DNA of 64,000 nucleotides, from NCBI GenBank assembly GCA_018816865.1, contig JAHIUW010000017.1:62001-126000 (forward strand), in the 5' to 3' direction. A model generated the notes under the pieces. The model saw only the letters and a program-made list of their open reading frames with translations. It made no database searches and had not been told where the DNA came from. The DNA is from Pseudomonadota bacterium (GTDB taxonomy: Bacteria > Desulfobacterota > Desulfovibrionia > Desulfovibrionales > Desulfovibrionaceae). The number at the start of each line of letters is the position of its first letter. The stretch's first letter is position 1. Made by a program: the position numbers and the translations under genes. Below are positions 1 to 64,000 of the stretch, one piece after another.

Positions 1-3
1 ACC

Positions 4-210
4 ATGGACGAACTGCAGCAATTCACCGAGACGATCATCATCTGCGATGAGGACTGCCCCTACGACCCCGTGCGCAAAGTGGCCCTTGTAAGATGTGAGA
101 ACTGCAGCAATGAGGAAGAGGTCGATGTCGTGTCCCTGGAAAATGGCAGGGGCACCGTTTACGGCTTCATGTGCACCCAGTGCGGGCACTTCAACCAACC
201 CTGCGAATAG
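4..210 (+). CDS. small Cys-rich zinc-ribbon-like protein
   Basis: A 68-residue protein with cysteines at 14, 18, 31, 34, 57, 60 and 67. The pairs C31/C34 and C57/C60 are CxxC knuckles about 23 residues apart, the usual layout of a zinc ribbon. There is no signal peptide or membrane segment. It lies 14 bases upstream of a second small protein with two CxxC knuckles, so the two are probably co-transcribed. The ATG is only three bases from the window edge, so its ribosome binding site is not visible and a start further upstream cannot be excluded. No specific family is recognised; metal binding is inferred from the cysteine pattern alone. Confidence 0.6.
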   Translation: MDELQQFTETIIICDEDCPYDPVRKVALVRCENCSNEEEVDVVSLENGRGTVYGFMCTQCGHFNQPCE

Positions 211-224
211 CTAAGGAGAGTCCC

Positions 225-452
225 ATGACCAAGAAAAAATACGAGGTTCAGGCCAGCTGCCCCCACTGCGGCAAGCCGCAGATGCTGCACATCGAGGCCT
301 CGAACTTCGCAGCCCTGCCCCAGGGCAAGGCCCCTGAAGCCCTGACCGGCTGCCCGGATTGCGGCAAGCCCTTCAACGCCCCCGTGAATCCTGACAGCTG
401 TGCCGAATGGGACGACTTCTGCAACGAGATTCATCCCGTGCCCCAGGTCTAG
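225..452 (+). CDS. small double-CxxC protein
   Basis: A 75-residue protein with two CPxCGKP-type knuckles (C12/C15 and C43/C46) plus C59 and C66, resembling a short zinc ribbon. The start is fixed by an AAGGAG at 213-218 placed seven bases before the ATG; the longer reading that begins at 171 overlaps the upstream gene and lacks such a site. It follows the previous Cys-rich gene in the same direction and probably shares its mRNA. No enzymatic motif is visible and the function is unknown. Confidence 0.65.
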   Translation: MTKKKYEVQASCPHCGKPQMLHIEASNFAALPQGKAPEALTGCPDCGKPFNAPVNPDSCAEWDDFCNEIHPVPQV

Positions 453-610
453 CAACAACCTTGAAGACGGCGGTCAGCGCCCCCTCGAACAACACGATCC
501 GACCCTGTCGGCAAAGGGTGAAACGCGCCGGTCGAGGCCTTGAGCCTGTGCCGCAACCCACTCCCTTCCGGCGGGAAAAGGCCCGGCCCGCGGGGGCTTC
601 GTTGCATATA

Positions 611-3600
611 TCAAGACCCGGTGCCCGTCCTGTCCACCTTCGATCTGTTGCGGCCCTTGTCCTTGGCCAGATACATGGCGGCATCGGCCCGGCGCAGCAG
701 ATCGTCCAGGGTTTCGTCCTCAAGGGCCTGGGCCACCCCGATACTCACGGTGCAGCTGACCTCCACTGAACCCCGAACCTTCACCGGCGTCTGCTCCACA
801 CTCGCACGCAGACGTTCAGCCGCGCCCTGGGCCTCATCGATGCCTGTCTCGGGGAGCAGCACGGCGAACTCCTCACCTCCCATGCGGCCCATGATATCCA
901 CATTGCGCAGCACCTTGAGTCCGGTCTGCGCCAAGGACTGGAGCACGTGGTCCCCCACCTCGTGACCGTACGTGTCGTTGACCTCCTTAAAATGATCCAC
1001 ATCCAGCATCAGCAGGGACAAAGCGGCCCCATAACGTTTGGCCCGCCTGAACTCCCGCTCGGCTTCCTCAAGAAAACACCGTCTGTTGACCAGGCCGGTC
1101 AGGCTGTCCGTCGTGGCGAGTTCGCGCAACCGTTCCTCGCTCTTCTTACGCTCGGTGATGTCCTGGACCACCCCGAGCGAGCGCAGCGCCTTGCCCTGCT
1201 CATCGTGCTCCACGATCCGACCCTGCACGAGAATCCAGCGCCATTGGCCGTCAGCGTCCCGGATCCTGAACTCATGCTTCAGGGATAGTTCATCACCCCG
1301 CAGGTACCGGAGCAGTATCTCCTTGGCGGCCTGCAGGTCGTCCGGATGCACCAGTTCGGTCCAGGTCTTGAGATCCATGGGCAGATCAGCAGCAGGGTAG
1401 CCGAAGCTGTCCTGAAACACCTTGGGTGGCAGTTCGAGCTTGCCACTTTGCGGCCACAGCTCCCACAGCCCATACTCCGTGCTGTCCAGGGCCATCTGCA
1501 ACCGTTCCTCGTTCTTGCGCAGGCGCTGCTCCCCATAGTGCCGTTCCGTCATGTCGCGGATCTGCACCAGGATGCACGGCTGTCCATCATAGTGGATCAC
1601 CGACCGGGAGTTCTCCACAAACAACAGGCTGCCATCCCTGGCGATCATCCTCACCTCGTAGTTGAAGCTCCCGGCAGTACCGATGAACGAGGCGATCCTG
1701 GGCCAATCCTCGGCATGGAAGAAACGCTCGACACTGGCTCCCTTGACCTCATGCAGCCGGTACCCGAACAGCTCCTCGGAGGCGGGGTTGCCGTACATCA
1801 GCTCACCCTTCATGGAGCCGATGACAATGGCGTCCTTGGACTGTTCCACCACCACACGATATCGCTCCTCGCTGGACTTCAGTTCCTCTTCTGCACGATA
1901 GCGGTCGCTGACATCAATGATGCAGCAGGCCACCCCCTGCACTAGCCCAAAGGCGTCCACATGCGGCGAATAGAAGGCTGTGAAACGACCCTGCCGCCGG
2001 GCATAGTCCGTATCCATGTCCACGATGGAGGCCTCGCCACCCAGGGCCTTGTCCTCGGTGGGTTTAAACAGGGTCCAGACATCCTCAGGCACCACGTCGC
2101 CGATATGACGGTCCATGAGCCGCTCAAACTCCATGCCCAGCAGGTCGCAGCCCGCTCTGTTGACCATTCGAAACCGCCTGTCCGGCCCGAACAGGCAAAC
2201 AAAGAAGGGGATGGCGTCCAGCATGGTGCGCGTCAGGGATTCGCTTTCCTCAAGGGCCTGCTGAGCCAGCACCTGCTCGGTCTGGTCCTGAACAATGCCA
2301 GTGACCAGGCCGCTGGCCGGATTGATCCGACCGGACAACTCCGCCCAAGCCACAGACCCGTCCGGGTGGCGCAGCCCGGTGCGCAATCTCAAAAAGCCAT
2401 GGACCGCGGACATGGCCTGACACAGTTCATCCTCCAGCGCAGGATCAAGCAGTTGTCCGAATAGGGCGCCGTCCTCAAGCAGTTCGGACTCGCTGTCATA
2501 CCCCAGCATCTCCACCAGACGCTGATTACCGCTGAGCAATCGCCGCCCGTCATCGAGGCGGGCCTCAAAGATGCCGACCTGTGCATTGTCGAATAATTCC
2601 CGGAAGCGCTGCTCGCTGTGGGCCAGGTTCTGCTCGGCCCGTGCCCGGTCCGCCACTTCGAGCCTCAGGCGACGATTCCAGAAAACCATCGTCAGCAGGA
2701 CGACCAGCAACGCAGATCCCCCGGCCCACAGCCAAGGCAGCAAAGCCGATTCAATGCCTGGGGGCGATTCCGGCGGGGCCACCCAACGGGCCATGGCCTG
2801 GGCATGGACGTCTTCAGTGATGGTCGCCAGCGCCTTGTTCAGGATGGTCCGCAGCATGGGCCAGTCGCTGCGGACGCCCATGGCGAATTTGTATGCTTCG
2901 AATTCGATGTGCGAGGCCACCTTGAGGGTGCCCAGGCCGCGCTTGCGGATCTGATAGCCCATGGCCCCCAGATTTCCCACGCAGGCGAAGGCCCGCCCCT
3001 GGGAGACGGCATCCAGGGCTTCGGGCACGGTCCCGACCAAAAGCAGCCTCACCGTCGAATATTCGGTCTGAAACCTCTGGAGGCCTGGAAATCCGCGTAC
3101 AGCGGCGACAGTCTTGCCGGACAGGTCGCCCACCCCGCCGAGAAACGGGGCGTCGATTCGTGTGACCAGCACCGTGGGAAAGCGAACATAAGGCTCCGTG
3201 AACAGCAGCGAGGGGTTCCACTCAGCGGAGGGGGTCAGACAGGTCACCAAATCCAGACTGCGGGACGCCGCGCCATCCTTGACCTGCGACCAGGCCAAGC
3301 CTTGCTGCACCTCGAAAACCAGCCCCGTACGCTCGGACAGGAGCTGCAGAATGTCCGCGCTGTACCCTGAATGGAAGCCCTGGGCATCCACGAAATCCAG
3401 AGGTTCAAGGTCGGGGTGCACCCCGACCTTGACCACGTGCCTACGGCTGAGCCAAGCCCGTTCCTCCTGCGTATATTCAACCATCTGCCCCACGGACAGC
3501 ATCGGCCCCACCCCGTGCTCAAAACGAGGCAGCCATTTGGTACGAAGGCTCTCCAAGGTGCCATCGGCCTTCATGCCGTCGAGTTCGCGCTGCCAGGCAT

Positions 3601-4318
3601 CCAACAACGTGTCCGGGACGGACGGCGAGAAGGCCAGATAACTCGGAAACTCGGACACGGTCAGCACCTTGTGCAATGACTTCGGGTCGACCTCCGCCTG
3701 CCGGGCCAGGGAAGCCATGGTCACATCACTGTTGGCCCACAGTTCGACCCGTCCGTATTTCAGGGCATCGGCGCACAGGGATGGACTCCGATGGCTGACG
3801 ATATTGCTGAACCCATGCTCAAGCAGAAAGGCCTCCGAGGCATAGCCTTGCACCGTGGCGATGCCTCGGACATGCTTGGCTGCCTCCAGGCTGACCAGAG
3901 AGATTCCGCTGTCCTTGTTGGCATAGAGACAGATTCGTTCGGGGATGATCGGACCCACCCACTTGAATTCGCCCTCCCAGGCCGAGGTTCTGGCAGTGGG
4001 GAACAGGACGAGGGACGGATTCAGGCGGCTCCTCTTGAGATTGTCGGCAAAGGCGCCCATCTCGATGGTCACGGGCTGGCCGAGACGTTGGGCAAGCATC
4101 TGAACGGTTTCGACACCGAAACCTACCAATTCGCCGTGTTCATAATAGGCAATGGGGGGCGTATTGATGGTCAGCATCCGCAGGGCAACGTGATCATCTG
4201 CCTGTGCCCCGCCGAAAAAACTCCCAGCCACGAGTATAACCAGAACGACGGCCACTCGCAGTCGCCTCGCAAGCTGGTCTGGATCATGCTGGAAACGCAG
4301 TGAAAAAGAGTGAGCCAT
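611..4318 (-). CDS. membrane diguanylate cyclase: two SBP_bac_3 sensors, PAS repeats, GGDEF
   Basis: A 1235-residue multidomain sensor. A hydrophobic segment at about 22-40 exports two consecutive SBP_bac_3-type solute-binding domains (about 45-270 and 293-515). A second membrane segment at about 526-546 leads to a cytoplasmic chain of about four PAS domains with PAC ends of the QDITER type. The C-terminal GGDEF domain has the active motif GGEEF at 1147-1151 and an RxxD inhibitory site (RNVD) five residues before it, so it should make cyclic di-GMP and be product-inhibited. Amino-acid-like ligands are typical for this sensor type, but the ligand here is unknown. It is divergent from the HD-domain gene at 4648. 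Confidence 0.9.
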   Translation of the reverse strand: MAHSFSLRFQHDPDQLARRLRVAVVLVILVAGSFFGGAQADDHVALRMLTINTPPIAYYEHGELVGFGVETVQMLAQRLGQPVTIEMGAFADNLKRSRLNPSLVLFPTARTSAWEGEFKWVGPIIPERICLYANKDSGISLVSLEAAKHVRGIATVQGYASEAFLLEHGFSNIVSHRSPSLCADALKYGRVELWANSDVTMASLARQAEVDPKSLHKVLTVSEFPSYLAFSPSVPDTLLDAWQRELDGMKADGTLESLRTKWLPRFEHGVGPMLSVGQMVEYTQEERAWLSRRHVVKVGVHPDLEPLDFVDAQGFHSGYSADILQLLSERTGLVFEVQQGLAWSQVKDGAASRSLDLVTCLTPSAEWNPSLLFTEPYVRFPTVLVTRIDAPFLGGVGDLSGKTVAAVRGFPGLQRFQTEYSTVRLLLVGTVPEALDAVSQGRAFACVGNLGAMGYQIRKRGLGTLKVASHIEFEAYKFAMGVRSDWPMLRTILNKALATITEDVHAQAMARWVAPPESPPGIESALLPWLWAGGSALLVVLLTMVFWNRRLRLEVADRARAEQNLAHSEQRFRELFDNAQVGIFEARLDDGRRLLSGNQRLVEMLGYDSESELLEDGALFGQLLDPALEDELCQAMSAVHGFLRLRTGLRHPDGSVAWAELSGRINPASGLVTGIVQDQTEQVLAQQALEESESLTRTMLDAIPFFVCLFGPDRRFRMVNRAGCDLLGMEFERLMDRHIGDVVPEDVWTLFKPTEDKALGGEASIVDMDTDYARRQGRFTAFYSPHVDAFGLVQGVACCIIDVSDRYRAEEELKSSEERYRVVVEQSKDAIVIGSMKGELMYGNPASEELFGYRLHEVKGASVERFFHAEDWPRIASFIGTAGSFNYEVRMIARDGSLLFVENSRSVIHYDGQPCILVQIRDMTERHYGEQRLRKNEERLQMALDSTEYGLWELWPQSGKLELPPKVFQDSFGYPAADLPMDLKTWTELVHPDDLQAAKEILLRYLRGDELSLKHEFRIRDADGQWRWILVQGRIVEHDEQGKALRSLGVVQDITERKKSEERLRELATTDSLTGLVNRRCFLEEAEREFRRAKRYGAALSLLMLDVDHFKEVNDTYGHEVGDHVLQSLAQTGLKVLRNVDIMGRMGGEEFAVLLPETGIDEAQGAAERLRASVEQTPVKVRGSVEVSCTVSIGVAQALEDETLDDLLRRADAAMYLAKDKGRNRSKVDRTGTGS

Positions 4319-4647
4319 CCCTGAACACTACCACAACGAACGAAAGACGTGCAACAAATCCAGAGGGGATTGGTCCCTCTTCAGCCTTCCGGGAAACCCT
4401 CGCACCATCGGGACAAAGCACGTGGCAGACGCCCTGGAAAAACAAGCATCGACGCTCCAACACTCTCCGACACCGAACCATGCATGGGACATGAAGCGAC
4501 CCTCCATTGATTCCCGAGGGGTGGAGCATAGGGAAAACCCCTATTGCCCTTTGATCTACATTTTTGTATGGGTGGTGCCCATTTTAAGGCGTCATACCAC
4601 GTGGATCAGGCCTTGCCAGCGATCTCGACATGCGCCAGGAGCATTAC
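4319..4647. other. divergent intergenic region without a gene
   Basis: About 330 bases separate the divergent cyclase and HD-domain genes and presumably hold both promoters. I see no well-matched -35/-10 pair and no recognisable riboswitch core. Short minus-strand reading frames here have no ribosome binding site and an arbitrary composition. Confidence 0.4.
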
Positions 4648-5577
4648 GTGAATATCACTATCCCGCAGCTTTATGACTTCGTGAACCCGGCCTTTCCGGA
4701 TGCTGTGCTCACGGAGGTCCTGCTCATTGCCAGCGACCTGAAACTGAACGAAGCAACCCGAATCATCCCGGCGATCCACCACGATATCGTCTCGCTTTTC
4801 GATGGCCGCTTCGATGGCTACAGGGGCAGCAACACCAAATACCACGATCTGGAACACACCCTGTCCGTGGTCCTTTGCACCGCGCGGCTGATGCATGGCT
4901 GCGCCATGGACAACGGTCAGGGGGAATTGCGCCCTTTCCTGCTGGGCATCATCTCAGCCTACTACCACGACGTGGGTCTCATCCAGACCAAGGACGACAA
5001 TGAGGGCACGGGCGCCAAATACACGGTTGGCCATGAGGGGCGTTCCATCGCCTTCATGCGGGAGCACCTCTCCAAGGCAGGACTCGACGAACAGGATCAG
5101 AGCGATATCGCGGACATGATCCGCTGCACCATCCTGGCCGCCTCCCCCGACGAGATCGACTTCAGCAGCAAGCAGGTCGGCCACGCAGGGCGCATCATGG
5201 GCACCGCGGACCTTCTGGCCCAGCTTGCTGACCGCAACTACCTGGAGAAGCTCTTGCTGCTGTTCAAGGAATTCGAGGAGGCCAGACTGCCCGGATATGG
5301 CTCAGAACTGGAACTGCTGCGCAAGACCGAGGCCTTCTACACCCACGTGGCCAAGCCCCGGCTGGAAGGGCCGCTGGGCAACTTGCAGGGCTGCATGACC
5401 AAGCACTTCACCCGCCGCTGGAACACAAAACACGACCTTTACGCCGAATCCATCGAACGCAATATGACGCACTTGGCCATCTTGCTGGAGGAATGCGGCG
5501 AATCCTACGAGTGTCTGCTGAACAAACTCAACCGCGCGGGCATCGCCGAACTGGAGCTGCTGCGCCTGGACCAATAG
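4648..5577 (+). CDS. HD-domain protein resembling cyclic-nucleotide phosphodiesterases
   Basis: A soluble protein of 309 residues carrying an HD metal-binding fold. The segment KYHDLEH (H66, D67, H70) resembles the YHNxxH signature of class I 3',5'-cyclic nucleotide phosphodiesterases, and AYYHDVG (H107, D108) supplies the second HD pair. Hydrolysis of a cyclic nucleotide or another phosphoester is therefore plausible, but the substrate is not shown. I chose the GTG at 4648 because CCAGGAG at 4635-4641 sits six bases upstream; the ATG at 4630 lies before that site and has none of its own. It is divergent from the diguanylate cyclase gene and is closed by a long hairpin shared with the histidine kinase gene. 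Confidence 0.75.
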   Translation: MNITIPQLYDFVNPAFPDAVLTEVLLIASDLKLNEATRIIPAIHHDIVSLFDGRFDGYRGSNTKYHDLEHTLSVVLCTARLMHGCAMDNGQGELRPFLLGIISAYYHDVGLIQTKDDNEGTGAKYTVGHEGRSIAFMREHLSKAGLDEQDQSDIADMIRCTILAASPDEIDFSSKQVGHAGRIMGTADLLAQLADRNYLEKLLLLFKEFEEARLPGYGSELELLRKTEAFYTHVAKPRLEGPLGNLQGCMTKHFTRRWNTKHDLYAESIERNMTHLAILLEECGESYECLLNKLNRAGIAELELLRLDQ

Positions 5578-5592
5578 CCCCCAGGTGACTCC

Positions 5593-5646
5593 CCGAATAC
5601 AGGCGGGCCGCCGGAGAAGACTCTCCGGCGGCCCGCCTGTATTCGG
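5593..5646. terminator. 25-bp perfect inverted repeat between convergent genes
   Basis: The arms 5593-5617 and 5622-5646 are perfect complements separated by a 4-base loop. The hairpin lies 15 bases after one stop codon and 10 bases before the stop of the opposite gene, so it can terminate both transcripts. It is GC-rich in the middle and lacks a long T run. Confidence 0.85.
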
Positions 5647-5656
5647 AAAGAATGCG

Positions 5657-7969
5657 TCAGATAGGCAAACGGATGATGAACGTCGCCCCACGTCCGGGGG
5701 CCGAATTCACGGCAAAGGTGCCGCCGTGATTATCCGTGATGATGAAGTAGGAGACGGACAGGCCCAACCCCGTGCCCTGTCCCACGTCCTTGGTGGTGAA
5801 GAAGGGTTCAAAGATCCGCCGCCGGGTCTCCCCGTCCATGCCCGGGCCATTGTCGGAGATCTCCACCCGCACCCAATCGCCATCGCGTCTGGTGTGGAGC
5901 CTGAGCACCGGCGTCCCTGGAGAACCATGCGTGGACATGGCCTGGGCGGCGTTGCGAAACAGGTTCAGAAAAACCTGCTCGATCTCGGTGGCCGAGCACA
6001 TCACCGGGGGCAGAGCAGGGTCATAGTCCCGCTCCACATGGATCTTCCTGAAATCATACTGACGCTTGAGGTCGTATTCGCTGCCCACCAGCTCCAGCGC
6101 CTTTTCCAAAAGCGACGCCAAATCGCTCAAGGCCCGCTTGGATTCGCTGGCCCGGCTGAACTCCAGCATATTGGACACGATCTGCGCGGCCCGCATGCCG
6201 CATTCGCGGATCCCGTCCAACATGCGCAACACCCCCCGCTGCTGCAGGTAGCGGTCAATGAGTTCCAGGGGACAACCAATTTCCTCGGCAACCTTGATAT
6301 TGGCCTCGAACCGAGGCGACAGACGCCTGATGATATTCTGCGACCCCTGGAGGATACCCCCCAGCGGATTGTTGATTTCATGGGCCATGCCTGCGGCCAA
6401 TCCGCCCACGGACATCATTTTCTCCGTCTGAATCATCATCTCTTCCATCTGCACCCGGTCGGTCACATTGGCGATGACGATGACCACGCCTTCGGCTCCT
6501 GCCAGGGGGTGGATGTCAATGGACCGATAGATCGTCCGCCCATTTTGCACGCCCATGATCTTGTCGTGGGACACCGAACGTCGTTCGCGCATGGCCTCGG
6601 ACATCAGGTCGAGAAAAGAGCCGCTTGCCGGGCACGAGGTGGCCACGTCCCGACCCAGGGCCTGGGTCCTGGACACGCCCATCTCCTCCTCGGCGCGCCG
6701 GTTCCACAAGGTGATCCTGTTCTCGACATCCACTCCAAGGACGATCATCGGCATGGAATCGATGATGTCCTGAAGGTGGCTTCGTGTCTGCTTCTCAGCC
6801 GCCTCAGCCACCCTGCGGTCCCTGATCTCACGGCGCAGATTTCTGTCGTACTGCTCCAGTCGATCCATGAAATGGTTGAAGTAGCTCGCCACCCGGCCCA
6901 TCTCGTCCTTGGAGTGTTCGGCCAGACGGACCGTGAACTCGCCCTCGGAGGCCTTGGCGAATCCCGTGCCCAGTTCCTTGAGCGACGACGTCACGGACAT
7001 CCCAACCCACCAGGCAAACGGCAACCCCAGGCAGAGCAACGTCAACACCACCATCAAAGCCACGCGGCGCAGGTAGATCAAGGGGGCCTTGAAGTCATCA
7101 AGATAGCCGCTGGCGGCAACGATCCAGTCCACCTCGGGCAGATAATTGTAGATGACGATCTTCTCGCGGGGATCAGGGTCTCCAGGGTTTTTCCACCAGT
7201 ATTGGATCTTCCCGAATTTTTTGGAGACCATCTCCCGGATCAACTCCCGGCCCTTGGCGCCCTTGACGTTCAACACATTCCCCGAAAGGAACGGATGCGC
7301 CACCAAGTTGCCGAGGGAATCGACCACAAAGGCATAGCCATCCCGCCCAAAGCGTTGGGCCAGGATGCTGCGTCGAAAATCGCGCACATCAACCAATTCG
7401 CGGAATTCCTCCCTGTAGGAGCTGACGGAAATGACCCAGTCCCAGGGCTCGAAATAGGACATGTACAGAGCCTTGGGCCTGAGCGATTCCTCGCCTGGGT
7501 TCTTCCAGTAATATTCGAGGTACCCTTCCTTGCGCATCAACTGCTGCTGGACAAAATCAAAACCCGAGACGTCCCGGCCCAGATTATCCGCAATGGGGTG
7601 CACGACCACAATGCCCTTGCTGTCCAGGCAATAGATGTAGCCCGTCTTGCCGATGCGCTGGGCAAGCAGCACCTCCTGGGCCAACTGCTTGGCGGTGGCC
7701 TCGGTCATGACGCCACGTTTCGCCCGCTGATAATAGCTTTGCACGATCTCACGATTTTTCTCGGCCACAGCGCGCAGCCGATTGCGCACGGAAACATCCA
7801 CCGATGTCCTGACCAATTCCAGAAGCGTGGCGGAGCTGTTGGAGAGTTCGTTCTCGATGTTGCGCTGCAGGGTATCCTGGACCAGTGTGTACAGCACAAG
7901 CCCACCGACCAGGAGCGTTCCGGCGAAGATCAGAAAAAAGCCTGCGAATATCTTGGTGCGAATGTTCAT
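5657..7969 (-). CDS. membrane sensor histidine kinase (tandem Cache-HAMP-PAS-HisKA-HATPase)
   Basis: A 770-residue kinase. Membrane segments at about 7-30 and 303-325 enclose two Cache-like modules, each ending in a WKNPG motif followed by a WDWVI or VDWIV segment. A HAMP linker (about 325-378) and a PAS domain (about 395-505) follow. The HisKA motif AAGMAHEINNP places the phosphoacceptor at H530. The ATPase domain has an N-box (FLNLFRNA), DNGPGMD and GTGLGLS. The product should autophosphorylate on binding a small external ligand. No response regulator gene is adjacent, so its partner lies elsewhere. The ATG at 7969 begins the first membrane segment; its ribosome binding site is weak. Confidence 0.92.
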   Translation of the reverse strand: MNIRTKIFAGFFLIFAGTLLVGGLVLYTLVQDTLQRNIENELSNSSATLLELVRTSVDVSVRNRLRAVAEKNREIVQSYYQRAKRGVMTEATAKQLAQEVLLAQRIGKTGYIYCLDSKGIVVVHPIADNLGRDVSGFDFVQQQLMRKEGYLEYYWKNPGEESLRPKALYMSYFEPWDWVISVSSYREEFRELVDVRDFRRSILAQRFGRDGYAFVVDSLGNLVAHPFLSGNVLNVKGAKGRELIREMVSKKFGKIQYWWKNPGDPDPREKIVIYNYLPEVDWIVAASGYLDDFKAPLIYLRRVALMVVLTLLCLGLPFAWWVGMSVTSSLKELGTGFAKASEGEFTVRLAEHSKDEMGRVASYFNHFMDRLEQYDRNLRREIRDRRVAEAAEKQTRSHLQDIIDSMPMIVLGVDVENRITLWNRRAEEEMGVSRTQALGRDVATSCPASGSFLDLMSEAMRERRSVSHDKIMGVQNGRTIYRSIDIHPLAGAEGVVIVIANVTDRVQMEEMMIQTEKMMSVGGLAAGMAHEINNPLGGILQGSQNIIRRLSPRFEANIKVAEEIGCPLELIDRYLQQRGVLRMLDGIRECGMRAAQIVSNMLEFSRASESKRALSDLASLLEKALELVGSEYDLKRQYDFRKIHVERDYDPALPPVMCSATEIEQVFLNLFRNAAQAMSTHGSPGTPVLRLHTRRDGDWVRVEISDNGPGMDGETRRRIFEPFFTTKDVGQGTGLGLSVSYFIITDNHGGTFAVNSAPGRGATFIIRLPI

Positions 7970-8077
7970 TGCTGCTCGCCCGAGGATTTGGGGGTGCTTT
8001 TGAATCTCATGGGGTTCACTTGCCGGGGCAACCTGAAATGTAAATCAATCCCGGCACAAATCAAAGCGCGCTCGCAA

Positions 8078-8437
8078 TCATTGATGCCCCTCGCCCTCTT
8101 GCCCGCACTCGCGCCGGGCCGAAGAACAACTGGCCCGTCCCAGGGCGTTGCAAATCTTGTGGGGCGACATCAATGGATGGTGCGCCCAAATCTCATACAC
8201 CGTCCGGCCATCAATCTCCCGGGGCTGAATCCGAACCTGCAAACCGTCGACCGTCTCCCGGGCCTTCGCAACCAAGCGCTGGGCATCAGCCTCCGTTCCC
8301 AGGCAAGTGCAGAGTTGAAATTCCTCTCCGGGTTGCGCAGCCAAGTTTTCATTCATGGCCATCGCCACACCCGGCACCGACAGCGACAACAGGAACGCCA
8401 GCATTGCCGGCAGCGCCATTGCACAGATCAACCGCAT
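8078..8437 (-). CDS. small exported SPOR-like protein
   Basis: A protein of 119 residues. The start is set at the ATG at 8437, which has GGGAGG eight bases upstream and opens a clear signal peptide (positive start, hydrophobic core, VAMA cleavage region). The mature part contains an LCTCLGT segment, then an alternating pattern (AQRLVAKARE, VRIQPREIDG, YEIWAHHPLM) resembling a single SPOR domain, which in other proteins binds denuded peptidoglycan. Five cysteines remain after cleavage. It lies 22 bases downstream of the thioredoxin-like gene in the same direction and is probably co-transcribed with it, which fits a periplasmic disulfide substrate or partner (inference). Confidence 0.65.
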   Translation of the reverse strand: MRLICAMALPAMLAFLLSLSVPGVAMAMNENLAAQPGEEFQLCTCLGTEADAQRLVAKARETVDGLQVRIQPREIDGRTVYEIWAHHPLMSPHKICNALGRASCSSARRECGQEGEGHQ

Positions 8438-8459
8438 CCCAACCTCCCTGGCAGCTGGC

Positions 8460-8972
8460 TCATTGCCCCAGCAGGGCTCCAATGCCCTCAAACAGTGCCT
8501 TGGGGGCCATCAGCCCCACATGCTCGATCCGCAAAATGCCCTCCCTGTCCCAGACCATGGTCTTGGGAATCGCCTGCACTGCAAAGGCCGGCATCACATC
8601 CTCCCGGGCGTGGAACGTGGGGAAATTCAATCCGGCCTGTTGGGCATAATTGGCAGCCGATTGCGCATCGAAATCAAGGGCCACACCGATCATGAGCAGG
8701 TCCCCTTCTCCCAGGGTCTCCCGCAGCTTGATCAGATGAGGCATCTCCTTCCGGCAGGGACCGCACCAGGACGCCCAAAAATTAACCAGAACAACCTTGC
8801 CCCGCCCTCGCTCCACCATGGTCTTCAAGCCGTCTGAGTCCACACTGTCCATGGCATCGGCCCAGCCAGGGCCAATGCCCGGCCCCAAGCCAAGCAGCAC
8901 CACAAGCATCAACACCCAGAGTAATCGGGGCAAAACGGCCTTCGCAGACAAGCTGTTCTCCTTGACATCCAT
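8460..8972 (-). CDS. TlpA-like membrane-anchored thioredoxin
   Basis: A protein of 170 residues with an N-terminal hydrophobic anchor or signal (about 14-38) and a thioredoxin fold with the redox motif WCGPC (C70, C73). The later IPKTMVWD segment carries the conserved cis-proline. This is the ResA/TlpA/AhpC-TSA arrangement of periplasmic thiol-disulfide reductases, which reduce apocytochromes or other exported proteins. The ATG at 8972 is preferred over a TTG two codons upstream; neither has a strong ribosome binding site. It is the first gene of a probable two-gene unit with the SPOR-like protein. Confidence 0.85.
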   Translation of the reverse strand: MDVKENSLSAKAVLPRLLWVLMLVVLLGLGPGIGPGWADAMDSVDSDGLKTMVERGRGKVVLVNFWASWCGPCRKEMPHLIKLRETLGEGDLLMIGVALDFDAQSAANYAQQAGLNFPTFHAREDVMPAFAVQAIPKTMVWDREGILRIEHVGLMAPKALFEGIGALLGQ

Positions 8973-9130
8973 ATGCAAACGTCCGAAACTTTAGTACTTA
9001 AAATACATTAAAAGTGTGTGATTACAATAGATTTTCTGCCGATCCACTTTCAAGGTGGGATTGACCTCGCGATCAGGTCGATTAGGGTGGGAACAGCATC
9101 AGGACATTGTCACCCTGCGAGTCCGTATCC

Positions 9131-10003
9131 ATGCCCATGAATCCGCCCAAGGTCGCCTCCACGGAAACCACCACAATCCCACACCCCTTTACGGGGGTGT
9201 TTTCTGAGATCGTTACCAAAACCGTGGGCTTCGGGGCAACCAAGCGCAAGGAAAAAATCAAGAAGCTGTGGTTCCTTGAACGTGACGAGCAGGGGACAAC
9301 CTTTATCCGCCCGCTGTCCAAGAACTACCTGCCCAGCGGAGAACCCAAGGAGATCCCCCTAACGCGCGCGGTAGAGGACTTTTTTCCTGAGCCCAACATC
9401 TACATGTCGCGCGTGGCACCGGCCATGGCCCAACTGGAACAGGCCGTGGCCGAAGGAGATGAACACCGCAGCAAAGACGAGCACTACAGTGCCGAATTCT
9501 CTTACAAAGAGGCCCTATCCATCGACGAATTCCACATCCGTGCAAATTTTGGTCTCGCCCTGACCTACGTGAGCATGGGCGATCTCGAAAAGGCCAAGCA
9601 CACCTTCCGCACCCTCGTCACCCTTGAAGGCTCTTTCCACGAGAGCCACAAACACCTGTTCAACGAATTCGGAATCGCCCTGCGCAGGAACGAGTTGTAC
9701 CGTGAAAGCCTGGAGTACTATCTTCGCGCCCTGAAGCTCTGCAAGACCGACGAGAACCTGCTCTTCAACCTCGCCCGGGCCTGTTTCGACAACAAGGACT
9801 ATGAGCACGCCATTGAATTCCTGGGCAAAGCCCTGGACCTGAAGCCGGAATTCAAGGAAGCCAAGATGCTGTTGAATGCCATTGAAAAGCTTGGACCGAG
9901 CCCGCAGGAACAGCAGGGTCAAGAGCAGCAGGAACTTGAGCAAGGCCAGCAGGAACTGCAGGGACAAGAATCCGAAGACAAGGTCGTCAACGGCACACCC
10001 TGA
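9131..10003 (+). CDS. TPR-repeat protein with conserved N-terminal basic segment
   Basis: A cytoplasmic protein of about 290 residues. The N-terminal part (IVTKTVGFGATKRKEKIKKL) is basic and unlike a TPR. From about residue 110 there are at least four tetratricopeptide repeats, visible as spaced A-F/Y-A and LGKALDLKP motifs. The last 30 residues are Gln/Glu-rich low complexity. TPR proteins are scaffolds, so a partner is expected but none is evident nearby. An ATG at 9131 or 9137 is likely; upstream TTG codons look too far from any ribosome binding site. Confidence 0.7.
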   Translation: MPMNPPKVASTETTTIPHPFTGVFSEIVTKTVGFGATKRKEKIKKLWFLERDEQGTTFIRPLSKNYLPSGEPKEIPLTRAVEDFFPEPNIYMSRVAPAMAQLEQAVAEGDEHRSKDEHYSAEFSYKEALSIDEFHIRANFGLALTYVSMGDLEKAKHTFRTLVTLEGSFHESHKHLFNEFGIALRRNELYRESLEYYLRALKLCKTDENLLFNLARACFDNKDYEHAIEFLGKALDLKPEFKEAKMLLNAIEKLGPSPQEQQGQEQQELEQGQQELQGQESEDKVVNGTP

Positions 10004-10145
10004 CCTCTCTCTTTTTCGCCTTCCTTTCATTACCACAAAACCCACCGGAGGCTGTCCTGCGCCCGCGATCGGCCACGGCGACGTCGCCCTGGCCCGTGCT
10101 CAAGGAAATCTTCACATTCAACAGGGCCAGGAGGCAAAAGGGAAA

Positions 10146-10161
10146 CCTGACGTCTGTCAGG
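10146..10161 (-). terminator. weak hairpin overlapping a stop codon
   Basis: The arms 10146-10151 and 10156-10161 (6 bp, 4-base loop) overlap the stop of the minus-strand small gene. In minus orientation they are followed by a T-rich stretch (TTTCCCTTTT). It is a possible intrinsic terminator, but short. Confidence 0.35.
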
Positions 10162-10417
10162 CGTCGAAGCTGATCAGACGGCCCGTGTCCGCCTCTGGCG
10201 TCCGGGGGCTGCCGCTCAGGGAGGGCTGCTGGTGGAACTTGATCTGCGGAGAGGTGCCCAACTGGGTTCGCTGCGGGAACCCTGCGTCGAAGGCGGCTTT
10301 ATGGCGTGCGTGTTCCTGCGCCCGCGACTCCCGCATGGTATGCAGGGTGTAGGGGGGCTCTCGCTCGAACATGGCCCGGAAGGCCTTGGTATGGACGGTG
10401 TCTCTGAATTGGGGCAC
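10157..10417 (-). CDS. small hypothetical protein
   Basis: An 86-residue soluble protein, basic in its central part and Pro/Ser-rich towards the C-terminus. The main support is the start: AGGAGG lies five bases before the GTG at 10417, a textbook spacing. There are no cysteines, membrane segments or recognised motifs. It is divergent from the gene at 10569. The function is unknown. Confidence 0.5.
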   Translation of the reverse strand: MPQFRDTVHTKAFRAMFEREPPYTLHTMRESRAQEHARHKAAFDAGFPQRTQLGTSPQIKFHQQPSLSGSPRTPEADTGRLISFDA

Positions 10418-10568
10418 GCTGTCCTCCTGGCGGAGCAGTTCATCCGCCCCGAACAGCTTTTACTCTATGCCTGGGGACACGCTCTGTCCAGCGACATGGC
10501 GGCATGGTACTTGCTGACGGGGAACGGTGCACCTCGACCGTTCATCACCAGAGAAGGAGTCTCGCCTC

Positions 10569-11084
10569 GTGCCGGAATACCGCATCGCCCACATCTCCAT
10601 CCGTCCGGAATTTGACGTCAACCGCTTTACCGCCACCAGCCACACCGGCGAGTTGTCCGACAAGACCCTGGACAGCCTTCGCGACCTTTGGGAGACGTTG
10701 ACGGACAGCCTGCAGACCCAGCGCATCGACAACGGCTGCGGTTCCTGGCTGCTCATCTGGTTGGGAGAACACGTCGAACAGCAGGTGGAAAAGCGCTGGG
10801 AGACCTCCCCGCTGCAGGGATTTCTGGAACACGCCCTGGCCGTTGACTGCGTCATGGCAGCAGCCGCAACCCTGGTGCCGGAAATCGCGCAGCACGGTTG
10901 CGCTCCGGTCCCCGAACCCAGCGAAGCCGTGCGCCAGGCCGCCCAGGAACTCGGACTCAACTGGCCGGAACGGCACACCCTGAACCGACGCTATGCCCTG
11001 CTCACCCGCTTTCCATGGCAAGGAGGGTGTTCCACCTGCCATCTCGAGGACAACTGCCCCAAGCACAAAACTCCGTCATCGTGA
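10569..11084 (+). CDS. hypothetical protein with C-terminal Cys cluster
   Basis: A soluble protein of 171 residues. I use the GTG at 10569, which follows AAGGAG at 10553-10558; an earlier GTG at 10527 lacks a site. The middle is helical and acidic. The C-terminus carries GGCSTCH followed by DNC, a CxxC plus Cys arrangement that could bind zinc or an Fe-S cluster. The CxxCH pattern is probably not a heme site because there is no export signal. The next gene, a methyltransferase, begins 13 bases downstream. No family is recognised. Confidence 0.6.
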   Translation: MPEYRIAHISIRPEFDVNRFTATSHTGELSDKTLDSLRDLWETLTDSLQTQRIDNGCGSWLLIWLGEHVEQQVEKRWETSPLQGFLEHALAVDCVMAAAATLVPEIAQHGCAPVPEPSEAVRQAAQELGLNWPERHTLNRRYALLTRFPWQGGCSTCHLEDNCPKHKTPSS

Positions 11085-11097
11085 ACCGGAGTTTTGA

Positions 11098-11733
11098 ATG
11101 CGTGAAATCGTCGACCTTCTGACGCATGCCGCCGAAAGCAAGATGGATGTTGACTTCTTCAGCTCCATCAAGGGTTTTCTCAATCCCATGGAAGGATATG
11201 CGCTCTGCCTCTTGGCGGCCCTGGGGCCCGGCACGGGAGAGGCTGTCGAAATCGGCAGCTTCCTGGGAAAATCCACCTGCTACCTGGCCCTCGGCTGCAA
11301 AGCCGCCGACAGGGGGCGAGTCACGGCAGTTGACCACTTTTTGGGCTCGCCAGAGCACCAGCAGGGCATGAAGCACGAAGAGCGTTGCCTAGTCCAAGAC
11401 GGCAGCCTGCTCCACCAGTTCAAGCGAAACATCGAAACCATGGGGCTTGCCGGGCATGTCCGCACCATGCCTCTGCCCTCCCTTCAGGCCGCAACCCAAT
11501 GGTCGTCCCCCATCCGTCTGCTGTTCATTGATGGCGACCATTCCTATCAGGCCTCGAGGGCTGATTTTGAGGCCTGGTCCCCCCTCGTCGAGGAGAACGG
11601 TCTCATCGTCTTCCACGATATCGGAGGCTGGGAGGGAGTCACCCGGTTCCATAGCGAATGCACCTCCAGCGGATCGGCCTATCGCACCGTACTGGCCTGC
11701 GGGAGCATCCGCGTGGTGGAGCGCCGGGCATAG
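11098..11733 (+). CDS. class I SAM-dependent methyltransferase (Methyltransf_24-like)
   Basis: A 211-residue protein with the signature of small-molecule methyltransferases. AVEIGSFLGKST is the SAM-binding glycine loop (motif I), VTAVDHF is the acidic motif II, and LLFIDGDHSY with LIVFHDIGGWEGV is the motif IV/post-IV region typical of the Methyltransf_24 group found beside glycan and cell-surface genes. The ATG follows a CCGGAG site by six bases and the gene is probably in an operon with the upstream Cys-cluster gene. The acceptor substrate is unknown. Confidence 0.8.
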   Translation: MREIVDLLTHAAESKMDVDFFSSIKGFLNPMEGYALCLLAALGPGTGEAVEIGSFLGKSTCYLALGCKAADRGRVTAVDHFLGSPEHQQGMKHEERCLVQDGSLLHQFKRNIETMGLAGHVRTMPLPSLQAATQWSSPIRLLFIDGDHSYQASRADFEAWSPLVEENGLIVFHDIGGWEGVTRFHSECTSSGSAYRTVLACGSIRVVERRA

Positions 11734-11910
11734 CCGTTCCAGTGATCCTGTGGCGCATCCAGGCCACATCCATCGCCGCATGCAACAATCTTCTGCAGCA
11801 TGCAATGACAGCACCTCATCCATACACCTAAAGTATTCCACCTTCCCAGCCGATAAGAATTGCAACAGTGGCACATGGATTGCGCCGCCATTGTAACAAG
11901 GAGGTTCATC

Positions 11911-12135
11911 ATGGCTCTTTTAGCAGTGACCGAAGTTCACGGAAAGGGGCTGGAGATGCAACCGACGGAAAAGGACAACAGCCTGAGTGATTCCATGAAG
12001 GAGATTCGCAAGGCTAAGCTCCGCCGCCAGGTCTTCTCCGACCCGGCTTTGGCTCAAAAGCTCGTCGCCGTCGAAGCATCGCCGACCTATAATTCCAGGG
12101 GCGAACTGATTCAGTCCCTTGGCTTTAATGGTTAG
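11911..12135 (+). CDS. small hypothetical protein
   Basis: A 74-residue, soluble, charged protein without cysteines. AAGGAGG lies about six bases before the ATG at 11911, which is strong translational support; an upstream in-frame start at 11860 has no such site. The C-terminal part (KLVAVEASPTYNSRGELIQ) is faintly reminiscent of the FlgM tail encoded 200 bases downstream, but the similarity is too weak to assign it. The function is unknown. Confidence 0.55.
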   Translation: MALLAVTEVHGKGLEMQPTEKDNSLSDSMKEIRKAKLRRQVFSDPALAQKLVAVEASPTYNSRGELIQSLGFNG

Positions 12136-12252
12136 CGACACGACATCTTCAACCTCGGCCGAATTGCGCCTGGCCCGGATTCTCCCCCGGGCCAGCGCAC
12201 GGCAACCATTCCGCACTTTGGTTTCGTTTTTGCAAAGACAATCTTGTCCCGT

Positions 12253-12282
12253 TTGACAACCGTCAGCAGGACGGATTAGACT
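12253..12282 (+). promoter_or_regulatory. candidate promoter upstream of flgM
   Basis: A perfect TTGACA at 12253-12258 is followed after 18 bases by TAGACT (4 of 6 matches to TATAAT), about 57 bases before the flgM GTG. The -10 is poor, so this is tentative. Confidence 0.3.
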
Positions 12283-12338
12283 TTTGCACAAGCAACCCGG
12301 TGCAGGGCCCCCAAGCCGCCGGAAATGGAGGATCAGCC

Positions 12339-12650
12339 GTGGCAATCAAAGGCGTTGGACAAGGGAACAGCCCCTACGATCAGCTCAAAATCAAGCAGCA
12401 ACAGGAAATTGACGCTGCTGAGAACGGCACCAAGGGCGTCAAGAATCCGGCGCGCAGCGGCGACAACCTCACCGTCAGCGAGGATGCGCGCCTGCTCTCC
12501 ATCGCCCTGAAGACTGCCTTGGAGACCCCGGACACCCGCGCCGACAGAATCAGCGAGTTGAAGGCCCAGGTGCAGAGTGGCACCTACGACGCCAATGGGC
12601 GAAACATTGCCGAACGTCTTGTGGCCGAAGAACTGGACCTGTTCGAATAG
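12339..12650 (+). CDS. flgM: FlgM-type anti-sigma-28 factor
   Basis: A 103-residue protein with the FlgM layout: a flexible N-terminal half rich in Q, N and K, and a helical C-terminal half (VSEDARLLSIALKTAL, ISELKAQVQSGTYDANGRNIAERLVAEEL) that matches the sigma-28-binding helices. FlgM holds the flagellar sigma factor FliA inactive until the hook is finished. The GTG start follows GGAGG by seven bases. No other flagellar gene is visible in the window, so this is an isolated flgM. It is closed by a 16-bp hairpin. Confidence 0.88.
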   Translation: MAIKGVGQGNSPYDQLKIKQQQEIDAAENGTKGVKNPARSGDNLTVSEDARLLSIALKTALETPDTRADRISELKAQVQSGTYDANGRNIAERLVAEELDLFE

Positions 12651-12681
12651 CCCCTGCTGCCCGGACATCCCCCCATATTTT

Positions 12682-12716
12682 CAAGGCCGTTGCCACCTTT
12701 GGTGGCAACGGCCTTG
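12682..12716. terminator. 16-bp perfect hairpin after flgM
   Basis: The arms 12682-12697 and 12701-12716 pair perfectly around a TTT loop. An upstream A/T-rich flank (ATATTTT) could serve the minus strand as well. It lies between the convergent flgM and RNase J genes. Confidence 0.85.
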
Positions 12717-12774
12717 TGATTTGAATGCCCGAAAGGAAAAGACACACCCAGGGCATGTCTATTCCCGGCCATGG

Positions 12775-12812
12775 CAAAAAGAGAAGGCGCTCCCCGCATG
12801 GAAAGCGCCTTC
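12775..12812 (-). terminator. intrinsic terminator of the RNase J gene
   Basis: On the minus strand a 9-bp stem (12804-12812 with 12783-12791) is followed by TCTTTTTG. It sits 25 bases after the RNase J stop codon, a classical Rho-independent arrangement. Confidence 0.8.
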
Positions 12813-12836
12813 AGTAAACAACAAGAATACAAGTAA

Positions 12837-14489
12837 TCAGATCAGTACGACGGTGGCGATGACCACGGGGTCTCGATCCAGCACGCGCCGGAAGAACCGC
12901 CGCAGGGAGGAGCGAATGCGCTCTTTAAGCTTGTCGGTCTCGCCGGGGCGGATGTTCTCAAAAATGTCCAGCACGATGCACTTGGCATCTTCCAAAAGAT
13001 GGCTGTACTGCTGCTCGAACACAAAGCCCTTGGAAACGATGTCCGGGCCGCACAGGATCTCCCCGGTGCCCTTGTCCACGACCAGGTTGACCACCACCAA
13101 GCCTTCGCCACCCAGCAGATGACGCTCCTTGAGCACCGACTGCCCCACGTCGCCCACACCCTTGCCATCCACGTAGATGCACTCCACGGGCACGCGATTC
13201 TCCAACCGGATACGCGTTGTGCTCAGGGTCAGCGGGTCGCCGTCCTCAAGAATCACGGTCCGCTCGCGAGGCACACCGTATTCCTGCGCCAAGCGGCTGT
13301 GTTTGACCAGATGGCGATATTCTCCGTGCACCGGCACGAAGAACTTGGGATCCACGGTCTCAAGCATGATACGCAGTTCCTCGCGATGGGCATGACCCGA
13401 GGCGTGGATACCGGAAACCTTCTCATACAACACCTCCGCGCCGAGGCGGTAGAGGTTGTTGATGACCCGGGTGATGGCGCGCACGTTGCCGGGGATGAAC
13501 CGCGAGGACATCAGCACCAGATCGCCCTTGTGGATCCTGAGCTGACGATGCTCACCCTGGGCGATGCGCGACAGGGACGCCAGGGGCTCGCCCTGGGAGC
13601 CGGTGACCAGCAGCACAAGTTGGTTGTCCTTGTAGCGGTGCAGGTCCTCCATGTTGATCATCGTCCCGCCACCGATGCGCAGGTAGTCCAATTCGTCGGC
13701 CAGCTCAATGTTCCGGGACAGGCTGCGACCCGACACGGCCACCTTGCGCCCAAACTCCTTGGCCAGCTCGAAGACTTCCTGCATGCGCTGGATATGGCTG
13801 GAAAACAGCGTCACCAGGATACGTCCCTCGGCCTGGCTGAAAATCTGCTTCAGGGAGGCCATGATCTCGCGCTCGGTCAGGGAGTACCCGTCACGCTCCA
13901 CGTTGGTGGAGTCGGACATCATCAGCAGGACGCCGCTCTTGGAAAAATCCTTGAAGGCCTTCAGGTCCGTCTCCACCCCATGCATTGGATAGCGGTCGAT
14001 CTTGAAGTCTCCGGTGTGCACCACCTTGCCCGCCGGGGTCTCAATCCCCAGCCCGAAGCCACCCACGATGGAATGGCAGACCTCGAAGAAATTCACTGCG
14101 ATGTCACCCAGCTCCACCCGGTCCCGGCCGTTGACCACGCGCAGGTCCACATAGCGCTCCAGGTCATGCTCCCTGAGGCGATTGGCGACCAGCCCCAGGG
14201 TGAATTCCGAACCGTACACCGGCACATCGATATGCGGCACGAACCAGGGCAAGGCCCCAATATGGTCCTCGTGTCCGTGGGTGACCACAATGCCCTTCAA
14301 CTTGTCCTTGTTCTTCAGGATGTAGTCGAAACGCGGGATGACCACATCAATGCCGAACAGCGAGTGCTCGGGGAACATCAACCCGCAGTCGATGACGATC
14401 ATGGAACTCTTGGTCTCCAGGACCATGCAATTCATACCAATCTCGCCAAGGCCACCGAGCGGCGTAATCTTCAACTCGTGATCAGTCAC
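12837..14489 (-). CDS. rnj: ribonuclease J (metallo-beta-lactamase/beta-CASP)
   Basis: A 550-residue ribonuclease J family protein. The metallo-beta-lactamase motif HGHEDHIGA (H71, H73, D75, H76) and later CHSIVGGFG and HTGDFKID segments give the two-zinc site. The beta-CASP part includes SDSTNVER and SGRSLSRN, and ASGHAH is the motif C histidine region. RNase J processes and degrades mRNA and rRNA by endo- and 5'-exonuclease activity. The GTG start overlaps the 3' end of the acyltransferase gene by eight bases, with TGGAG upstream, implying translational coupling. The length is normal for the family. Confidence 0.93.
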   Translation of the reverse strand: MTDHELKITPLGGLGEIGMNCMVLETKSSMIVIDCGLMFPEHSLFGIDVVIPRFDYILKNKDKLKGIVVTHGHEDHIGALPWFVPHIDVPVYGSEFTLGLVANRLREHDLERYVDLRVVNGRDRVELGDIAVNFFEVCHSIVGGFGLGIETPAGKVVHTGDFKIDRYPMHGVETDLKAFKDFSKSGVLLMMSDSTNVERDGYSLTEREIMASLKQIFSQAEGRILVTLFSSHIQRMQEVFELAKEFGRKVAVSGRSLSRNIELADELDYLRIGGGTMINMEDLHRYKDNQLVLLVTGSQGEPLASLSRIAQGEHRQLRIHKGDLVLMSSRFIPGNVRAITRVINNLYRLGAEVLYEKVSGIHASGHAHREELRIMLETVDPKFFVPVHGEYRHLVKHSRLAQEYGVPRERTVILEDGDPLTLSTTRIRLENRVPVECIYVDGKGVGDVGQSVLKERHLLGGEGLVVVNLVVDKGTGEILCGPDIVSKGFVFEQQYSHLLEDAKCIVLDIFENIRPGETDKLKERIRSSLRRFFRRVLDRDPVVIATVVLI

Positions 14490-15180
14490 TATGCTGCTCC
14501 AGGTAGGCGTCGTTCATCATCTGATACAGATCGTCCTTGAAGGCCTCACGATCCTTCATGGTGTATTTGCCGGTATCGATGGGCGGCAGGGCCCTGACCT
14601 TCAGGACCGCAGGGCGCAGCAGCAACCTGTGCTTGGGAAGGACGGTCCCCGTGCCGGACAGCACGATGGGCGCCACGGGCAAACCGGTTTTCAGTGCGAG
14701 TATCATGCCGCCGATCTTAAAATCCTGGAGCTTGTCAAATTCCTCGGCCCGGGTGCCCTCGGGAAAGATCAGGATGGATCGCCCGCTCTGGGCCCGCTGC
14801 ACGGCGACCTCGATGCTTTTCATAGCGCTGCGGGGGTTGGAGCGGTCGATGCTGATGTGCCCCACAGCCGTGATCGCCTGGCCGAACAGGGGGATCTTGA
14901 ACAGCGAATCCTTGGCCACGAAATTCACCTTGCGCGGGGCCAGGATGGCGGTCATCAACGGGATATCCAGCTGGCTCTGGTGGTTGACCATGAACACATA
15001 GGTCTGCTCAGGGTCCAGTGCGGAAAAATCCACTTCCAGCGGCATCCTGATCAACCAGATCGTGCAGCGCGCCCATGCCTGGGAGGCCCAGATAGCCAGC
15101 GGTTTACAAAGGATGCACGTCAAAGAGGCCAGGGCCGTGACCGGAGCGAAGAATAAAAAAAAGAGAATGTTTCGAATCAT
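14482..15180 (-). CDS. plsC: 1-acyl-sn-glycerol-3-phosphate acyltransferase (PlsC)
   Basis: A protein of 232 residues when started at the ATG at 15180. An N-terminal membrane segment (about 4-25) precedes the acyltransferase motif NHQSQLD (H67, D72), and FPEGTR follows as motif III with a later PVAPIVLSGTG segment. This family adds the second acyl chain to lysophosphatidic acid at the inner membrane. Longer starts up to 15288 would add a non-conserved stretch in front of the anchor. Its stop codon is embedded in the start of the RNase J gene. Confidence 0.9.
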   Translation of the reverse strand: MIRNILFFLFFAPVTALASLTCILCKPLAIWASQAWARCTIWLIRMPLEVDFSALDPEQTYVFMVNHQSQLDIPLMTAILAPRKVNFVAKDSLFKIPLFGQAITAVGHISIDRSNPRSAMKSIEVAVQRAQSGRSILIFPEGTRAEEFDKLQDFKIGGMILALKTGLPVAPIVLSGTGTVLPKHRLLLRPAVLKVRALPPIDTGKYTMKDREAFKDDLYQMMNDAYLEQHSD

Positions 15181-15312
15181 ATGTAATAAAATGGCGACCT
15201 TTCGCGCCGGGAGAGTTGGTTCAGTGCTTTGGGCCGATTGCCAATGTACGGGAAAAGCCATGAGCCTACAACCCACGCAGCGAGGCAAGCCTCCAATACG
15301 CGCCCTGGGCGT

Positions 15313-15765
15313 CTAGCCATTGCCCAACCGGGCCAGGGGCAACCCCTCGCGCAGCCATTCCACGATGCCGCCGCCCAGGTGCCTGACCCTGGTGAAACCC
15401 ATGGCGCGCATCAGGGTTATCGTCGCGGCGCTGCGCCCGCCCGAGTGGCAATACACCACATAGGTCCTTCCACGGTCCAACTCGGCAAGGCGCGACTTGA
15501 AACCCGAACCGTAGAAATTAAGGGCCACTGCCCCGGGGATGACACCAGTGGTGACCTCTTCCGGGGTTCGCACGTCCAGGAACATCACCTCGTCACGTGC
15601 TTCGACAAGCGCCCATGCCTGGCGGGCGCTCAAGCTCTCAACGCCGGGGCCGGAGTCTGTGCAACCCATGCAGACACTGGTCAACGCCACCAGTGCCAGC
15701 CACAATGTCAGCATCAGTGCCTGCCCGCCCGCCGAGCGAATCGCCACCCCCACATACCGAGGCAT
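15313..15765 (-). CDS. exported rhodanese-domain protein
   Basis: A protein of 150 residues. The ATG at 15765 has TTTGGAGGG seven bases upstream. A hydrophobic N-terminus ends in SVCMGC, which could be a signal peptide with an imperfect lipobox. The rhodanese domain follows: FLDVRTPEEV, then the active loop VVYCHSGGRSA with the catalytic Cys and a Gly-Arg-rich cradle, and a GGGIVEW tail. Single-domain periplasmic rhodaneses (PspE/GlpE type) transfer sulfane sulfur. The physiological acceptor is unknown. Confidence 0.85.
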   Translation of the reverse strand: MPRYVGVAIRSAGGQALMLTLWLALVALTSVCMGCTDSGPGVESLSARQAWALVEARDEVMFLDVRTPEEVTTGVIPGAVALNFYGSGFKSRLAELDRGRTYVVYCHSGGRSAATITLMRAMGFTRVRHLGGGIVEWLREGLPLARLGNG

Positions 15766-15822
15766 GAGACTACCCTCCAAACTGAGCGATAGGGCTTGTC
15801 CGCTCCCGGGTCAAGGATTAGC

Positions 15823-15854
15823 AAAAAGGGGCCGCCCCACAACGGGAGCGGCCC
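15823..15854 (-). terminator. intrinsic terminator of the EF-G paralogue gene
   Basis: On the minus strand the stem 15848-15854 / 15828-15834 (GGGCCGC with GCGGCCC) is followed by CTTTTTGC. It lies 36 bases after the stop codon of the gene at 15890. Confidence 0.75.
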
Positions 15855-15889
15855 ACTTTCATATCATGAGAAAACGAGGCCGGCTGGGG

Positions 15890-17941
15890 CTAATGCGCAT
15901 CCTTCTTACTGTCCGCAATGACCTGCTCGGTCACAAACGGCGGGGCCTCCTCATAGTGATCGAATTCCATGGTGAAGGTCCCCTGGCCGCCAGTCATGGA
16001 CCGCAGGTCCGGGGCGTATTGCAGCACCTCGGCCATGGGCACATGGACCTTGACCTCGGTGATGCCGGATTGGGAGTCCGATCCCAGGACCTTGCCGCGG
16101 CGGCTGGAAAGGTCGCCGATGACATCGCCCATGAACTCATCGGGCACGAACACGCTGACCTGCACCACGGGTTCCAGCAGCACGGGTTTGGCGAGTTCGG
16201 CGGCCTTCTTGAAGGCAACGGAACCCGCGACCTTGAAGGCCATTTCCGAAGAATCCACGGAATGATATGAGCCATCGTAGCAGGAGACCTTGTAGTCCAC
16301 CACGGGATAGCCGGCGATCACGCCGCGCGCAGCGGACTCCTGGACACCCTTGTCCACGGCGGGAATGTACTGGCGAGGGATGGAGCCGCCCACGATCTCA
16401 TCGGCAAATTCGTAGCCCGCTCCGCGGGGCAGAGGCTCCAGGCGGATGAAACAGTCACCGAACTGCCCCCGACCACCCGACTGCTTCTTGTGGCGGCCTT
16501 GGACATCGGCCTTGCCCTTGAAGGTCTCGCGGTAGGGAATTTTGGGGGTCTTCAACAGGATGCCTGTCTTGTAGCGACGCTTGGCCTTCTCCACCGAAAT
16601 CTCGACGTGCAACTGGCCCGATCCGGAAAGCAGGATGTCGCCAGTCTCGGCATCGCGATGCAGGTTCAGACAGACATCCTCTTCCAGGATCTTGTGCACG
16701 GCGGTAAAGACCTTGTCCTCCTCGCCCTTCTCCTCGGCAGCCAGGGCAAAGGAGATGAGCGAGGGGGCGAGCTTGGGTTTGGGATAGACAAAGCTGCCCT
16801 TCTCGTCGCACAGGGTGTCGCCCGTATGGGTGAACTTCAACTTGGCCAGGCCCACGATGGCGCCGGGGCCGGCCGCCTCCTTCATGGGTTTCTGCTCCTT
16901 GCCCACGATCCGCAAGAGCTGTCCCACACGCTCCTTCTCATCCTTCACGGTGTTCAGCAGTGTGCTGTCGGGCTTCAGGGTGCCGGAAAGAACGCGCAGC
17001 ACCGTCAACTGCCCGGCAAACGGGTCGGCAATGGTCTTGAACACAAAAGCCGCCAGGGGGCCGGACTCGGCGGGGGCCAGCTCGCCTTCCTGGCCTTGCC
17101 AGGGGGCACGCTCCGTGGGCGCGGGGAACAGGTCCTGCACGATGTCCAGGATCAACTGCGCGCCTGCATTCTTCAAGGCGGCACCACAGGCCACCGGGAC
17201 CAACTCGCGGGACAGCACGCCCTTGCGCATGCCCTGGGCGATGTCCTCGGCGGAAAGCTCGCCCTCTTCCAGATATCTCTCCATGAGCTGCTCATCGCTT
17301 TCGGCGATGTTCTCGATCATGGTCTCACGCAGGGCCTCGACCTCATCGGCCATGTCGCCGGGGACTCCGCTTTCGGTCACCTTGCCTTCGGCGTCGAACA
17401 GCAGGGCCTTGTTGCCCAGCACATCGACCACTCCCCTGAACTCTTCTTTTTCGCCGATGGGCATGTACAACAGAACCGGACGAATCCCCAGCACGGAAGA
17501 CAGACTCTCGAAGGCCATCTGAAAATCGGCCCGGTCGCGGTCCATTTTGTTGATGAAGACCATGGTCGGATGCCCGGCCTTCTTGACCTGTTCCCACAGG
17601 CGTCTGGTCAGGGGCTTGGCGCCATCCACGGCATCCACGGTGAACACGACCCCATCGGCTCCCTGCAAGCAATAGCTCAGGTCGCCGACAAAGTTGTTAT
17701 CACCCGGGGTATCGACGAGAAAATGGGTGTTCTTCTTCCAGTCATAGCTGGCGAAGGCGGGATGGATGGATCCGCCGCGCTTGATCTCCTCGGGCTCGGT
17801 GTCGAGGGCGGTGGTCCCGTCCTCAATCTTGCCCAGGCGATTGATGACGCCCGTCTGAAAGAGCAACATCTCGGCCACGGAGGTCTTGCCGACGCCGCCA
17901 TGTCCCACCAAGGCGTACGTTCTCTGGTCCTGCAACGACAT
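15890..17941 (-). CDS. elongation factor G paralogue with altered switch II
   Basis: A 683-residue translational GTPase with all EF-G domains. The P-loop is GHGGVGKTS (13-21), NKMD is the base-recognition motif, and the C-terminal part includes SGSGQLHVE, YRET and SMTGGQGTF. Switch II reads DTPGDNNF, with Asp at 81 where canonical EF-G has the catalytic His of DTPGHVDF, and the P-loop differs from the AHIDAGKTT of the housekeeping protein. This marks it as the divergent EF-G-like (FusA2) branch, not the main translocase. The ATG at 17941 has GGGAGAA upstream; an upstream extension to 18091 is not conserved-looking. Confidence 0.88.
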   Translation of the reverse strand: MSLQDQRTYALVGHGGVGKTSVAEMLLFQTGVINRLGKIEDGTTALDTEPEEIKRGGSIHPAFASYDWKKNTHFLVDTPGDNNFVGDLSYCLQGADGVVFTVDAVDGAKPLTRRLWEQVKKAGHPTMVFINKMDRDRADFQMAFESLSSVLGIRPVLLYMPIGEKEEFRGVVDVLGNKALLFDAEGKVTESGVPGDMADEVEALRETMIENIAESDEQLMERYLEEGELSAEDIAQGMRKGVLSRELVPVACGAALKNAGAQLILDIVQDLFPAPTERAPWQGQEGELAPAESGPLAAFVFKTIADPFAGQLTVLRVLSGTLKPDSTLLNTVKDEKERVGQLLRIVGKEQKPMKEAAGPGAIVGLAKLKFTHTGDTLCDEKGSFVYPKPKLAPSLISFALAAEEKGEEDKVFTAVHKILEEDVCLNLHRDAETGDILLSGSGQLHVEISVEKAKRRYKTGILLKTPKIPYRETFKGKADVQGRHKKQSGGRGQFGDCFIRLEPLPRGAGYEFADEIVGGSIPRQYIPAVDKGVQESAARGVIAGYPVVDYKVSCYDGSYHSVDSSEMAFKVAGSVAFKKAAELAKPVLLEPVVQVSVFVPDEFMGDVIGDLSSRRGKVLGSDSQSGITEVKVHVPMAEVLQYAPDLRSMTGGQGTFTMEFDHYEEAPPFVTEQVIADSKKDAH

Positions 17942-18142
17942 TCGTTTCTCCCTTTTTCCTAGTGTACCGGGGCTTCCCGACGGAAATACCAGCATCGTGT
18001 CCTCTGCACAGAATACTTTCGAAGGTTTAAACCTATACGAACATGGATTCAAGATTGTCAAGCGCGTAACGTGCATTCCGCCATCAGCCAACTCCCTGAA
18101 AATTCCGTAAATTCGTATCTGGAGCAGGGCCCGGAAGACAGC

Positions 18143-18174
18143 AAAAAGCCGCCACTCCTTGCGGGGCGGCGGCT
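18143..18174 (-). terminator. intrinsic terminator after adenosine-specific kinase
   Basis: On the minus strand AGCCGCC at 18174-18168 pairs with GGCGGCT at 18153-18147 and is followed by TTTTTGC. It lies 26 bases after the stop codon at 18200. Confidence 0.8.
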
Positions 18175-18199
18175 GGATGAATCACGTCAAATCAAATCC

Positions 18200-18682
18200 C
18201 TACAGCTTGTAGCCAATGGCACGCAAAAAACCCTTGCGCTGTTCCTCGTCCTGCGGTGTCTCCACACCCTTGGAGGCAAAACCGTCAATGACACCCATCA
18301 CACCGCGGCCCTGTCCGGTCTCGGCCACAATGACCTCCAGCGGGTTGGCCGTGGCGCAGAACAGCCGAACCACCTCGGGCACATTCTGCACGGCGTTGAC
18401 GATATTCAAAGGAAACATGTCCTTCATAAAAATGATGAAGCTGTGCCCGCAGGACAAGGACAGGGCATTCTTCCTGGCCAATTCGATGCAGCCCTCATCC
18501 GTGCCGGACAGGCGAATCAGGCATTTGTCCGAGGCCTCGCAAAACGCCAGACCGAACTTGGCAAAGGGCACGGTGCCCACAATGGCTTCATGCAAATCCT
18601 CGACGGTCTTTATGAAATGCGACTGCCCGAGGATGAGGTTCAGGGCGTCGGGATTCTCAATCTTGACGATGGTCAGTTCCAT
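18200..18682 (-). CDS. adenosine-specific kinase (DUF355)
   Basis: A 160-residue protein matching the compact adenosine-specific kinase family first described in archaea (DUF355). Recognisable segments are MELTIVKIENPD, NLILGQSHFIKTVEDLHEA, FGLAFCEASD and FCATANPLEVIVAETGQGRGVMGVIDG, which span the whole length. Members bind adenosine or AMP and form a nucleotide-binding homotrimer. The ATG at 18682 has AGGAGG four bases upstream. It is transcribed alone between an AT-rich upstream region and its own terminator. Confidence 0.85.
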   Translation of the reverse strand: MELTIVKIENPDALNLILGQSHFIKTVEDLHEAIVGTVPFAKFGLAFCEASDKCLIRLSGTDEGCIELARKNALSLSCGHSFIIFMKDMFPLNIVNAVQNVPEVVRLFCATANPLEVIVAETGQGRGVMGVIDGFASKGVETPQDEEQRKGFLRAIGYKL

Positions 18683-19214
18683 GGCAGCCTCCTGCCCCGT
18701 TAAAGGGGCGGCTGGATTCATTGTTGTGCAAGCAGTTTTATCACAAGCCCTTTACGAGGTGAAGCCTGACCTCCTTGCTTTCAGCTGGCAAGGCAGAACC
18801 AGTAATAACCCCCTCGCTCTTGCCGAAAGCACCTGCTGACAAAACAACAAACACCATTGACCATACTGTTTCTGCATACGCAACCATCAATGCACCATAG
18901 AACGATATAATCACACCCATTAGACCAGCCACTAAAGTGGCTCTTCCCACCGTACATCTTTGCACCTTCAAACAGCACCGCGCATTTATCAAAAGACTAA
19001 ACAATTGTAATTGTGCATGAAATACCCACGTGATATGTTAAACAAAAGTCATCTTCGACAGCAGGCGCGCCTTCGCACCTCATCACTTTACTTATACCGG
19101 GCAACCACCTTGAGTTGCCTACAACAGCAAAGGATTCTCACCAAACTCACAGACTGATCCACAACCGCATGCCACCTAGTTAGATTTATCTATAGCGCTC
19201 AAGGTGACCACATC
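18683..19214. other. AT-rich intergenic region upstream of the sigma-factor fusion
   Basis: About 530 bases of unusually AT-rich DNA separate the adenosine-specific kinase from the sigma-factor fusion. It contains a minus-strand frame of 87 codons with a TTG start and no ribosome binding site, which I do not accept as a gene. An inverted repeat at 19100-19119 and an AT-rich TTAGATTTATCTATAG segment at about 19180-19195 are candidate control elements for the downstream gene. Confidence 0.45.
19100..19119. promoter_or_regulatory. inverted repeat upstream of the sigma-factor fusion
   Basis: GGCAAC at 19100-19105 is repeated in inverted form as GTTGCC at 19114-19119 with an 8-base spacer, about 95 bases before the start codon. 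It could be an operator or a small hairpin; there is no further support. Confidence 0.3.
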
Positions 19215-20615
19215 ATGGCTCAAGCCAGAGATTTTGACAGACGAAACGGCCCGGTTCAGCTGCGAACAAATAACCTCGGCACAGACGCATTTAACAAACT
19301 GATTTCAGAACTGATGCCTGGAATGCTCGTGCGTGCAAGCCGCATCCTCCTGTCTCGGGAAGATGCTCAGGATGTCGTGCAGGATTCCCTCATCATCGCA
19401 TTCACCAGGCTTGACCAGATTCGAAACGTCAACAGCTTTCCGGGCTGGCTCAAATCCATTGTCGACTCTCAATGCTTCCGGCATTTGCGCAAGCGAAACA
19501 AAGAAGTTCCCTTGGATGGGTTGGAGCACTACCAACCGCTGGCCCCGAAATACCTGGATCCAGCATCCAGGTATGAGCAGCGCTGTTTCCTGGCAGCAGT
19601 CAATCATGCATTTCTACAATTATCTGCCCCCCTGCGGGACGTCTGCCACCTCTACTATGAATCCGGCCATTCCATCGATGAAATCGCCGATATCCTTGCC
19701 GTCAATAAGGGCACCGTCCGCAAGCGATTGCACAGCGCTCAACCCCTACTGGCCAGCATGCTTAAGGACCAAATGGGGGAAACAGCAATCCGGGTGGGGT
19801 ATCTGCCCATTTCCGACCATCTGCTAGGCATGGTAGCCCACAGGTTGAGCAAAGGGCGGCATTCGAGAATCCACATGAAACGCTTCCTGTCGTGGAGCGT
19901 CCTCGCCGAAGCATTGAAGCAGGGGCGCATCGATGCGGCCTTTATCATGGCCCCCCTTGCCATGCATCTGTGCAACTCCGGCACGCGCCTCAAATACGTC
20001 CTGGACGGACATCATGATGGCAGCGCCCTGGCGGCATCCACCCACAAGCTCCAGGGCAAACTCGTGGGGGTACCCGGCCCTTATTCCACACATCGCGTCC
20101 TGCTGGGCAAACTGGCCCATGAAGCTCCGAATCTCTGGGAAAACATCAACACCGCGGACACCAATCCGTCCTACGCCATCCGGTCCCTGAAAAGCCAGAC
20201 CATCGACGCATTCTTCTGCGCAGAACCATGGAGCACGAAATGCGTATGTGAAGGCGATGCGAAAGTCTTCATCCGCTCCAAGGATCTGGCTCCCGGTCAT
20301 CCCTGCTGTGTCGTGGCCGTGCGCGAAGACTTTTGCCAGGCACACCCCTGTCTGGTGAACGAATATGTCTGCGCTCTGCTTCGGGCACGCGACAAGATTC
20401 ATACCGACATCACATACTGTGCGGAAACCCAGACCATTTACACCGGCATCCAAAGCGAACTCGCCGCCCGGGTGCTCGAAGGCAAAGTAGTGACCTTCGA
20501 TAATCTTCGCCCGGACAAAGACCGAATGGCCAAGTTCATGAAACTCGCCATTGCCAGTGGAGTGCTGTCCGCCTCTTGCGATCTGGACCAATTCGTGTGC
20601 AACAAATTCCTTTGA
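19215..20615 (+). CDS. ECF sigma factor fused to a NasS/NrtA-like ligand-binding domain
   Basis: A 466-residue protein made of two parts. Residues 25-95 are sigma-70 region 2 (DAQDVVQDSLIIAFTRLD, then SFPGWLKSIV) and 125-182 are region 4 with the helix-turn-helix SIDEIADILAVNKGTVRKRL. From residue 191 to the end the protein follows the NrtA/NasS/CmpA group of nitrate, nitrite or bicarbonate binding proteins: IRVGYLPISDH, FLSWSVLAEALKQGRIDAAFIMAPLAM, GVPGPYSTH and IDAFFCAEPWST. No signal peptide or membrane segment is present, so the binding domain should be cytoplasmic like NasS. No anti-sigma gene lies nearby. I infer a sigma factor directly gated by a small ligand, controlling the FNT/molybdoenzyme genes that follow. 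AAGGTG lies eight bases before the ATG. Confidence 0.88.
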   Translation: MAQARDFDRRNGPVQLRTNNLGTDAFNKLISELMPGMLVRASRILLSREDAQDVVQDSLIIAFTRLDQIRNVNSFPGWLKSIVDSQCFRHLRKRNKEVPLDGLEHYQPLAPKYLDPASRYEQRCFLAAVNHAFLQLSAPLRDVCHLYYESGHSIDEIADILAVNKGTVRKRLHSAQPLLASMLKDQMGETAIRVGYLPISDHLLGMVAHRLSKGRHSRIHMKRFLSWSVLAEALKQGRIDAAFIMAPLAMHLCNSGTRLKYVLDGHHDGSALAASTHKLQGKLVGVPGPYSTHRVLLGKLAHEAPNLWENINTADTNPSYAIRSLKSQTIDAFFCAEPWSTKCVCEGDAKVFIRSKDLAPGHPCCVVAVREDFCQAHPCLVNEYVCALLRARDKIHTDITYCAETQTIYTGIQSELAARVLEGKVVTFDNLRPDKDRMAKFMKLAIASGVLSASCDLDQFVCNKFL

Positions 20616-20909
20616 TGCCCGCCTGCTGCGCCCATCGCACAAGACATCCCCCCTCTCCTTTCAGAACGAGCATCCGGCCCCCACTTCCGCGAAGGTTCAC
20701 CCGATTATTTTCAACTTTCTTTCTCCAGGCAGGTAACTTTTTCGGCACCTCGCGGCTCTTTATGTTGCAGGCGTCAAAAAATGTCTGCGCGCAGTGCACC
20801 GCGCCGAGCAATGGACTCCCAGAGAAACCACATTTCCCGTTGACGGGAACAGTTGAGCATCCACGCCCACAGATCATCAGGGCAAAGGACGTTTTCACAG
20901 GAGAACTTG
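20616..20909 (+). other. long leader between the sigma fusion and the FNT gene
   Basis: A gene-free stretch of 294 bases. It contains a GTAACTT at 20733-20739 that resembles the AAC core of ECF -35 elements, and a perfect 6-bp hairpin (20834-20839 with 20844-20849) 60 bases before the FNT start. It may hold a promoter recognised by the upstream sigma factor or a structured 5' leader. Neither is demonstrated. Confidence 0.35.
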
Positions 20910-21800
20910 ATGCCGTTGAATTCAGAGGAACATATTCTGGGGGTTGCGGACCTCTGTTCAAAAAAATGGGAAATGCTCAGAGACAGGCCTCTGGCTTTCC
21001 TGCTTTCAGCATTCGCAGGAGGTGCATTTGTCTGCTTCGGGGCCATGCTGGCTTTGGCCGTATCAGCCGGGGTCCCGCAAAATATGGCACCAGGGCTGGC
21101 CAATCTGCTCATGGGCCTGGTTTTCATGTTCTCGCTGGTCATCATCATGTTCAGCGGCATGACGCTGGTGACAGCGGACATGGCCTACGGCCTAGTAGGA
21201 GTGTTTCAAAGCCGGATATCCTGGGGACAATTCGCCCTGGGCGTTTTTGCCGGTTATATCGGCAATTTCGCCGGTTCCATGAGCTTCATGTGGATCATGA
21301 GCAAGGGGGGCGGCTATCACGCCTTGCCCTGGCTTATGCGCGCACACGATATCGGCCTGGCGAAGACAGGTGAAACCGCCATGGAAATCTTTGTCATGGG
21401 CATCATCTGCACATGGACGCTCCAGTCCGCAGCCATTCTTTTCATGAAAACCAACGACGACATGAGCAAGATCATGCTGACGGCATACGGCCCCCTGGCC
21501 TTTGTTGCCGGCATGAACGAGCACTGCATCGCCAACATTGGCTTTCTGGCGGTGCCACTGTTCCAGCAGGACATGTGGATCGAGACCGTTTCGAGCATGA
21601 ACGGAATAACCCCCACGCTGATGCACTGGGGGTTCGGAAAATACGGGTGGGCACACAACCAACTGTTCACTGTCATGGGCAATGCCATCGGCGGAACCTT
21701 GTTCGTGGCCGTGATTTTTCAGCTTGTGGCCGACCCGCTCAAACTCAAGGAATTATATCGCAAACGCCGGATGCAGACCGCAACGGACAAACACACCTAA
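20910..21800 (+). CDS. formate/nitrite transporter (FNT) family channel
   Basis: A 296-residue integral membrane protein with about six hydrophobic helices and the FNT layout: GGAFVCFGAMLAL, NLLMGLVFMFSLVIIMFSGMTLVTADM and a later GMNEHCIANIGF segment around the central conserved His. FNT channels move formate, nitrite, hydrosulfide, lactate or similar monovalent anions across the inner membrane. I cannot tell which anion this one carries. The ATG at 20910 follows AGGAG by seven bases; an upstream start at 20853 is not supported. It begins the probable operon that runs through the molybdoenzyme subunits. Confidence 0.88.
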   Translation: MPLNSEEHILGVADLCSKKWEMLRDRPLAFLLSAFAGGAFVCFGAMLALAVSAGVPQNMAPGLANLLMGLVFMFSLVIIMFSGMTLVTADMAYGLVGVFQSRISWGQFALGVFAGYIGNFAGSMSFMWIMSKGGGYHALPWLMRAHDIGLAKTGETAMEIFVMGIICTWTLQSAAILFMKTNDDMSKIMLTAYGPLAFVAGMNEHCIANIGFLAVPLFQQDMWIETVSSMNGITPTLMHWGFGKYGWAHNQLFTVMGNAIGGTLFVAVIFQLVADPLKLKELYRKRRMQTATDKHT

Positions 21801-21809
21801 GGAGGATGA

Positions 21810-21944
21810 ATGGACTACGATTACAGCCCATTTAATCCCGTCATCTGGGGCGTCTTCATTGCCGCCTGGGCGATCATTTGGGTCATTGGGAATACGTACC
21901 GAAAAAAAAACCACTTTGGTGAAGACGAGCGACAAGGCAAATAA
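21810..21944 (+). CDS. 44-residue single-span membrane peptide
   Basis: A short frame starting ATG GAC TAC GAT directly after an AAGGAGGATGA site at the end of the FNT gene. The product is MDYDYSPFNPVIW followed by a single hydrophobic span (VFIAAWAIIWVIG) and a basic then acidic tail ending in ERQGK. The 9-base gap from the FNT stop and the 39 bases to the oxidoreductase start place it inside the operon. A small membrane anchor or assembly peptide for the adjoining cytoplasmic enzyme or channel is the simplest reading, but this is inference. No family is recognised. Confidence 0.7.
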   Translation: MDYDYSPFNPVIWGVFIAAWAIIWVIGNTYRKKNHFGEDERQGK

Positions 21945-21983
21945 GTCAATGCTTTGGGTACAGTGAAACCTAGGAGTACGATT

Positions 21984-24119
21984 ATGTATGAAGATGGGTG
22001 GATTCCAACTATTTGCTATCAGTGCAAAGCTGAATGCGCCATTCTGGCCCGCGTGGAAGATGGCGTCGTCAAGGAAGTGAAAGGCAATCCCCGAGGTCGC
22101 GGCAAGGCCTGCGTCAAAGGCATGGCCGGCATCACTTCGCTCTATTCTTCGGAGCGACTCAAATACCCCATGAAGCGTGTCGGTGAACGTGGAAGCGGCA
22201 AGTTCGAACGCATCACCTGGGACGAAGCCATGGGCATCATGGAAACCAAACTGACCGAACTCCGCGAGCGTGGCGAAGCCCACAAGTTCACCTATTCCAT
22301 GTTCCCCCATTCGGTCACCGACCCCAAATGGCGGTTCGTGAACGCCTGCGGAGGCTTCATTTCCACAGGTCTGCCGCACTGTGACTCGGCCAAGATCATG
22401 GCTCACATGCACACCTTCGGTTGCTTCCCCAACCACCATATCGCCCCCATGTACAATACCGTACCCAAGGGTGGCCTGATGATCCTGTCCGGCCGTCATC
22501 CCTTCGGCTGCCTGGACGATGCCTGCGTGCCCAAGCACATCCTCGATGCCAAGGCACGTGGAGCCAAGCTCATCGTCATTGATCCCATCTACCGCACCGA
22601 AGCCTCCAAGGCCGACTGGTGGATTCCCATCAAACCCGGCGGAGATGCGTCCCTGTTCCTGGGCGTCTGCAACTATCTGCTGACCAACGACCTGCACGAC
22701 AAGGATTTCTGCGACAAATGGGTTCGTGAAGGGGACATGGAGAGCCTGAAGGCATACATCTCCGACAAGACCCCCCAGGCCATGAGCAAGATCTGTGGCG
22801 TTCCGGCTGCGGATATCGAGAAACTAGCCAAAATGGTTGCAGAAGCACCCAGCGCCTGCATCGATGCCTTCAAGTCCATCATGTACGGCAACGGCATGGA
22901 TTGGGGCCACGCTTGGTCCATCTTCTTGGTGATCACCGGCAATCTGGACAACCCCGGTGGCCAGCCCCTGCCCGAGATCGCTCCCATGGCTCCGGTCGAA
23001 CCCGTCCCCGCAGGCCCCAACCTTGGGGAACTGGGGTACCACCGCACGGGCAAGAACCGTGAGAAATTCGACAATTACAACTTCTTCCTGGAGCCCACCT
23101 GGTACGCAGCCCAGGCCATCAAGGATGACGGACTCAAGGTTTTCTTCGCCTCGGAGTGCAACCCTGCCCTGTCAGAAATGGGTTCGGGCGAATGGCGCAA
23201 GGCCGTGACCATGAAAGACGAGAACGGCGACTACAAGCTTGAGCTGCTCGTGGTCACGGAAATCATGCCATCCGAAACCATGAAATGGGCCGACCTCGTA
23301 TTACCCGACCAGACCAACTTCGAGCGTTGGGAATTGCTGTATATGCCCTGGTGGTACAACTTCGGCCACGGCACTGCCCTGTGCCAGCCCGTGGTCAAAC
23401 CCATTGGCGAGGCACGCCATGCCAACAGGGTCTTCATCGAACTTGGAAAACGCATGTTCCCGGAGTACTTCGCCTTTAAGGACGATGTCGAGTACTACGA
23501 CATCGAACTTGCCGGCGTGGGCATGTCGGTAAAGAAGCTGCAGGAGAACGGTGGTCTATGGTCGCCCGGCACTGCGGGCTTCCGCAAGTACGAGGACCAG
23601 GGCAAGTTCAACACCCCCTCCGGCAAGATCGAGCTGGAATGGCAGATGTATAAGGACATCGGGCAAGAGTGGCCCAACCCTGAACTGCCTCTGGAATATC
23701 GCCGAGGCGAAGATGAGTTCCCATTCATTCTGGTCAACTTCAGGACCATCTTTCTCAACAACACCGGTGCCTGGTCCCAGAACAATGCCCAGCTCCGCGA
23801 CCCGGCTTCGGGCCTGGACGCCAACCCCTGTCTGCTGAACCCCATCGATGCCAAGAAACTGGGCGTGGAAGACGGCGACACGGTGACCATGGAATCGGGC
23901 TCCGGCAAGGTCCAGATCCCCGTCAGACTCACGGAAAAGATCATCCCCGGTTGCGCCGGCATCATCCACGGCTTTGGCCAAACCATGGGCAAGGTGGCCT
24001 CGCGCGGCAACTGGATCAACGATAACGAGCTGATCGCCGATGCGGGCTCCACTCTGGATGAACAGGACATGCGCGGTGGCGAAGCTCACGTTTCCACCCG
24101 GATCAAGATCTACAAGTAA
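21984..24119 (+). CDS. cytoplasmic molybdopterin oxidoreductase, catalytic subunit (DMSO reductase family)
   Basis: A 711-residue catalytic subunit. The N-terminal [4Fe-4S] motif is C11, C14, C18 and C43, followed by the RLKYPMKRVG segment common to the family. PHCDSAK puts a cysteine, C133, at the expected metal-ligand position. The C-terminal molybdopterin-dinucleotide-binding domain includes LLNPIDAKKLGVEDGDTV and GIIHGFGQTMG. No twin-arginine signal is present, so it stays in the cytoplasm, unlike most Phs/Psr/Arr reductases that it otherwise resembles. The start at 21984 follows TAGGAG. The partner Fe-S subunit is the next gene. The substrate is unknown; the C133 context argues against a typical formate dehydrogenase. 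Confidence 0.88.
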   Translation: MYEDGWIPTICYQCKAECAILARVEDGVVKEVKGNPRGRGKACVKGMAGITSLYSSERLKYPMKRVGERGSGKFERITWDEAMGIMETKLTELRERGEAHKFTYSMFPHSVTDPKWRFVNACGGFISTGLPHCDSAKIMAHMHTFGCFPNHHIAPMYNTVPKGGLMILSGRHPFGCLDDACVPKHILDAKARGAKLIVIDPIYRTEASKADWWIPIKPGGDASLFLGVCNYLLTNDLHDKDFCDKWVREGDMESLKAYISDKTPQAMSKICGVPAADIEKLAKMVAEAPSACIDAFKSIMYGNGMDWGHAWSIFLVITGNLDNPGGQPLPEIAPMAPVEPVPAGPNLGELGYHRTGKNREKFDNYNFFLEPTWYAAQAIKDDGLKVFFASECNPALSEMGSGEWRKAVTMKDENGDYKLELLVVTEIMPSETMKWADLVLPDQTNFERWELLYMPWWYNFGHGTALCQPVVKPIGEARHANRVFIELGKRMFPEYFAFKDDVEYYDIELAGVGMSVKKLQENGGLWSPGTAGFRKYEDQGKFNTPSGKIELEWQMYKDIGQEWPNPELPLEYRRGEDEFPFILVNFRTIFLNNTGAWSQNNAQLRDPASGLDANPCLLNPIDAKKLGVEDGDTVTMESGSGKVQIPVRLTEKIIPGCAGIIHGFGQTMGKVASRGNWINDNELIADAGSTLDEQDMRGGEAHVSTRIKIYK

Positions 24120-24131
24120 AAGGAGTTTGAA

Positions 24132-24686
24132 ATGAGACAGCTCAGCATAATGGTGGATCTCGATCGCTGCATCGGGTGCAAAACCTGCATCGTGGCCTGC
24201 CGCAATCACCACGGCATCATCGATCACGAAAACGATCAACCCGGTGCCATTCCAAGCTACCTCAGGGTGGAAAGCAAACTTGAAGGTACTTTCCCCTCGT
24301 TGCAGGAAGATTACTGGGTGGTCATGTGCCAGCACTGCAAAAAGACCCCTTGCGCCAAGGTTTGTGAAGTCGGCGCCATCACCAAGGATGAGCAGACCGG
24401 CATCGTCCTCATCGACCAGGAAAAGTGCAACGGCTGTGGCGAATGCATCGACAAGTGCCCTTACAAGGTCATCCAATTCAACAAGCAGACCAACTACGCG
24501 CACAAGTGCAACATGTGCTACGATCGCGTAATCCACGGCCTGGACCCGGTCTGTGTGGACGTCTGCATGACCGACGCCTTGAGCTTCGGTGAAAAGGAAA
24601 TCCTGCTGATGCAGGCCGAGGCCGACGGCAAACAGGTGATCAAGAAAATGAGCACCCAGTCCATCATCTACACCAAGACTCCCTAA
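24132..24686 (+). CDS. four-cluster ferredoxin-type electron-transfer subunit
   Basis: A 184-residue DmsB/PhsB/NrfC-type subunit with sixteen cysteines in four groups: CIGCKTC with a following C, CQHCKKTPC with C, CNGCGEC with C, and CNMC with a later PVCVDVC. Each group fits one [4Fe-4S] cluster, so it should wire electrons to or from the catalytic subunit encoded 12 bases upstream. It lacks a signal peptide. AAGGAG precedes the ATG by about six bases. No dedicated quinol-oxidising membrane subunit follows; only the 44-residue peptide upstream could anchor the complex. Confidence 0.93.
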   Translation: MRQLSIMVDLDRCIGCKTCIVACRNHHGIIDHENDQPGAIPSYLRVESKLEGTFPSLQEDYWVVMCQHCKKTPCAKVCEVGAITKDEQTGIVLIDQEKCNGCGECIDKCPYKVIQFNKQTNYAHKCNMCYDRVIHGLDPVCVDVCMTDALSFGEKEILLMQAEADGKQVIKKMSTQSIIYTKTP

Positions 24687-24693
24687 CTCATAC

Positions 24694-24729
24694 AAAGGGC
24701 CGGTCGACGTTTCCGTCGGTCGGCCCTTT
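24694..24729 (+). terminator. hairpin after the molybdoenzyme operon
   Basis: AAAGGGCCG at 24694-24702 pairs with CGGCCCTTT at 24721-24729, with a partly paired middle. It lies seven bases after the Fe-S subunit stop. The T run is short, so attenuation with partial readthrough into the FmdE-like gene is possible. Confidence 0.6.
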
Positions 24730-24755
24730 GCAAATCCTTATTCCTCAGGGACACC

Positions 24756-26414
24756 ATGAACACGGACTACTCACAACTCCTGGCTCCATCCGATACCATC
24801 GGCCCCTATTCAATCGATCAATTCATAGAGGCTGCCACCCGGTTCCATGGCTATGCCGCGCCGGGTCTCGTCCTGGGCGGATTCATGGTGGACGCCGCCA
24901 TCAAAGCCCTACCCGACGACACCTTGTTCGATGCCATCAGCGAAACATCATGGTGCCTGCCCGATGCGGTTCAGATGCTATCCCCCTGCTCCATCGGCAA
25001 CGGCTGGCTCAAAATCCTGAATCTTGGCCTGTACGCCGTATGCCTGTACGACAAATTCACGGGCAAGGGCGTGCGCCTGTGGCTCGATCTGGACAAGGTA
25101 GAGCCTGACTCCGAAATCAAAACCTGGCTCCTGAAGCTCAAACCAAAACCGGAGCAGGATTCCAAACTCCTGCGCCGCCAGATTATCGAGGCCGGAGCCA
25201 GTCTCTGCTCCATGCGCGATGTGCAGATCAGGCCCGAGCAACTCATCAAGCGCAGCAAAGGCCGGGTTGTCCCCTGCCCGATCTGCAAAGAGCCCTACCC
25301 GGCCCAATTCGGGGCCATCTGTCGTTCCTGCCAAGGCGAATCGCCCTATGTGGACAGCCCCAACGCAGAGTTCCTGGCCGAGCCCGATCTTGTGGCCACA
25401 CTCGTGCAGAAGGCCATCGGTGGAAGCCCCCTGCACGACATGACCCGAATCGAACCAGGGGTCAGCAAGGGCCCCGAATTCCTGCACGGGCAGGTCATCA
25501 CCGGCGGCGACGTCTGCCGGCTGCAACGCATGGGCCGCAGCCGCATCTACCTTGACGATCAGAACCCCGGCACCGAATGGGTTCACGAAAACAAGGTGGC
25601 AACCGCCTTTGCCAAACTCATGTCCGGCCCAGGAACCAGGGTGCTTGGCGACCCGCGTGAAGGCAAATCAAAGCTAGTGGCCGCTCACGACGGTTTACTG
25701 GTCGTCGATTCGGCCAGACTCAAACAATTCAACCATGTTCCCGGTGTCATGTGCGCCTGTCGCCAATCTCACTCCATCGTACAGAAAAGCGCCCAGATCG
25801 CAGGCACGCGCGCCATCCCGCTGTACCTGCCAAACAGAGACTTCCAGGCTGCGCTTCAGATTTTGGACGAGGAACCACTCTTCGCAGTTCATCCGCTCCG
25901 CAAGGCCCGGGTCGGTGTGCTGGTAACCGGGACCGAAGTGTTCACCGGACTTGTGGAAGACAAATTCGCGCCTGTTGTGTCCGCCAAGGTGGCGCATCTG
26001 GGAAGCCAGGTGGTCAGCACCATCAAGGCACCGGACGATGCCAGGGCCATCTGCAACGCGGTACAGAAGCTTGTGGCAGAACAATGCGACCTCATCATCA
26101 CCACGGCAGGCCTCTCCGTTGACCCGGATGATGTCACCCGCAAGGGGCTACAGGACGCGGGGATCACGGAAATGCTTTACGGCATGCCCGTCCTCCCCGG
26201 AGCCATGACCCTGTTGGGGCACCTGGGATCGGTTCAGATTCTGGGGGTTCCGGCCTGCGCCCTGTTCCATAAGACCACAAGCCTTGACCTGCTGTTGCCA
26301 AGGCTGCTCGCCGATATCCCCATCACGCGTTCGAATCTTGCCGAATTCGGAGAAGGCGGGTTGTGCCACGAGTGCAAGACCTGCACGTTCCCCAAATGTT
26401 CATTTGGCCGCTAG
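24756..26414 (+). CDS. FmdE-like / molybdopterin-binding fusion protein
   Basis: A 552-residue fusion. The N-terminal 200 residues resemble FmdE, the protein encoded with molybdenum formylmethanofuran dehydrogenase: HGYAAPGLVLG corresponds to the usual HGHxCPG metal site, and PCPICKEPYPAQFGAICRSCQG is its zinc ribbon. The usual Cys and second His of the HGHxCPG motif are replaced here. The C-terminal half (from about 385) is a MoCF/MoeA-type molybdopterin-binding domain: VGVLVTGTEVFTG, TTAGLSVDPDDVT, GMPVLPGAM and a Cys-rich end GGLCHECKTCTFPKCSFG. Placed straight after a molybdoenzyme operon, it is probably a dedicated cofactor insertion or sensing factor (inference). Confidence 0.8.
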   Translation: MNTDYSQLLAPSDTIGPYSIDQFIEAATRFHGYAAPGLVLGGFMVDAAIKALPDDTLFDAISETSWCLPDAVQMLSPCSIGNGWLKILNLGLYAVCLYDKFTGKGVRLWLDLDKVEPDSEIKTWLLKLKPKPEQDSKLLRRQIIEAGASLCSMRDVQIRPEQLIKRSKGRVVPCPICKEPYPAQFGAICRSCQGESPYVDSPNAEFLAEPDLVATLVQKAIGGSPLHDMTRIEPGVSKGPEFLHGQVITGGDVCRLQRMGRSRIYLDDQNPGTEWVHENKVATAFAKLMSGPGTRVLGDPREGKSKLVAAHDGLLVVDSARLKQFNHVPGVMCACRQSHSIVQKSAQIAGTRAIPLYLPNRDFQAALQILDEEPLFAVHPLRKARVGVLVTGTEVFTGLVEDKFAPVVSAKVAHLGSQVVSTIKAPDDARAICNAVQKLVAEQCDLIITTAGLSVDPDDVTRKGLQDAGITEMLYGMPVLPGAMTLLGHLGSVQILGVPACALFHKTTSLDLLLPRLLADIPITRSNLAEFGEGGLCHECKTCTFPKCSFGR

Positions 26415-26711
26415 GTCATATCCGGGGCATCTGCGGATGCCCCGGATATTCACTTGCAATTACTGCCCTGTCTTAAACCCCCGGTACTAAATCCCCCTCA
26501 TTGAACCGATGATTGCACACCCGACGTGCCATTCAATACACTTATTGCACATCTTGAGCTCCGCTTTTCACTGCCAATTTCATCACACCTCGCTACAATT
26601 CATGAAAGAAGTCGTTTCTGCATGCCCCTTGCATACCCGACAATTTTAGTATGGATTGCACAACCGTTTCAGCGCAACCGGGAAACGGAACACAGAGGAG
26701 GAAAGCAACCC
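26415..26711. other. intergenic region with a hairpin and no gene
   Basis: Nearly 300 bases. The first 35 hold a terminator-like hairpin; the rest is AT-rich, has no gene I can support and presumably carries the promoter of the disrupted DUF2318 gene. Confidence 0.4.
26418..26449 (+). terminator. 14-bp perfect hairpin after the FmdE-like gene
   Basis: The arms 26418-26431 and 26436-26449 pair perfectly around a 4-base loop, starting 3 bases after the stop codon. A T tract is lacking. Confidence 0.7.
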
Positions 26712-27163
26712 ATGAAACCCCTTTTTATCCTGTCCGCCTTGCTGCTGACCGCAGTCATCGCCGTGACCTCCGCCACCAGAGCGCAGGCCTTCCTGGGCCT
26801 TTTCGGAAAATACCAACAGGTCCAGACAGAAAACGGTGCGGTGACCATTCCCCTGGCCCAAATCGCGACGGCTCGGCCCATTTTTTTCGCATGGACGCCC
26901 CTGGTCACGAGATCCGCTTCTTCGTGATCAAGAGCGAGGACAACGTGCTGCATGCCGCCTTCGACGCCTGCTACCGCGAAGGCAAGGGCTACGACCAGGA
27001 CGGCGACTCCATGATCTGCAACAACTGCGGACAACCTTTCCACTCCTCGCGCATCAACGTTGTCCAGGGCGGCTGCAATCCTGCGCCGCTGATGCGCACG
27101 CTCAAGGGCGAAAACCTGATCATCACTCAGGCCGACCTCCTGGCCGGAGCCGGATACTTTTAG
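26712..27163 (+). pseudogene. frameshifted DUF2318 exported metal-binding protein gene
   Basis: Two overlapping frames together give one complete DUF2318-type protein. The first frame begins at the ATG 26712 (GAGGAAAG upstream) with a signal peptide and FLGLFGKYQQVQTENGAVTIPLAQI. The second frame continues DGSAHFFRMDAPGHEIRFFVIKSED, then AFDACY, GDSMICNNCG and GGCNPAPL to the stop at 27161. The switch lies at 26865-26866, where one base is missing between ATC and GAC. The 7-T run at 26881 is downstream of the switch and already in the second frame. Either a real loss-of-function deletion or a sequencing error explains it; the adjacent ABC remnant favours decay. Confidence 0.75.
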
Positions 27164-27286
27164 GACCTGCTGGCCGACCTGTCCGCAGGCGGGCTGACCG
27201 TCGTCATGGGTGACCATGACGAGGCCCACGCACGGTGCGCGGAGCACACCGTGCGCATGGTGGACGGACAAACCATGCAGTTCTAA
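27164..27286 (+). pseudogene. C-terminal remnant of an ABC transporter ATPase
   Basis: Directly after the DUF2318 stop, 40 codons read LTVVMGDHDEAHARC and TVRMVDGQTMQF before a TAA. This matches the end of a LolD/MacB-type ATPase, with the H-loop histidine in GDHDEA and the terminal VDG turn. No Walker A, Q-loop, signature or Walker B sequence is upstream. DUF2318 genes are often followed by FtsX/MacB-type permease and ATPase genes, so an internal deletion joining the first gene to the last is the likely origin (inference). Confidence 0.65.
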
Positions 27287-27425
27287 TTGACAGGCGGGGT
27301 TCTTTGAAATATTTGCTATGCCAGCGCCTTGCCCGGATTGGGCGGGGTCTTGCGAGCACCGGTCATTCCCCCCCCTCAGCCCCGTGTTCCGGGTCCTGCC
27401 CAACCCAGGCCAGACGCTGACGATT

Positions 27426-27469
27426 CACGCAAAGCGGGCCGCTCCAGATGGAGCGGCCCGCTTTGCGTG
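27426..27469. terminator. 20-bp perfect hairpin closing the cox operon
   Basis: The arms 27426-27445 and 27450-27469 pair perfectly around AGAT. The hairpin lies 42 bases after the last gene of the minus-strand cox operon and can also stop plus-strand transcription from the decayed DUF2318 locus. Confidence 0.85.
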
Positions 27470-27511
27470 GTTGTGGCGAACTCCTTAATTCACCCCGAAC
27501 GCGGCCACGGG

Positions 27512-27937
27512 CTAGGGAATCAGGAAAAGCTTGATCACTCCGATCCCGGTCCAGATCTGGGTGAGAGCCAGCCCCAGGAGCAAGACATTGTTCAGGGCAT
27601 GCACCAGGGGCAACACCGTGCGGCGCTTCTTGACCGCATCCAGCACATGCCCGGTGGCGTAGCCCGTGACCAAGAGCGGCAACATGACCAGCCCCACAAC
27701 GAAATGTGTCCCGGTGAGGTCGCTGCTGCCCCAGAGGAAACGCACCATTCCCGCCCCCCAGACAAAGGCCACGAACCAGACCACGAGCACGACCTTGCCC
27801 CACAGCACATGGCGCTTCCAGTTGAACAGCACCTTGTGCTTCAAATGCGAGGCACGCAAGCGCTGGACGCCCAGTCCTAGGACGTACAGACCCAGCAGGG
27901 TGCACAACAGTTGCAACACGGGATGGATCCAAAGCAT
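27512..27937 (-). CDS. four-helix membrane protein at the end of the cox operon (DUF4079-like)
   Basis: A 141-residue membrane protein with about four hydrophobic helices and regularly placed histidines (H5, THFVVG, TGHVLD, LVHALNN), resembling DUF4079 and cytochrome b561-like proteins. It may bind heme or help assemble the oxidase, but this is inferred from position. AGGAG lies seven bases before the ATG. It is the last gene of the oxidase operon, 51 bases after ctaB. Confidence 0.7.
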   Translation of the reverse strand: MLWIHPVLQLLCTLLGLYVLGLGVQRLRASHLKHKVLFNWKRHVLWGKVVLVVWFVAFVWGAGMVRFLWGSSDLTGTHFVVGLVMLPLLVTGYATGHVLDAVKKRRTVLPLVHALNNVLLLGLALTQIWTGIGVIKLFLIP

Positions 27938-27988
27938 GTTGTTTCTCCTGGTTCGTAACGGAGTTGCCGGTCAATCCTCCCTCGGGGC

Positions 27989-28807
27989 TCAGGCCGCGAG
28001 GAGGCAGAGCATGGACACCACCATGACGGTGTTGAGCGAGGCCCGCGCCGCCCGCGCGAGGCCCAGCAAAGAAAAACCAAGCACGGCCGCAAGGCCTATG
28101 GCCGCCGCGCCGAAGGTCCAGGCCGCGGCCCCTGGCGAGGCCAGGGCCATGCCTAGGATAGCCGTGAAATAGGCCAGCATCCAGACTCCCATCAACGGCT
28201 TGCGCAGCGGTTCCGGCAAGACCAGCGAGGGCACCGCAAACCTGGCACGCCGATAATCCTCGCGATGCCCTTCGGCGATCAACCAGAAGTGCGGCACCTG
28301 CCACAGATACAAGACAGCGCAAACGGACAGAATGCGCGCATCGCCAAGCCCCCCGCCCATGGCCAGCCAGCCCACCAGAGGTGGGACAGCGCCGGACAGA
28401 CCGCCCAAGAGCAGCGACAGGCTCGAAACCGGCTTGAGCGGCGTATACAGGCCGTTGTAGCCCAGGATCACGGCCAGGCCCAGGAAGACCAAGGGAACCC
28501 CGCCCAGAGCGGCGTAGATGCCAAGTCCCACCCCCATGGCAGCCAGCGAACAGGCCAGAGCTCGGGCAACGCTCAATTCCCCAGCAGGCAATGGCCGCAG
28601 TCGGGTGCGCTCCATCAGGGCATCGCGCTCACGCTCCTGGACCTGGTTGAGGCCCGAGCAGCCTGCGCACAGCAACGCGGAGCCCAGCCCGGCCCACAGG
28701 CCTAGGACCAGGGGGCCGTCGGCCAGCAGTGCGCCGAACAGCGTGGCCGCGCCCACCATCAGGCTGACCCGGGGGCGCGCCAAAGCCATGAGCACGGAAA
28801 AAGTCAT
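27989..28807 (-). CDS. ctaB: protoheme IX farnesyltransferase (heme O synthase)
   Basis: A 272-residue UbiA-family membrane protein. The first prenyl-diphosphate motif reads NQVQERERDALMERT, and the second cytoplasmic loop includes WQVPHFW and the EDYRRARF segment typical of CtaB/CyoE. Seven or more hydrophobic helices are visible. It makes heme O for the oxidase encoded upstream. The start overlaps the coxB stop by four bases (ATGA). No ctaA gene for heme A is present in the operon, which fits an o3-type rather than aa3-type active site. Confidence 0.93.
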   Translation of the reverse strand: MTFSVLMALARPRVSLMVGAATLFGALLADGPLVLGLWAGLGSALLCAGCSGLNQVQERERDALMERTRLRPLPAGELSVARALACSLAAMGVGLGIYAALGGVPLVFLGLAVILGYNGLYTPLKPVSSLSLLLGGLSGAVPPLVGWLAMGGGLGDARILSVCAVLYLWQVPHFWLIAEGHREDYRRARFAVPSLVLPEPLRKPLMGVWMLAYFTAILGMALASPGAAAWTFGAAAIGLAAVLGFSLLGLARAARASLNTVMVVSMLCLLAA

Positions 28808-30021
28808 TGGTCCCCCTGGCCCAGGTCCTCGATGAAGTCGATGAGCGCGTCCAGTTGCGCGGGCTCAAGGCTGTCGTAGGCGGGCATCATGGGCTCAAAC
28901 CCTTCGCTGATCATCTTCTCGGGCGCGACGATGGATTCCTGCAGGTACTCGCGATCCGCCTTCAGGGAGCGCACCGCGTCCCCTTCGCTGACTCGGCGCA
29001 GGGATCCGGCCAGGCCCTTGAACGACGGCCCGGCAATGACGGAACCGTCCGTGGAATGGCAGGACAGGCAGCCCTCGTTTTCCGCCAGTTCGCGCCCGGC
29101 AGGCTTGGGCGTGGCATCCCCGGCCAACAGGAAATTGATCATGGCCGTAAGGTCCTCCTCAGGAATGGCTCCTTCATAAGCGGGCATGGCCGGGGAATAG
29201 CCCTTCACGTATTCCGCGTCGGGATTCAGGATGGCCCGCTTGAGGTACTGTTCGTCCGCGACCATTTGGGTCTCGGAGCCGTCGGGCAGCTCCGCCGTGA
29301 AGCGACGACCCGAGAGACCCTTGAAACTCGGCCCCACACCGTCCGCGCCATCCAGGGAATGGCAGCCCGTGCAGCCATAACTCTCCAGCAGGGCGACGCC
29401 CTTGGCCGCGCCCTGTCCCGCGTCGCCCGCCAGCCAGGCCTGGTACTCGTCCGCCCCCACCACCGACAGGGTGGCCAGCATATTGGCGTGTTTCAGACCG
29501 CAATACTCGGCGCAAAGGATGTCAAAATCGGCCTGGGTGTCGGACTTGAACCAGACGTAGGTCTTCATGCCCGGGATGGTATCCATCTTGATGCGCATGG
29601 CGGGGACGTAAAAACTGTGGATCACGTCCAGGGAGGTCATGTTCAGCTTGACCGGCGTGTCCACGGGCACCACCAGCCGAGTGGAGCGTTTGCCGTCCGG
29701 GTAGATGAAGGACCAGGACCACATACGGCTTTCCACGCCGATGGCCAACGCATTCTCGGGGGCGGCGCGCATGGCCTTGTAGCTGCTCCAGCCGAACCAG
29801 AACATGCCCGTGACCAGGATGGCGGGGATGATGGTCCAGATCAGCTCCAGCCAGACGTTGCCGGGGATTTCCACGGCCACGGGATGGCGTGTGTGGTGGT
29901 AGCGCACCACGAACACGGCCATCAACGCGGTCACCAGGATCAGGAGACCCACGGAGATGCCCAGGATGATCAGAAAGGCCTGATCCACCTGTCTGGCGGC
30001 GTCGAAGACCTGCGGGATCAT
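28804..30021 (-). CDS. coxB: cytochrome c oxidase subunit II with two heme c domains
   Basis: A 405-residue subunit II. Two N-terminal membrane helices (about 15-40 and 57-77) precede a cupredoxin domain whose CuA ligands are visible: H135, C170, E172, C174, H178 and M181. Two cytochrome c domains follow, with CTGCH at 217-221 and CLSCH at 318-322, each with a GPSFKGL stretch and a distal MPAY methionine. A diheme subunit II is the hallmark of the cc(o/b)o3 oxidases described in Desulfovibrio. The start overlaps the subunit IV stop by four bases. Confidence 0.94.
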   Translation of the reverse strand: MIPQVFDAARQVDQAFLIILGISVGLLILVTALMAVFVVRYHHTRHPVAVEIPGNVWLELIWTIIPAILVTGMFWFGWSSYKAMRAAPENALAIGVESRMWSWSFIYPDGKRSTRLVVPVDTPVKLNMTSLDVIHSFYVPAMRIKMDTIPGMKTYVWFKSDTQADFDILCAEYCGLKHANMLATLSVVGADEYQAWLAGDAGQGAAKGVALLESYGCTGCHSLDGADGVGPSFKGLSGRRFTAELPDGSETQMVADEQYLKRAILNPDAEYVKGYSPAMPAYEGAIPEEDLTAMINFLLAGDATPKPAGRELAENEGCLSCHSTDGSVIAGPSFKGLAGSLRRVSEGDAVRSLKADREYLQESIVAPEKMISEGFEPMMPAYDSLEPAQLDALIDFIEDLGQGDQ

Positions 30022-30332
30022 GCCGCCCCCCTGTACGCCACGTCGAAGAACGTCAGGCCGATGAAGATGGCCAGGATCACAAAGGCCATGAGCACGAAGC
30101 CCTTGAGCATCCAGTTCTCGTATTTCAGGTGCATGAAGATCAGGATCACCAGCGAGGCCTTGACCGTGGCGATGCCCAGGGCGAGCACCACGTTCAGATA
30201 GCCCAGGTCGATGCCCGCGGCCCAGACCGTGACTCCGGTCAGGACCAGCAACAGCACCCAGATTCCAGCCAGCAGGCCGTAGCCCGGACCGTGGTGCGTT
30301 TCATGATCCGCAGTGTGCATGTCCTGTGTCAT
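30018..30332 (-). CDS. coxD: cytochrome c oxidase subunit IV family protein
   Basis: A protein of 104 residues with three hydrophobic helices (about 19-40, 47-68 and 80-98). IATVKASLVILIFMHLKYE is the family signature. It is a small accessory subunit of heme-copper oxidases. The ATG at 30332, just after GAGGGTTGGAG, is preferred over a TTG two codons earlier. It sits between coxC and coxB. Confidence 0.85.
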   Translation of the reverse strand: MTQDMHTADHETHHGPGYGLLAGIWVLLLVLTGVTVWAAGIDLGYLNVVLALGIATVKASLVILIFMHLKYENWMLKGFVLMAFVILAIFIGLTFFDVAYRGAA

Positions 30333-30360
30333 CTCCAACCCTCGGGGCTTGCCCCTGCCC

Positions 30361-30960
30361 TCACGTAATCAGATAAAACAGCGGGAACAAATAGATCCAG
30401 ATCAGATCCACAAGGTGCCAGTACAGCCCGGCATTCTCCAGGGCCACGAACCGCTCCGGGGTCACGCGCCCGGCCCGCATCAGCCACAGCACCCAGGCCA
30501 GGACCCCCATGCCGACCACAATGTGCACGCCATGCAGTCCCGTCATCAGGTAATACAGGGCGAAATAGACCATCTGCCCCTGTTCGCGGGTGTCCAGTTC
30601 AGCCCCGCCAGGATACAGGCCGTGGTGGAACTTGGCCCGCCATTCGAAATATTTGACCACCAGAAACACACCGGCAAAGGCGATAGTCAACAGGGTCAAC
30701 CGGGTGGCGAAGCGCACATTGCCGCGCTTCAGGGCCGCGATGCCCCAGGCCACAAACACGCTGGAGGTGATCAGGACCACGGTGTTCAGCGCGCCCAGGC
30801 GCACGTCCAGCTCACCGCTGGCCGCATGGAAGGCGGGCTGATAGCGCTGCAGGTAGACCGCATAGAGCACGAACAGCCCGCCGAAGAGCAGGATCTCCGT
30901 AAACAGGAACAGCCACATCCCCAGCTTGGCGCCTTCATCATCGCGATGCAGCTCAGGCAT
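30361..30960 (-). CDS. coxC: cytochrome c oxidase subunit III
   Basis: A protein of 199 residues with five hydrophobic helices. LGMWLFLFTEILLFGGLF, YYLMTGLHGVHIVVGM and NAGLYWHLVDLIWIYLFPLFYL are typical subunit III segments. The shorter five-helix form is common in bacterial oxidases. The ATG at 30960 overlaps the coxA stop by eight bases and is preceded by AGGGGGT, so translation is coupled. The earlier in-frame start at 30993 lies deeper inside coxA. Confidence 0.92.
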   Translation of the reverse strand: MPELHRDDEGAKLGMWLFLFTEILLFGGLFVLYAVYLQRYQPAFHAASGELDVRLGALNTVVLITSSVFVAWGIAALKRGNVRFATRLTLLTIAFAGVFLVVKYFEWRAKFHHGLYPGGAELDTREQGQMVYFALYYLMTGLHGVHIVVGMGVLAWVLWLMRAGRVTPERFVALENAGLYWHLVDLIWIYLFPLFYLIT

Positions 30961-32560
30961 CGGGTCGGACCCCCTTGAAATCGTACGGCCCACGATCCGC
31001 CAGCGGTTCCTCGTCGAAGTTGGCGGTGGGTGGAGGCGAGGCCGTGCGCCACTCCAGGGTGGCCGCGCCCCAGGGGTTGCGCCCGATGCGCGGACCAGAG
31101 CGCATGCCCCGCCAGAGATTCACGGCCATCATCACCAGACCCACGGCAGTGACCCAGGAACCGATGGTGCTGGCCACATGCAGGCTGGTGTACTGCGGCA
31201 GATAGTCGAAATAGCGCCGCGGCATCCCGGCCAGCCCCAGCATGTACATCGGAAAATACAGTCCGTTGATCCCGACCACCAGGACAATGGCGCTGATGGT
31301 GGCCCACTTCTTGTTATACATCCGGCCATAGACCTTGGGCAGCCAGTAGTGCAGGGCTGCGAACATGCCGAACCCCGTGCCCCCGAAGATCACGTAGTGG
31401 AAATGGCCGACCACGAAGTAGGTGTCATGGACGTGGATGTCCGTGCCCGCACTGCCCAGCACCAGTCCGGTGATGCCGCCCATGGTGAACAGGAAGATGA
31501 ACCCTAGGGCATAGATCAGCGGCGGCTCCAGGTGGATGGAGCCCTTGTACAGGGTGCTGGTCCAGTTGAAGACCTTCACGGCGGAGGGGATGGCCACCAC
31601 AAAGGTCAACAGCGAGAAGACCATGACCGCCGTATCGCTCATGCCCGAGACGAACATGTGGTGCGCCCAGACCAGGGACCCGGCAAAGGCGATGGCCAGG
31701 CTGGAGACGACGATGGTCTTGTAGCCGAAGATGGCCTTGCGCGCGAACACGGGGATGATCTCGGAGATCACGCCCATGGCGGGCAGGATCATGATGTACA
31801 CCGCCGGGTGCGAGTAGATCCAGAACAGGTGCTGGTAGAGGATGGGGTCACCCCCCCTGGCGGGGTCAAAGATGCCCATGCCCAGCACGCGCTCGGCAAA
31901 GATCAGCAGCAGGGTGATGCCCAGGATGGGGGTGGCCAGCACCTGGATCCAGGCCGTGGCGTACAGCGACCAGGCAAACAGCGGCACCCGGCCCCAGGTC
32001 ATGCCCTCGGCCCGCAGGCGGTGGATGGTGACCACGAAGTTCAGGCCCGTGAGGATGGACGAGAAGCCCAGGATGAACACCGCCGACACGGCCACGGTGA
32101 CGTTGGTGGAGGTCACCGACGAGAACGGGACGTAGAAGGTCCAGCCCGTGTCCGGAGGGCCGCCGCCCGTGAACAGGGAGGCCAGGGCGATGGTCGCGCC
32201 GATGGCGTACAGCCACCAGGAGAACATGTTCAGCTTGGGGAAGGCCACGTCATCGGCCCCCAGCTGCATGGGCAGGATGATGTTCCCGAAGGCGGCCGGG
32301 ATGCTGGGAATGACCACCAGGAAGACCATGATCACCCCGTGCAGGGTGAAGGCGGCGTTGTACGTCTGCTGGCCCATGATGGTCTGACCAGGGGCGATGA
32401 GTTCCAGGCGCATCAACAGCCCGATGACCACGCCCACGGCGAAGAAGGCCATGATGCACCACAGATAGAGCATTCCGATGCGTTTGTGATCGGTGGTGAA
32501 CAACCACGAGGCCAACCCGCGCCTGTCCCAGAAGGTGCCTTGTGCGGCAGTCTCGGTCAT
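30953..32560 (-). CDS. coxA: cytochrome c oxidase subunit I
   Basis: A protein of 535 residues with twelve membrane helices. The binuclear-centre signature FWIYSHPAVYIMILPAMG is present, with the CuB His and the His-Tyr crosslink pair, followed by VWAHHMFVSGM for the other two CuB histidines. HDTYFVVGHFHYV supplies the two C-terminal heme ligands. This is the A-family heme-copper oxidase core that reduces oxygen to water and pumps protons. TAAGGA lies six bases before the ATG at 32560, so the ATG two codons earlier is less likely. It is followed by overlapping coxC. Confidence 0.95.
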   Translation of the reverse strand: MTETAAQGTFWDRRGLASWLFTTDHKRIGMLYLWCIMAFFAVGVVIGLLMRLELIAPGQTIMGQQTYNAAFTLHGVIMVFLVVIPSIPAAFGNIILPMQLGADDVAFPKLNMFSWWLYAIGATIALASLFTGGGPPDTGWTFYVPFSSVTSTNVTVAVSAVFILGFSSILTGLNFVVTIHRLRAEGMTWGRVPLFAWSLYATAWIQVLATPILGITLLLIFAERVLGMGIFDPARGGDPILYQHLFWIYSHPAVYIMILPAMGVISEIIPVFARKAIFGYKTIVVSSLAIAFAGSLVWAHHMFVSGMSDTAVMVFSLLTFVVAIPSAVKVFNWTSTLYKGSIHLEPPLIYALGFIFLFTMGGITGLVLGSAGTDIHVHDTYFVVGHFHYVIFGGTGFGMFAALHYWLPKVYGRMYNKKWATISAIVLVVGINGLYFPMYMLGLAGMPRRYFDYLPQYTSLHVASTIGSWVTAVGLVMMAVNLWRGMRSGPRIGRNPWGAATLEWRTASPPPTANFDEEPLADRGPYDFKGVRPDA

Positions 32561-32569
32561 GTGCATTCC

Positions 32570-33577
32570 TTAGGGACGTTTCTTTTTTTTGCCCACCGCG
32601 AACAGGATCGCCAACATGATGGCGATGAAGCCCAGGATGGAGACCCCGGCCACACGCATCAGATCGAAGGTGTAACGGCGGCCTTCGGGGTCGTAGCTGA
32701 AGCAGTAGGACAGCATGCGCTTGACGGACAGCCCAGTCTTGCCCTCGGCGGCCTCGGTGGCGGCCATGGTCACGTCAAAGGGCAGAAAGTCCGTGCCGTA
32801 GAGATAGCGCACTACCTTGCCTCCCGGGGCCAGGGCAATGACCACCACGGGATGCGCGAAATCCTGGTCCACTCGCATGAAGCGAAAACCAACAGCCTCC
32901 ATGGCGCGATCGATATTCTGTTTGTCACCTGCCAGGAAATGCCAGTGCTCGGGCGGAAATCTGCCTTCCAGGGCCATGGCGAACTGGCGTTTGGAATTGG
33001 CGGCGCTGCGAACGCTGTCGCGCTCGTCAAAGGACAGGGAGATGACCTGAATTTCCTCGCCGGGCACCAGATTGACCTGGGGCAGGACACGCGCGAACGA
33101 GCTTTGCAGGATATGGCAGACATTGGGGCAGCTGTAATAGACGGGCAGCAGGATGGTGGGCGTGTTGCCCACCAGCTGGCGCAGGTTGACGCGCTTTCCG
33201 TCGGAGTCCATGAACCAGGCGTCGTCTGGCAAAAAAGCCCCAAGGTGCTCTGCCACACCCACGGGAGGTCCTTCCAACTCGGCCTTCTTTCGAATCGCTT
33301 CGTGATCATGGGCCATGACGGGCATGGCTCCCGGCTGATCCTGGGTCATGGCGGGCAGGGCCTGGACGGCGACGGGCACACCTTTCATGTCCAAGCCGTT
33401 CATGTCCATGTCGCCCTGGTCCATGCCGCCTTTCACCAGGGCAGAGCCGGACTTCTCCGAGGCCCCAGAGTCCACGGCCTCGGCCCCTGGTCCAATGGGC
33501 GTAGCGGCCCAAGCAGACACACCAAGACAGACAGCGGTCACCACAAGCACCGCCGCCAGCATCGCTGTCACGCGCAT
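32570..33577 (-). CDS. SCO1/SenC copper chaperone with a Met-rich insert
   Basis: A 335-residue exported protein. After a signal peptide there is a non-conserved stretch rich in methionine, aspartate and histidine (about 48-92, including DMDMNGLDM and MPVMAHDH), a likely extra copper-binding segment. The SCO fold follows with the copper ligands C150, C154 (SCPNVC) and H242 (FAHPVVV). A C-terminal membrane helix (about 309-328) anchors it. SCO proteins load the CuA site of subunit II. It is only 10 bases upstream of coxA and 9 bases after the cytochrome c gene. Confidence 0.9.
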   Translation of the reverse strand: MRVTAMLAAVLVVTAVCLGVSAWAATPIGPGAEAVDSGASEKSGSALVKGGMDQGDMDMNGLDMKGVPVAVQALPAMTQDQPGAMPVMAHDHEAIRKKAELEGPPVGVAEHLGAFLPDDAWFMDSDGKRVNLRQLVGNTPTILLPVYYSCPNVCHILQSSFARVLPQVNLVPGEEIQVISLSFDERDSVRSAANSKRQFAMALEGRFPPEHWHFLAGDKQNIDRAMEAVGFRFMRVDQDFAHPVVVIALAPGGKVVRYLYGTDFLPFDVTMAATEAAEGKTGLSVKRMLSYCFSYDPEGRRYTFDLMRVAGVSILGFIAIMLAILFAVGKKKKRP

Positions 33578-33586
33578 GACGGCCTC

Positions 33587-33895
33587 CTAGAAACCGGCGA
33601 TCTGCGCGGCGAGTTCCTTGAGTTGCTCGGGATCCAGTTTCTTGAGGGTATTGGTCATGATCATCTTCTTGGCTCCGCCGTAGCTGCCGTCCAGATACCC
33701 CTGCATCTTCTTTTCCAGCTCCACGGCGCTCTGGCCCTTCAGGACAATGCTCACGCCCATGGCCTGTTTGGAGCCGTCCGCCCCGTGACAACCCGCGCAG
33801 CGGGCATACAGATCAGGACCGGAAGCAAAAGCGCAGACGCCCAGCAGGGCAAAAACCATGACCAGGGCCGACATCAAGGCAATGCATTTTTTCAT
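33587..33895 (-). CDS. monoheme c-type cytochrome, c553-like
   Basis: A 102-residue exported cytochrome. A signal peptide ends near residue 24 (AFAS). CAGCH (C33, C36, H37) binds the heme, and the KKMIMTNTL segment supplies the axial methionine. Size and layout match the cytochrome c553 of Desulfovibrio, a soluble periplasmic donor. As the first gene of the oxidase operon it is the likely electron donor to the diheme subunit II (inference). A GAGAGGA ribosome site precedes the ATG. Confidence 0.9.
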   Translation of the reverse strand: MKKCIALMSALVMVFALLGVCAFASGPDLYARCAGCHGADGSKQAMGVSIVLKGQSAVELEKKMQGYLDGSYGGAKKMIMTNTLKKLDPEQLKELAAQIAGF

Positions 33896-34081
33896 CGTTC
33901 ATCCTCTCGTCTGTAAAGGGAAAAAAACCACCGTTGGGTGGATCGAATCCACAGTCACATGAAAGGATACCAGCCAGACAAATTTTATCAATACATTCCG
34001 TAAGATCGTTTCAGACTTTCATCGCCGGCAGCCTCGCAAGCCTGCGCCGATGACCCGCTCAGCTCTTATTCGACATCACCC

Positions 34082-34468
34082 TCATTGGCGACGATGCTTT
34101 GGACCCTTAGGGTTGCGATGGCAATCACCACAGTCGCGCGGCCCGGATTCCCTGGCCGTGTGACAGCCGAGGCAGCTGTAGCTGGAATCCACCGCATGAA
34201 TCATCGCAGGCCTGGCCTCACCACCAACCCCGCCCCTCAACTCGTCGTGACATCCTGCGCTGGAGCACGCAGCAGGGGCCAATCCCTCAGCCACGGTGTG
34301 ATGACAGTCCGAACAATCCTCCGCCAATTCGGTCTGATGCTGTTCATGATCGAACTGCCCGCAACCACGATCCAAGCCGAACAGCCGGGCCTCCACCGTT
34401 ACGGCCAACGCCAGCACCAACAGCATGGTCCCTGTCCAGAGCACCACGCGGACTCCTTTGACCGCCAT
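34082..34468 (-). CDS. tetraheme class III cytochrome c (c3-like)
   Basis: A protein of 128 residues with an N-terminal signal peptide (cleavage near VEA). Four heme motifs are present: CSDCH, a CX4CH motif reading CSSAGCH, CLGCH and CGDCH. Upstream histidines in FDHEQH, CHH and MIHAVD can serve as distal ligands. This is the class III cytochrome fold of sulfate reducers, usually an acceptor from periplasmic hydrogenase or formate dehydrogenase. The motif order differs from classical c3, in which the fourth heme is also CX4CH. The ATG at 34468 follows AGGAGG. Confidence 0.85.
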   Translation of the reverse strand: MAVKGVRVVLWTGTMLLVLALAVTVEARLFGLDRGCGQFDHEQHQTELAEDCSDCHHTVAEGLAPAACSSAGCHDELRGGVGGEARPAMIHAVDSSYSCLGCHTARESGPRDCGDCHRNPKGPKHRRQ

Positions 34469-34531
34469 CACAAACCTCCTGTATTCGTTGCTGCACAGAC
34501 CTTTGCGTGAACAAGCAATCGATCGAATGAT

Positions 34532-34563
34532 GAAAAAAACAACGCCCGGCAGGACGCCGGGCG
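34532..34563 (-). terminator. intrinsic terminator of the psp operon
   Basis: On the minus strand an 8-bp GC stem (34556-34563 with 34543-34550, loop 34551-34555) is followed by TTGTTTTTT. It lies 14 bases after the pspC stop, a strong Rho-independent signal. Confidence 0.88.
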
Positions 34564-34576
34564 GAAGGGCTGCGCG

Positions 34577-35026
34577 TTATTCGCGCATACGCTTTTCCCA
34601 GTTCCAATCCTTGGATGTGACCACATCCTCCATCCGCCGCAAGCGGCGGTCCAGGCGGTCGAACTTGTCCTTGATGCGGCTCAGGGCGTCGGGCTTGGAC
34701 CGGGTATAGGAATTGTAGAATTCACGCTCCGAGCTGGACTGCGGCTGGACTACGGGTTCCAGCTTCATCAGAAAGGCGGCGATGAAATACATGGCAACGC
34801 CAGGCCACAGGCCGGTGAACAGGATGAACAAGGCCGTGAGCACCCGCACCCAAAACACAGACAGGTCGAAATAATCGGCCAACCCCTGGCACACGCCCAG
34901 GAATCTGCCGTGGCGGGAACGATACATGCCGCAACCCGCAGCCCCCGCAGGGTCGCAACCCCGCCCCTCGGAAGCGTACTCCCGGCGCCTGCCCGAACCG
35001 CCACATCGACCGCTATAGCGTCTCAT
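34577..35026 (-). CDS. pspC: phage shock protein C (PspC domain)
   Basis: A protein of 149 residues with a PspC domain: RHGRFLGVCQGLADYFDLSVFWVR, then a hydrophobic segment LFILFTGLWPGVAMYFIAAFLM. It ends in a charged tail that could form a coiled coil (about 110-149). PspC senses inner-membrane damage and recruits PspA. The first 30 residues are Arg/Gly/Cys-rich and unusual for the family. The ATG at 35026 follows AAGGAGGGG and overlaps pspB by 14 bases. Confidence 0.88.
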   Translation of the reverse strand: MRRYSGRCGGSGRRREYASEGRGCDPAGAAGCGMYRSRHGRFLGVCQGLADYFDLSVFWVRVLTALFILFTGLWPGVAMYFIAAFLMKLEPVVQPQSSSEREFYNSYTRSKPDALSRIKDKFDRLDRRLRRMEDVVTSKDWNWEKRMRE

Positions 35027-35261
35027 CCGGCCCCTCCTTGCCCTTCCTTCCGGCCTCAAAGAGCAGGGTCTCAAGCACGTCGACCCTGTCCTCCATGCGC
35101 GACAGATTTGTGTATATCTCCTGAATCATCCTGGTCTCATCCACCTTCGCTTCAGGCTCACTTCGGGAGAACGCGCCGGAGAACAGCCTGGCCAGGAGAA
35201 ACACCGCACCCACCACGATCAGCAGGGGGACGAGGACGAAACCAACAAAGAAATGTCCCAT
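35013..35261 (-). CDS. pspB: phage shock protein B
   Basis: A small protein of 82 residues. One N-terminal membrane helix (GFVLVPLLIVVGAVFLLARLF) is followed by a charged helix with RMEDRVDVLETLL, matching PspB. In the Psp system it forms a membrane complex with PspC that titrates PspA away from PspF. The ATG at 35261 is preceded by AAGGTGG. It sits between pspA and pspC with the standard gene order. Confidence 0.85.
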   Translation of the reverse strand: MGHFFVGFVLVPLLIVVGAVFLLARLFSGAFSRSEPEAKVDETRMIQEIYTNLSRMEDRVDVLETLLFEAGRKGKEGPDETL

Positions 35262-35305
35262 TGAAACCACCTTGGTACTCGGGGTCGTCTGAATGACGAC
35301 CCCGG

Positions 35306-35992
35306 CTAGCTCTTGCTTTCAGCCTTGCCACCACTCGGCTTCCTGGACTTCTTCAGGGCCGATAATTCATCGTTGACGCTATCCTCTTTTTCCAGAAGAG
35401 AAAACTCATCTTCGAGGCCGGTCCGCTGCTTGGGCGCGGCCAGTTCGGCCTCGGCCTCAAGATGTTCAATGCGGTTCTCAAAGCGGTCGAAGCGCAGCAT
35501 GGTGTCGGAATTGTCCACCCGGGTCAGGGTCCTGCCAGCCCGTCGGCGCTGGGTGGCCCGGGCATGACGCTGTTCCAGCAGGCGTTGCTTCTCGCGGGCC
35601 GAGTGCAACTTATCCTCCAGGCGCGAAATATCCTCGCGGGCCTGTTCAACCAAGCCGTCCAGATACAGGGCCTCGCCGTCCAGGGCCTCCATGCGGCGCA
35701 TGAAGGCGTTCTTTTCCACCAGCGCCTCACGGGCCAGATCGTCGCGCCCCTTGTCCACGGCCAACTCGGCCCGTGCGCCCCACTTGTCCATCTGCTCGGC
35801 CACGGCCTGGCGCTCGCGTTCCTGACCCTTGCGCTCGGCCATGGTCTTGGCGCAGGAGGCCTTGAGCTCCACAAGGGTCTCCTCCATTTCACGCACCATG
35901 AGTCTGATGAGTTTGCGTGGATCCTCGGCCTTGTCCAACAGCACATTGAGATTGGAACCAACGATATCCTTGAATCGGCTGAATACGCCCAT
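35306..35992 (-). CDS. pspA: phage shock protein A
   Basis: A protein of 228 residues, almost entirely helical. It starts MGVFSRFKDIVGSNLNVLLDKAEDPRKLIRLMVREMEE, the PspA/VIPP1 N-terminal membrane-binding helix and conserved loop, and continues as a long coiled coil rich in E, K, R and A. PspA oligomerises on stressed membranes and inhibits PspF. AGGAGG precedes the ATG at 35992. It is first in the pspABC operon and divergent from pspF. Confidence 0.93.
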   Translation of the reverse strand: MGVFSRFKDIVGSNLNVLLDKAEDPRKLIRLMVREMEETLVELKASCAKTMAERKGQERERQAVAEQMDKWGARAELAVDKGRDDLAREALVEKNAFMRRMEALDGEALYLDGLVEQAREDISRLEDKLHSAREKQRLLEQRHARATQRRRAGRTLTRVDNSDTMLRFDRFENRIEHLEAEAELAAPKQRTGLEDEFSLLEKEDSVNDELSALKKSRKPSGGKAESKS

Positions 35993-36141
35993 GCTGTGCC
36001 TCCTTCGATTTTTTTGCTGAATGATCTTGCCGTGCATTGAGCAGGATCCGTGCCTAAGCGCAGCATTCTCTCAACACCCTTTAATTGTTCATGATCTTTT
36101 CTTGACGCCATGCCTAGGCTATGGCATAAATGACCATACAT

Positions 36142-36170
36142 TGGTTATTTTAACCATGCTTTAGTATAAT
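36142..36170 (+). promoter_or_regulatory. pspF promoter with overlapping inverted repeat
   Basis: TGGTTA at 36142-36147 and its inverse TAACCA at 36151-36156 form a 6+3+6 inverted repeat. The first half also serves as a -35-like element exactly 17 bases before a perfect TATAAT at 36165-36170. The predicted transcript start is only a few bases before the pspF ATG. An operator overlapping its own promoter suggests autoregulation (inference). Confidence 0.6.
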
Positions 36171-36180
36171 TAGCCAAATC

Positions 36181-37245
36181 ATGAGCGAGTACTCGTCCAC
36201 CACCGAGGCCATGGGCCAATCCGAGGCGTTCCTGGACTTCATGGAGCGGCTCTCCACGGCGGCCCGGGTGGACCGCCCGGCACTCATCGTGGGCGAGCGG
36301 GGCACGGGCAAGGAACTGGCCGCCGGTCGGCTGCATTACCTCTCGGCCCGCTGGCAGAGGCCGTTCGTGACCCTGAACTGCTCCGCCCTGGCCCCATCGC
36401 TCATCGAAAGCGAACTCTTCGGCCACGAGGCCGGGGCCTTCACCGGGGCTTCGGCCAAGCGCAAGGGACGCTTCGAGGCCGCAGAAGGCGGAACCCTGTT
36501 TCTGGATGAGATCGCCACCATGCCGTTGACCGTGCAGGAAAAAATACTGCGCGCCGTTGAATACGGAGAATTCGAGCGCGTGGGAGGCTCCACGCCGTTG
36601 CGCGTGGATGTGCGGGTGATCGGGGCCACCAATGCGGACCTGCCCTCCCTGGCCGAGGCCGGCCGCTTCAAGCGCGACCTGCTGGACCGCTTGGGGTTCG
36701 AGGTGCTGACCGTGCCGCCGCTTCGGCACCGCCCCGGCGACATGGAGCTTCTGGCCCGACACTTTGCCGACCGCATGGCCGTGGAGATCGGACGCCGGGA
36801 ACCTCCGCGTTTCTCTGTCGGAGCCTTGGCAACCCTGGCCGCGCACCCTTGGCCCGGCAACGTGCGCGAATTGAAGAACGTTATTGAGCGCGCGGTCTAC
36901 CGCACCGAGGGCGACGTGATCCAGGAGCTGGTTCTGGACCCCTTCGATTCCCCCTGGCGACCGGCAGCGCCTGATTTTCCTTCCCCCTCGCACCGGCAGA
37001 CGCAGGGGGAATCCTCCACAATGGCCACCCCTGCCCGGCGCGCCGACCTCACCCTTGGCGCGCCGGGCGGGATCGGCCTTGTGCCGCTGCACGAAGCCGT
37101 GCGCGGACTGGAACTACAGCTCATGAAAAACGCCTTGACTCAGACACGGCATCATCAGAGAAAAGCGGCAGCGATGCTGGGACTGAGCTATCACCAGTTC
37201 CGAGGCCTGTACCGCAAACACAAAGAGGCCCTTGATGCCACCTAG
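36181..37245 (+). CDS. pspF: PspF, sigma-54-dependent activator of the psp operon
   Basis: A 354-residue bacterial enhancer-binding protein without an N-terminal receiver domain, as is usual for PspF. Walker A is GERGTGKE (38-45), the sigma-54 contact motif GAFTGA is at 85-90, and GGTLFLDEIA is Walker B. A Fis-type helix-turn-helix closes the protein (RKAAAMLGLSYHQFRGLYRKH). The opening MSEYSS and much of the sequence parallel enterobacterial PspF. There is no ribosome binding site before the ATG and the promoter is very close, so translation may be leaderless. A linker of about 30 residues precedes the HTH. Confidence 0.94.
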   Translation: MSEYSSTTEAMGQSEAFLDFMERLSTAARVDRPALIVGERGTGKELAAGRLHYLSARWQRPFVTLNCSALAPSLIESELFGHEAGAFTGASAKRKGRFEAAEGGTLFLDEIATMPLTVQEKILRAVEYGEFERVGGSTPLRVDVRVIGATNADLPSLAEAGRFKRDLLDRLGFEVLTVPPLRHRPGDMELLARHFADRMAVEIGRREPPRFSVGALATLAAHPWPGNVRELKNVIERAVYRTEGDVIQELVLDPFDSPWRPAAPDFPSPSHRQTQGESSTMATPARRADLTLGAPGGIGLVPLHEAVRGLELQLMKNALTQTRHHQRKAAAMLGLSYHQFRGLYRKHKEALDAT

Positions 37246-38287
37246 ACTCCTGCCCTTTCTGCTGGCCCTGGCCACCGCCATCCTGCTGTCCGCCCCTGTA
37301 CATGCCGAAGACGCACCCCGACCGGGTGAGCACTGGGCCATGTCGCTGTACAACGAGAACGACAAGCTCGCCGGAACCGACCAACACTACACCAACGCCG
37401 TCAAGCTCACCGTAGTCACCATGGACCTGCGCGAATACGCCCACAGCGAGGTCGTCGCCGAGTATTTCCCCTGGCTGATCCCGGCCATCAAGGAAGCCCC
37501 TTTCGTCAATGATCCCGAGAAGACCCGCAACATTGCCTTCTCCATAGGCAACGAGATCTACACCCCCATCGACGTCAAAGCCACGCAGTTGATCCGCGAC
37601 GACCGGCCCTACGCGGGCTGGACCTATGCCTCCCTGGCCCTGCACGCCAAGGACGCCAACCGGCTGGACACCTTTGAGACCACGCTGGGCATCGTCGGCC
37701 CGTCGGCGCACTCGGACTCCATCCAGAACAATTTTCACAGGCTGATCGGCACGTTTCCGTCCGATGGCTGGAACAACCAGTTGCGCGACGAACCCGGGAT
37801 CATGCTCTCCTGGCAGCGCCGTCTGCGCCACGAATACCTCTTCGAGGACAGCCCCTGGGGGGTCGACTTCGTGCCCCACCTCGGGGCCACCGCGGGCAAC
37901 GTCCTGACGTACGCCAACCTCGGCGGGCAGGTGCGCCTGGGGTACCACCTGCCCCGGGACTTCGGCGTCTCCCCCATCCAGACGGGTTCCACCGTGGGCA
38001 CCCCCACGGAGCAAGACGATCCCCGCCTGAACGGGGATTGGGGCTTCAACATCTTCGCCGGGGCGGACGGTCGGGCCGTGGCTCGCAACATCTTCCTGGA
38101 TGGCAACACCTTCCGCCAGAGCCACCATGTGGACAAGATCCCGTTCGTGGCGGATCTCTACGGTGGGGCCTCCCTGTTCTGGGATCGCTGGACCCTGACC
38201 TACACCCGCGTCTACCGCTCGCGCGAGTTCACGGAACAGAAAGACGGGCAGGTTTTCGGATCCTTCAACCTTTCCGTGACCTTCTGA
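37235..38287 (+). CDS. LpxR-like outer-membrane lipid A deacylase (DUF2219)
   Basis: A protein of 350 residues with a signal peptide (cleavage after VHA). The mature part begins YNENDKLAGTDQHYTNAVKLT, the LpxR signature that includes the active-site Asn-Asp and YTN, and RPYAGW follows. The remainder is rich in alternating beta-strand patterns and ends in a Phe, typical of outer-membrane barrels. LpxR removes the 3'-acyloxyacyl group of lipid A. The ATG overlaps the end of pspF by 11 bases, which ties it to the envelope-stress regulator. Confidence 0.85.
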   Translation: MPPRLLPFLLALATAILLSAPVHAEDAPRPGEHWAMSLYNENDKLAGTDQHYTNAVKLTVVTMDLREYAHSEVVAEYFPWLIPAIKEAPFVNDPEKTRNIAFSIGNEIYTPIDVKATQLIRDDRPYAGWTYASLALHAKDANRLDTFETTLGIVGPSAHSDSIQNNFHRLIGTFPSDGWNNQLRDEPGIMLSWQRRLRHEYLFEDSPWGVDFVPHLGATAGNVLTYANLGGQVRLGYHLPRDFGVSPIQTGSTVGTPTEQDDPRLNGDWGFNIFAGADGRAVARNIFLDGNTFRQSHHVDKIPFVADLYGGASLFWDRWTLTYTRVYRSREFTEQKDGQVFGSFNLSVTF

Positions 38288-38444
38288 TGCGAGGGTTTTC
38301 CCTCGGCAGGCCTTGGCGCGCATGGGCTCCGCAACGCTTGCCATTGGCGGATATCATGATTATGTACAAGCTGTGAGAGTCAATAACACAATCGAATCCC
38401 CAACCTCAGCACCCCACATTCCGGACCCCCTAAAAAACACCGCC

Positions 38445-39665
38445 ATGAAGTATTCCATCCACAAGCGCCGGGCCGCTTACAGCCCCATCACTCTGTTCCT
38501 GGCAGCCAGCCTGCTGCTGGTCTGCCTTGTGCTGATTCCCCTGCGGGCCACGGCCGAACAGGGCAGCGGCTTTGAAGCCATAAGCGTAAACAAGGCTTCG
38601 GCCGAAGTGGAACCCGACGCCACAGGCCAGGCCATACTGCAAGCTGTGCAGACCCTCATGACCGCCATCGACCAACCGCAATCGTCCTCCACCACCTCCG
38701 AGGCCATGGGCGTCCTGGCAGGCATCGCCGACTCAGACGGCCCGGCCGAAATCGATCTGCCCTCCCTGGACGGAGCCAAGGGGGTTGCCCTGCGCGAGCG
38801 GGTGGACAGTCCCTTGGCGCGCATCCTGGAATACGCCTACAACCCCGAGGTTCCCGCCTATCTGGTGCTGCCCTCGGTGGTGCGGCTGTCCCAGTGGTAT
38901 CCGGGCAGCGACATCCTGAGCCTGGAAACCCCGCTGTTCAAGCAGCTCCCGGCCCCTGCCCAGCCCCTCATCCTGCGCGGACGCGAGTATGAAGAGATCA
39001 CCCCCGACGTATCCTCGGGCGGATACTACAGCTACGACCTTGATCGCATGCTGGCCCTGTTCCAGCACGAAGGGCGCAACGTGCTTGTCTCCGTGGCCCG
39101 CCAGGACGGTGAATCCGGAGTGGGCAAGAAGGGTGTGGTCCTGGACGACAACAAATGGAACTATTTCTACTCCGGCCAGGACGGGCTGACCCAGGGGGCC
39201 ATCGGCTGGATGGATACCTATATGTACGCCTCCTGGTCCGTGTCCGTTTTCGTGGAAAAGCCCGACGGGACCACGACGAACATGGTCTTCAAATGGCTGC
39301 GTGCCGGATGGGCGGGCATGAACGTGGTCCAGGGCAGCCACATCCTTGAGGGCTGCAAGCGCTTTGCCCGGGCCTTCCGCTCGGTCATCGAGTCCGACCT
39401 GCTGCCCGCGGCGGCGGAACTCTCCGCCAAGACCCGCGAGTTGCTGGCCCTGTCGGAAAATGAGCTGGACTTGCGCATCAAGCGCTATGCCCGCCAGATC
39501 GAAAGCCTTTGGAAGGACCACCCCGTTCTCTCGCGACGCACCTTTGCCAAGATCCTGGCAGGCGGGGGCTATGCCAAGGCCCTGAACCGCGAACAGCGCG
39601 TCAGCGCCCTGCTTCTGGAATACCTCAAAGCCCAGCTGCTGGGGCCCACCATCCGCCAAGGCTGA
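38445..39665 (+). CDS. exported hypothetical protein
   Basis: A protein of 406 residues. After a basic start, a hydrophobic stretch (ITLFLAASLLLVCLVLIPL, about 14-32) is a signal peptide or anchor. The rest is soluble, with many aromatic residues in the middle (NKWNYFYSGQDG, MDTYMYASWSVSVFV) and a helical C-terminal part (AAAELSAKTRELLALSENELD). There are no catalytic motifs I recognise. I set the start at the ATG at 38445, since longer starts would place 44 unrelated residues before the signal; no clear ribosome site is visible. The function is unknown. Confidence 0.65.
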   Translation: MKYSIHKRRAAYSPITLFLAASLLLVCLVLIPLRATAEQGSGFEAISVNKASAEVEPDATGQAILQAVQTLMTAIDQPQSSSTTSEAMGVLAGIADSDGPAEIDLPSLDGAKGVALRERVDSPLARILEYAYNPEVPAYLVLPSVVRLSQWYPGSDILSLETPLFKQLPAPAQPLILRGREYEEITPDVSSGGYYSYDLDRMLALFQHEGRNVLVSVARQDGESGVGKKGVVLDDNKWNYFYSGQDGLTQGAIGWMDTYMYASWSVSVFVEKPDGTTTNMVFKWLRAGWAGMNVVQGSHILEGCKRFARAFRSVIESDLLPAAAELSAKTRELLALSENELDLRIKRYARQIESLWKDHPVLSRRTFAKILAGGGYAKALNREQRVSALLLEYLKAQLLGPTIRQG

Positions 39666-39680
39666 CCCGGACTCTTGCCC

Positions 39681-39732
39681 ACAACAATTCAAAGCCGCGC
39701 AAGCTCATGCTTGCGCGGCTTTGAATTGTTGT
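39681..39732. terminator. 24-bp perfect hairpin between convergent genes
   Basis: The arms 39681-39704 and 39709-39732 pair perfectly around TCAT. It lies 15 bases after the stop of the exported protein and 12 bases before the stop of the chemoreceptor, so it is probably bidirectional. Confidence 0.88.
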
Positions 39733-39744
39733 GAGGTCGTGCGC

Positions 39745-41814
39745 CTAGAACTTGACCAGTCCTTGCGCGTCGTCGCCGGGGGGCAATGCCCGCGTTGAGC
39801 GGCCGACCAATCCCGAGGCAAAACGGGCTCCCGTTCCTGACACGGTGAAGTAGTCCATGGACTGCTGCAACTGCGTTGCCTGGGCGGACAGCTCCTCGGC
39901 GGTGGCCGCAAGCTCTTCGGCCGAGGAGGCGTTGGCCTGCACGGCCTGATCCATCTCGCGGATCGAACTCGTAATGCGCGCGGCCTGACCGCTCTGCTCG
40001 GCGCTGGCCGCGGCCACTTCCTGCACCAGTTGGGCGGAGCGCCGCACGTCCGGTACCACCCGGCCGATGATCTCCCCGGCCCGTTCGGCCACATCCACGC
40101 TCTCCGTCGAAAGACCCAGTATCTCAGCCGCGGCCTGGCCGCTCTTTTCGGCCAGCTTGCGCACTTCCGAAGCCACCACGGCAAAACCCTTGCCGTGCTC
40201 GCCGGCGCGGGCCGCCTCGATGGCGGCATTCAGGGCCAACAGGTTCGTCTGGCGTGCAATCTCCTCAATGATGGAGATCTTTGCCGCAATCTCCTTCATG
40301 GTCCGCACCGTGCTCTCCACGGCCTCGCCGCCTTCCTGGGCCTCCTGGGCCACCTTGAGTACGATGCGCTCGGATTCCCGCGCATTCTGCGCATTGCGGG
40401 TAATGCCGTCGGTCATGTCCGCGACCAACCCGGTGACCCGTTCGATGGCTGCGGCCTGTTCGGTCACGGATTGGGAAAGGCTTTCGGCGCTGGCCGTCAG
40501 TTCCTCGCTGCCTGCGGCCACCTGCTCCGCGGCATTTTTGACGTCTGTCACGATTGTCACCAGATTTTCTGCCATGCGTTTGATGGCCGCGAACACCCCG
40601 CGTGCGGGCTGGGCGGTCTCCATGTCGCGGGTCAGATCGCCCTCGGCGATGGTCTCGGCAATAGCGGCCATATCCAGCGGTTCCGCACCGATGGTATTGG
40701 TCACCCCCCGCGCGAAGAGCAACCCCGATACCGCCGCAAGCAAGGCCACGACCCCGGCCACGGCGAGGATCAGGAACAACATGCCCCTGACCGTCGCCGA
40801 GACGGCCTGCCGCTTGGCAGCCACAGCCTCGTCGATGGCGTCGGTATAGACCCCCATGCCCACGACCCAGTTCCAGGGGCCGAACAGCTGCACATAGGAG
40901 AGCTTGGGAAATTCTTCTTCCTTGCCGGGCTTGGTCCACCAGTAGGAATAAAAGCCCTCGCCCTTGTTCCTGGCCAGTTCGGTCATTTCTCGGATCACGG
41001 GGGTACCGCGCTTGTCCTGAAAATCGACCATGCTCTTGCCGATCAGATCCGAATTGGAATGAGCGATCATGGTTGATTCGAAATCGTTGACCCAGAAATA
41101 GTTGCCATCCGCCATGCGCATGGCCATGACCTGGCGGGCGGCCTCGGCCTGCATCTGTGTGGAGACATCCTCAATCCAGGCACCCGTGCCGAAAATCCAG
41201 CCCAATTCGGGGATCAGGCGCACGTAGGAGACCTTGAGCTTGGGTTCGCTCTCCCCGGGCTTGGCCCAAAGGTAGGCGACCATGCCGGCACCGTCCCGGC
41301 GGCAGACCTCGACCATTTCCCTGAAGAGATAGGTGCCCTCGGGATCCTTGAACTGCGACATGTCCTTGCCGTCCAGGGACGGGTTGGCGGAATGCATGAC
41401 CATCCTGGCGTCCATGTCATTGATCCAGAGATAGTTGTCGCCATCGAAGCGTACGGCCTTGGTCAAGGCCTTGATGACGGCCTGGGCCTTGGGCACGGAA
41501 CCCGCGCTGGCTTTCAGTTCATGCTCGGCCTGGCTGACGGCCGAGTCCACAACCCTCTTCAGCCCCGCCATGGTGGACAACTTGAGGCCCTCGATGTCCT
41601 GAGAACGACGGTGGTATTCCTCCACGGTCTTGACGGCCATGCCCACCAGTTCATTGAGCTGTTTCTTTTCCTGATCCATGGCTTGATCGCTGTAGGCGGC
41701 GATCTCCCGCTCAGCATAGCTGGTCAGCTGGAGAATGAAGACAGCACACAGCAGGGCGATGGTGACGATGACGGCCAGCACCTGGAATCCGGTCAGTTTG
41801 GTTCTCAACTTCAT
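39745..41814 (-). CDS. methyl-accepting chemotaxis protein with tandem Cache sensor
   Basis: A protein of 689 residues. A first membrane helix (about 11-33) is followed by two similar Cache modules, each with an [16 protein letters not shown]-like start and a WAKPGE or WTKPGK turn, then by a second helix ([23 protein letters not shown]), HAMP and the signalling domain. The receptor tip reads [22 protein letters not shown]. No C-terminal pentapeptide for CheR binding is present. CAGGAGC precedes the ATG at 41814 by seven bases; upstream codons to 42021 are AT-rich and not conserved. The ligand is probably a small organic acid, judging only by the domain type. Confidence 0.93.
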
Positions 41815-42172
41815 CTGTTCAGCTCCTGGAGGCTGTCGGATCATTTCCGAAAGAGGATGGCTGGGCTGGCTCCGTCGGCATGGGCAAGCATCAAAAGCAT
41901 CACCAGATAATACCATCCTAGATATTAAAAGGACAATCAAATCCAAGGATATTCCCTTGTATACCAGTAGTATTAACGCTTCCTCAAGTAAAAGAATGAA
42001 CGAAGCCGTATGGTTCAACAACCTTCCATGAGATCACCCCAGACAGCAATTAGCTTTGAATGCGCTTTATTCTTCCAAACCTGATTTATTCAGAATATAA
42101 TTCTGGATCAAAGCACTTTTAATGAACTTCATTCTTGACACTACCAATATTTTAGAATTTTATGAAGCCACT
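41815..42172. other. AT-rich divergent region between chemoreceptor and Lrp genes
   Basis: About 360 bases, AT-rich towards the Lrp side. It holds the candidate Lrp-gene promoter listed separately and presumably the chemoreceptor promoter. No further gene is visible. Confidence 0.45.
42135..42163 (+). promoter_or_regulatory. candidate promoter of the Lrp-type regulator
   Basis: A perfect TTGACA at 42135-42140 is separated by 17 bases from TTTTAT at 42158-42163 (4 of 6 matches). It lies inside the longest possible reading frame and ends 9 bases before the ATG at 42173, favouring the shorter start and a nearly leaderless message. Confidence 0.45.
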
Positions 42173-42649
42173 ATGCGCAAGAATCACCTCGACGACACAG
42201 ATCGGCAGATCCTGAGCCTGTTGCAGGGCAATGCCCGCATTTCCAATGCGGAAATCGCCCGGCGCGTGGGCAAGGCGCCCTCCGCCATCCTGGAGCGAAT
42301 CCGCAAACTGGAAACAAGCGGGGTGATCCTTGGCTATGAGACGCGGATCTCCCCCAAGGCCCTGGGTCTGGGGCTGACGGCGTTCACCTTCGTGCATGCC
42401 GAGGATGCGGTGGGCTCCACCCGATCCGGTCATGAACTGGCCGAACTACCCGAGGTGCTCGAGGTGCATCACACCGCCGGTCAGGACGCCTACCTGATCA
42501 AGGTGCGCGTGGGCGACACCGAGGAATTGGGGCAACTGCTGCGCAAGATCGGCAGCATTGATTCCGTACGCGACACCCGCTCCACCATTGTGCTCGGCTC
42601 CGTCAAGGAGACCATCGCACTGACCATCAGAAACGACACCCAAGACTAA
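42173..42649 (+). CDS. Lrp/AsnC family regulator, probably of the proline catabolic gene
   Basis: A protein of about 158 residues. The N-terminal helix-turn-helix is LDDTDRQILSLLQGNARISNAEIARRVGKAPSAILERIRKLE, and the C-terminal RAM effector domain includes EVLEVHHTAGQDAYLIKVRVGD. Lrp-type proteins bind amino acids and act as octamers. The proline-degrading gene starts 23 bases after its stop, so it is the likely target and proline the likely effector (inference, in analogy to PutR). The ATG at 42173 suits the family start; the ATG at 42122 would read through the candidate promoter. Neither has a ribosome site. Confidence 0.85.
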   Translation: MRKNHLDDTDRQILSLLQGNARISNAEIARRVGKAPSAILERIRKLETSGVILGYETRISPKALGLGLTAFTFVHAEDAVGSTRSGHELAELPEVLEVHHTAGQDAYLIKVRVGDTEELGQLLRKIGSIDSVRDTRSTIVLGSVKETIALTIRNDTQD

Positions 42650-42672
42650 AGCCCAACGATACGGAGACCCCC

Positions 42673-45600
42673 ATGAAACACAGTGATATCGAGCCCAGAA
42701 TCATCGTCCGGGGCAAGGAATTTTTCCAGAGCATCAGCGGCGAGGCGCCGTCCATCTTCAACAAGGGCTGGTGGACCGGTAAGGTCATGGACTGGTCCAT
42801 GAAGGACGAAGACTTCAAGGTAAAACTCTTCCGCTTTGTGGACGTGCTGCCCACGCTCAGCAGCAATGAATCCCTGGTCCGGCACATCGAGGAATATTTC
42901 GCCTCGGAATCCGGCGATCTGCCCCCGGTGATGAAGGCCGGCCTGAAGAGCGCCGGTCTGGTGGGCAAGCTGGGGGGCAAGATCATGGCCAAGGCCATCT
43001 CCGCCAATATCGAGAAGATGGGCCGCCAGTTCATCGTCGGCCAGCAGTCCAAGGAGGCGGTGAAGAACATCGTCAAGCTCAGAAACGACGGCTTCGCCTT
43101 CACCATCGACGTCTTGGGCGAGGCCACTCTGTCCGAGGCCGAGGCCGAGGAACGCCTGCAGGAACACCTGGAACTGTTGGACGCCCTGCGCGAGGCCCAG
43201 GACAAGTTCAAACCCCTGGCGGGCTCCAAGAACGGCCTGGACTGGGACTGCGAACCCGTGATCAACCTGTCCGTCAAGCCCACCGGCTTCTATTCGCAGA
43301 TGAAGGCCCGCGACATCCAGGGTTCCGTAGAGGCCCTGTTTTCGCGCATCGCCCCGGTCTACCGCAAGGTCATAGACCTGGGCGGGGCCATGTGCATCGA
43401 CATGGAATCCCTGGAGTACCGGGAGATCACCATCGAGCTCTTCAAGAAGCTGCGCTCCCACGACGAATTCCGCCACTATCCGCACCTGGCCATCGTCTTC
43501 CAGGCCTACTTGAGGGGCACCGATGACGATGTGCAGGAGATGATCGCCTGGGCCGAGGGCGAGGCCCTGCCCATGACCATCCGTCTGGTCAAAGGCGCTT
43601 ACTGGGACTTCGAGACCGTACGCGCCAAGCAGAACGGCTGGGAGATCCCCGTCTACACCATCAAGGCCGAATCCGACGCAGCCTTCGAGCGCAACGCGCA
43701 ATACATCCTGGAGCACAGCGCCATCTGCCGTCTGGCCTGCGCCTCGCACAACGTGCGCACCATTGCCGCGGTCATGGAGTTGGCCAAGACCCTGGGCGTA
43801 CCCGACGAACGTTACGAATTCCAGGTGCTCTACGGCATGGCCGAGCCCGTGCGCCTGGGCCTGCAAAAGGTCGCCAAACGCGTGCGCCTCTATTGCCCCT
43901 ATGGCGAACTCATCCCGGGCATGGCCTATCTGGTGCGTCGCCTGCTGGAGAACACGGCCAACGAATCCTTCTTGAAGCAGAGTTTCACGGGCGAGGCCGA
44001 CATCGCGCGCCTCTTGGAGAACCCCGCGGTCACGGCGGAACGCCAGCGCGCGGCCAGACCCCAAAAGCCCGCACCCCAAGGGCTGCCCCCCTTCGAAAAC
44101 GAACGCATGGTGGACTTCACCGAATCCGACGAACGGGCCGCCTTTACCCAGGCCATCGCGCGGGTCCGCGAAGGATTCGGCAAGACCTATCCCCTGTATA
44201 TCGACGGCAAGGACATCACCACCGTCGACACCATGGAATCTTACAATCCGGCAAAAACACGCGAAATCCTGGGCAACGTCTGCCAGGCCGGGACCCTGGA
44301 GATCGAACAGGCCATTGTTGCCGCCAAGAAGGCCCTGCCCGCCTGGCGCGCCACCCCGCCCGAGCAGCGCGCTCAGTACATGATCAAAGCCGCGCAATAC
44401 ATGCGCGACAAGATCTTCGACATGAGCGCCCTGCAGGTTCTGGAGGTGGGCAAGCAGTGGGATCAGGCCTACGCCGACCTGGGCGAGGCCATCGATTTCC
44501 TGGAATACTACGCCCGCGAAATGATCCGCCTGGGCAAACCCCGGCGCATGGGCCACGCCCCCGGCGAGATGAGCCTGTACCAATATCGACCCAAGGGCAT
44601 CGCCGCCGTCATCGCCCCCTGGAACTTCCCCCTGGCCATTTCCTGCGGCATGACAGCCGGGGCGCTGGTGACCGGCAACTGCGTGCTCTTCAAGCCGTCT
44701 GGCCTGTCCTCCATCGTCGGCTACGGCCTGGTCGAAGCCTTCAAGGCCGTGGGCCTGCCCGACGGCGTATTCAACTACACCCCGGGCCGCAGCTCGGTCA
44801 TGGGCGACTTCCTTGTGGAACACAAGGAAGTGAACATGATCGCCTTCACCGGTTCCATGGAAGTGGGGCTGCGGATTATGCACAAGGCCGCCGTTCCCGC
44901 CCCGGGCCAAATCCACTGCAAGAAGGTCATCGCCGAGATGGGCGGCAAGAACGCGCTCATTGTGGACGACGATGCCGAGTTGGACGAGGCCGTGAGCAAC
45001 ACCCTGTACTCGGCCTTCGGCTTCCAGGGTCAGAAATGCTCCGCCTGCTCACGGGTCATCGTGCTCGACGCGGTCTACGACAAGTTCGTCGGACGGCTGG
45101 TGGAGGCCGCGCGCTCCATCAAGCTCGGTAACGCCGAAAATCCGGCCCACAGCATGGGACCGGTCGTGGATCGAAACGCTCAGAAAGCCATCATGGGCTA
45201 CGTGGAGCTGGCCCGGAAGGAGGGCAACGTCCTGCTGGAGCGCCTGCCCGAGGGCCTTGAACTGGACGAGGGCTGCTACGTGCCCCTGACCATCGTGGAC
45301 GGGATCACTCCCGAGCAGCGCATCGCCCAGGAGGAGGTCTTCGGGCCGCTGCTGGCCGTGATGCGCGCCAAGGATTTCGACCAGGCCCTGGAATGGGCCA
45401 ATTCGACCAAGTTCGCCCTCACGGGCGGCCTGTTCAGCCGCAGCCCCAAGCATCTGGAGCGGGCCCGCAGTGAATTCCACGTGGGCAACCTGTACCTGAA
45501 CCGCAACAACACCGGTGCCCTGGTGGAACGCCATCCCTTTGGCGGGTACAACATGTCGGGTATCGGCTCCAAGGCGGGTGGCCCGGACTATCTGCTGCAG

Positions 45601-45681
45601 TTCATGGACCCCTACACCGTGTGCGAGAACACCATGCGCCGCGGCTTCGCCCCCCTGGAAGAGGACGACGACTGGATCTAG
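42673..45681 (+). CDS. putA: bifunctional proline dehydrogenase / P5C dehydrogenase
   Basis: A 1002-residue protein. The N-terminal half is FAD-dependent proline dehydrogenase (NLSVKPTGFYSQ, RLVKGAYWDFE, YCPYGELIPGMAYLVRRLLENT). The C-terminal half is NAD-dependent P5C dehydrogenase, with PWNFPLAI, GSMEVGL, EMGGKNALIV (general base near E755) and the catalytic Cys C789 in GQKCSACSR. It oxidises proline to glutamate in two channelled steps. It lacks the N-terminal ribbon-helix-helix of autoregulating PutA, which fits control by the Lrp protein upstream. GGAG precedes the ATG. A T-tailed terminator follows. Confidence 0.94.
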   Translation: MKHSDIEPRIIVRGKEFFQSISGEAPSIFNKGWWTGKVMDWSMKDEDFKVKLFRFVDVLPTLSSNESLVRHIEEYFASESGDLPPVMKAGLKSAGLVGKLGGKIMAKAISANIEKMGRQFIVGQQSKEAVKNIVKLRNDGFAFTIDVLGEATLSEAEAEERLQEHLELLDALREAQDKFKPLAGSKNGLDWDCEPVINLSVKPTGFYSQMKARDIQGSVEALFSRIAPVYRKVIDLGGAMCIDMESLEYREITIELFKKLRSHDEFRHYPHLAIVFQAYLRGTDDDVQEMIAWAEGEALPMTIRLVKGAYWDFETVRAKQNGWEIPVYTIKAESDAAFERNAQYILEHSAICRLACASHNVRTIAAVMELAKTLGVPDERYEFQVLYGMAEPVRLGLQKVAKRVRLYCPYGELIPGMAYLVRRLLENTANESFLKQSFTGEADIARLLENPAVTAERQRAARPQKPAPQGLPPFENERMVDFTESDERAAFTQAIARVREGFGKTYPLYIDGKDITTVDTMESYNPAKTREILGNVCQAGTLEIEQAIVAAKKALPAWRATPPEQRAQYMIKAAQYMRDKIFDMSALQVLEVGKQWDQAYADLGEAIDFLEYYAREMIRLGKPRRMGHAPGEMSLYQYRPKGIAAVIAPWNFPLAISCGMTAGALVTGNCVLFKPSGLSSIVGYGLVEAFKAVGLPDGVFNYTPGRSSVMGDFLVEHKEVNMIAFTGSMEVGLRIMHKAAVPAPGQIHCKKVIAEMGGKNALIVDDDAELDEAVSNTLYSAFGFQGQKCSACSRVIVLDAVYDKFVGRLVEAARSIKLGNAENPAHSMGPVVDRNAQKAIMGYVELARKEGNVLLERLPEGLELDEGCYVPLTIVDGITPEQRIAQEEVFGPLLAVMRAKDFDQALEWANSTKFALTGGLFSRSPKHLERARSEFHVGNLYLNRNNTGALVERHPFGGYNMSGIGSKAGGPDYLLQFMDPYTVCENTMRRGFAPLEEDDDWI

Positions 45682-45748
45682 CCACTCAGCCCTCGCCGCG
45701 CACCGCTCCCCCTGGGAGTCCTTTGCACAGCCCCTTCCCCCAAAAAAC

Positions 45749-45781
45749 AACCCCCTGCCTCGTCACAAGGCAGGGGGTTTT
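45749..45781 (+). terminator. intrinsic terminator of putA
   Basis: The arms 45749-45760 and 45768-45779 (12 bp) pair around a 7-base loop and end in TTTT. It lies 68 bases after the putA stop. Confidence 0.88.
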
Positions 45782-45841
45782 CCGGTATATCGTGTTCAAG
45801 GCTTCGCCATCAGCCAGGGCTTGCGCCTCGGGGTATTACGG

Positions 45842-47503
45842 TCATTTTCCCAGGGTGTTGTAATAGACGTAGTTGCCTTTCTCACAGTTCCAGTTGGTGT
45901 AGACCAGATCCGGATACCGGGTCGTCTGATAAGCGATCTGCACCCTATCGCCCAGTACCAGCGGCGCGTTGAAGGACACGTAGTTGCGCCCAGGGGCAAC
46001 GGTGTAGTCCGCACCGGGGCGCAGGCTCTGATCATTCTTGCTCACCACCTGCACGGTGTCCACAAGCTGGTACGACACATAGACCACATGCATCCCGGTC
46101 TGCCCCGGCAGCCAGTGGTCGTTGATCCAGTCCTGGGTCACCTGGAAGTCCTGAACGGCGATGAACAGATCATGCTTGTTCAGGTCCATGGCGCAGATGT
46201 GCTCAATCACGGACACGGCGTCGGTCTGCCACTGCGGCGTGGCCGAGACCATGGCGTCGTCGCCCGTGTAGACCAGCAGCTTGCCGTCCAAGTCGTTACG
46301 CCCGGGATCGTTCCAGCGGTGGGTCACCAGGTCCAGGTTGCCGTCCAGGTTCAGGTCGGCCAGCAGCACGGCCGAGCCCCAGCCCCCCTGGGCCGACTGC
46401 CAGTCAGGCACGCTGACGCGCGGGGCGTAGCGGATGATGTACGGGTCCAGGAAGCGATACAGGGAGAACCCGCCCCGACCATTGCCGATATAGTTGTTGG
46501 CCGAGGTCGCCAGGGTGGGCACCGAGTCAGGCCGCGCGGCCCAGGCGGGGTGCATGGTCGCCGCGAAGTCGATGCCGTTGCCGTAATAGTTGACGTCCAC
46601 GCCCTGCCAGGAGGGGGAAGTGGCCAGGGTCCCGTCGAGCTGCCCCAGGTAGACCCGGACAGGAGCCGCAGGGATAGCCAGGTCCAGCAGACCGTCCATG
46701 TTCACATCGGCAAACATGCAGGCCATGGCCACATAGGAATCATCGGATCTCCACCAAGGCGTGGTTCCTAACTTCCCGCCCTCATTGCTGTAGACCACCT
46801 GCTGGCAATTGAACGGCGGATCGGGGTTGGCGTTGGCCTTGGTGCGCGAACTTACGCGGGAAGACTGTCCCTGGAACGAGCACTTGGCAAAGCTCTCCTC
46901 ACCCGGGATGGGCTCTCCGCAGGCCACGGCCAGGTCAAGATCGCCGTCGCCATCCGCGTCGCCCAGGTCCAGGCCAAAGGACGGATACCCCGTCACCTGC
47001 CAGGAGGGAGTACTTTCCAGGAAATTGGGAGGGCCTGCGTTCATGTAGACCTTGGCTCCGCCGCCTACGTACTCGCTCTGGTCGCCCAGAAAGACCGAGA
47101 CCGCCACGTCCACGTAGCCGTTGCCGTCGATGTCGCCCACGGCCAGCAGTCCGTTGTGCTGGCGATCGCCCGAGGCCCAGTCCGGGGTGGAGGGAAAGTG
47201 CCCCGTCTGATCGTTATAAAAGACCTGCACACATTGCAGGGCCTTGTCGTTGCCGCTGGAGACGACCATGTCCGGGAAGGCATCACCGTTGATATCCACC
47301 AGGGCCAGTCCCGTGCCGTAATCGCCGCTGGTCTGCGGGTCCCAGGACGGGTTGGTGCTGAAATCAAAAGTCTTGCTGAAGGGCAGATTGTTCCCGAGAT
47401 CGACAACGCCTTCGGTGGCGGTGGGCTGGTTGTCGCTACAGGCCCCCAGCACCAGGGACAGTGCAACGAGCAAGGCAAAGGCAGTCAAACGCGGTTGGAT
47501 CAT
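45842..47503 (-). CDS. FG-GAP/VCBS-repeat lipoprotein
   Basis: A protein of 553 residues with a lipoprotein signal (VLGAC, lipidated C22). The mature protein carries several FG-GAP/VCBS-type repeats with calcium-loop motifs: DINGDAFPDM, DIDGNGYVDV, DADGDGDLDLA, DVNMDGLLDLA and DLNLDGNLDLV. These fold as blades of a beta-propeller like that of integrin alpha chains. It should be a cell-surface or periplasmic lipoprotein, perhaps for binding. GAGGAG precedes the ATG at 47503. No partner gene is evident. Confidence 0.85.
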   Translation of the reverse strand: MIQPRLTAFALLVALSLVLGACSDNQPTATEGVVDLGNNLPFSKTFDFSTNPSWDPQTSGDYGTGLALVDINGDAFPDMVVSSGNDKALQCVQVFYNDQTGHFPSTPDWASGDRQHNGLLAVGDIDGNGYVDVAVSVFLGDQSEYVGGGAKVYMNAGPPNFLESTPSWQVTGYPSFGLDLGDADGDGDLDLAVACGEPIPGEESFAKCSFQGQSSRVSSRTKANANPDPPFNCQQVVYSNEGGKLGTTPWWRSDDSYVAMACMFADVNMDGLLDLAIPAAPVRVYLGQLDGTLATSPSWQGVDVNYYGNGIDFAATMHPAWAARPDSVPTLATSANNYIGNGRGGFSLYRFLDPYIIRYAPRVSVPDWQSAQGGWGSAVLLADLNLDGNLDLVTHRWNDPGRNDLDGKLLVYTGDDAMVSATPQWQTDAVSVIEHICAMDLNKHDLFIAVQDFQVTQDWINDHWLPGQTGMHVVYVSYQLVDTVQVVSKNDQSLRPGADYTVAPGRNYVSFNAPLVLGDRVQIAYQTTRYPDLVYTNWNCEKGNYVYYNTLGK

Positions 47504-47849
47504 GGTTTTCTCCTCTGGCTTATCGGATGATTCATATTCAGGACCATGTTTCGTTTGCAAAGCCAAGTAAAGAAGAAAATGTTTATCATCAAACATATCA
47601 GGTGGATCGAGACACCAAAGAGTTTACATACCCGTGGTGCTTTTTTCCTGAAATTTCCTGCAATGCACAAGTTCCCACTGTTTCAGGGCCTTGGAACAAG
47701 GCCTGAACACGACCGACGCAGGGGGTGAAGCGTTATAGACGATTCTTAATATTTTCAGACGTTAAGAAATCAGCTCAAACCACCGATCAGGCACGGTGAT
47801 TGCTCATGGCAACCAGACAGGAAACAATTGCCGCGAAGGAGACCACCGC
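47504..47849. other. intergenic region without a gene
   Basis: About 345 bases, AT-rich near the lipoprotein gene. It probably holds the promoters of the lipoprotein and of the small membrane protein. I see no convincing gene or structured element. Confidence 0.4.
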
Positions 47850-48020
47850 TTGCGCCTGACCATCCTCTTCCTGCTGCTGACGCTCCTGGCCGTATACGCC
47901 CTGGACAACATCTCCAACCCCCGGACAGACATCCGGAGCATCCGCTGGCCGGACACGGTCTTTGTCCGCCTGGAAGGCAAATTTTGTCCGCTCTACGTCC
48001 CGGCCAGCCAACGACAATAG
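47850..48020 (+). CDS. 56-residue membrane-anchored small protein
   Basis: A TTG at 47850 with AAGGAG about eight bases upstream begins LRLTILFLLLTLLAVYALDNIS, a single hydrophobic anchor followed by about 35 soluble residues with a lone Cys (KFCPLYVP). A GTG at 47796 in the same frame has no ribosome site and would put polar residues before the anchor. The function is unknown. Confidence 0.45.
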   Translation: MRLTILFLLLTLLAVYALDNISNPRTDIRSIRWPDTVFVRLEGKFCPLYVPASQRQ

Positions 48021-48326
48021 CTGGACGCGAAACGGCGGAGCACGCACACGACGGCATGACTGCCCGCGCGAACGGGCACGTTCAACACCAGGGACGGCCG
48101 AAAGCGGGACCTCTACTGTGGCCAGACCTTCTGCCGTGGGGCTATGGATGCTTGCGGAGCGGATCCTGCCCACCTTTGGTGTCTTGATGTCCGTGGCGGA
48201 ACGCGCCCCTTTTGGTGGGCGAGCTATTTTGCGCGCACCTCGGGGATTTGAACCTGGCTTGCTTCAAAATCCAAGGCCCCCGGTCCATACAGGACCGGGG
48301 GCCTCTTTGAACAATAGCCGCAGGGC
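48021..48326. other. intergenic region with a terminator only
   Basis: Some 300 bases between two convergent genes. Apart from the hairpin at 48274-48304 I see no gene. A tRNA T-arm-like string at 48242-48254 on the minus strand was examined and rejected. Confidence 0.4.
48274..48304 (-). terminator. 13-bp perfect hairpin after the HATPase-GNAT gene
   Basis: The arms 48274-48286 and 48292-48304 pair perfectly. In minus orientation the hairpin is followed by TTGGATTTTG, and it lies 23 bases after the stop codon at 48327. Confidence 0.75.
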
Positions 48327-49802
48327 TTAAGAGCCAGCCCGGGCCGCGCATTCGCGCACATAGGCGATGAGTTCGCTCCCCTGTTCATTGCCCGCCTGCA
48401 ATGCCTCGAAATCCACGTTCACCTTGTTCAGGTATTGCAGGATCAGATAATCCTTACCTCCACCTCCTGGCATCACCCCCGCAAAGAAGAAGCCCATGGC
48501 CTCGAACTGGGGCACGAAGCCCGAGGTCAGCGGATCGGACAGGTTCAGCGACAGAAAGATCACCTCCACCTGCTCCAGGCAGGCCCGATGCAGCCAACGC
48601 CGCACCTCTGCCGCGATCCCCTTGCCATAGCGCTTGACCCGCATGCTGGCCGTGGCCTGCGAATTCATACTGAACTCCACGGACAGGGGCCGCTCGGACA
48701 GCTCAAGCCCCTCGGGAGCGATACTGACGCTCACTTGGCGGTCCTGCCAGCCGTAGATTTTTTCGAGCATCCCCACATGGTCGGAGGGAAAAAACAACGG
48801 CTTGCCAGGCCCGGCATGCATGTAGCGATGGCAGGTGATGAAGCTCTCGCGGCCCAGCAAGTTATCCTTGCCCCCTGACCCGCGAAGCGGAGCGCAGACC
48901 AGGCGCAATGCACAGGGCATCAACCCCAGATCGTGCATGGCCTGTTGAGCATAGGCATGGCTGCACCCTCCCAGGGCAAACAGGCCATGGACCTTGCGTT
49001 GCCTGGCCTCCTCCACCAGCCAGGCCGTGAGGCGCTTCATGCACCCCCGCCTGCGGAACCCAGGCTTCACAAAGGCCAACCCCAGTTCGGGCACCAGCGG
49101 CGACTCGTCATGAAACAACAGCGCGACGTGGCCCATGATCTGGCCATGATCCGTCACCGCCACAAAAGACGCCAACGCATCCCGGTCGTTCATCAGCCGC
49201 AGGAGGGCAGGATCGAAGAGTTGTAGTTTGCTGCAGGTATACCCGGCTGCATAATAGGCCAGCTTAGCCACCTCCGGGGCCTCGTGCGGACGCATCCGTC
49301 GCACTTCGAAATGTAGTTCCTCGGGCAGGGGCGGTGCATCCGCAGCCGCATTCATCTCCTCTTCGGACTCGGGCTCGCACTCAAGGTAGAGCCTTTTGAC
49401 AAGTCTTATCTCCTTGCCCTCTCCCCCCTGGCTGCGGATGCTGACCTCATCCATGGCGCGCCTCAAGATGCGCAGCCCCAGGACCTTGCTCGCGGGGGCC
49501 TGGGGGCCCTCGTTCTCCAGACCCTGCTCCAGGGCCTCGGGATCAAAGGCCAGCCCGCGCTCCCGGAGCAGAAAGATCAGCCCACCACCGGAGGCAGACA
49601 TCTCGATATGAAAGGACTCCCGCCCGCCGCCATCAAAGCCGTGCTCAATGACGTTGCCCACCACCTCCTCCAGAGCCAGACGAATCTCAATCAAGCTCCG
49701 GCCCACCATGCCCATGGCCCTGGAGTAGTCGAAAACGAAGTCCAGGATGGCTTCCAACAAACGTCTGTCTGCGGGGACCGTCAGTTTCACCTCGTTGCTC
49801 AT
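48327..49802 (-). CDS. RsbW-like ATPase fused to a GNAT acetyltransferase
   Basis: A 491-residue fusion. Residues 1-140 look like an anti-sigma/serine kinase ATPase: RLALEEVVGNVIEHGFDGG is the N-box, and LRERGLAFDPEAL with LGLRILRRAMDEV corresponds to the later G-boxes. Residues 165-300 form a GNAT domain, with LGLAFVKPGFRRRGCMKRLTAWLVEEA as the acetyl-CoA loop. The remaining 190 residues have no clear family. The ATPase part could phosphorylate or bind a partner while the GNAT part acylates it, but no STAS-domain or sigma-factor gene lies nearby. AGAGGTGGG precedes the ATG. Confidence 0.75.
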   Translation of the reverse strand: MSNEVKLTVPADRRLLEAILDFVFDYSRAMGMVGRSLIEIRLALEEVVGNVIEHGFDGGGRESFHIEMSASGGGLIFLLRERGLAFDPEALEQGLENEGPQAPASKVLGLRILRRAMDEVSIRSQGGEGKEIRLVKRLYLECEPESEEEMNAAADAPPLPEELHFEVRRMRPHEAPEVAKLAYYAAGYTCSKLQLFDPALLRLMNDRDALASFVAVTDHGQIMGHVALLFHDESPLVPELGLAFVKPGFRRRGCMKRLTAWLVEEARQRKVHGLFALGGCSHAYAQQAMHDLGLMPCALRLVCAPLRGSGGKDNLLGRESFITCHRYMHAGPGKPLFFPSDHVGMLEKIYGWQDRQVSVSIAPEGLELSERPLSVEFSMNSQATASMRVKRYGKGIAAEVRRWLHRACLEQVEVIFLSLNLSDPLTSGFVPQFEAMGFFFAGVMPGGGGKDYLILQYLNKVNVDFEALQAGNEQGSELIAYVRECAARAGS

Positions 49803-49895
49803 TGCCCACCTCTGTGCTCATGGATAGAAATCCAGCATACCCTAGCACGGGCGCGAGGCTATGGAAACCAAGACACAGTCAGGCCCTTGTGCACG

Positions 49896-49928
49896 AAAAA
49901 CCCCCCGCACCTGGACAGGCGCGGGGGG
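49896..49928 (-). terminator. intrinsic terminator of the CoA-disulfide reductase gene
   Basis: On the minus strand GCGCGGGG-type arms 49921-49928 and 49901-49908 pair, and TTTTTCG follows. It lies 22 bases after the stop codon at 49951. Confidence 0.85.
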
Positions 49929-49950
49929 CTGAAGAGCTTCGAACCAGCGG

Positions 49951-51663
49951 CTATTTTTCGTCGATGCCAGGTTTGAGAAGACGTGCGGTGGCAAAACCGC
50001 CCGCGATGTTCTTCAAGTCCGTGAACCCCTTTTCGCGCAGGAACAGCTGACTCTCATAAGAACGCAACCCCGTATTGCAGAACACGTGCAGCCGCCTGTC
50101 GCGGGGCAGTTCCTGCCAACGGGTGGGCAGATCGTCCTGGGGCAGACAAATCCAGCGCTCGCCATAGATGGCCTGCATCTTTCTGGAGACCTTCTCGTCG
50201 CGCACGTCAACGAAGACATTGCTCTCGTCTTTGAGCATCTCCAGGAAAGCCACTGGATCAATGGGCTCGCTGTAGCCGTCCAGGATGTTTTTCAGGGCAT
50301 TGCCCGCGGCATTGACGATGTCCATGGCCGAGGCATAGGGCGGGGCATACCCCACTTCGAGATTGGAGATATCGTCCAGATCCGGCTTGTGGGGCAACAG
50401 CACGGCCACGGCGTCCACCCGGGCCTTGACCGCATCGCCCTGCGGGCCCACGGCCTCGATGCCCAGCACGCGACGGGTCGTGCGGTCCGCGATGAGACTC
50501 ATGAACATCAACTCATTGCCGGGGAAGAAGTGCGCGCGGTCTGCCATGACCACCATGCCTTCCTCGGCGTCGAATCCTGCGTCGCGGGCCTGTTTCAGGG
50601 TCAGGCCGGCCTTGGCCACGCCCAGCTCAAAGGCCTTCAGGCAGAACGTGCCCACCGCACCCTCGAAGCGTTCGTTGCCTCCGGCCACGTTGGTGCCGAT
50701 GACCCGCCCCTGGCGATTGGCCAGCGAGCCCAGGGGCAGATAGGTGCTGCCACCGGTGATCAGGTTGCGGACCTCGCAGCAGTCGCCACCGGCGTAGATA
50801 TGGGGGTCGGAGGTGCGCATCCGCGCATCCACCAGCAGGCCCCCGAATGGGCCCACGGCCAGTCCGGCCTCCCGGGCAAGCTGCGTACTGGGGCGCGCGC
50901 CCACACCAAAAATCACCAGCTGGCAGGGAATATCCCCCTTGTCGGTCTTGACCCCGGTCACACGACCATCCCCATCTCCACTGATCTCCAGCAGACGGGT
51001 GGAGGCCATGACCTGCACATCATTCTCGCGCAGATGGTTCTCCACGATCCGCGCCAAACCGGGGCCGAAGGCCTGGGGCAGGACATGCTCGCACATCTCG
51101 ACCACGGTGGTCTTGATGCCCCACAGGGCGGTCAGGGCCTCAGCCATCTCCAGACCGATGGCGCCACCGCCCACCACCACGGCGCTATCGATCTCGCCAG
51201 CCGTGATCTTGTCTTTGAGCAGCGTGGCCTTATGCAGGTTGGAGACCGTGAACACCCCTTTCAGGTCATGGCCCGCCACCGGCGGCACAAACGGAGTGGC
51301 CCCGGTGGCGAAGACCAGGGTGTCGTACTCCAGGTCGCGCTCCTGACCGCTCTCCAGGTCCTTGATGCGCACGGTCTTGGCCTTGCGGTCAATGGACTGG
51401 GCCTCGGTGCGGGTCAACACGGTGACCCGCTTGTAAAGCCGGAAGAATTCGGCATCACGCACGGCATGATACACGGTGGAGCAGAGTTCCTTGGCGTCGG
51501 CGATATCACCGCTGACGTAGTAGGGGATGCCACAGCCGCCGTAGGAGATGATGGAATCGCGGTCCACGACGGTGATTTCAGCTTCCGGATCAAGGCGACG
51601 GGCACGGCAGGCCACTTTCGGTCCCAGGGCCACGGCCCCGATAATCACTATTTTCCTGGGCAT
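49951..51663 (-). CDS. CoA-disulfide/persulfide reductase with C-terminal rhodanese domain
   Basis: A 570-residue flavoprotein of the CoADR-rhodanese type. The N-terminal FAD site reads IVIIGAVALGPK, the redox Cys is C44 in SYGGCGIPYYVSGDI, and AVVVGGGAIGLEMAEAL binds NAD(P)H. YAGGDCCEV closes the FAD domain. The last 120 residues are a rhodanese domain with the active Cys in HVFCNTGLRSY. Related enzymes reduce CoA disulfide, CoA persulfide or polysulfide with NADH. In a sulfate reducer, persulfide or oxygen-stress chemistry is plausible. AAGGAG precedes the ATG. It is followed by its own terminator. Confidence 0.9.
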   Translation of the reverse strand: MPRKIVIIGAVALGPKVACRARRLDPEAEITVVDRDSIISYGGCGIPYYVSGDIADAKELCSTVYHAVRDAEFFRLYKRVTVLTRTEAQSIDRKAKTVRIKDLESGQERDLEYDTLVFATGATPFVPPVAGHDLKGVFTVSNLHKATLLKDKITAGEIDSAVVVGGGAIGLEMAEALTALWGIKTTVVEMCEHVLPQAFGPGLARIVENHLRENDVQVMASTRLLEISGDGDGRVTGVKTDKGDIPCQLVIFGVGARPSTQLAREAGLAVGPFGGLLVDARMRTSDPHIYAGGDCCEVRNLITGGSTYLPLGSLANRQGRVIGTNVAGGNERFEGAVGTFCLKAFELGVAKAGLTLKQARDAGFDAEEGMVVMADRAHFFPGNELMFMSLIADRTTRRVLGIEAVGPQGDAVKARVDAVAVLLPHKPDLDDISNLEVGYAPPYASAMDIVNAAGNALKNILDGYSEPIDPVAFLEMLKDESNVFVDVRDEKVSRKMQAIYGERWICLPQDDLPTRWQELPRDRRLHVFCNTGLRSYESQLFLREKGFTDLKNIAGGFATARLLKPGIDEK

Positions 51664-51866
51664 GTAGCGTTTCTCCTTGCGGTATCGTTTGGTCGCGGGC
51701 TCGCCGAGGGTGGATGGGATGTCCGGCGTGGGCGCGACCCATGAGGTTGCTCAAAAGAAGGGTCTGTAGCGCGAGTGATTGTTTTTTCAAATACGCATAA
51801 ACCCGAGTTTTCCACTGTGAAAAAAGTCCGTCAAAAATGGTTGTCCTGAAGAATCCAGCCCCCACG

Positions 51867-52742
51867 TCAACGGCAGACCCATAAGGCCGCGCCCTTGAGC
51901 TGCTGGTAGATGGTGTCGCTGGCCGAGCCCATGAACAGCCGGGGAAACCGTCCCTGCCCGACCCCGGTACGGCCCATGGCCACCACCGCGTAGCGCCCGG
52001 CATCGGCCTCGGCCAGGATGGATTCGGCCACGTTCCTGGATTCCACGATATGAGCGGAGATTCGCTCCTCGGAGATATTATTCTCCAACAGGGCGGCCAT
52101 GCTGGCTTCCAAGGCCTTGTTCGCCTGCCGTTGGCCCTCGTCGCCGTCCTTGGGAATCACGGTCATCAGGGTCACTTCGTGCCCCGGTTCGCTCTCCAGC
52201 ATGAAGCCCACATGGTCCGCCATGGACAGGCTCGAGGACGAGCCGTCCACGCAGAGCAGAACATTCTTGCGCCCTTCCTCCACCTCGCGACAGATCCAGA
52301 GCGGTGCGCCCACATGCTTTTCCAGAACCCCACGGCTGACGCTGGACCCGAAGGCCTCTTCCAGGCGGGTCAACCCACGGTGGCCCAACACCAGGGCGTC
52401 ATAGAGGCCCTTCTCACTTTCCAGGATGATGTCCATGATCTTGGAGTAGCGCTTGAAAACGATCTTGGCGTCCATGCGCCCAGCCCCGAAGCCCCTGCCG
52501 CACAGGAGTTGCCGAGCCTTTTCCAGGGCGCCGCCGACAGGGCTCTGCGCGGGGTCGATGTCGCAGCTCAATTCCAGGAGCACTTGTCCGCCCGCCTCCG
52601 CCACCTCCGATTTCGGGTCCGCATCCGTATAAAAAAAGGTCACTCGGATATGCTCCGGGCTACTGAAAAAGTTGGAGACAAAACGCACCCCGTGCAAGGC
52701 GCTCATGTCCGTGCTCAGGGTGACCAGCAAATGCTTGTCCAT
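51867..52742 (-). CDS. tandem universal stress protein
   Basis: A 291-residue protein with two UspA domains. The first ends with GHRGLTRLEEAFGSSVSRGVL and VGAPLWICR. The second has ATP-binding-type loops VLLCVDGSSSS and GRTGVGQGRFPRLFMGSAS, ending again in GAALWVCR. The glycine-rich G2xG9xG(S/T) motif is best preserved in the second copy, so ATP binding is likely there. GAGGAGG precedes the ATG. It is 200 bases upstream of the CoADR gene and may be co-regulated with it. Confidence 0.88.
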   Translation of the reverse strand: MDKHLLVTLSTDMSALHGVRFVSNFFSSPEHIRVTFFYTDADPKSEVAEAGGQVLLELSCDIDPAQSPVGGALEKARQLLCGRGFGAGRMDAKIVFKRYSKIMDIILESEKGLYDALVLGHRGLTRLEEAFGSSVSRGVLEKHVGAPLWICREVEEGRKNVLLCVDGSSSSLSMADHVGFMLESEPGHEVTLMTVIPKDGDEGQRQANKALEASMAALLENNISEERISAHIVESRNVAESILAEADAGRYAVVAMGRTGVGQGRFPRLFMGSASDTIYQQLKGAALWVCR

Positions 52743-52831
52743 AAAACAACCTCCTCGGCCTTGGCCGGAATCACTCCGACCAGGGATTCACTTTACCCTA
52801 TCTACGGAAATAGTGGAAGGATATGATGAGG

Positions 52832-53053
52832 CTAGACCACACCACTGAGCTTCAGATGCCAGTAGGCTCCGGCAAAGCACAGGGCCGACACCAGGACCTG
52901 AAAGGCAATGGCTGACCAGAACGAGAAGGCCGACTGCTCGCGGGTGATCTTCAACAACCTGGATTGGATGATGCCGGTTCGGACACCGACACGGATCAGA
53001 TTGATGGACAGCAGACCAAGCAGGACAAGCAGAACGGGAACAACATATTGCAT
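52832..53053 (-). CDS. small two-helix membrane protein
   Basis: A 73-residue protein with two hydrophobic helices (VVPVLLVLLGLLSINLI and FWSAIAFQVLVSALCFAGAYW) joined by a basic loop (RTGIIQSRLLKITREQ). GAGGAGAG precedes the ATG at 53053 by a good distance. It is 90 bases upstream of the universal stress protein gene in the same direction. No family is recognised. Confidence 0.65.
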   Translation of the reverse strand: MQYVVPVLLVLLGLLSINLIRVGVRTGIIQSRLLKITREQSAFSFWSAIAFQVLVSALCFAGAYWHLKLSGVV

Positions 53054-53176
53054 GGATCTCTCCTCGATTCAGGGTTGCCTGCACTGGCATACACCGCCCG
53101 GCCACAGGCATCAAGGCCATGGACTTGCGCCAGGTGGCCCTCCCGATGTAACATCTTGGCAGACAAGGAGAACCAC

Positions 53177-53602
53177 ATGGACTACAGCCTCACATTCGAC
53201 TGCGGCGGGGTGGACTGGAACGAGGCGGCCCAGGTCTATCTGCGCGCCCCGCTGGGCATGCGCATCCCCGGTCGCCTGAAGAAGGCCTTCGAGGCCAGCC
53301 ACATCGTGTGCTTCGCCTCCCAAGGCAAGACCCTCGTGGGCCTGGGCCGGGCCATCTCCGACGGGATTTACCAAGCCGCCATCTATGACCTCTGCGTCCT
53401 GCCGGAGCACCAGGGCCAAGGCCTGGGCCGCGATATCATGAAAGCCCTCCTGACCCGGCTTGACGTGGAGCATGTCATCCTCTATGCGGTTCCCGGCAAA
53501 GAAGCCTTCTATGAAAAACTCGGCTTCTCGCGGATGCTGACGGCCATGTCCAGACACCGCGACCCGGCCCGGCTCGCCGCCGGGGGCTACATCGAGCCCT
53601 GA
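53177..53602 (+). CDS. GNAT family N-acetyltransferase
   Basis: A 141-residue protein of the GNAT fold. The acetyl-CoA motif is LCVLPEHQGQGLGRDIMKALL, followed by VILYAVPGKEAFYEKLGFSRM, a typical C-terminal beta-bulge region. AAGGAG lies six bases before the ATG at 53177. The acceptor is unknown. It is divergent from the small membrane protein gene. Confidence 0.88.
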   Translation: MDYSLTFDCGGVDWNEAAQVYLRAPLGMRIPGRLKKAFEASHIVCFASQGKTLVGLGRAISDGIYQAAIYDLCVLPEHQGQGLGRDIMKALLTRLDVEHVILYAVPGKEAFYEKLGFSRMLTAMSRHRDPARLAAGGYIEP

Positions 53603-53764
53603 CGGACCGCACCAGCAATCCCCGACCACTGCGCAGGGACCTTCCCGCAAGCGACAGCCGACAAAGCCCCCGCCTGTTTGGCCGCAACGCAGCACCCGCT
53701 TTTCATCCAGACAATTAGTGCGTATACATGATAAAGATTTGAGTCGTTTAACCTGGGCAAAGCG

Positions 53765-55630
53765 ATGAGGTTCTTCCAAAAATTCATTCTGCCGGGACTG
53801 GCCTTTTTTCTCCTTGCCAGGGCAGCCCAGATGCTCACGCCCCTGCCCATGGGCGTTATTCCTGTCTGGCCCGCAGCCGGGGTTGGTTTCGCAGCCTTTT
53901 ACCTCTTGGGGGCCGCACCCGCCACCGGCCTGTTCCTTGCCGACGCCCTGGCCGCCATCCTGACGGGGAATCCCCCCGGCACCGCCCTGATGCTGGCCGG
54001 GGGCAACACCCTGTGCCTTGGAATCGGGGGGCTGATGCTGCGCAAGGCCACAGGACAGGCATCCTTCCTGGACTCGCTCCGCGGCATGATGCAGTTCATC
54101 CTTGCCGGACCGGTCCTGACCGCCGTCCTGGCCGCCCTGCTGGGCATCCTGACCATGAAGACCGGAACAGACCCCACTTGGGAGGGCGCGGTCCTGCCCT
54201 ACTGGACGTGGTACGTCTCCGACATGACGGGCATCATCATCGTAACGCCGCTGGTGGTGGCATGGTCCCGCAAGCCCCCCGTCCTGCCCCAGGTCCTGCG
54301 CTCATTGGAAGGACTGGGCATGATCGCCTGCGCGGTGGTGCTGTCCCACTTCGTCTTCTCCTCGGAAAGCCAGCTCGTCTTCACCCAATATCCGCTGCCC
54401 TTCGTGTTCATCCCCGTCATGGCCTGGGCCACCTTCCGCACCAGCCACAGGGTCATCACCCTGCTGCTGACCCTGATCTTCTTCCATGCGGCGTACTTCA
54501 CCATCTCCGGTCGGGGTCACTTCTCCGGGATGGGCTACCCATTCTCGATCCACATCCTGCAGATCTTCACGGCCTCAGCCGCCCTGACCTCGCTCATCGT
54601 CCGTTGCCTGGTCGATTCGATCAAGGCCAAGGAGCTTGCCCTGCAACGCGCCAACGAAGAACTGGAAGAACGGGTCAGACGCCGCACACGCCACCTGAAC
54701 AAGGCCATGATGGACCTCAAGGCCGCAGAGGACAGCTACCGCACCATCTTCGAGAACGCGGCCGAAGGCATCTACCGCACGGACATGAACCGGCGCTTCG
54801 TCAAGGCCAACCAGGCCCTGGCCAAGATCCTGGGCTATCCCGACTCCAGGACGCTCATCGACGAGCAGAACGACATCAACACCATGCTGGTCGAGGCGGC
54901 AGACAGACCCCGATTCTACGAGCAAATCGCCGCCGATGGACAGGTGGTGAACTTCGAGTTCAGGGCCATCCGCAGGGACGGTGCACAAATCTGGCTGAAC
55001 CTCAGCAGCCGGCCCATCATGGACAAGGACGGACAGCTTTTAGGCACGGAAGGCATTGTCCAGGACATCACCGAACGCAAACTGTCCGAACAGGAATTGC
55101 AGCACCGGGCCTCCAGCGATCCGCTCACCGGGGCGGCCAACCGCCATTTCTTCGAGCACAGCTTTGAAAAGATGCTGGCCCAGGCCAAGCGCACGGGCTC
55201 GGGCCTGGCCCTCTTCTTTCTCGACATGGACGATTTCAAGGACATCAACGACACCCACGGACATCGCGCCGGGGACGACGTGCTCGTGGAGACTGTCTCA
55301 CGCATCCGCTCACGCCTGCGCGATGCCGATTTGCTGGCCCGCCTCGGGGGTGACGAGTTCGCCCTGCTGGCCCACAATATCAATAACCAGAAAGACGCCG
55401 CCCAGCTCGCCAAAGACATCCTCGTCGCACTGGGGGCCGACTACACCTTCAACGGGAATCCGATCCGCATTGGTGCCAGCATCGGCGGCAGCCTCTATCC
55501 CGCGGACGGCGAAGATAGCGAGACCCTGCTTGAACACGCCGACGCGGCCATGTACCGGGCCAAGCAGCAAGGCAAGGGCCAGGTCGCCCTGTGGGGCGCC
55601 GGGCCGAAGAATACGGAGCATCATCCTTGA
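53765..55630 (+). CDS. MASE1-PAS diguanylate cyclase
   Basis: A 621-residue membrane protein. Residues 1-290 form a MASE1-like integral sensor with about eight helices (VIPVWPAAGVGFAAFYLLG is the characteristic opening). A PAS domain spans about 320-445 and a GGDEF domain 450-610. The active motif is LGGDEF, and RDAD five residues before it is an intact inhibitory site. It should synthesise cyclic di-GMP in response to a membrane signal. Its stop overlaps the start of the next, dual-domain gene by four bases. Confidence 0.92.
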   Translation: MRFFQKFILPGLAFFLLARAAQMLTPLPMGVIPVWPAAGVGFAAFYLLGAAPATGLFLADALAAILTGNPPGTALMLAGGNTLCLGIGGLMLRKATGQASFLDSLRGMMQFILAGPVLTAVLAALLGILTMKTGTDPTWEGAVLPYWTWYVSDMTGIIIVTPLVVAWSRKPPVLPQVLRSLEGLGMIACAVVLSHFVFSSESQLVFTQYPLPFVFIPVMAWATFRTSHRVITLLLTLIFFHAAYFTISGRGHFSGMGYPFSIHILQIFTASAALTSLIVRCLVDSIKAKELALQRANEELEERVRRRTRHLNKAMMDLKAAEDSYRTIFENAAEGIYRTDMNRRFVKANQALAKILGYPDSRTLIDEQNDINTMLVEAADRPRFYEQIAADGQVVNFEFRAIRRDGAQIWLNLSSRPIMDKDGQLLGTEGIVQDITERKLSEQELQHRASSDPLTGAANRHFFEHSFEKMLAQAKRTGSGLALFFLDMDDFKDINDTHGHRAGDDVLVETVSRIRSRLRDADLLARLGGDEFALLAHNINNQKDAAQLAKDILVALGADYTFNGNPIRIGASIGGSLYPADGEDSETLLEHADAAMYRAKQQGKGQVALWGAGPKNTEHHP

Positions 55631-58600
55631 AAAGTCAGTTGCACACCCTGGCCTCTCTTACGCGGCGCGCTAAAACACTGCTGATCATCCTGTTCTGTTT
55701 CACGGCATTGTACTGGGCCCTGGTGTTCATCATGAGCCCACCTGCGCTCAGCCTGACCCCCACGGAAAGGGACTACATCGCCCAGAAGATGATCCTGCGG
55801 GTGGGCATTGACCGCGACTTCCGCCCCCTGCAGTTTGTCGATGCCGACAATGACATCTCGGGCATGACCGTGGAGTACCTGCGTCTGCTGGCTCTGCGCA
55901 CCGGGCTGGAGTTGGAGTTCATTCCAGCGACCTGGGGCGAGATCGTGGAGATGCTCAAAAATGGCGAAGTGGACATGATCGCCGACGCGACCCCCACCCC
56001 CTCCCGCCTGAAGTATTTCCTGTTCACCGGGGTGGTGAACAACCACAGCTCCTCCCTGTACGTCCTCAACCACATCCAGGGGATCAACTCCCTGGCCGAC
56101 CTGTCCGGCCGGCGCGTGGCGGTTATTCAAGACACATCCGTCATCGAAGAAGTCCTCAAGTACCCCGAAGTCGTCCCTGTCCCCTACAAAGAGACCAGTA
56201 ATCAGTTCAAAGCCCTCCAGAGTGGTGAAGTGGACGCCGCCGTGAGCTACGACATGCTTTCGCGCTTTTTATTCTCCAAGGATAGCATCACCGGCATCAG
56301 GGCCATAGGGACCATCAAGGACGAACCAGGGTGCCTGGCGGTGCGCAAGACAGAACCCATCCTGCACTCCATCCTCTCCAAGGCCGTGGAGTCCATGCCC
56401 CATGAAGAGGTCCTGCGCATCGAACAGAAATGGGTCGGCACCCCGACCATGGAACGCAACTACCTGACCCTGATCCTACGCCATCAACATTGGATCTACA
56501 CGGCGCTTGCGGCCATGCTCGCGATCTTTCTCTGGAACATCGTCCTGCAGCGGCGGGTGCGACGCCAGATCCAACGCCTGGACGCCGGCCGCAAGCGTTA
56601 CCTGGCCCTGTTCGACACCGCCCAGGACATGATCCTGATCATCAAGGACAGAAAGGTGGTGGACGCCAACCAGAAGGCCGTCGACCACCTGGGCTATCCG
56701 CGCGAACAACTGATCGGCATGGAACCGCAACGTCTGGGGCCTGCCCTGCAGCCCGACGGCTCTCCCTCGGGGGAGCTGGCGCTGCAATCCCTGCTCCGGG
56801 CCGAGGCCGGGGAATCCTTCACCGTCGAATGGCAGACCGCCACAGCGTCCGGTACCCTCCTGGAAACCGAAATCAGCGTCAGTTCCTTTGAAAGCCCCGA
56901 GGGACGATACGTCCTCGCTGTGGCCCGCGACATCACCCAGTGGAAACAGAACCAGCAGGAGATCCTGCGCCAGGCGGCCTATTTCCAGCAACTGTTCGAG
57001 AATTCCCCGCAGGGGGTCATCATCACCGACAGCGAGGCCCTGATCGTGGGCGTCAACAAGGCCTTTGAGGAGCTGTTCGGCTGGTCCGAGGAGGAAGCGC
57101 AAGGCCAGTACATCCATCAACTGATCATCCCCCCCGAAGAGCACGAGGAGAACATCCGCAACGCCTACCGCGTCCGGGCAGGGGAATGGGTTCAGGCCGA
57201 AGGCGCACGTCTGCACAAGGACGGCCACGCCATCCAGACGGCCACCCTGGGCTACCCCATCCTCGTGGATGACACCTTCCAGGGAGCCTACGTCATCTAC
57301 ACCGACATCACCCAGCGCAAGCGCGCCGAACAGGAAGTCCTGCAACAAAAGGCCTACTTCGAACAACTCTTCGAAAACTCGCCCCAGGGCATCGTGCTGC
57401 TTGATCTTGAGGGGCACATCACCAGAGTCAACGCCGCCTTCACGGCCATCTTCGGCTACACGCTGACCGATTCCCTGGGCAGGAGCACGGACCAACTCCT
57501 AGTGCCTGAAAGCGAAGTTGAGGACCACAGACAACGTATTCAGGCTATCCAGCGAGGCGAAACAATCGAGTACGAGGTCAGCCGCAGGCGCAAAGACGGC
57601 CAGGCCATCCAGGTCAACATCATCGCCTACCCCATCCTGATCGAAGGCGAACCCAAGGGTGCCTACGTCATCTACAACGACATCACAGACCGCCGAAACG
57701 CCGAGCGGGAGACCCAACGCCAGACCGCCTATTTCCAGCAGCTGTTCGAAAACTCGCCCCAGGGAATCGCCATCCTGGACAACGACGAACGCATCCAGTC
57801 CACCAACAAGGGGTTTGAGACGATTTTCGGATACAGCAGCGCAGAGGCCTCGGGGAACATACTCCAAGGACTCCTCGTGTCCGAGGAACTCCGGGACACC
57901 GCCAGGGAGCTGTCCGAACGGCTGGCCCGGGGCAACTTCGTGATCACTGAAACCGTGCGTCAACGAAAGGACGGCAGCCAGGTGGACGTGTCGCTCATCA
58001 CCTATCCCCTGCTGATCGACGGGCAGCGTCATGGCTCCTACGCCATCTACACGGACATTGCCGAACGTAAAAAAGCCGAACGCCAAATCATCCATCAGGC
58101 CTATCACGACAGGCTCACCGGCCTGCCCAACCGCTCCATGCTCCAGGAACGCATCGGCCAGGCCATGCAACGCGCCAAGCACGATGCCTCCCATCGCTTC
58201 GCCCTGCTGTACATGGGCCTGGATCGTTTCAAGGTCGTCAATGACAGCCTGGGACACATGGTGGGCGACCAACTGATCATGTCCACGGCCCACCGACTGG
58301 TGGATACCCTGCGCGGAGTGAAAACCATCAGCCGCGTCGGAGGGGACGAGTTCGCCATTCTGCTGGAGGAGGACGTCAGCACCGACGCCGCCCTGACCAT
58401 CGCCCAGCAGTTACAGGCCGCCATCCGACGCCCGGTAAACACCGGAGAGCACGAGATCCACACCACCACCAGCATCGGCGTGGTCATGGGCCCCCTAAGC
58501 CACGAACGTCCCGACTTCATGCTGCGCGACGCCGAAATCGCCCTGCACCAGGCCAAACAAAAGGGAGCGGACCATGTGGAGGTCTTCCAGGCCAGCATGC

Positions 58601-59421
58601 ACGAGCGCGCCGTGCAACTCCTGCGCATGGAAACCGACCTTAGGCAAGCGGTGGAAAAACAGGAATTCTACCTGCACTACCAGCCCATCGTGGACCTGCG
58701 CACGGGCATGATGACCGGAGTGGAGGCCCTGGCACGCTGGAAACACCCCCTGCGGGGAAAGATCTATCCCGGGGACTTCATCCCCGTGGCCGAGGATACC
58801 GGCCTGATCATCCCGCTGGGCGAATTCGCCCTGCGCGAGGCCTGCCGGCAGTTCAAGCACTGGCAGCAGACCTATCCCGGGCGTCCCCTGAATTTTGTGA
58901 GCGTCAACCTTTCCGCCCGGCAGTTCACCCAACCCGAACTCGCGGAAATGATCAGGACCGTGCTGGCTGAAGCGGCCCTCGACCCGGAGCACCTGCACCT
59001 GGAAATCACCGAGACCGTGGTCATGGAGAACGCCCACATCGCCAACAGCACCCTGGCCGCCCTGAAGGCCCTGGGCTGCAAGATCTCCGTGGACGATTTC
59101 GGCACGGGTTATTCCTCGCTGGCCTATCTGCACGGCTTCCCCCTGGATACCCTGAAGGTGGACCGCTCGTTCGTGAACCGCATCAGCCAGGGCGAGGAGC
59201 ACGTTGAAATGATCCGGACCATCATCCAGCTGGCCCATAACCTGGGCCTGGACGTCATTGCCGAAGGCGTGGAAGAGCAGAAACAGGTCGATCAACTGCG
59301 CCGCATGCGCTGCGATTTCATCCAAGGCTACCTCTACAGCCGCCCCATCGAAGCCGCCGCCATCGAAAAACTCCTGTCCGTCTCCGGGGCCTGCCTGCTG
59401 GGACCGCCTCCGGCGAACTGA
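55627..59421 (+). CDS. SBP_bac_3-PAS-GGDEF-EAL cyclic di-GMP enzyme
   Basis: A protein of about 1264 residues. A membrane helix (about 20-37) exports an SBP_bac_3 domain (about 55-280), and a second helix (about 293-310) leads to four PAS domains. The last three PAS repeats start AYFQQLFENSPQG at exactly 375-base intervals. The GGDEF site is RVGGDEF, but the RxxD inhibitory site is lost (RGVK). The EAL domain is complete: EALARW, NLSARQF, EITET, DDFGTGYSS, LKVDRSF and AEGVEE. Both synthesis and hydrolysis of cyclic di-GMP are therefore possible. The TTG start, with CGGAG upstream, overlaps the preceding stop as TTGA. Confidence 0.92.
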   Translation: MKSQLHTLASLTRRAKTLLIILFCFTALYWALVFIMSPPALSLTPTERDYIAQKMILRVGIDRDFRPLQFVDADNDISGMTVEYLRLLALRTGLELEFIPATWGEIVEMLKNGEVDMIADATPTPSRLKYFLFTGVVNNHSSSLYVLNHIQGINSLADLSGRRVAVIQDTSVIEEVLKYPEVVPVPYKETSNQFKALQSGEVDAAVSYDMLSRFLFSKDSITGIRAIGTIKDEPGCLAVRKTEPILHSILSKAVESMPHEEVLRIEQKWVGTPTMERNYLTLILRHQHWIYTALAAMLAIFLWNIVLQRRVRRQIQRLDAGRKRYLALFDTAQDMILIIKDRKVVDANQKAVDHLGYPREQLIGMEPQRLGPALQPDGSPSGELALQSLLRAEAGESFTVEWQTATASGTLLETEISVSSFESPEGRYVLAVARDITQWKQNQQEILRQAAYFQQLFENSPQGVIITDSEALIVGVNKAFEELFGWSEEEAQGQYIHQLIIPPEEHEENIRNAYRVRAGEWVQAEGARLHKDGHAIQTATLGYPILVDDTFQGAYVIYTDITQRKRAEQEVLQQKAYFEQLFENSPQGIVLLDLEGHITRVNAAFTAIFGYTLTDSLGRSTDQLLVPESEVEDHRQRIQAIQRGETIEYEVSRRRKDGQAIQVNIIAYPILIEGEPKGAYVIYNDITDRRNAERETQRQTAYFQQLFENSPQGIAILDNDERIQSTNKGFETIFGYSSAEASGNILQGLLVSEELRDTARELSERLARGNFVITETVRQRKDGSQVDVSLITYPLLIDGQRHGSYAIYTDIAERKKAERQIIHQAYHDRLTGLPNRSMLQERIGQAMQRAKHDASHRFALLYMGLDRFKVVNDSLGHMVGDQLIMSTAHRLVDTLRGVKTISRVGGDEFAILLEEDVSTDAALTIAQQLQAAIRRPVNTGEHEIHTTTSIGVVMGPLSHERPDFMLRDAEIALHQAKQKGADHVEVFQASMHERAVQLLRMETDLRQAVEKQEFYLHYQPIVDLRTGMMTGVEALARWKHPLRGKIYPGDFIPVAEDTGLIIPLGEFALREACRQFKHWQQTYPGRPLNFVSVNLSARQFTQPELAEMIRTVLAEAALDPEHLHLEITETVVMENAHIANSTLAALKALGCKISVDDFGTGYSSLAYLHGFPLDTLKVDRSFVNRISQGEEHVEMIRTIIQLAHNLGLDVIAEGVEEQKQVDQLRRMRCDFIQGYLYSRPIEAAAIEKLLSVSGACLLGPPPAN

Positions 59422-59496
59422 TCCCGGCATCCCGCCTGTTGACCCAATGGCCCATTCGGGTATTCTGCCTCCCATCTCAGGCCAAGGAGTACTCAC

Positions 59497-60096
59497 GTGT
59501 CCAAGAAAAATGACAAGGCCCTGTCCAGAAGGGATTTCCTGTTCGCCGGTCTGCGCCGCCTGCGCCACGATGACGATGAAGGGGAAAAGAAACAGGAGTT
59601 CTCGACCCTGGCCGCCGCCACCGAGGGGGTGACCAAGGACGATGCCACCAAGGCCAAAGAGGCCTTCGTGGCGGGCAATGCCGCCTACGCCAAGGCCGAC
59701 TACGACACGGCCTGGCCGCTGTACCGGGAGTGTGTGCAGCTGTTCCCGGCCCATCTTGAGGCCCGCAAAAGACTGGCTTACTGCCACTACCGCATGGGGC
59801 GGCACCTGCAGGCCAAGGTGGAATTCGAACGCGTGCTGCGCGAAGCCAAAAAGGACAACTTCAGTTTTCTGTACCTGGGCCTGACCTACTGCCACCTGGA
59901 AAAGCCCGACAAGGCTGTGAAGGCCTGGAAGGGCTACTTCAATACCGAGGAAGTGCGCATCATGCGCGAACTGAACGTGCAGATGGCCATGCTGGGATCA
60001 GTGGAACCGCCCGACCCGAAAGATGTGGCCGACCTCGTGGAAGAGGCCATCCAGGCCCGCAAGGAAGAGTTGCTCGACCAGGAAGCCAAGACCTGA
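59497..60096 (+). CDS. TPR protein with a twin-arginine-like N-terminus
   Basis: A 199-residue protein. It begins MSKKNDKALSRRDFLFAGLRRLRHDDDE, which contains the twin-arginine motif SRRDFLF but lacks the hydrophobic stretch that a working Tat signal needs. Residues 53-150 contain TPR motifs (AFVAGNAAYAKADYDTAWPLY, FLYLGLTYCHLEKPDKAVKAW). AAGGAG lies seven bases before the GTG start. It is convergent with the tungsten oxidoreductase gene, the stops being 10 bases apart. Confidence 0.72.
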   Translation: MSKKNDKALSRRDFLFAGLRRLRHDDDEGEKKQEFSTLAAATEGVTKDDATKAKEAFVAGNAAYAKADYDTAWPLYRECVQLFPAHLEARKRLAYCHYRMGRHLQAKVEFERVLREAKKDNFSFLYLGLTYCHLEKPDKAVKAWKGYFNTEEVRIMRELNVQMAMLGSVEPPDPKDVADLVEEAIQARKEELLDQEAKT

Positions 60097-60106
60097 ACCG
60101 TCAGAT

Positions 60107-61837
60107 TCAGACCTCGCGCCCTTGGCCCAGCATCCTGCCCAAGGCCTCGGCGTACTGGCTGCGTAGGGCCTCCAGGGCCTGAGCCGTAACCGCGCCCCCC
60201 GGCGTGACCACCTCCGAAAACCGCTTGGGCAGGCTCACGGTGGCCGGGTCAACCCCCGTGGCGAACTTCAGCCGCCAACGGCGACGACGTACATCTTCAG
60301 CAAGGGCATCCAGGCGTGACGCAGCGAGCCCATGCCCCACGCTGTCCAGGCACCTGGCCAGGACCTCGCCGCTGTAGATGTGCCGCCCGAACAGGCAGCC
60401 CACCATGCAGTTGACCATGACCCTGCGGTGCTCATCGCGCAGCAGGAAGCGCACGGCGTCCTCGGGCGGGCCACCGCATTCCAGGTCGTAGGAGTAACAG
60501 GCATTATCCAGGTGGGAGTGTCTGAAGTTCATGGCCTGGGCAGCAAAAAAAGTGGGGCCGCTGGCATATCCGGCCATTTCCTGGCCCAAAACACAGCCAA
60601 AGTCCGCCCCACCATAGACACGCACGGCGTTCCTGACCCCCTGGGCAAGTTCCTTCCAGAACGGCGTCTCTCCCTGTCCCAGAAGGCGCAGCCCATGGGT
60701 CAAGGCCTCGACATCCCCGAATCTGAGCTCCAGCCCGGTCAATTCCGGAGCAATGAGCCCTCGTTCGCTGGCCTCGCAGGCCCAGGCCAAACAGCCTCCG
60801 GCGGACATCACGTCCATGCCTTGACGTTCCACCTCGGCCAACAGTCTGAACACCTCGCGCGGTTCGGACAAAGCCAACATGCTCCCGCAACAGGCCATGT
60901 GCTCAAAATCAAAGCCCACGACACCGTCTTCTTCGGGCATCACCGCCAGCCGAATGCAGCCCACGGGACAACCCGTGCATGCGGCGCGACGCACAGGAAC
61001 AGTTGCGGGGATACGCTCGCCGGACAGGGACTCGATGCCCTCGCGGCTGGTGGCCTGCAGATTGCGCCAGGGCAGCGAGCCCAGGGCATTCAGGGAAGAG
61101 ATGATCTGCGAGGTGCCCACGCCCCGATATTTCTCCATGGACGGCGACTTGGCTGCCAGATCGTGCATGGTCCGGCGCAGGACCTTGTAGTCCGGGCCAA
61201 ACCCCTCGGGCCGCAACCCGTCCCCGACCACGGCCAGGGCCTTGATGTTCTTGGAGGCCAGCACGGTTCCGGCACCCAGACGGCCAAAATGGCGGTGGCG
61301 ATCCACCGTGATGCAGCTGAAGGTGCAGCCATTCTCGGCAGCCGGTCCGATGCAAGCCACCGAGGTTCGCCCGGGACGGGCGGAGAGCATCGTCAACACC
61401 CTGGCGTGCACGGTGGCCGGGTCCTGCCCTGCAAGCCCGGCTCCTTCGCGGACCTCAGCACCGGCGCTGTCCACTCCCAGCCAGGACATCCGCGGAGCCC
61501 GACCGCTGATGACCAGGGCATCGATCCCGGCCTGCTTCATGGCCCAGGGCAACCGCCCCCCGGCATGGGATTCGGCGTACTGCCCGATATGCGGGGACAC
61601 GAATCCGCAAACCACCTTGCTCATCATGGGAAACAACCCCGTCAGGGGGCCGATGGCAAAGATCAACGGCTGGCACGGGGAAAGGGCAGGCTCTTCAGGG
61701 TGGCCATAGCGTTCGTACAACGAGGCGGCCAGCCCGGAACCACCCAGACAGTCGGCGCTGCTGCCATGGTTGACCACCCTCGTGCCGCCTGTATCCAGGC
61801 TCACGAGCAGAATGCGGAACGGGGGGTTGGGTTGCAT
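60107..61837 (-). CDS. tungsten aldehyde ferredoxin oxidoreductase
   Basis: A 576-residue AOR-family protein. The N-terminal part has GGSGLAASLYERYG and FVSPHIGQYAESHAGGRLPWAMKQAG, the pterin-binding signature. The [4Fe-4S] ligands are CTGCPVGC and a distant C in NCMVGCLFG. These enzymes oxidise aldehydes to acids with ferredoxin, using a tungsten bis-pterin. The length is slightly below the usual 600-620. No MoaD-like or ferredoxin gene is adjacent. Its ribosome binding site is weak. Confidence 0.9.
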   Translation of the reverse strand: MQPNPPFRILLVSLDTGGTRVVNHGSSADCLGGSGLAASLYERYGHPEEPALSPCQPLIFAIGPLTGLFPMMSKVVCGFVSPHIGQYAESHAGGRLPWAMKQAGIDALVISGRAPRMSWLGVDSAGAEVREGAGLAGQDPATVHARVLTMLSARPGRTSVACIGPAAENGCTFSCITVDRHRHFGRLGAGTVLASKNIKALAVVGDGLRPEGFGPDYKVLRRTMHDLAAKSPSMEKYRGVGTSQIISSLNALGSLPWRNLQATSREGIESLSGERIPATVPVRRAACTGCPVGCIRLAVMPEEDGVVGFDFEHMACCGSMLALSEPREVFRLLAEVERQGMDVMSAGGCLAWACEASERGLIAPELTGLELRFGDVEALTHGLRLLGQGETPFWKELAQGVRNAVRVYGGADFGCVLGQEMAGYASGPTFFAAQAMNFRHSHLDNACYSYDLECGGPPEDAVRFLLRDEHRRVMVNCMVGCLFGRHIYSGEVLARCLDSVGHGLAASRLDALAEDVRRRRWRLKFATGVDPATVSLPKRFSEVVTPGGAVTAQALEALRSQYAEALGRMLGQGREV

Positions 61838-61925
61838 GGGAGTCGGTATCCGGGGTTCTCGTGGAAAACATCACTGCGGGGGCAATTCCCGTTGGAACCC
61901 TCTTTGGAACAGATGCCGTCAACTG

Positions 61926-62807
61926 TCAACGGCGGGCAGCAGGGGCTCTGGCTCCAGCCTCGCGAATGGCTTTCTCGACGTTGAGCCGGGATGCAGTGGG
62001 GGCGCGGCGAGCATCGGCCATATTCTTCATATCGATATAGCGGTTATGCATCTGGATGCCGCGGTGCACCAACGCCGCGGAAAGCAGGCCCATGGGGGCC
62101 AGAATATACAGCACCCAGTACTCCTCGAACAGCACACCCATCCAACCGGCCCCGCCCAGGAGCATCAACAGCACTCCCACCCCAAGGCGGCCGAAATAGA
62201 CATGACCTAGGCCGGGCAGCAGCAGGGACAGCAGAAAGGCCACCTCGGGATTCTTGGTCTTGTTCAAGATCCGATTGGTCCGCGCGGCCATGCGGGCCAG
62301 GTACTCCCGAGTGATGGGGTCCATGGGCCTGTGCAGGGCGTTGGTCGGGTCGGCGGCCTTTTCCTCCTTGTCGAGCTTGGTCCCCCCATCCAGGCCAATG
62401 CGTTCTCCACCCTTGTTATCCCAGGGGACCTTGCCGCTGATGACGACTCGACCGGCCTCCTTGGGCCCAAGCGAAGGCGGCGGCGAAGACAGGAGGTGCG
62501 GCATGGAGGCCAGGACATCGGGGGGGGAATCATCCCGCTCAAGCTTCAGCCCCTCGGCAGCGAGCGGCTCGGGGATGACAACCACGGTTTCGTCGTATTC
62601 CACGGGTTGGCTGTGAACAACCATGTCACCCAGTCCCGAACCCTTCAGCCGCACCGCAGGCGCGACACGCTTGACGGCCAGATCCTCGGCTTCGCGGCGT
62701 TTGAGCAGGTCACGCACTTCCCTGCCAAACTGCTCCTCGGACAGGAAGCCTTCATCCCTCAATTGTTCCAGATGCCGCACCGCATCCGATACCGACTTGT
62801 CGCTCAT
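61926..62807 (-). CDS. membrane protein with TM2-like C-terminus
   Basis: A protein of 293 residues. It starts MSDKSVSDAVRHLEQLRDEGFLSEEQFGREVRDLLKRRE, similar to a SHOCT short helical domain but at the N-terminus. A long polar linker follows, then three hydrophobic segments from about 205 (VAFLLSLLLPGLGHVYFGRLGVGVLLMLLGG), which resemble a TM2 domain. The last 45 residues are basic. AGGGTGGGG precedes the ATG at 62807; the longer frame to 63116 is not supported. It lies 88 bases upstream of the AOR gene on the same strand. The function is unknown. Confidence 0.68.
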   Translation of the reverse strand: MSDKSVSDAVRHLEQLRDEGFLSEEQFGREVRDLLKRREAEDLAVKRVAPAVRLKGSGLGDMVVHSQPVEYDETVVVIPEPLAAEGLKLERDDSPPDVLASMPHLLSSPPPSLGPKEAGRVVISGKVPWDNKGGERIGLDGGTKLDKEEKAADPTNALHRPMDPITREYLARMAARTNRILNKTKNPEVAFLLSLLLPGLGHVYFGRLGVGVLLMLLGGAGWMGVLFEEYWVLYILAPMGLLSAALVHRGIQMHNRYIDMKNMADARRAPTASRLNVEKAIREAGARAPAARR

Positions 62808-62985
62808 GCCCCACCCTGCTGGTTCTCGATTGTGCCCTCTTCGACGGCATCCGACTATGCACCAAAGCCCAAGCCACAGGCAAGCGACATCGCAGCACGC
62901 GGCTTGCCAAGCCTTCCTCGCATTGCTAACCTCGCAGAGTGGTGGATTATCCCACAAACCCCGCTGCTTGGAACCCGGAGGGACA

Positions 62986-63396
62986 ATGGCCTTTGTGCAA
63001 TGGAACGACCGAATGTCCGTGGGTGTCGAGACCATCGACCGCCAGCATGAACAACTCCTCGAACTGATGAACCGCCTGCATGAGGCCTGTTCCGACGAGG
63101 CATGCAACCCCGCCACAATCCAAGAGGCTGCGGATCTGTTCAGCGAGTATACCCGACATCATTTCGCCACCGAGGAACAGTTCATGGACAGCACCAGCTA
63201 CCCCGAATTCGAGGAGCACATGGAACAGCACATGGAGTGCAGCATGCGGGCCCTGGACTTCTACGGGGACTACCTGGCAGGCGGCAACGAGGTAGGTCGT
63301 GACATGCTGGACTTCCTCAAAACATGGCTTGTGGAGCATATCCTGGGGACGGACCGCAAACTCGGCCTGCATCTTCGCAACCTGAGCCTGAAGTAG
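62986..63396 (+). CDS. bacteriohemerythrin
   Basis: A 136-residue single-domain hemerythrin. All seven iron ligands can be placed: H21, H59, E63, H78, H82, H118 and D123, with the closing motif HILGTD. It binds oxygen at a di-iron site and in anaerobes is thought to sense or deliver oxygen. CGGAGGG lies five bases before the ATG. The stop is nine bases before the following membrane protein, so the two are probably co-transcribed. Confidence 0.93.
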   Translation: MAFVQWNDRMSVGVETIDRQHEQLLELMNRLHEACSDEACNPATIQEAADLFSEYTRHHFATEEQFMDSTSYPEFEEHMEQHMECSMRALDFYGDYLAGGNEVGRDMLDFLKTWLVEHILGTDRKLGLHLRNLSLK

Positions 63397-63405
63397 GACC
63401 GCCCA

Positions 63406-64000
63406 ATGCGCTTGATCTATCAATTCCTTGAATCCGGGGCCAACGTCTTCGACTGGCTGCACTGCAAATGGGAGCGGGAGTCCACCCACAAGGCCGTGGT
63501 CACCCTGCTGGCCCTGTCCTTCATCATCACGCTGCTCGCCGTGGAGTTCGACAAGTTCGGCCTGCTGCCCGCCTATCTCTCCAAAATCGTGCCCGACAAC
63601 CCGTTCTACGCCATCAACGTGGCCTTCACCCTGGTGCTGGTGGTGGAGGTCATGAGCATGATCTTCATCCTGCCCAAATCATTTTCCAGATCCATGGGCA
63701 AACAGTTCGAGATCCTTGCGCTGATCCTGCTGCGAAGCTCCTTCAAGGAGCTGGTCAACCTTCATGGCTACCTGACCTTCCCCGACGACTTCGCCATCCT
63801 GACCCGCATCCTGTGCGATGGCTTCGGGGCGCTGATCGTCTTCCTGCTGCTGGGCTATTATTTGCGGCTGCAAATCCACCGCGACCACGCCAGGGATGGA
63901 GCCGCCCTGTATGCCTTCGTCATCACCAAGAAGGTCCTGGCACTGCTCCTGCTGGCCATCTTCGTCAGCCTGGGTGCCTTCAACGCCTGGCAGCTGGTCA
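63406..64000 (+). CDS. multi-span membrane protein, truncated at window edge
   Basis: An open frame from the ATG at 63406 to the end of the window, at least 198 residues with no stop. It begins MRLIYQFLESGANVFDW and has about five hydrophobic segments (VVTLLALSFIITLLAV, AFTLVLVVEVMSMIFIL, FGALIVFLLLGYY, KKVLALLLLAIFVSLGAF and one more). The layout suggests a channel or sensor, but no family signature is visible. A TAGGA site precedes it. It is probably co-expressed with bacteriohemerythrin and so may relate to oxygen (inference). Confidence 0.7.
   Translation, partial: MRLIYQFLESGANVFDWLHCKWERESTHKAVVTLLALSFIITLLAVEFDKFGLLPAYLSKIVPDNPFYAINVAFTLVLVVEVMSMIFILPKSFSRSMGKQFEILALILLRSSFKELVNLHGYLTFPDDFAILTRILCDGFGALIVFLLLGYYLRLQIHRDHARDGAALYAFVITKKVLALLLLAIFVSLGAFNAWQLV

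Follow-up and report, generated by a model that had tools for sequence, protein, structure and literature searches.

An ECF sigma factor fused to a substrate-binding-protein-type domain in Desulfovibrionales: a candidate small-molecule receptor for a single molybdoenzyme operon

A 64,000-nucleotide stretch of contig JAHIUW010000017.1 (positions 62,001–126,000, hereafter the window) from a member of the Desulfovibrionaceae contains a forward-strand gene (19215–20615) in which an ECF sigma factor appears to be joined to a substrate-binding domain. Is this a real protein, which genes could it control, and could a sigma factor itself be the receptor of a small molecule? The gene is one uninterrupted reading frame of 466 codons with an ATG start. 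Pfam analysis placed Sigma-70 region 2 at residues 38–96 (19326–19502; PF04542, Sigma70_r2, E = 5.2e-9), Sigma-70 region 4 at residues 130–174 (19602–19736; PF08281, Sigma70_r4_2, E = 4.1e-6), and NMT1_2 (PF13379) at residues 188–394 (E = 8.1e-24), each above its gathering score. The NCBIfam sigma70-ECF superfamily model also matched above its cut-off (2.9e-18), while the SsuA_fam model aligned to residues 207–466 (2.8e-19) with 69.4 bits, below its cut-off of 163.5 bits. Only Sigma70 regions 2 and 4, separated by a short linker, are present, as defines an ECF sigma factor, and a conserved additional domain follows region 4 in the same chain, as defines a C-terminal extension.

An AlphaFold2 model built on 20 fusions had a mean pLDDT of 80.8 and a pTM of 0.61, the latter allowing nothing firm to be said on how the sigma and binding domains meet. 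Structure searches with the fusion were dominated by the binding domain, and the sigma half was judged from sequence alone. The closest solved fold was 3UN6 of S. aureus (Z = 36.3, rmsd 2.0 over 274 residues), followed by NrtA (Z = 31.8), the regulatory domain of CmpC (Z = 31.7), and CmpA (Z = 30.6), and the domain meets the definition of the NrtA/CmpA/SsuA-type fold. After 3UN6, the best profile matches were the regulatory domains of CmpC and NrtC (2.4e-26). Sigma regions 2 and 4 followed by a NrtA/NasS-type fold, as read in a preliminary description of this locus, were thus confirmed by Pfam, NCBIfam, and structural matches, and the profile search assigned no other fold to the C-terminal part. 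The limits of the NMT1_2/NrtA-type domain had to be redrawn to about residues 188–466 (19776–20612), with the structural match reaching residue 466, and its closest relatives proved to be 3UN6 and the CmpC/NrtC regulatory domains; NasS was not included in the comparison.

The rarity of the architecture is all that can be said for an ordinary gene pair joined by a frameshift or an assembly error. Against it, the frame was free of stops in all 20 aligned loci, ruling out the frameshift that would have made the two halves separate genes. The junction, from the end of the sigma4 helix to the first strand of the binding domain, was 21–22 residues long in every one of these loci. The dN/dS ratio between the fusion and its nearest relative (locus L024) was 0.108 overall and 0.056 across the junction, pointing to purifying selection there, and the fusion was found in single-contig and draft genomes alike. 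Conservation has already refuted a joining error, which we regard as next to impossible. Since full-length copies were present in 29 of the 297 genomes of an order-level sample, the fusion is, as far as sequence comparison can tell, no artefact and is a conserved protein.

The order-level sample yielded 31 matching genomes in total. Besides the 29 with a full-length fusion, G579 contained a copy cut by a contig end and was counted (30 fusion genomes), and G111 had a separate binding protein only, without a fusion. At the family level, 19 of 149 genomes had the fusion, representing 11 of 44 genera and including the source genome; the latter carries a second copy, a 38% identical paralogue, at another location. 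In a sample of 395 genomes of the phylum, with at most four candidates scored per genome, 70 genomes matched; four of them had both halves, all in the family of the window, and the others had the binding domain alone or the sigma domain alone. A profile search of genome contigs returned, among the 80 loci listed, one full-length fusion (L042), most others being plain ECFs; locus L043 of Poribacteria, considered as a second fusion, was rejected as an ordinary 194-aa ECF. One more full-length fusion was found on an IMG/VR contig and had the same promoter site as L040. Two of 72,556 plasmid records matched, with the binding domain only and no fusion. Absence outside the order rests mainly on the phylum sample and the plasmid search, and the fusion would be, as far as sampled, an invention of Desulfovibrionales.

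Extensions of ECF sigma factors are not new in themselves. According to the accessible part of PMC8999054, at least 26 groups carry N- or C-terminal extensions, and ECFs with C-terminal sensory extensions are a recognised class. Like the fusion, they combine sigma2 and sigma4 with a C-terminal domain thought to replace the anti-sigma factor; the extensions named in that portion of the paper are SnoaL-like, TPR, WD40, cysteine-rich, carbohydrate-binding, and anti-sigma-like, whereas that of the fusion has the substrate-binding-protein fold. No NMT1/NrtA-type sigma extension is described in the available portions of PMC8103513 and PMC8999054. In the open-licence literature, to which the search was limited and which did not include the full ECF classification (Casas-Pastor 2021), no description of a substrate-binding-protein domain on a sigma factor was found. 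The earlier statement that no regulator of this architecture had been characterised fits this literature and needs narrowing: ECFs with regulatory extensions are already known, and what we found no description of is a substrate-binding-protein-type sensor on an ECF sigma factor. In the window, the fusion is accompanied by genes for an adenosine-specific kinase, EF-G, an FNT-family channel, a molybdoenzyme, an Fe-S protein, and an FmdE-MoCF protein (Pfam), and none of the seven window proteins scanned contained an anti-sigma Pfam domain. The canonical arrangement of an ECF gene with an adjacent anti-sigma gene was therefore not met at this locus, the only one scanned for one.

The fusion chain lacks an export signal. 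The ABC ATPases CmpC and NrtC resemble it in having a cytoplasmic NrtA-like fold fused to an effector protein and differ in their output, which is transport rather than transcription; they provide a cytoplasmic precedent for the intracellular sensor proposed in the preliminary description, an idea that we retain. NasS, likewise cytoplasmic and NrtA-like, is a regulator of gene expression that pairs with NasT as a separate protein and acts through an RNA-binding antiterminator. It is a stand-alone protein, whereas the binding domain studied here is fused to a sigma factor.

Which genes could such a regulator control? Downstream of the fusion on the same strand lie genes for an FNT-family anion channel (20910–21800, starting with ATG at 20910; PF01226, E = 7.3e-43), a PsrA-like molybdopterin oxidoreductase (21981–24119; PF00384, PF01568, and PF04879), and a 4Fe-4S electron-transfer subunit (24132–24686; PF13247, E = 9.5e-30). 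The best solved relatives of the channel were NirC (1.3e-13), LCIA (5.2e-11), and formate transporters (2.3e-9 and weaker). For the molybdoenzyme, they were thiosulfate/polysulfide reductase (PDB 2vpw, 1.9e-59) and then acetylene hydratase (6.7e-38). Its assignment as a formate dehydrogenase was not supported: the residue following the aligned Cys is Asp, not the His that we presume to be expected there. No export signal was seen in it by eye, and the enzyme is probably cytoplasmic.

The same gene order was found in other genomes, the fusion, the molybdoenzyme, and the 4Fe-4S protein lying in this order on one strand in 26 of 26 loci (20 mapped by tblastn, plus 6; the 4Fe-4S gene is cut by a contig end in L184, and three short loci ending before the molybdoenzyme were left out). 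The FNT gene is an optional partner. It lay between the fusion and the molybdoenzyme in only 7 of the 26 loci (the window, L023, L024, L025, L026, L039, and L182) and was rejected as a constant target; it also adjoins the fusion in the short loci L154, L156, and L157, which end before the molybdoenzyme. In its place, a gene for an HPP-family membrane protein was found in L040 (11189–12082) and L177 (9131–10051) by the Pfam model TM_HPP, and HPP-family proteins were read by eye from the frames beside the molybdoenzyme in L041 (10845–11618) and L215 (4960–5802). This swap beside the molybdoenzyme is an exchange between unrelated transporter families. Gaps of HPP-like size with unidentified content separate the fusion from the molybdoenzyme in L178, L184, and L185, and the remaining loci have only a short gap.

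A further forward-strand gene of the window operon (24756–26414) encodes a 552-aa protein that joins an FmdE domain, a treble-clef zinc finger, and MoCF_biosynth in one chain (PF02663, PF23475, and PF00994). It is possibly a cofactor-related accessory gene and is inconstant: it was found downstream in L024, and partial and on the opposite strand in L182. The matching region of L214 seems to read as two shorter frames.

Across the order-level sample, the molybdoenzyme (threshold 1e-180) was present in 35 of 297 genomes, the fusion in 30, and both in 29 (Fisher p = 3e-33, for related genomes and uncorrected for phylogeny). The sole fusion genome without the molybdoenzyme is G590 (63% complete), where the fusion is encoded close to the end of a contig. 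Because six genomes have the molybdoenzyme only, the enzyme can do without the fusion. Two further arrangements without the fusion were observed. In genome G625, a second molybdoenzyme, 89% identical, is encoded in L214 (5010–11169) downstream of a short transposase-like frame recognised by eye, and in L209 (1522–11895) an FNT-molybdoenzyme-Fe-S unit directly follows what appear by eye to be Rnf complex genes.

ECF promoters combine a GGAAC-type -35 box with a short -10 box and are distinct from those of sigma-70. An element of this look was first spotted by eye after the fusion gene in 20 loci and then searched for in 29. It has the pattern [G/C][G/C][G/T]AAC, a T-rich run, and CTC[T/C], and was found just after the fusion gene in all 29 loci. 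The distance from AAC to the CTC[T/C] box was 18 nt in 24 loci and 20 nt in five, and two loci have CTCC. In the window, the predicted ECF promoter of the operon occupies 20731–20761 on the forward strand, with a -35-like GGTAAC (20732–20737) and a -10-like GCTCT (20755–20759). Based on 20 non-redundant loci, the information per column was 1.41 and 1.36 bits in the boxes, 0.40 in the spacer, and 0.24–0.26 in the flanks. The resemblance to an ECF promoter is not accompanied by biochemical data.

In leave-one-out scans, in which sites at least 75% similar were also left out of the matrix, the element was the top-scoring site of the whole locus on both strands in 29 of 29 cases, ranking first of 127,940 positions in the window. 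The margin was large in most loci and narrow in L177 (9.6 versus 9.3 for the next best site). The matrix was built from the same, related loci; of the hold-outs, L165 and L225 were not independent, being identical to the sites of L177 and L040, and L167 was 81% like L178. Eight loci with the molybdoenzyme and without the fusion served as controls; a ninth (L217) was left out because a contig end truncates its molybdoenzyme. As the control windows had only roughly placed start positions, the comparison relied on the highest score of each control locus, wherever it lay. With the full matrix, this score did not exceed 11.8, compared with at least 21.5 in fusion loci. Under leave-one-out, the true sites of L177 (9.6) and L185 (10.3) scored below that best chance score of 11.8, and the separation from controls was not complete.

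The exact pattern occurred once in the source genome, at the window element. With one mismatch allowed, there were 6 matches versus 10 for the reversed pattern, and of the additional ones, only the site of the paralogue adjoined a fusion gene. When a similar pattern was searched for in 20 further fusion genomes, a match after the fusion was found in 14 and was the sole match of the genome in 13, G002 having one extra match; of the six genomes in which the fusion site was missed, five had no match and G138 had nine matches elsewhere only. For the reversed control pattern, the total over these 20 genomes was 3 matches. Most matches in G138 come from a recurring palindromic repeat, GGGAACCCTTT..AAAGGGTTCCC (e.g., C1:2211247-2211278), that mimics the promoter pattern.

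Autoregulation through the same promoter was considered and rejected, since none of the 29 loci had a site in the 400 nt preceding the fusion gene; the best score there was 3.4 versus at least 21.5 for true sites, several start positions being approximate. Upstream of the window's fusion gene, a consensus scan revealed no sigma-70 promoter; in some relatives, TTGAC-like boxes were seen, by eye only. A riboswitch in the leader was also rejected: the single Rfam match did not lie in the leader and fell well short of its gathering score. Residues 164 and 170 of sigma4 co-vary visibly with the -35 variant, a pattern confounded by phylogeny. The element supports the idea of a dedicated one-component sigma regulator, which remains a prediction. 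It much strengthens the earlier proposal that the downstream operon is the target, with the correction that the FNT gene is an optional member.

What the binding domain could sense was approached through its conserved residues. An alignment of 29 domains, 20 of them fused to sigma and nine not, had 21 positions that were invariant throughout, among them D201, H202, W227, H266, G269, S270, P287, S291, H293, H362, C364, and C365. Of the nine relatives without a sigma factor, two are joined to receiver domains and the others stand alone, some of these beginning, by eye, like exported proteins. The C364–C365 pair corresponds to Gly-Lys in CmpC, with C365 aligned to the Lys, which we take to correspond to the anion-binding residue of NrtA; NrtA was matched structurally, and the Cys/Lys comparison comes from the CmpC alignment only. 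The invariance of these His and Cys residues means that a simple nitrate site as in NrtA cannot be taken for granted. They therefore set the sensor family apart and, together with 3UN6, whose title reads 'with zinc bound', leave metal-like ligands open. 3UN6 shares the GHH-G, STH, AEP, and CC motifs with the fused domain and, unlike it, is a stand-alone component of an ABC importer. The accessible part of one paper naming 3UN6 or its neighbours reports no measured ligand.

CorE of Myxococcus senses metals through a C-terminal extension. The fusion could work in the same manner, with a sensor for transition metals or for soft, thiol-reactive ligands instead of oxyanions. Such a ligand would suit the invariance of H202, H266, H293, H362, C364, and C365 in all 29 domains, the Cys at the position of the CmpC Lys, and the zinc in the closest solved relative; that zinc, however, may stem from crystallisation, and a pocket-facing position of the His and Cys residues has not been demonstrated. 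Genomic context also offers some support. A stand-alone relative of the sensor in L171 (7948–10871) adjoins an anaerobic CO dehydrogenase gene identified by family models, and another in L172 (8034–11040) adjoins a CO dehydrogenase gene recognised by eye. Clade B CO dehydrogenases occur beside NitT/TauT transporters for which, in the accessible part of PMC6344411, import of a metal (nickel) is proposed and likeness to 3UN6 is cited. The nickel idea is itself a mere hypothesis, and the membrane proteins encoded in the operon of the fusion, FNT or HPP, are each linked to anions. We consider a metal or thiol-reactive ligand unlikely, at roughly one chance in four.

The binding domain may also have lost ligand binding altogether and act as a constant anti-sigma-like or protein-interaction module, with regulation exerted through another protein or the expression level. 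Some ECF extensions are thought to work via protein partners, as stated for ECF42 in the available text of PMC8999054. Conservation speaks against this explanation: the mean pairwise identity of the binding domain (0.52) exceeds that of the sigma regions (0.45 and 0.47), and the invariant positions are common to relatives encoded beside ABC-transporter genes. A ligand-free module appears slightly less plausible still than a metal sensor.

The same sensor family was observed in other signalling proteins of the phylum. The L168 protein (4629–6566) contains a CheY-type receiver, NMT1_2, and CheW in one chain (Pfam), and similar proteins were recognised by eye in L169 (12761–14698), L170 (5557–7740), L176 (4886–6805), L180 (6388–8343), and L181 (6816–8864). 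These receiver-NMT1_2 proteins of about 640–730 aa, of which only that of L168 was domain-scanned, appear to be coupling proteins of chemotaxis whose substrate-binding sensor is cytoplasmic. Like the fusion, they use the family as an intracellular signalling input; their output is of the chemotaxis type, and two such domains were 25 and 29% identical to the fused one. In L176 (6858–9839), a CheX gene and a gene containing 4Fe-4S and TrmB-like segments flank the gene of an NMT1_2 protein that stands alone and does not begin like an exported protein.

We favour a one-component initiator with one dedicated promoter, in which a flytrap sensor replaces the anti-sigma factor, and hold this reading to be probable. 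At the sequence level, the fusion, its conservation, the promoter element, the synteny, and the conserved domain residues are documented; promoter function, ligand binding, and allosteric control are inferred. The fusion, assumed to be constantly expressed at a low level, would recruit RNA polymerase through its N-terminal ECF sigma domains to the single promoter at 20731–20761, which would drive the optional anion channel, the molybdoenzyme, the Fe-S subunit, and, in the window, the FmdE-MoCF gene. The C-terminal venus-flytrap domain would bind a small molecule of the cytoplasm, which we infer to be most likely the substrate or product of the molybdoenzyme reaction, or a small anion related to these. 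Closing of the flytrap, transmitted by the short fixed linker to region 4, would alter the access of the sigma domain to core polymerase or DNA and so permit or block initiation; that the ligand is an activator is a guess. The built-in sensor would take the role of a separate anti-sigma factor. The broader proposal is that the sigma factor is itself a small-molecule receptor, its venus-flytrap gating promoter recognition for one operon, and that it arose within a single order, from a sensor family that serves elsewhere in importers and chemotaxis proteins. We lean towards this proposal, with less assurance than towards the one-component mechanism.

If this is correct, 'one-component' sigma factors would extend to a very large class of bacterial ligand receptors. 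A small molecule would be connected to RNA polymerase through a single gene and a single promoter, an arrangement that could be useful as an orthogonal biosensor. The ligand of the sensor, once identified, may reveal the substrate class of the uncharacterised molybdoenzyme. In this group of sulfate reducers, the sensing of a nutrient and the activation of the enzyme acting on it may then be tasks of one and the same protein.
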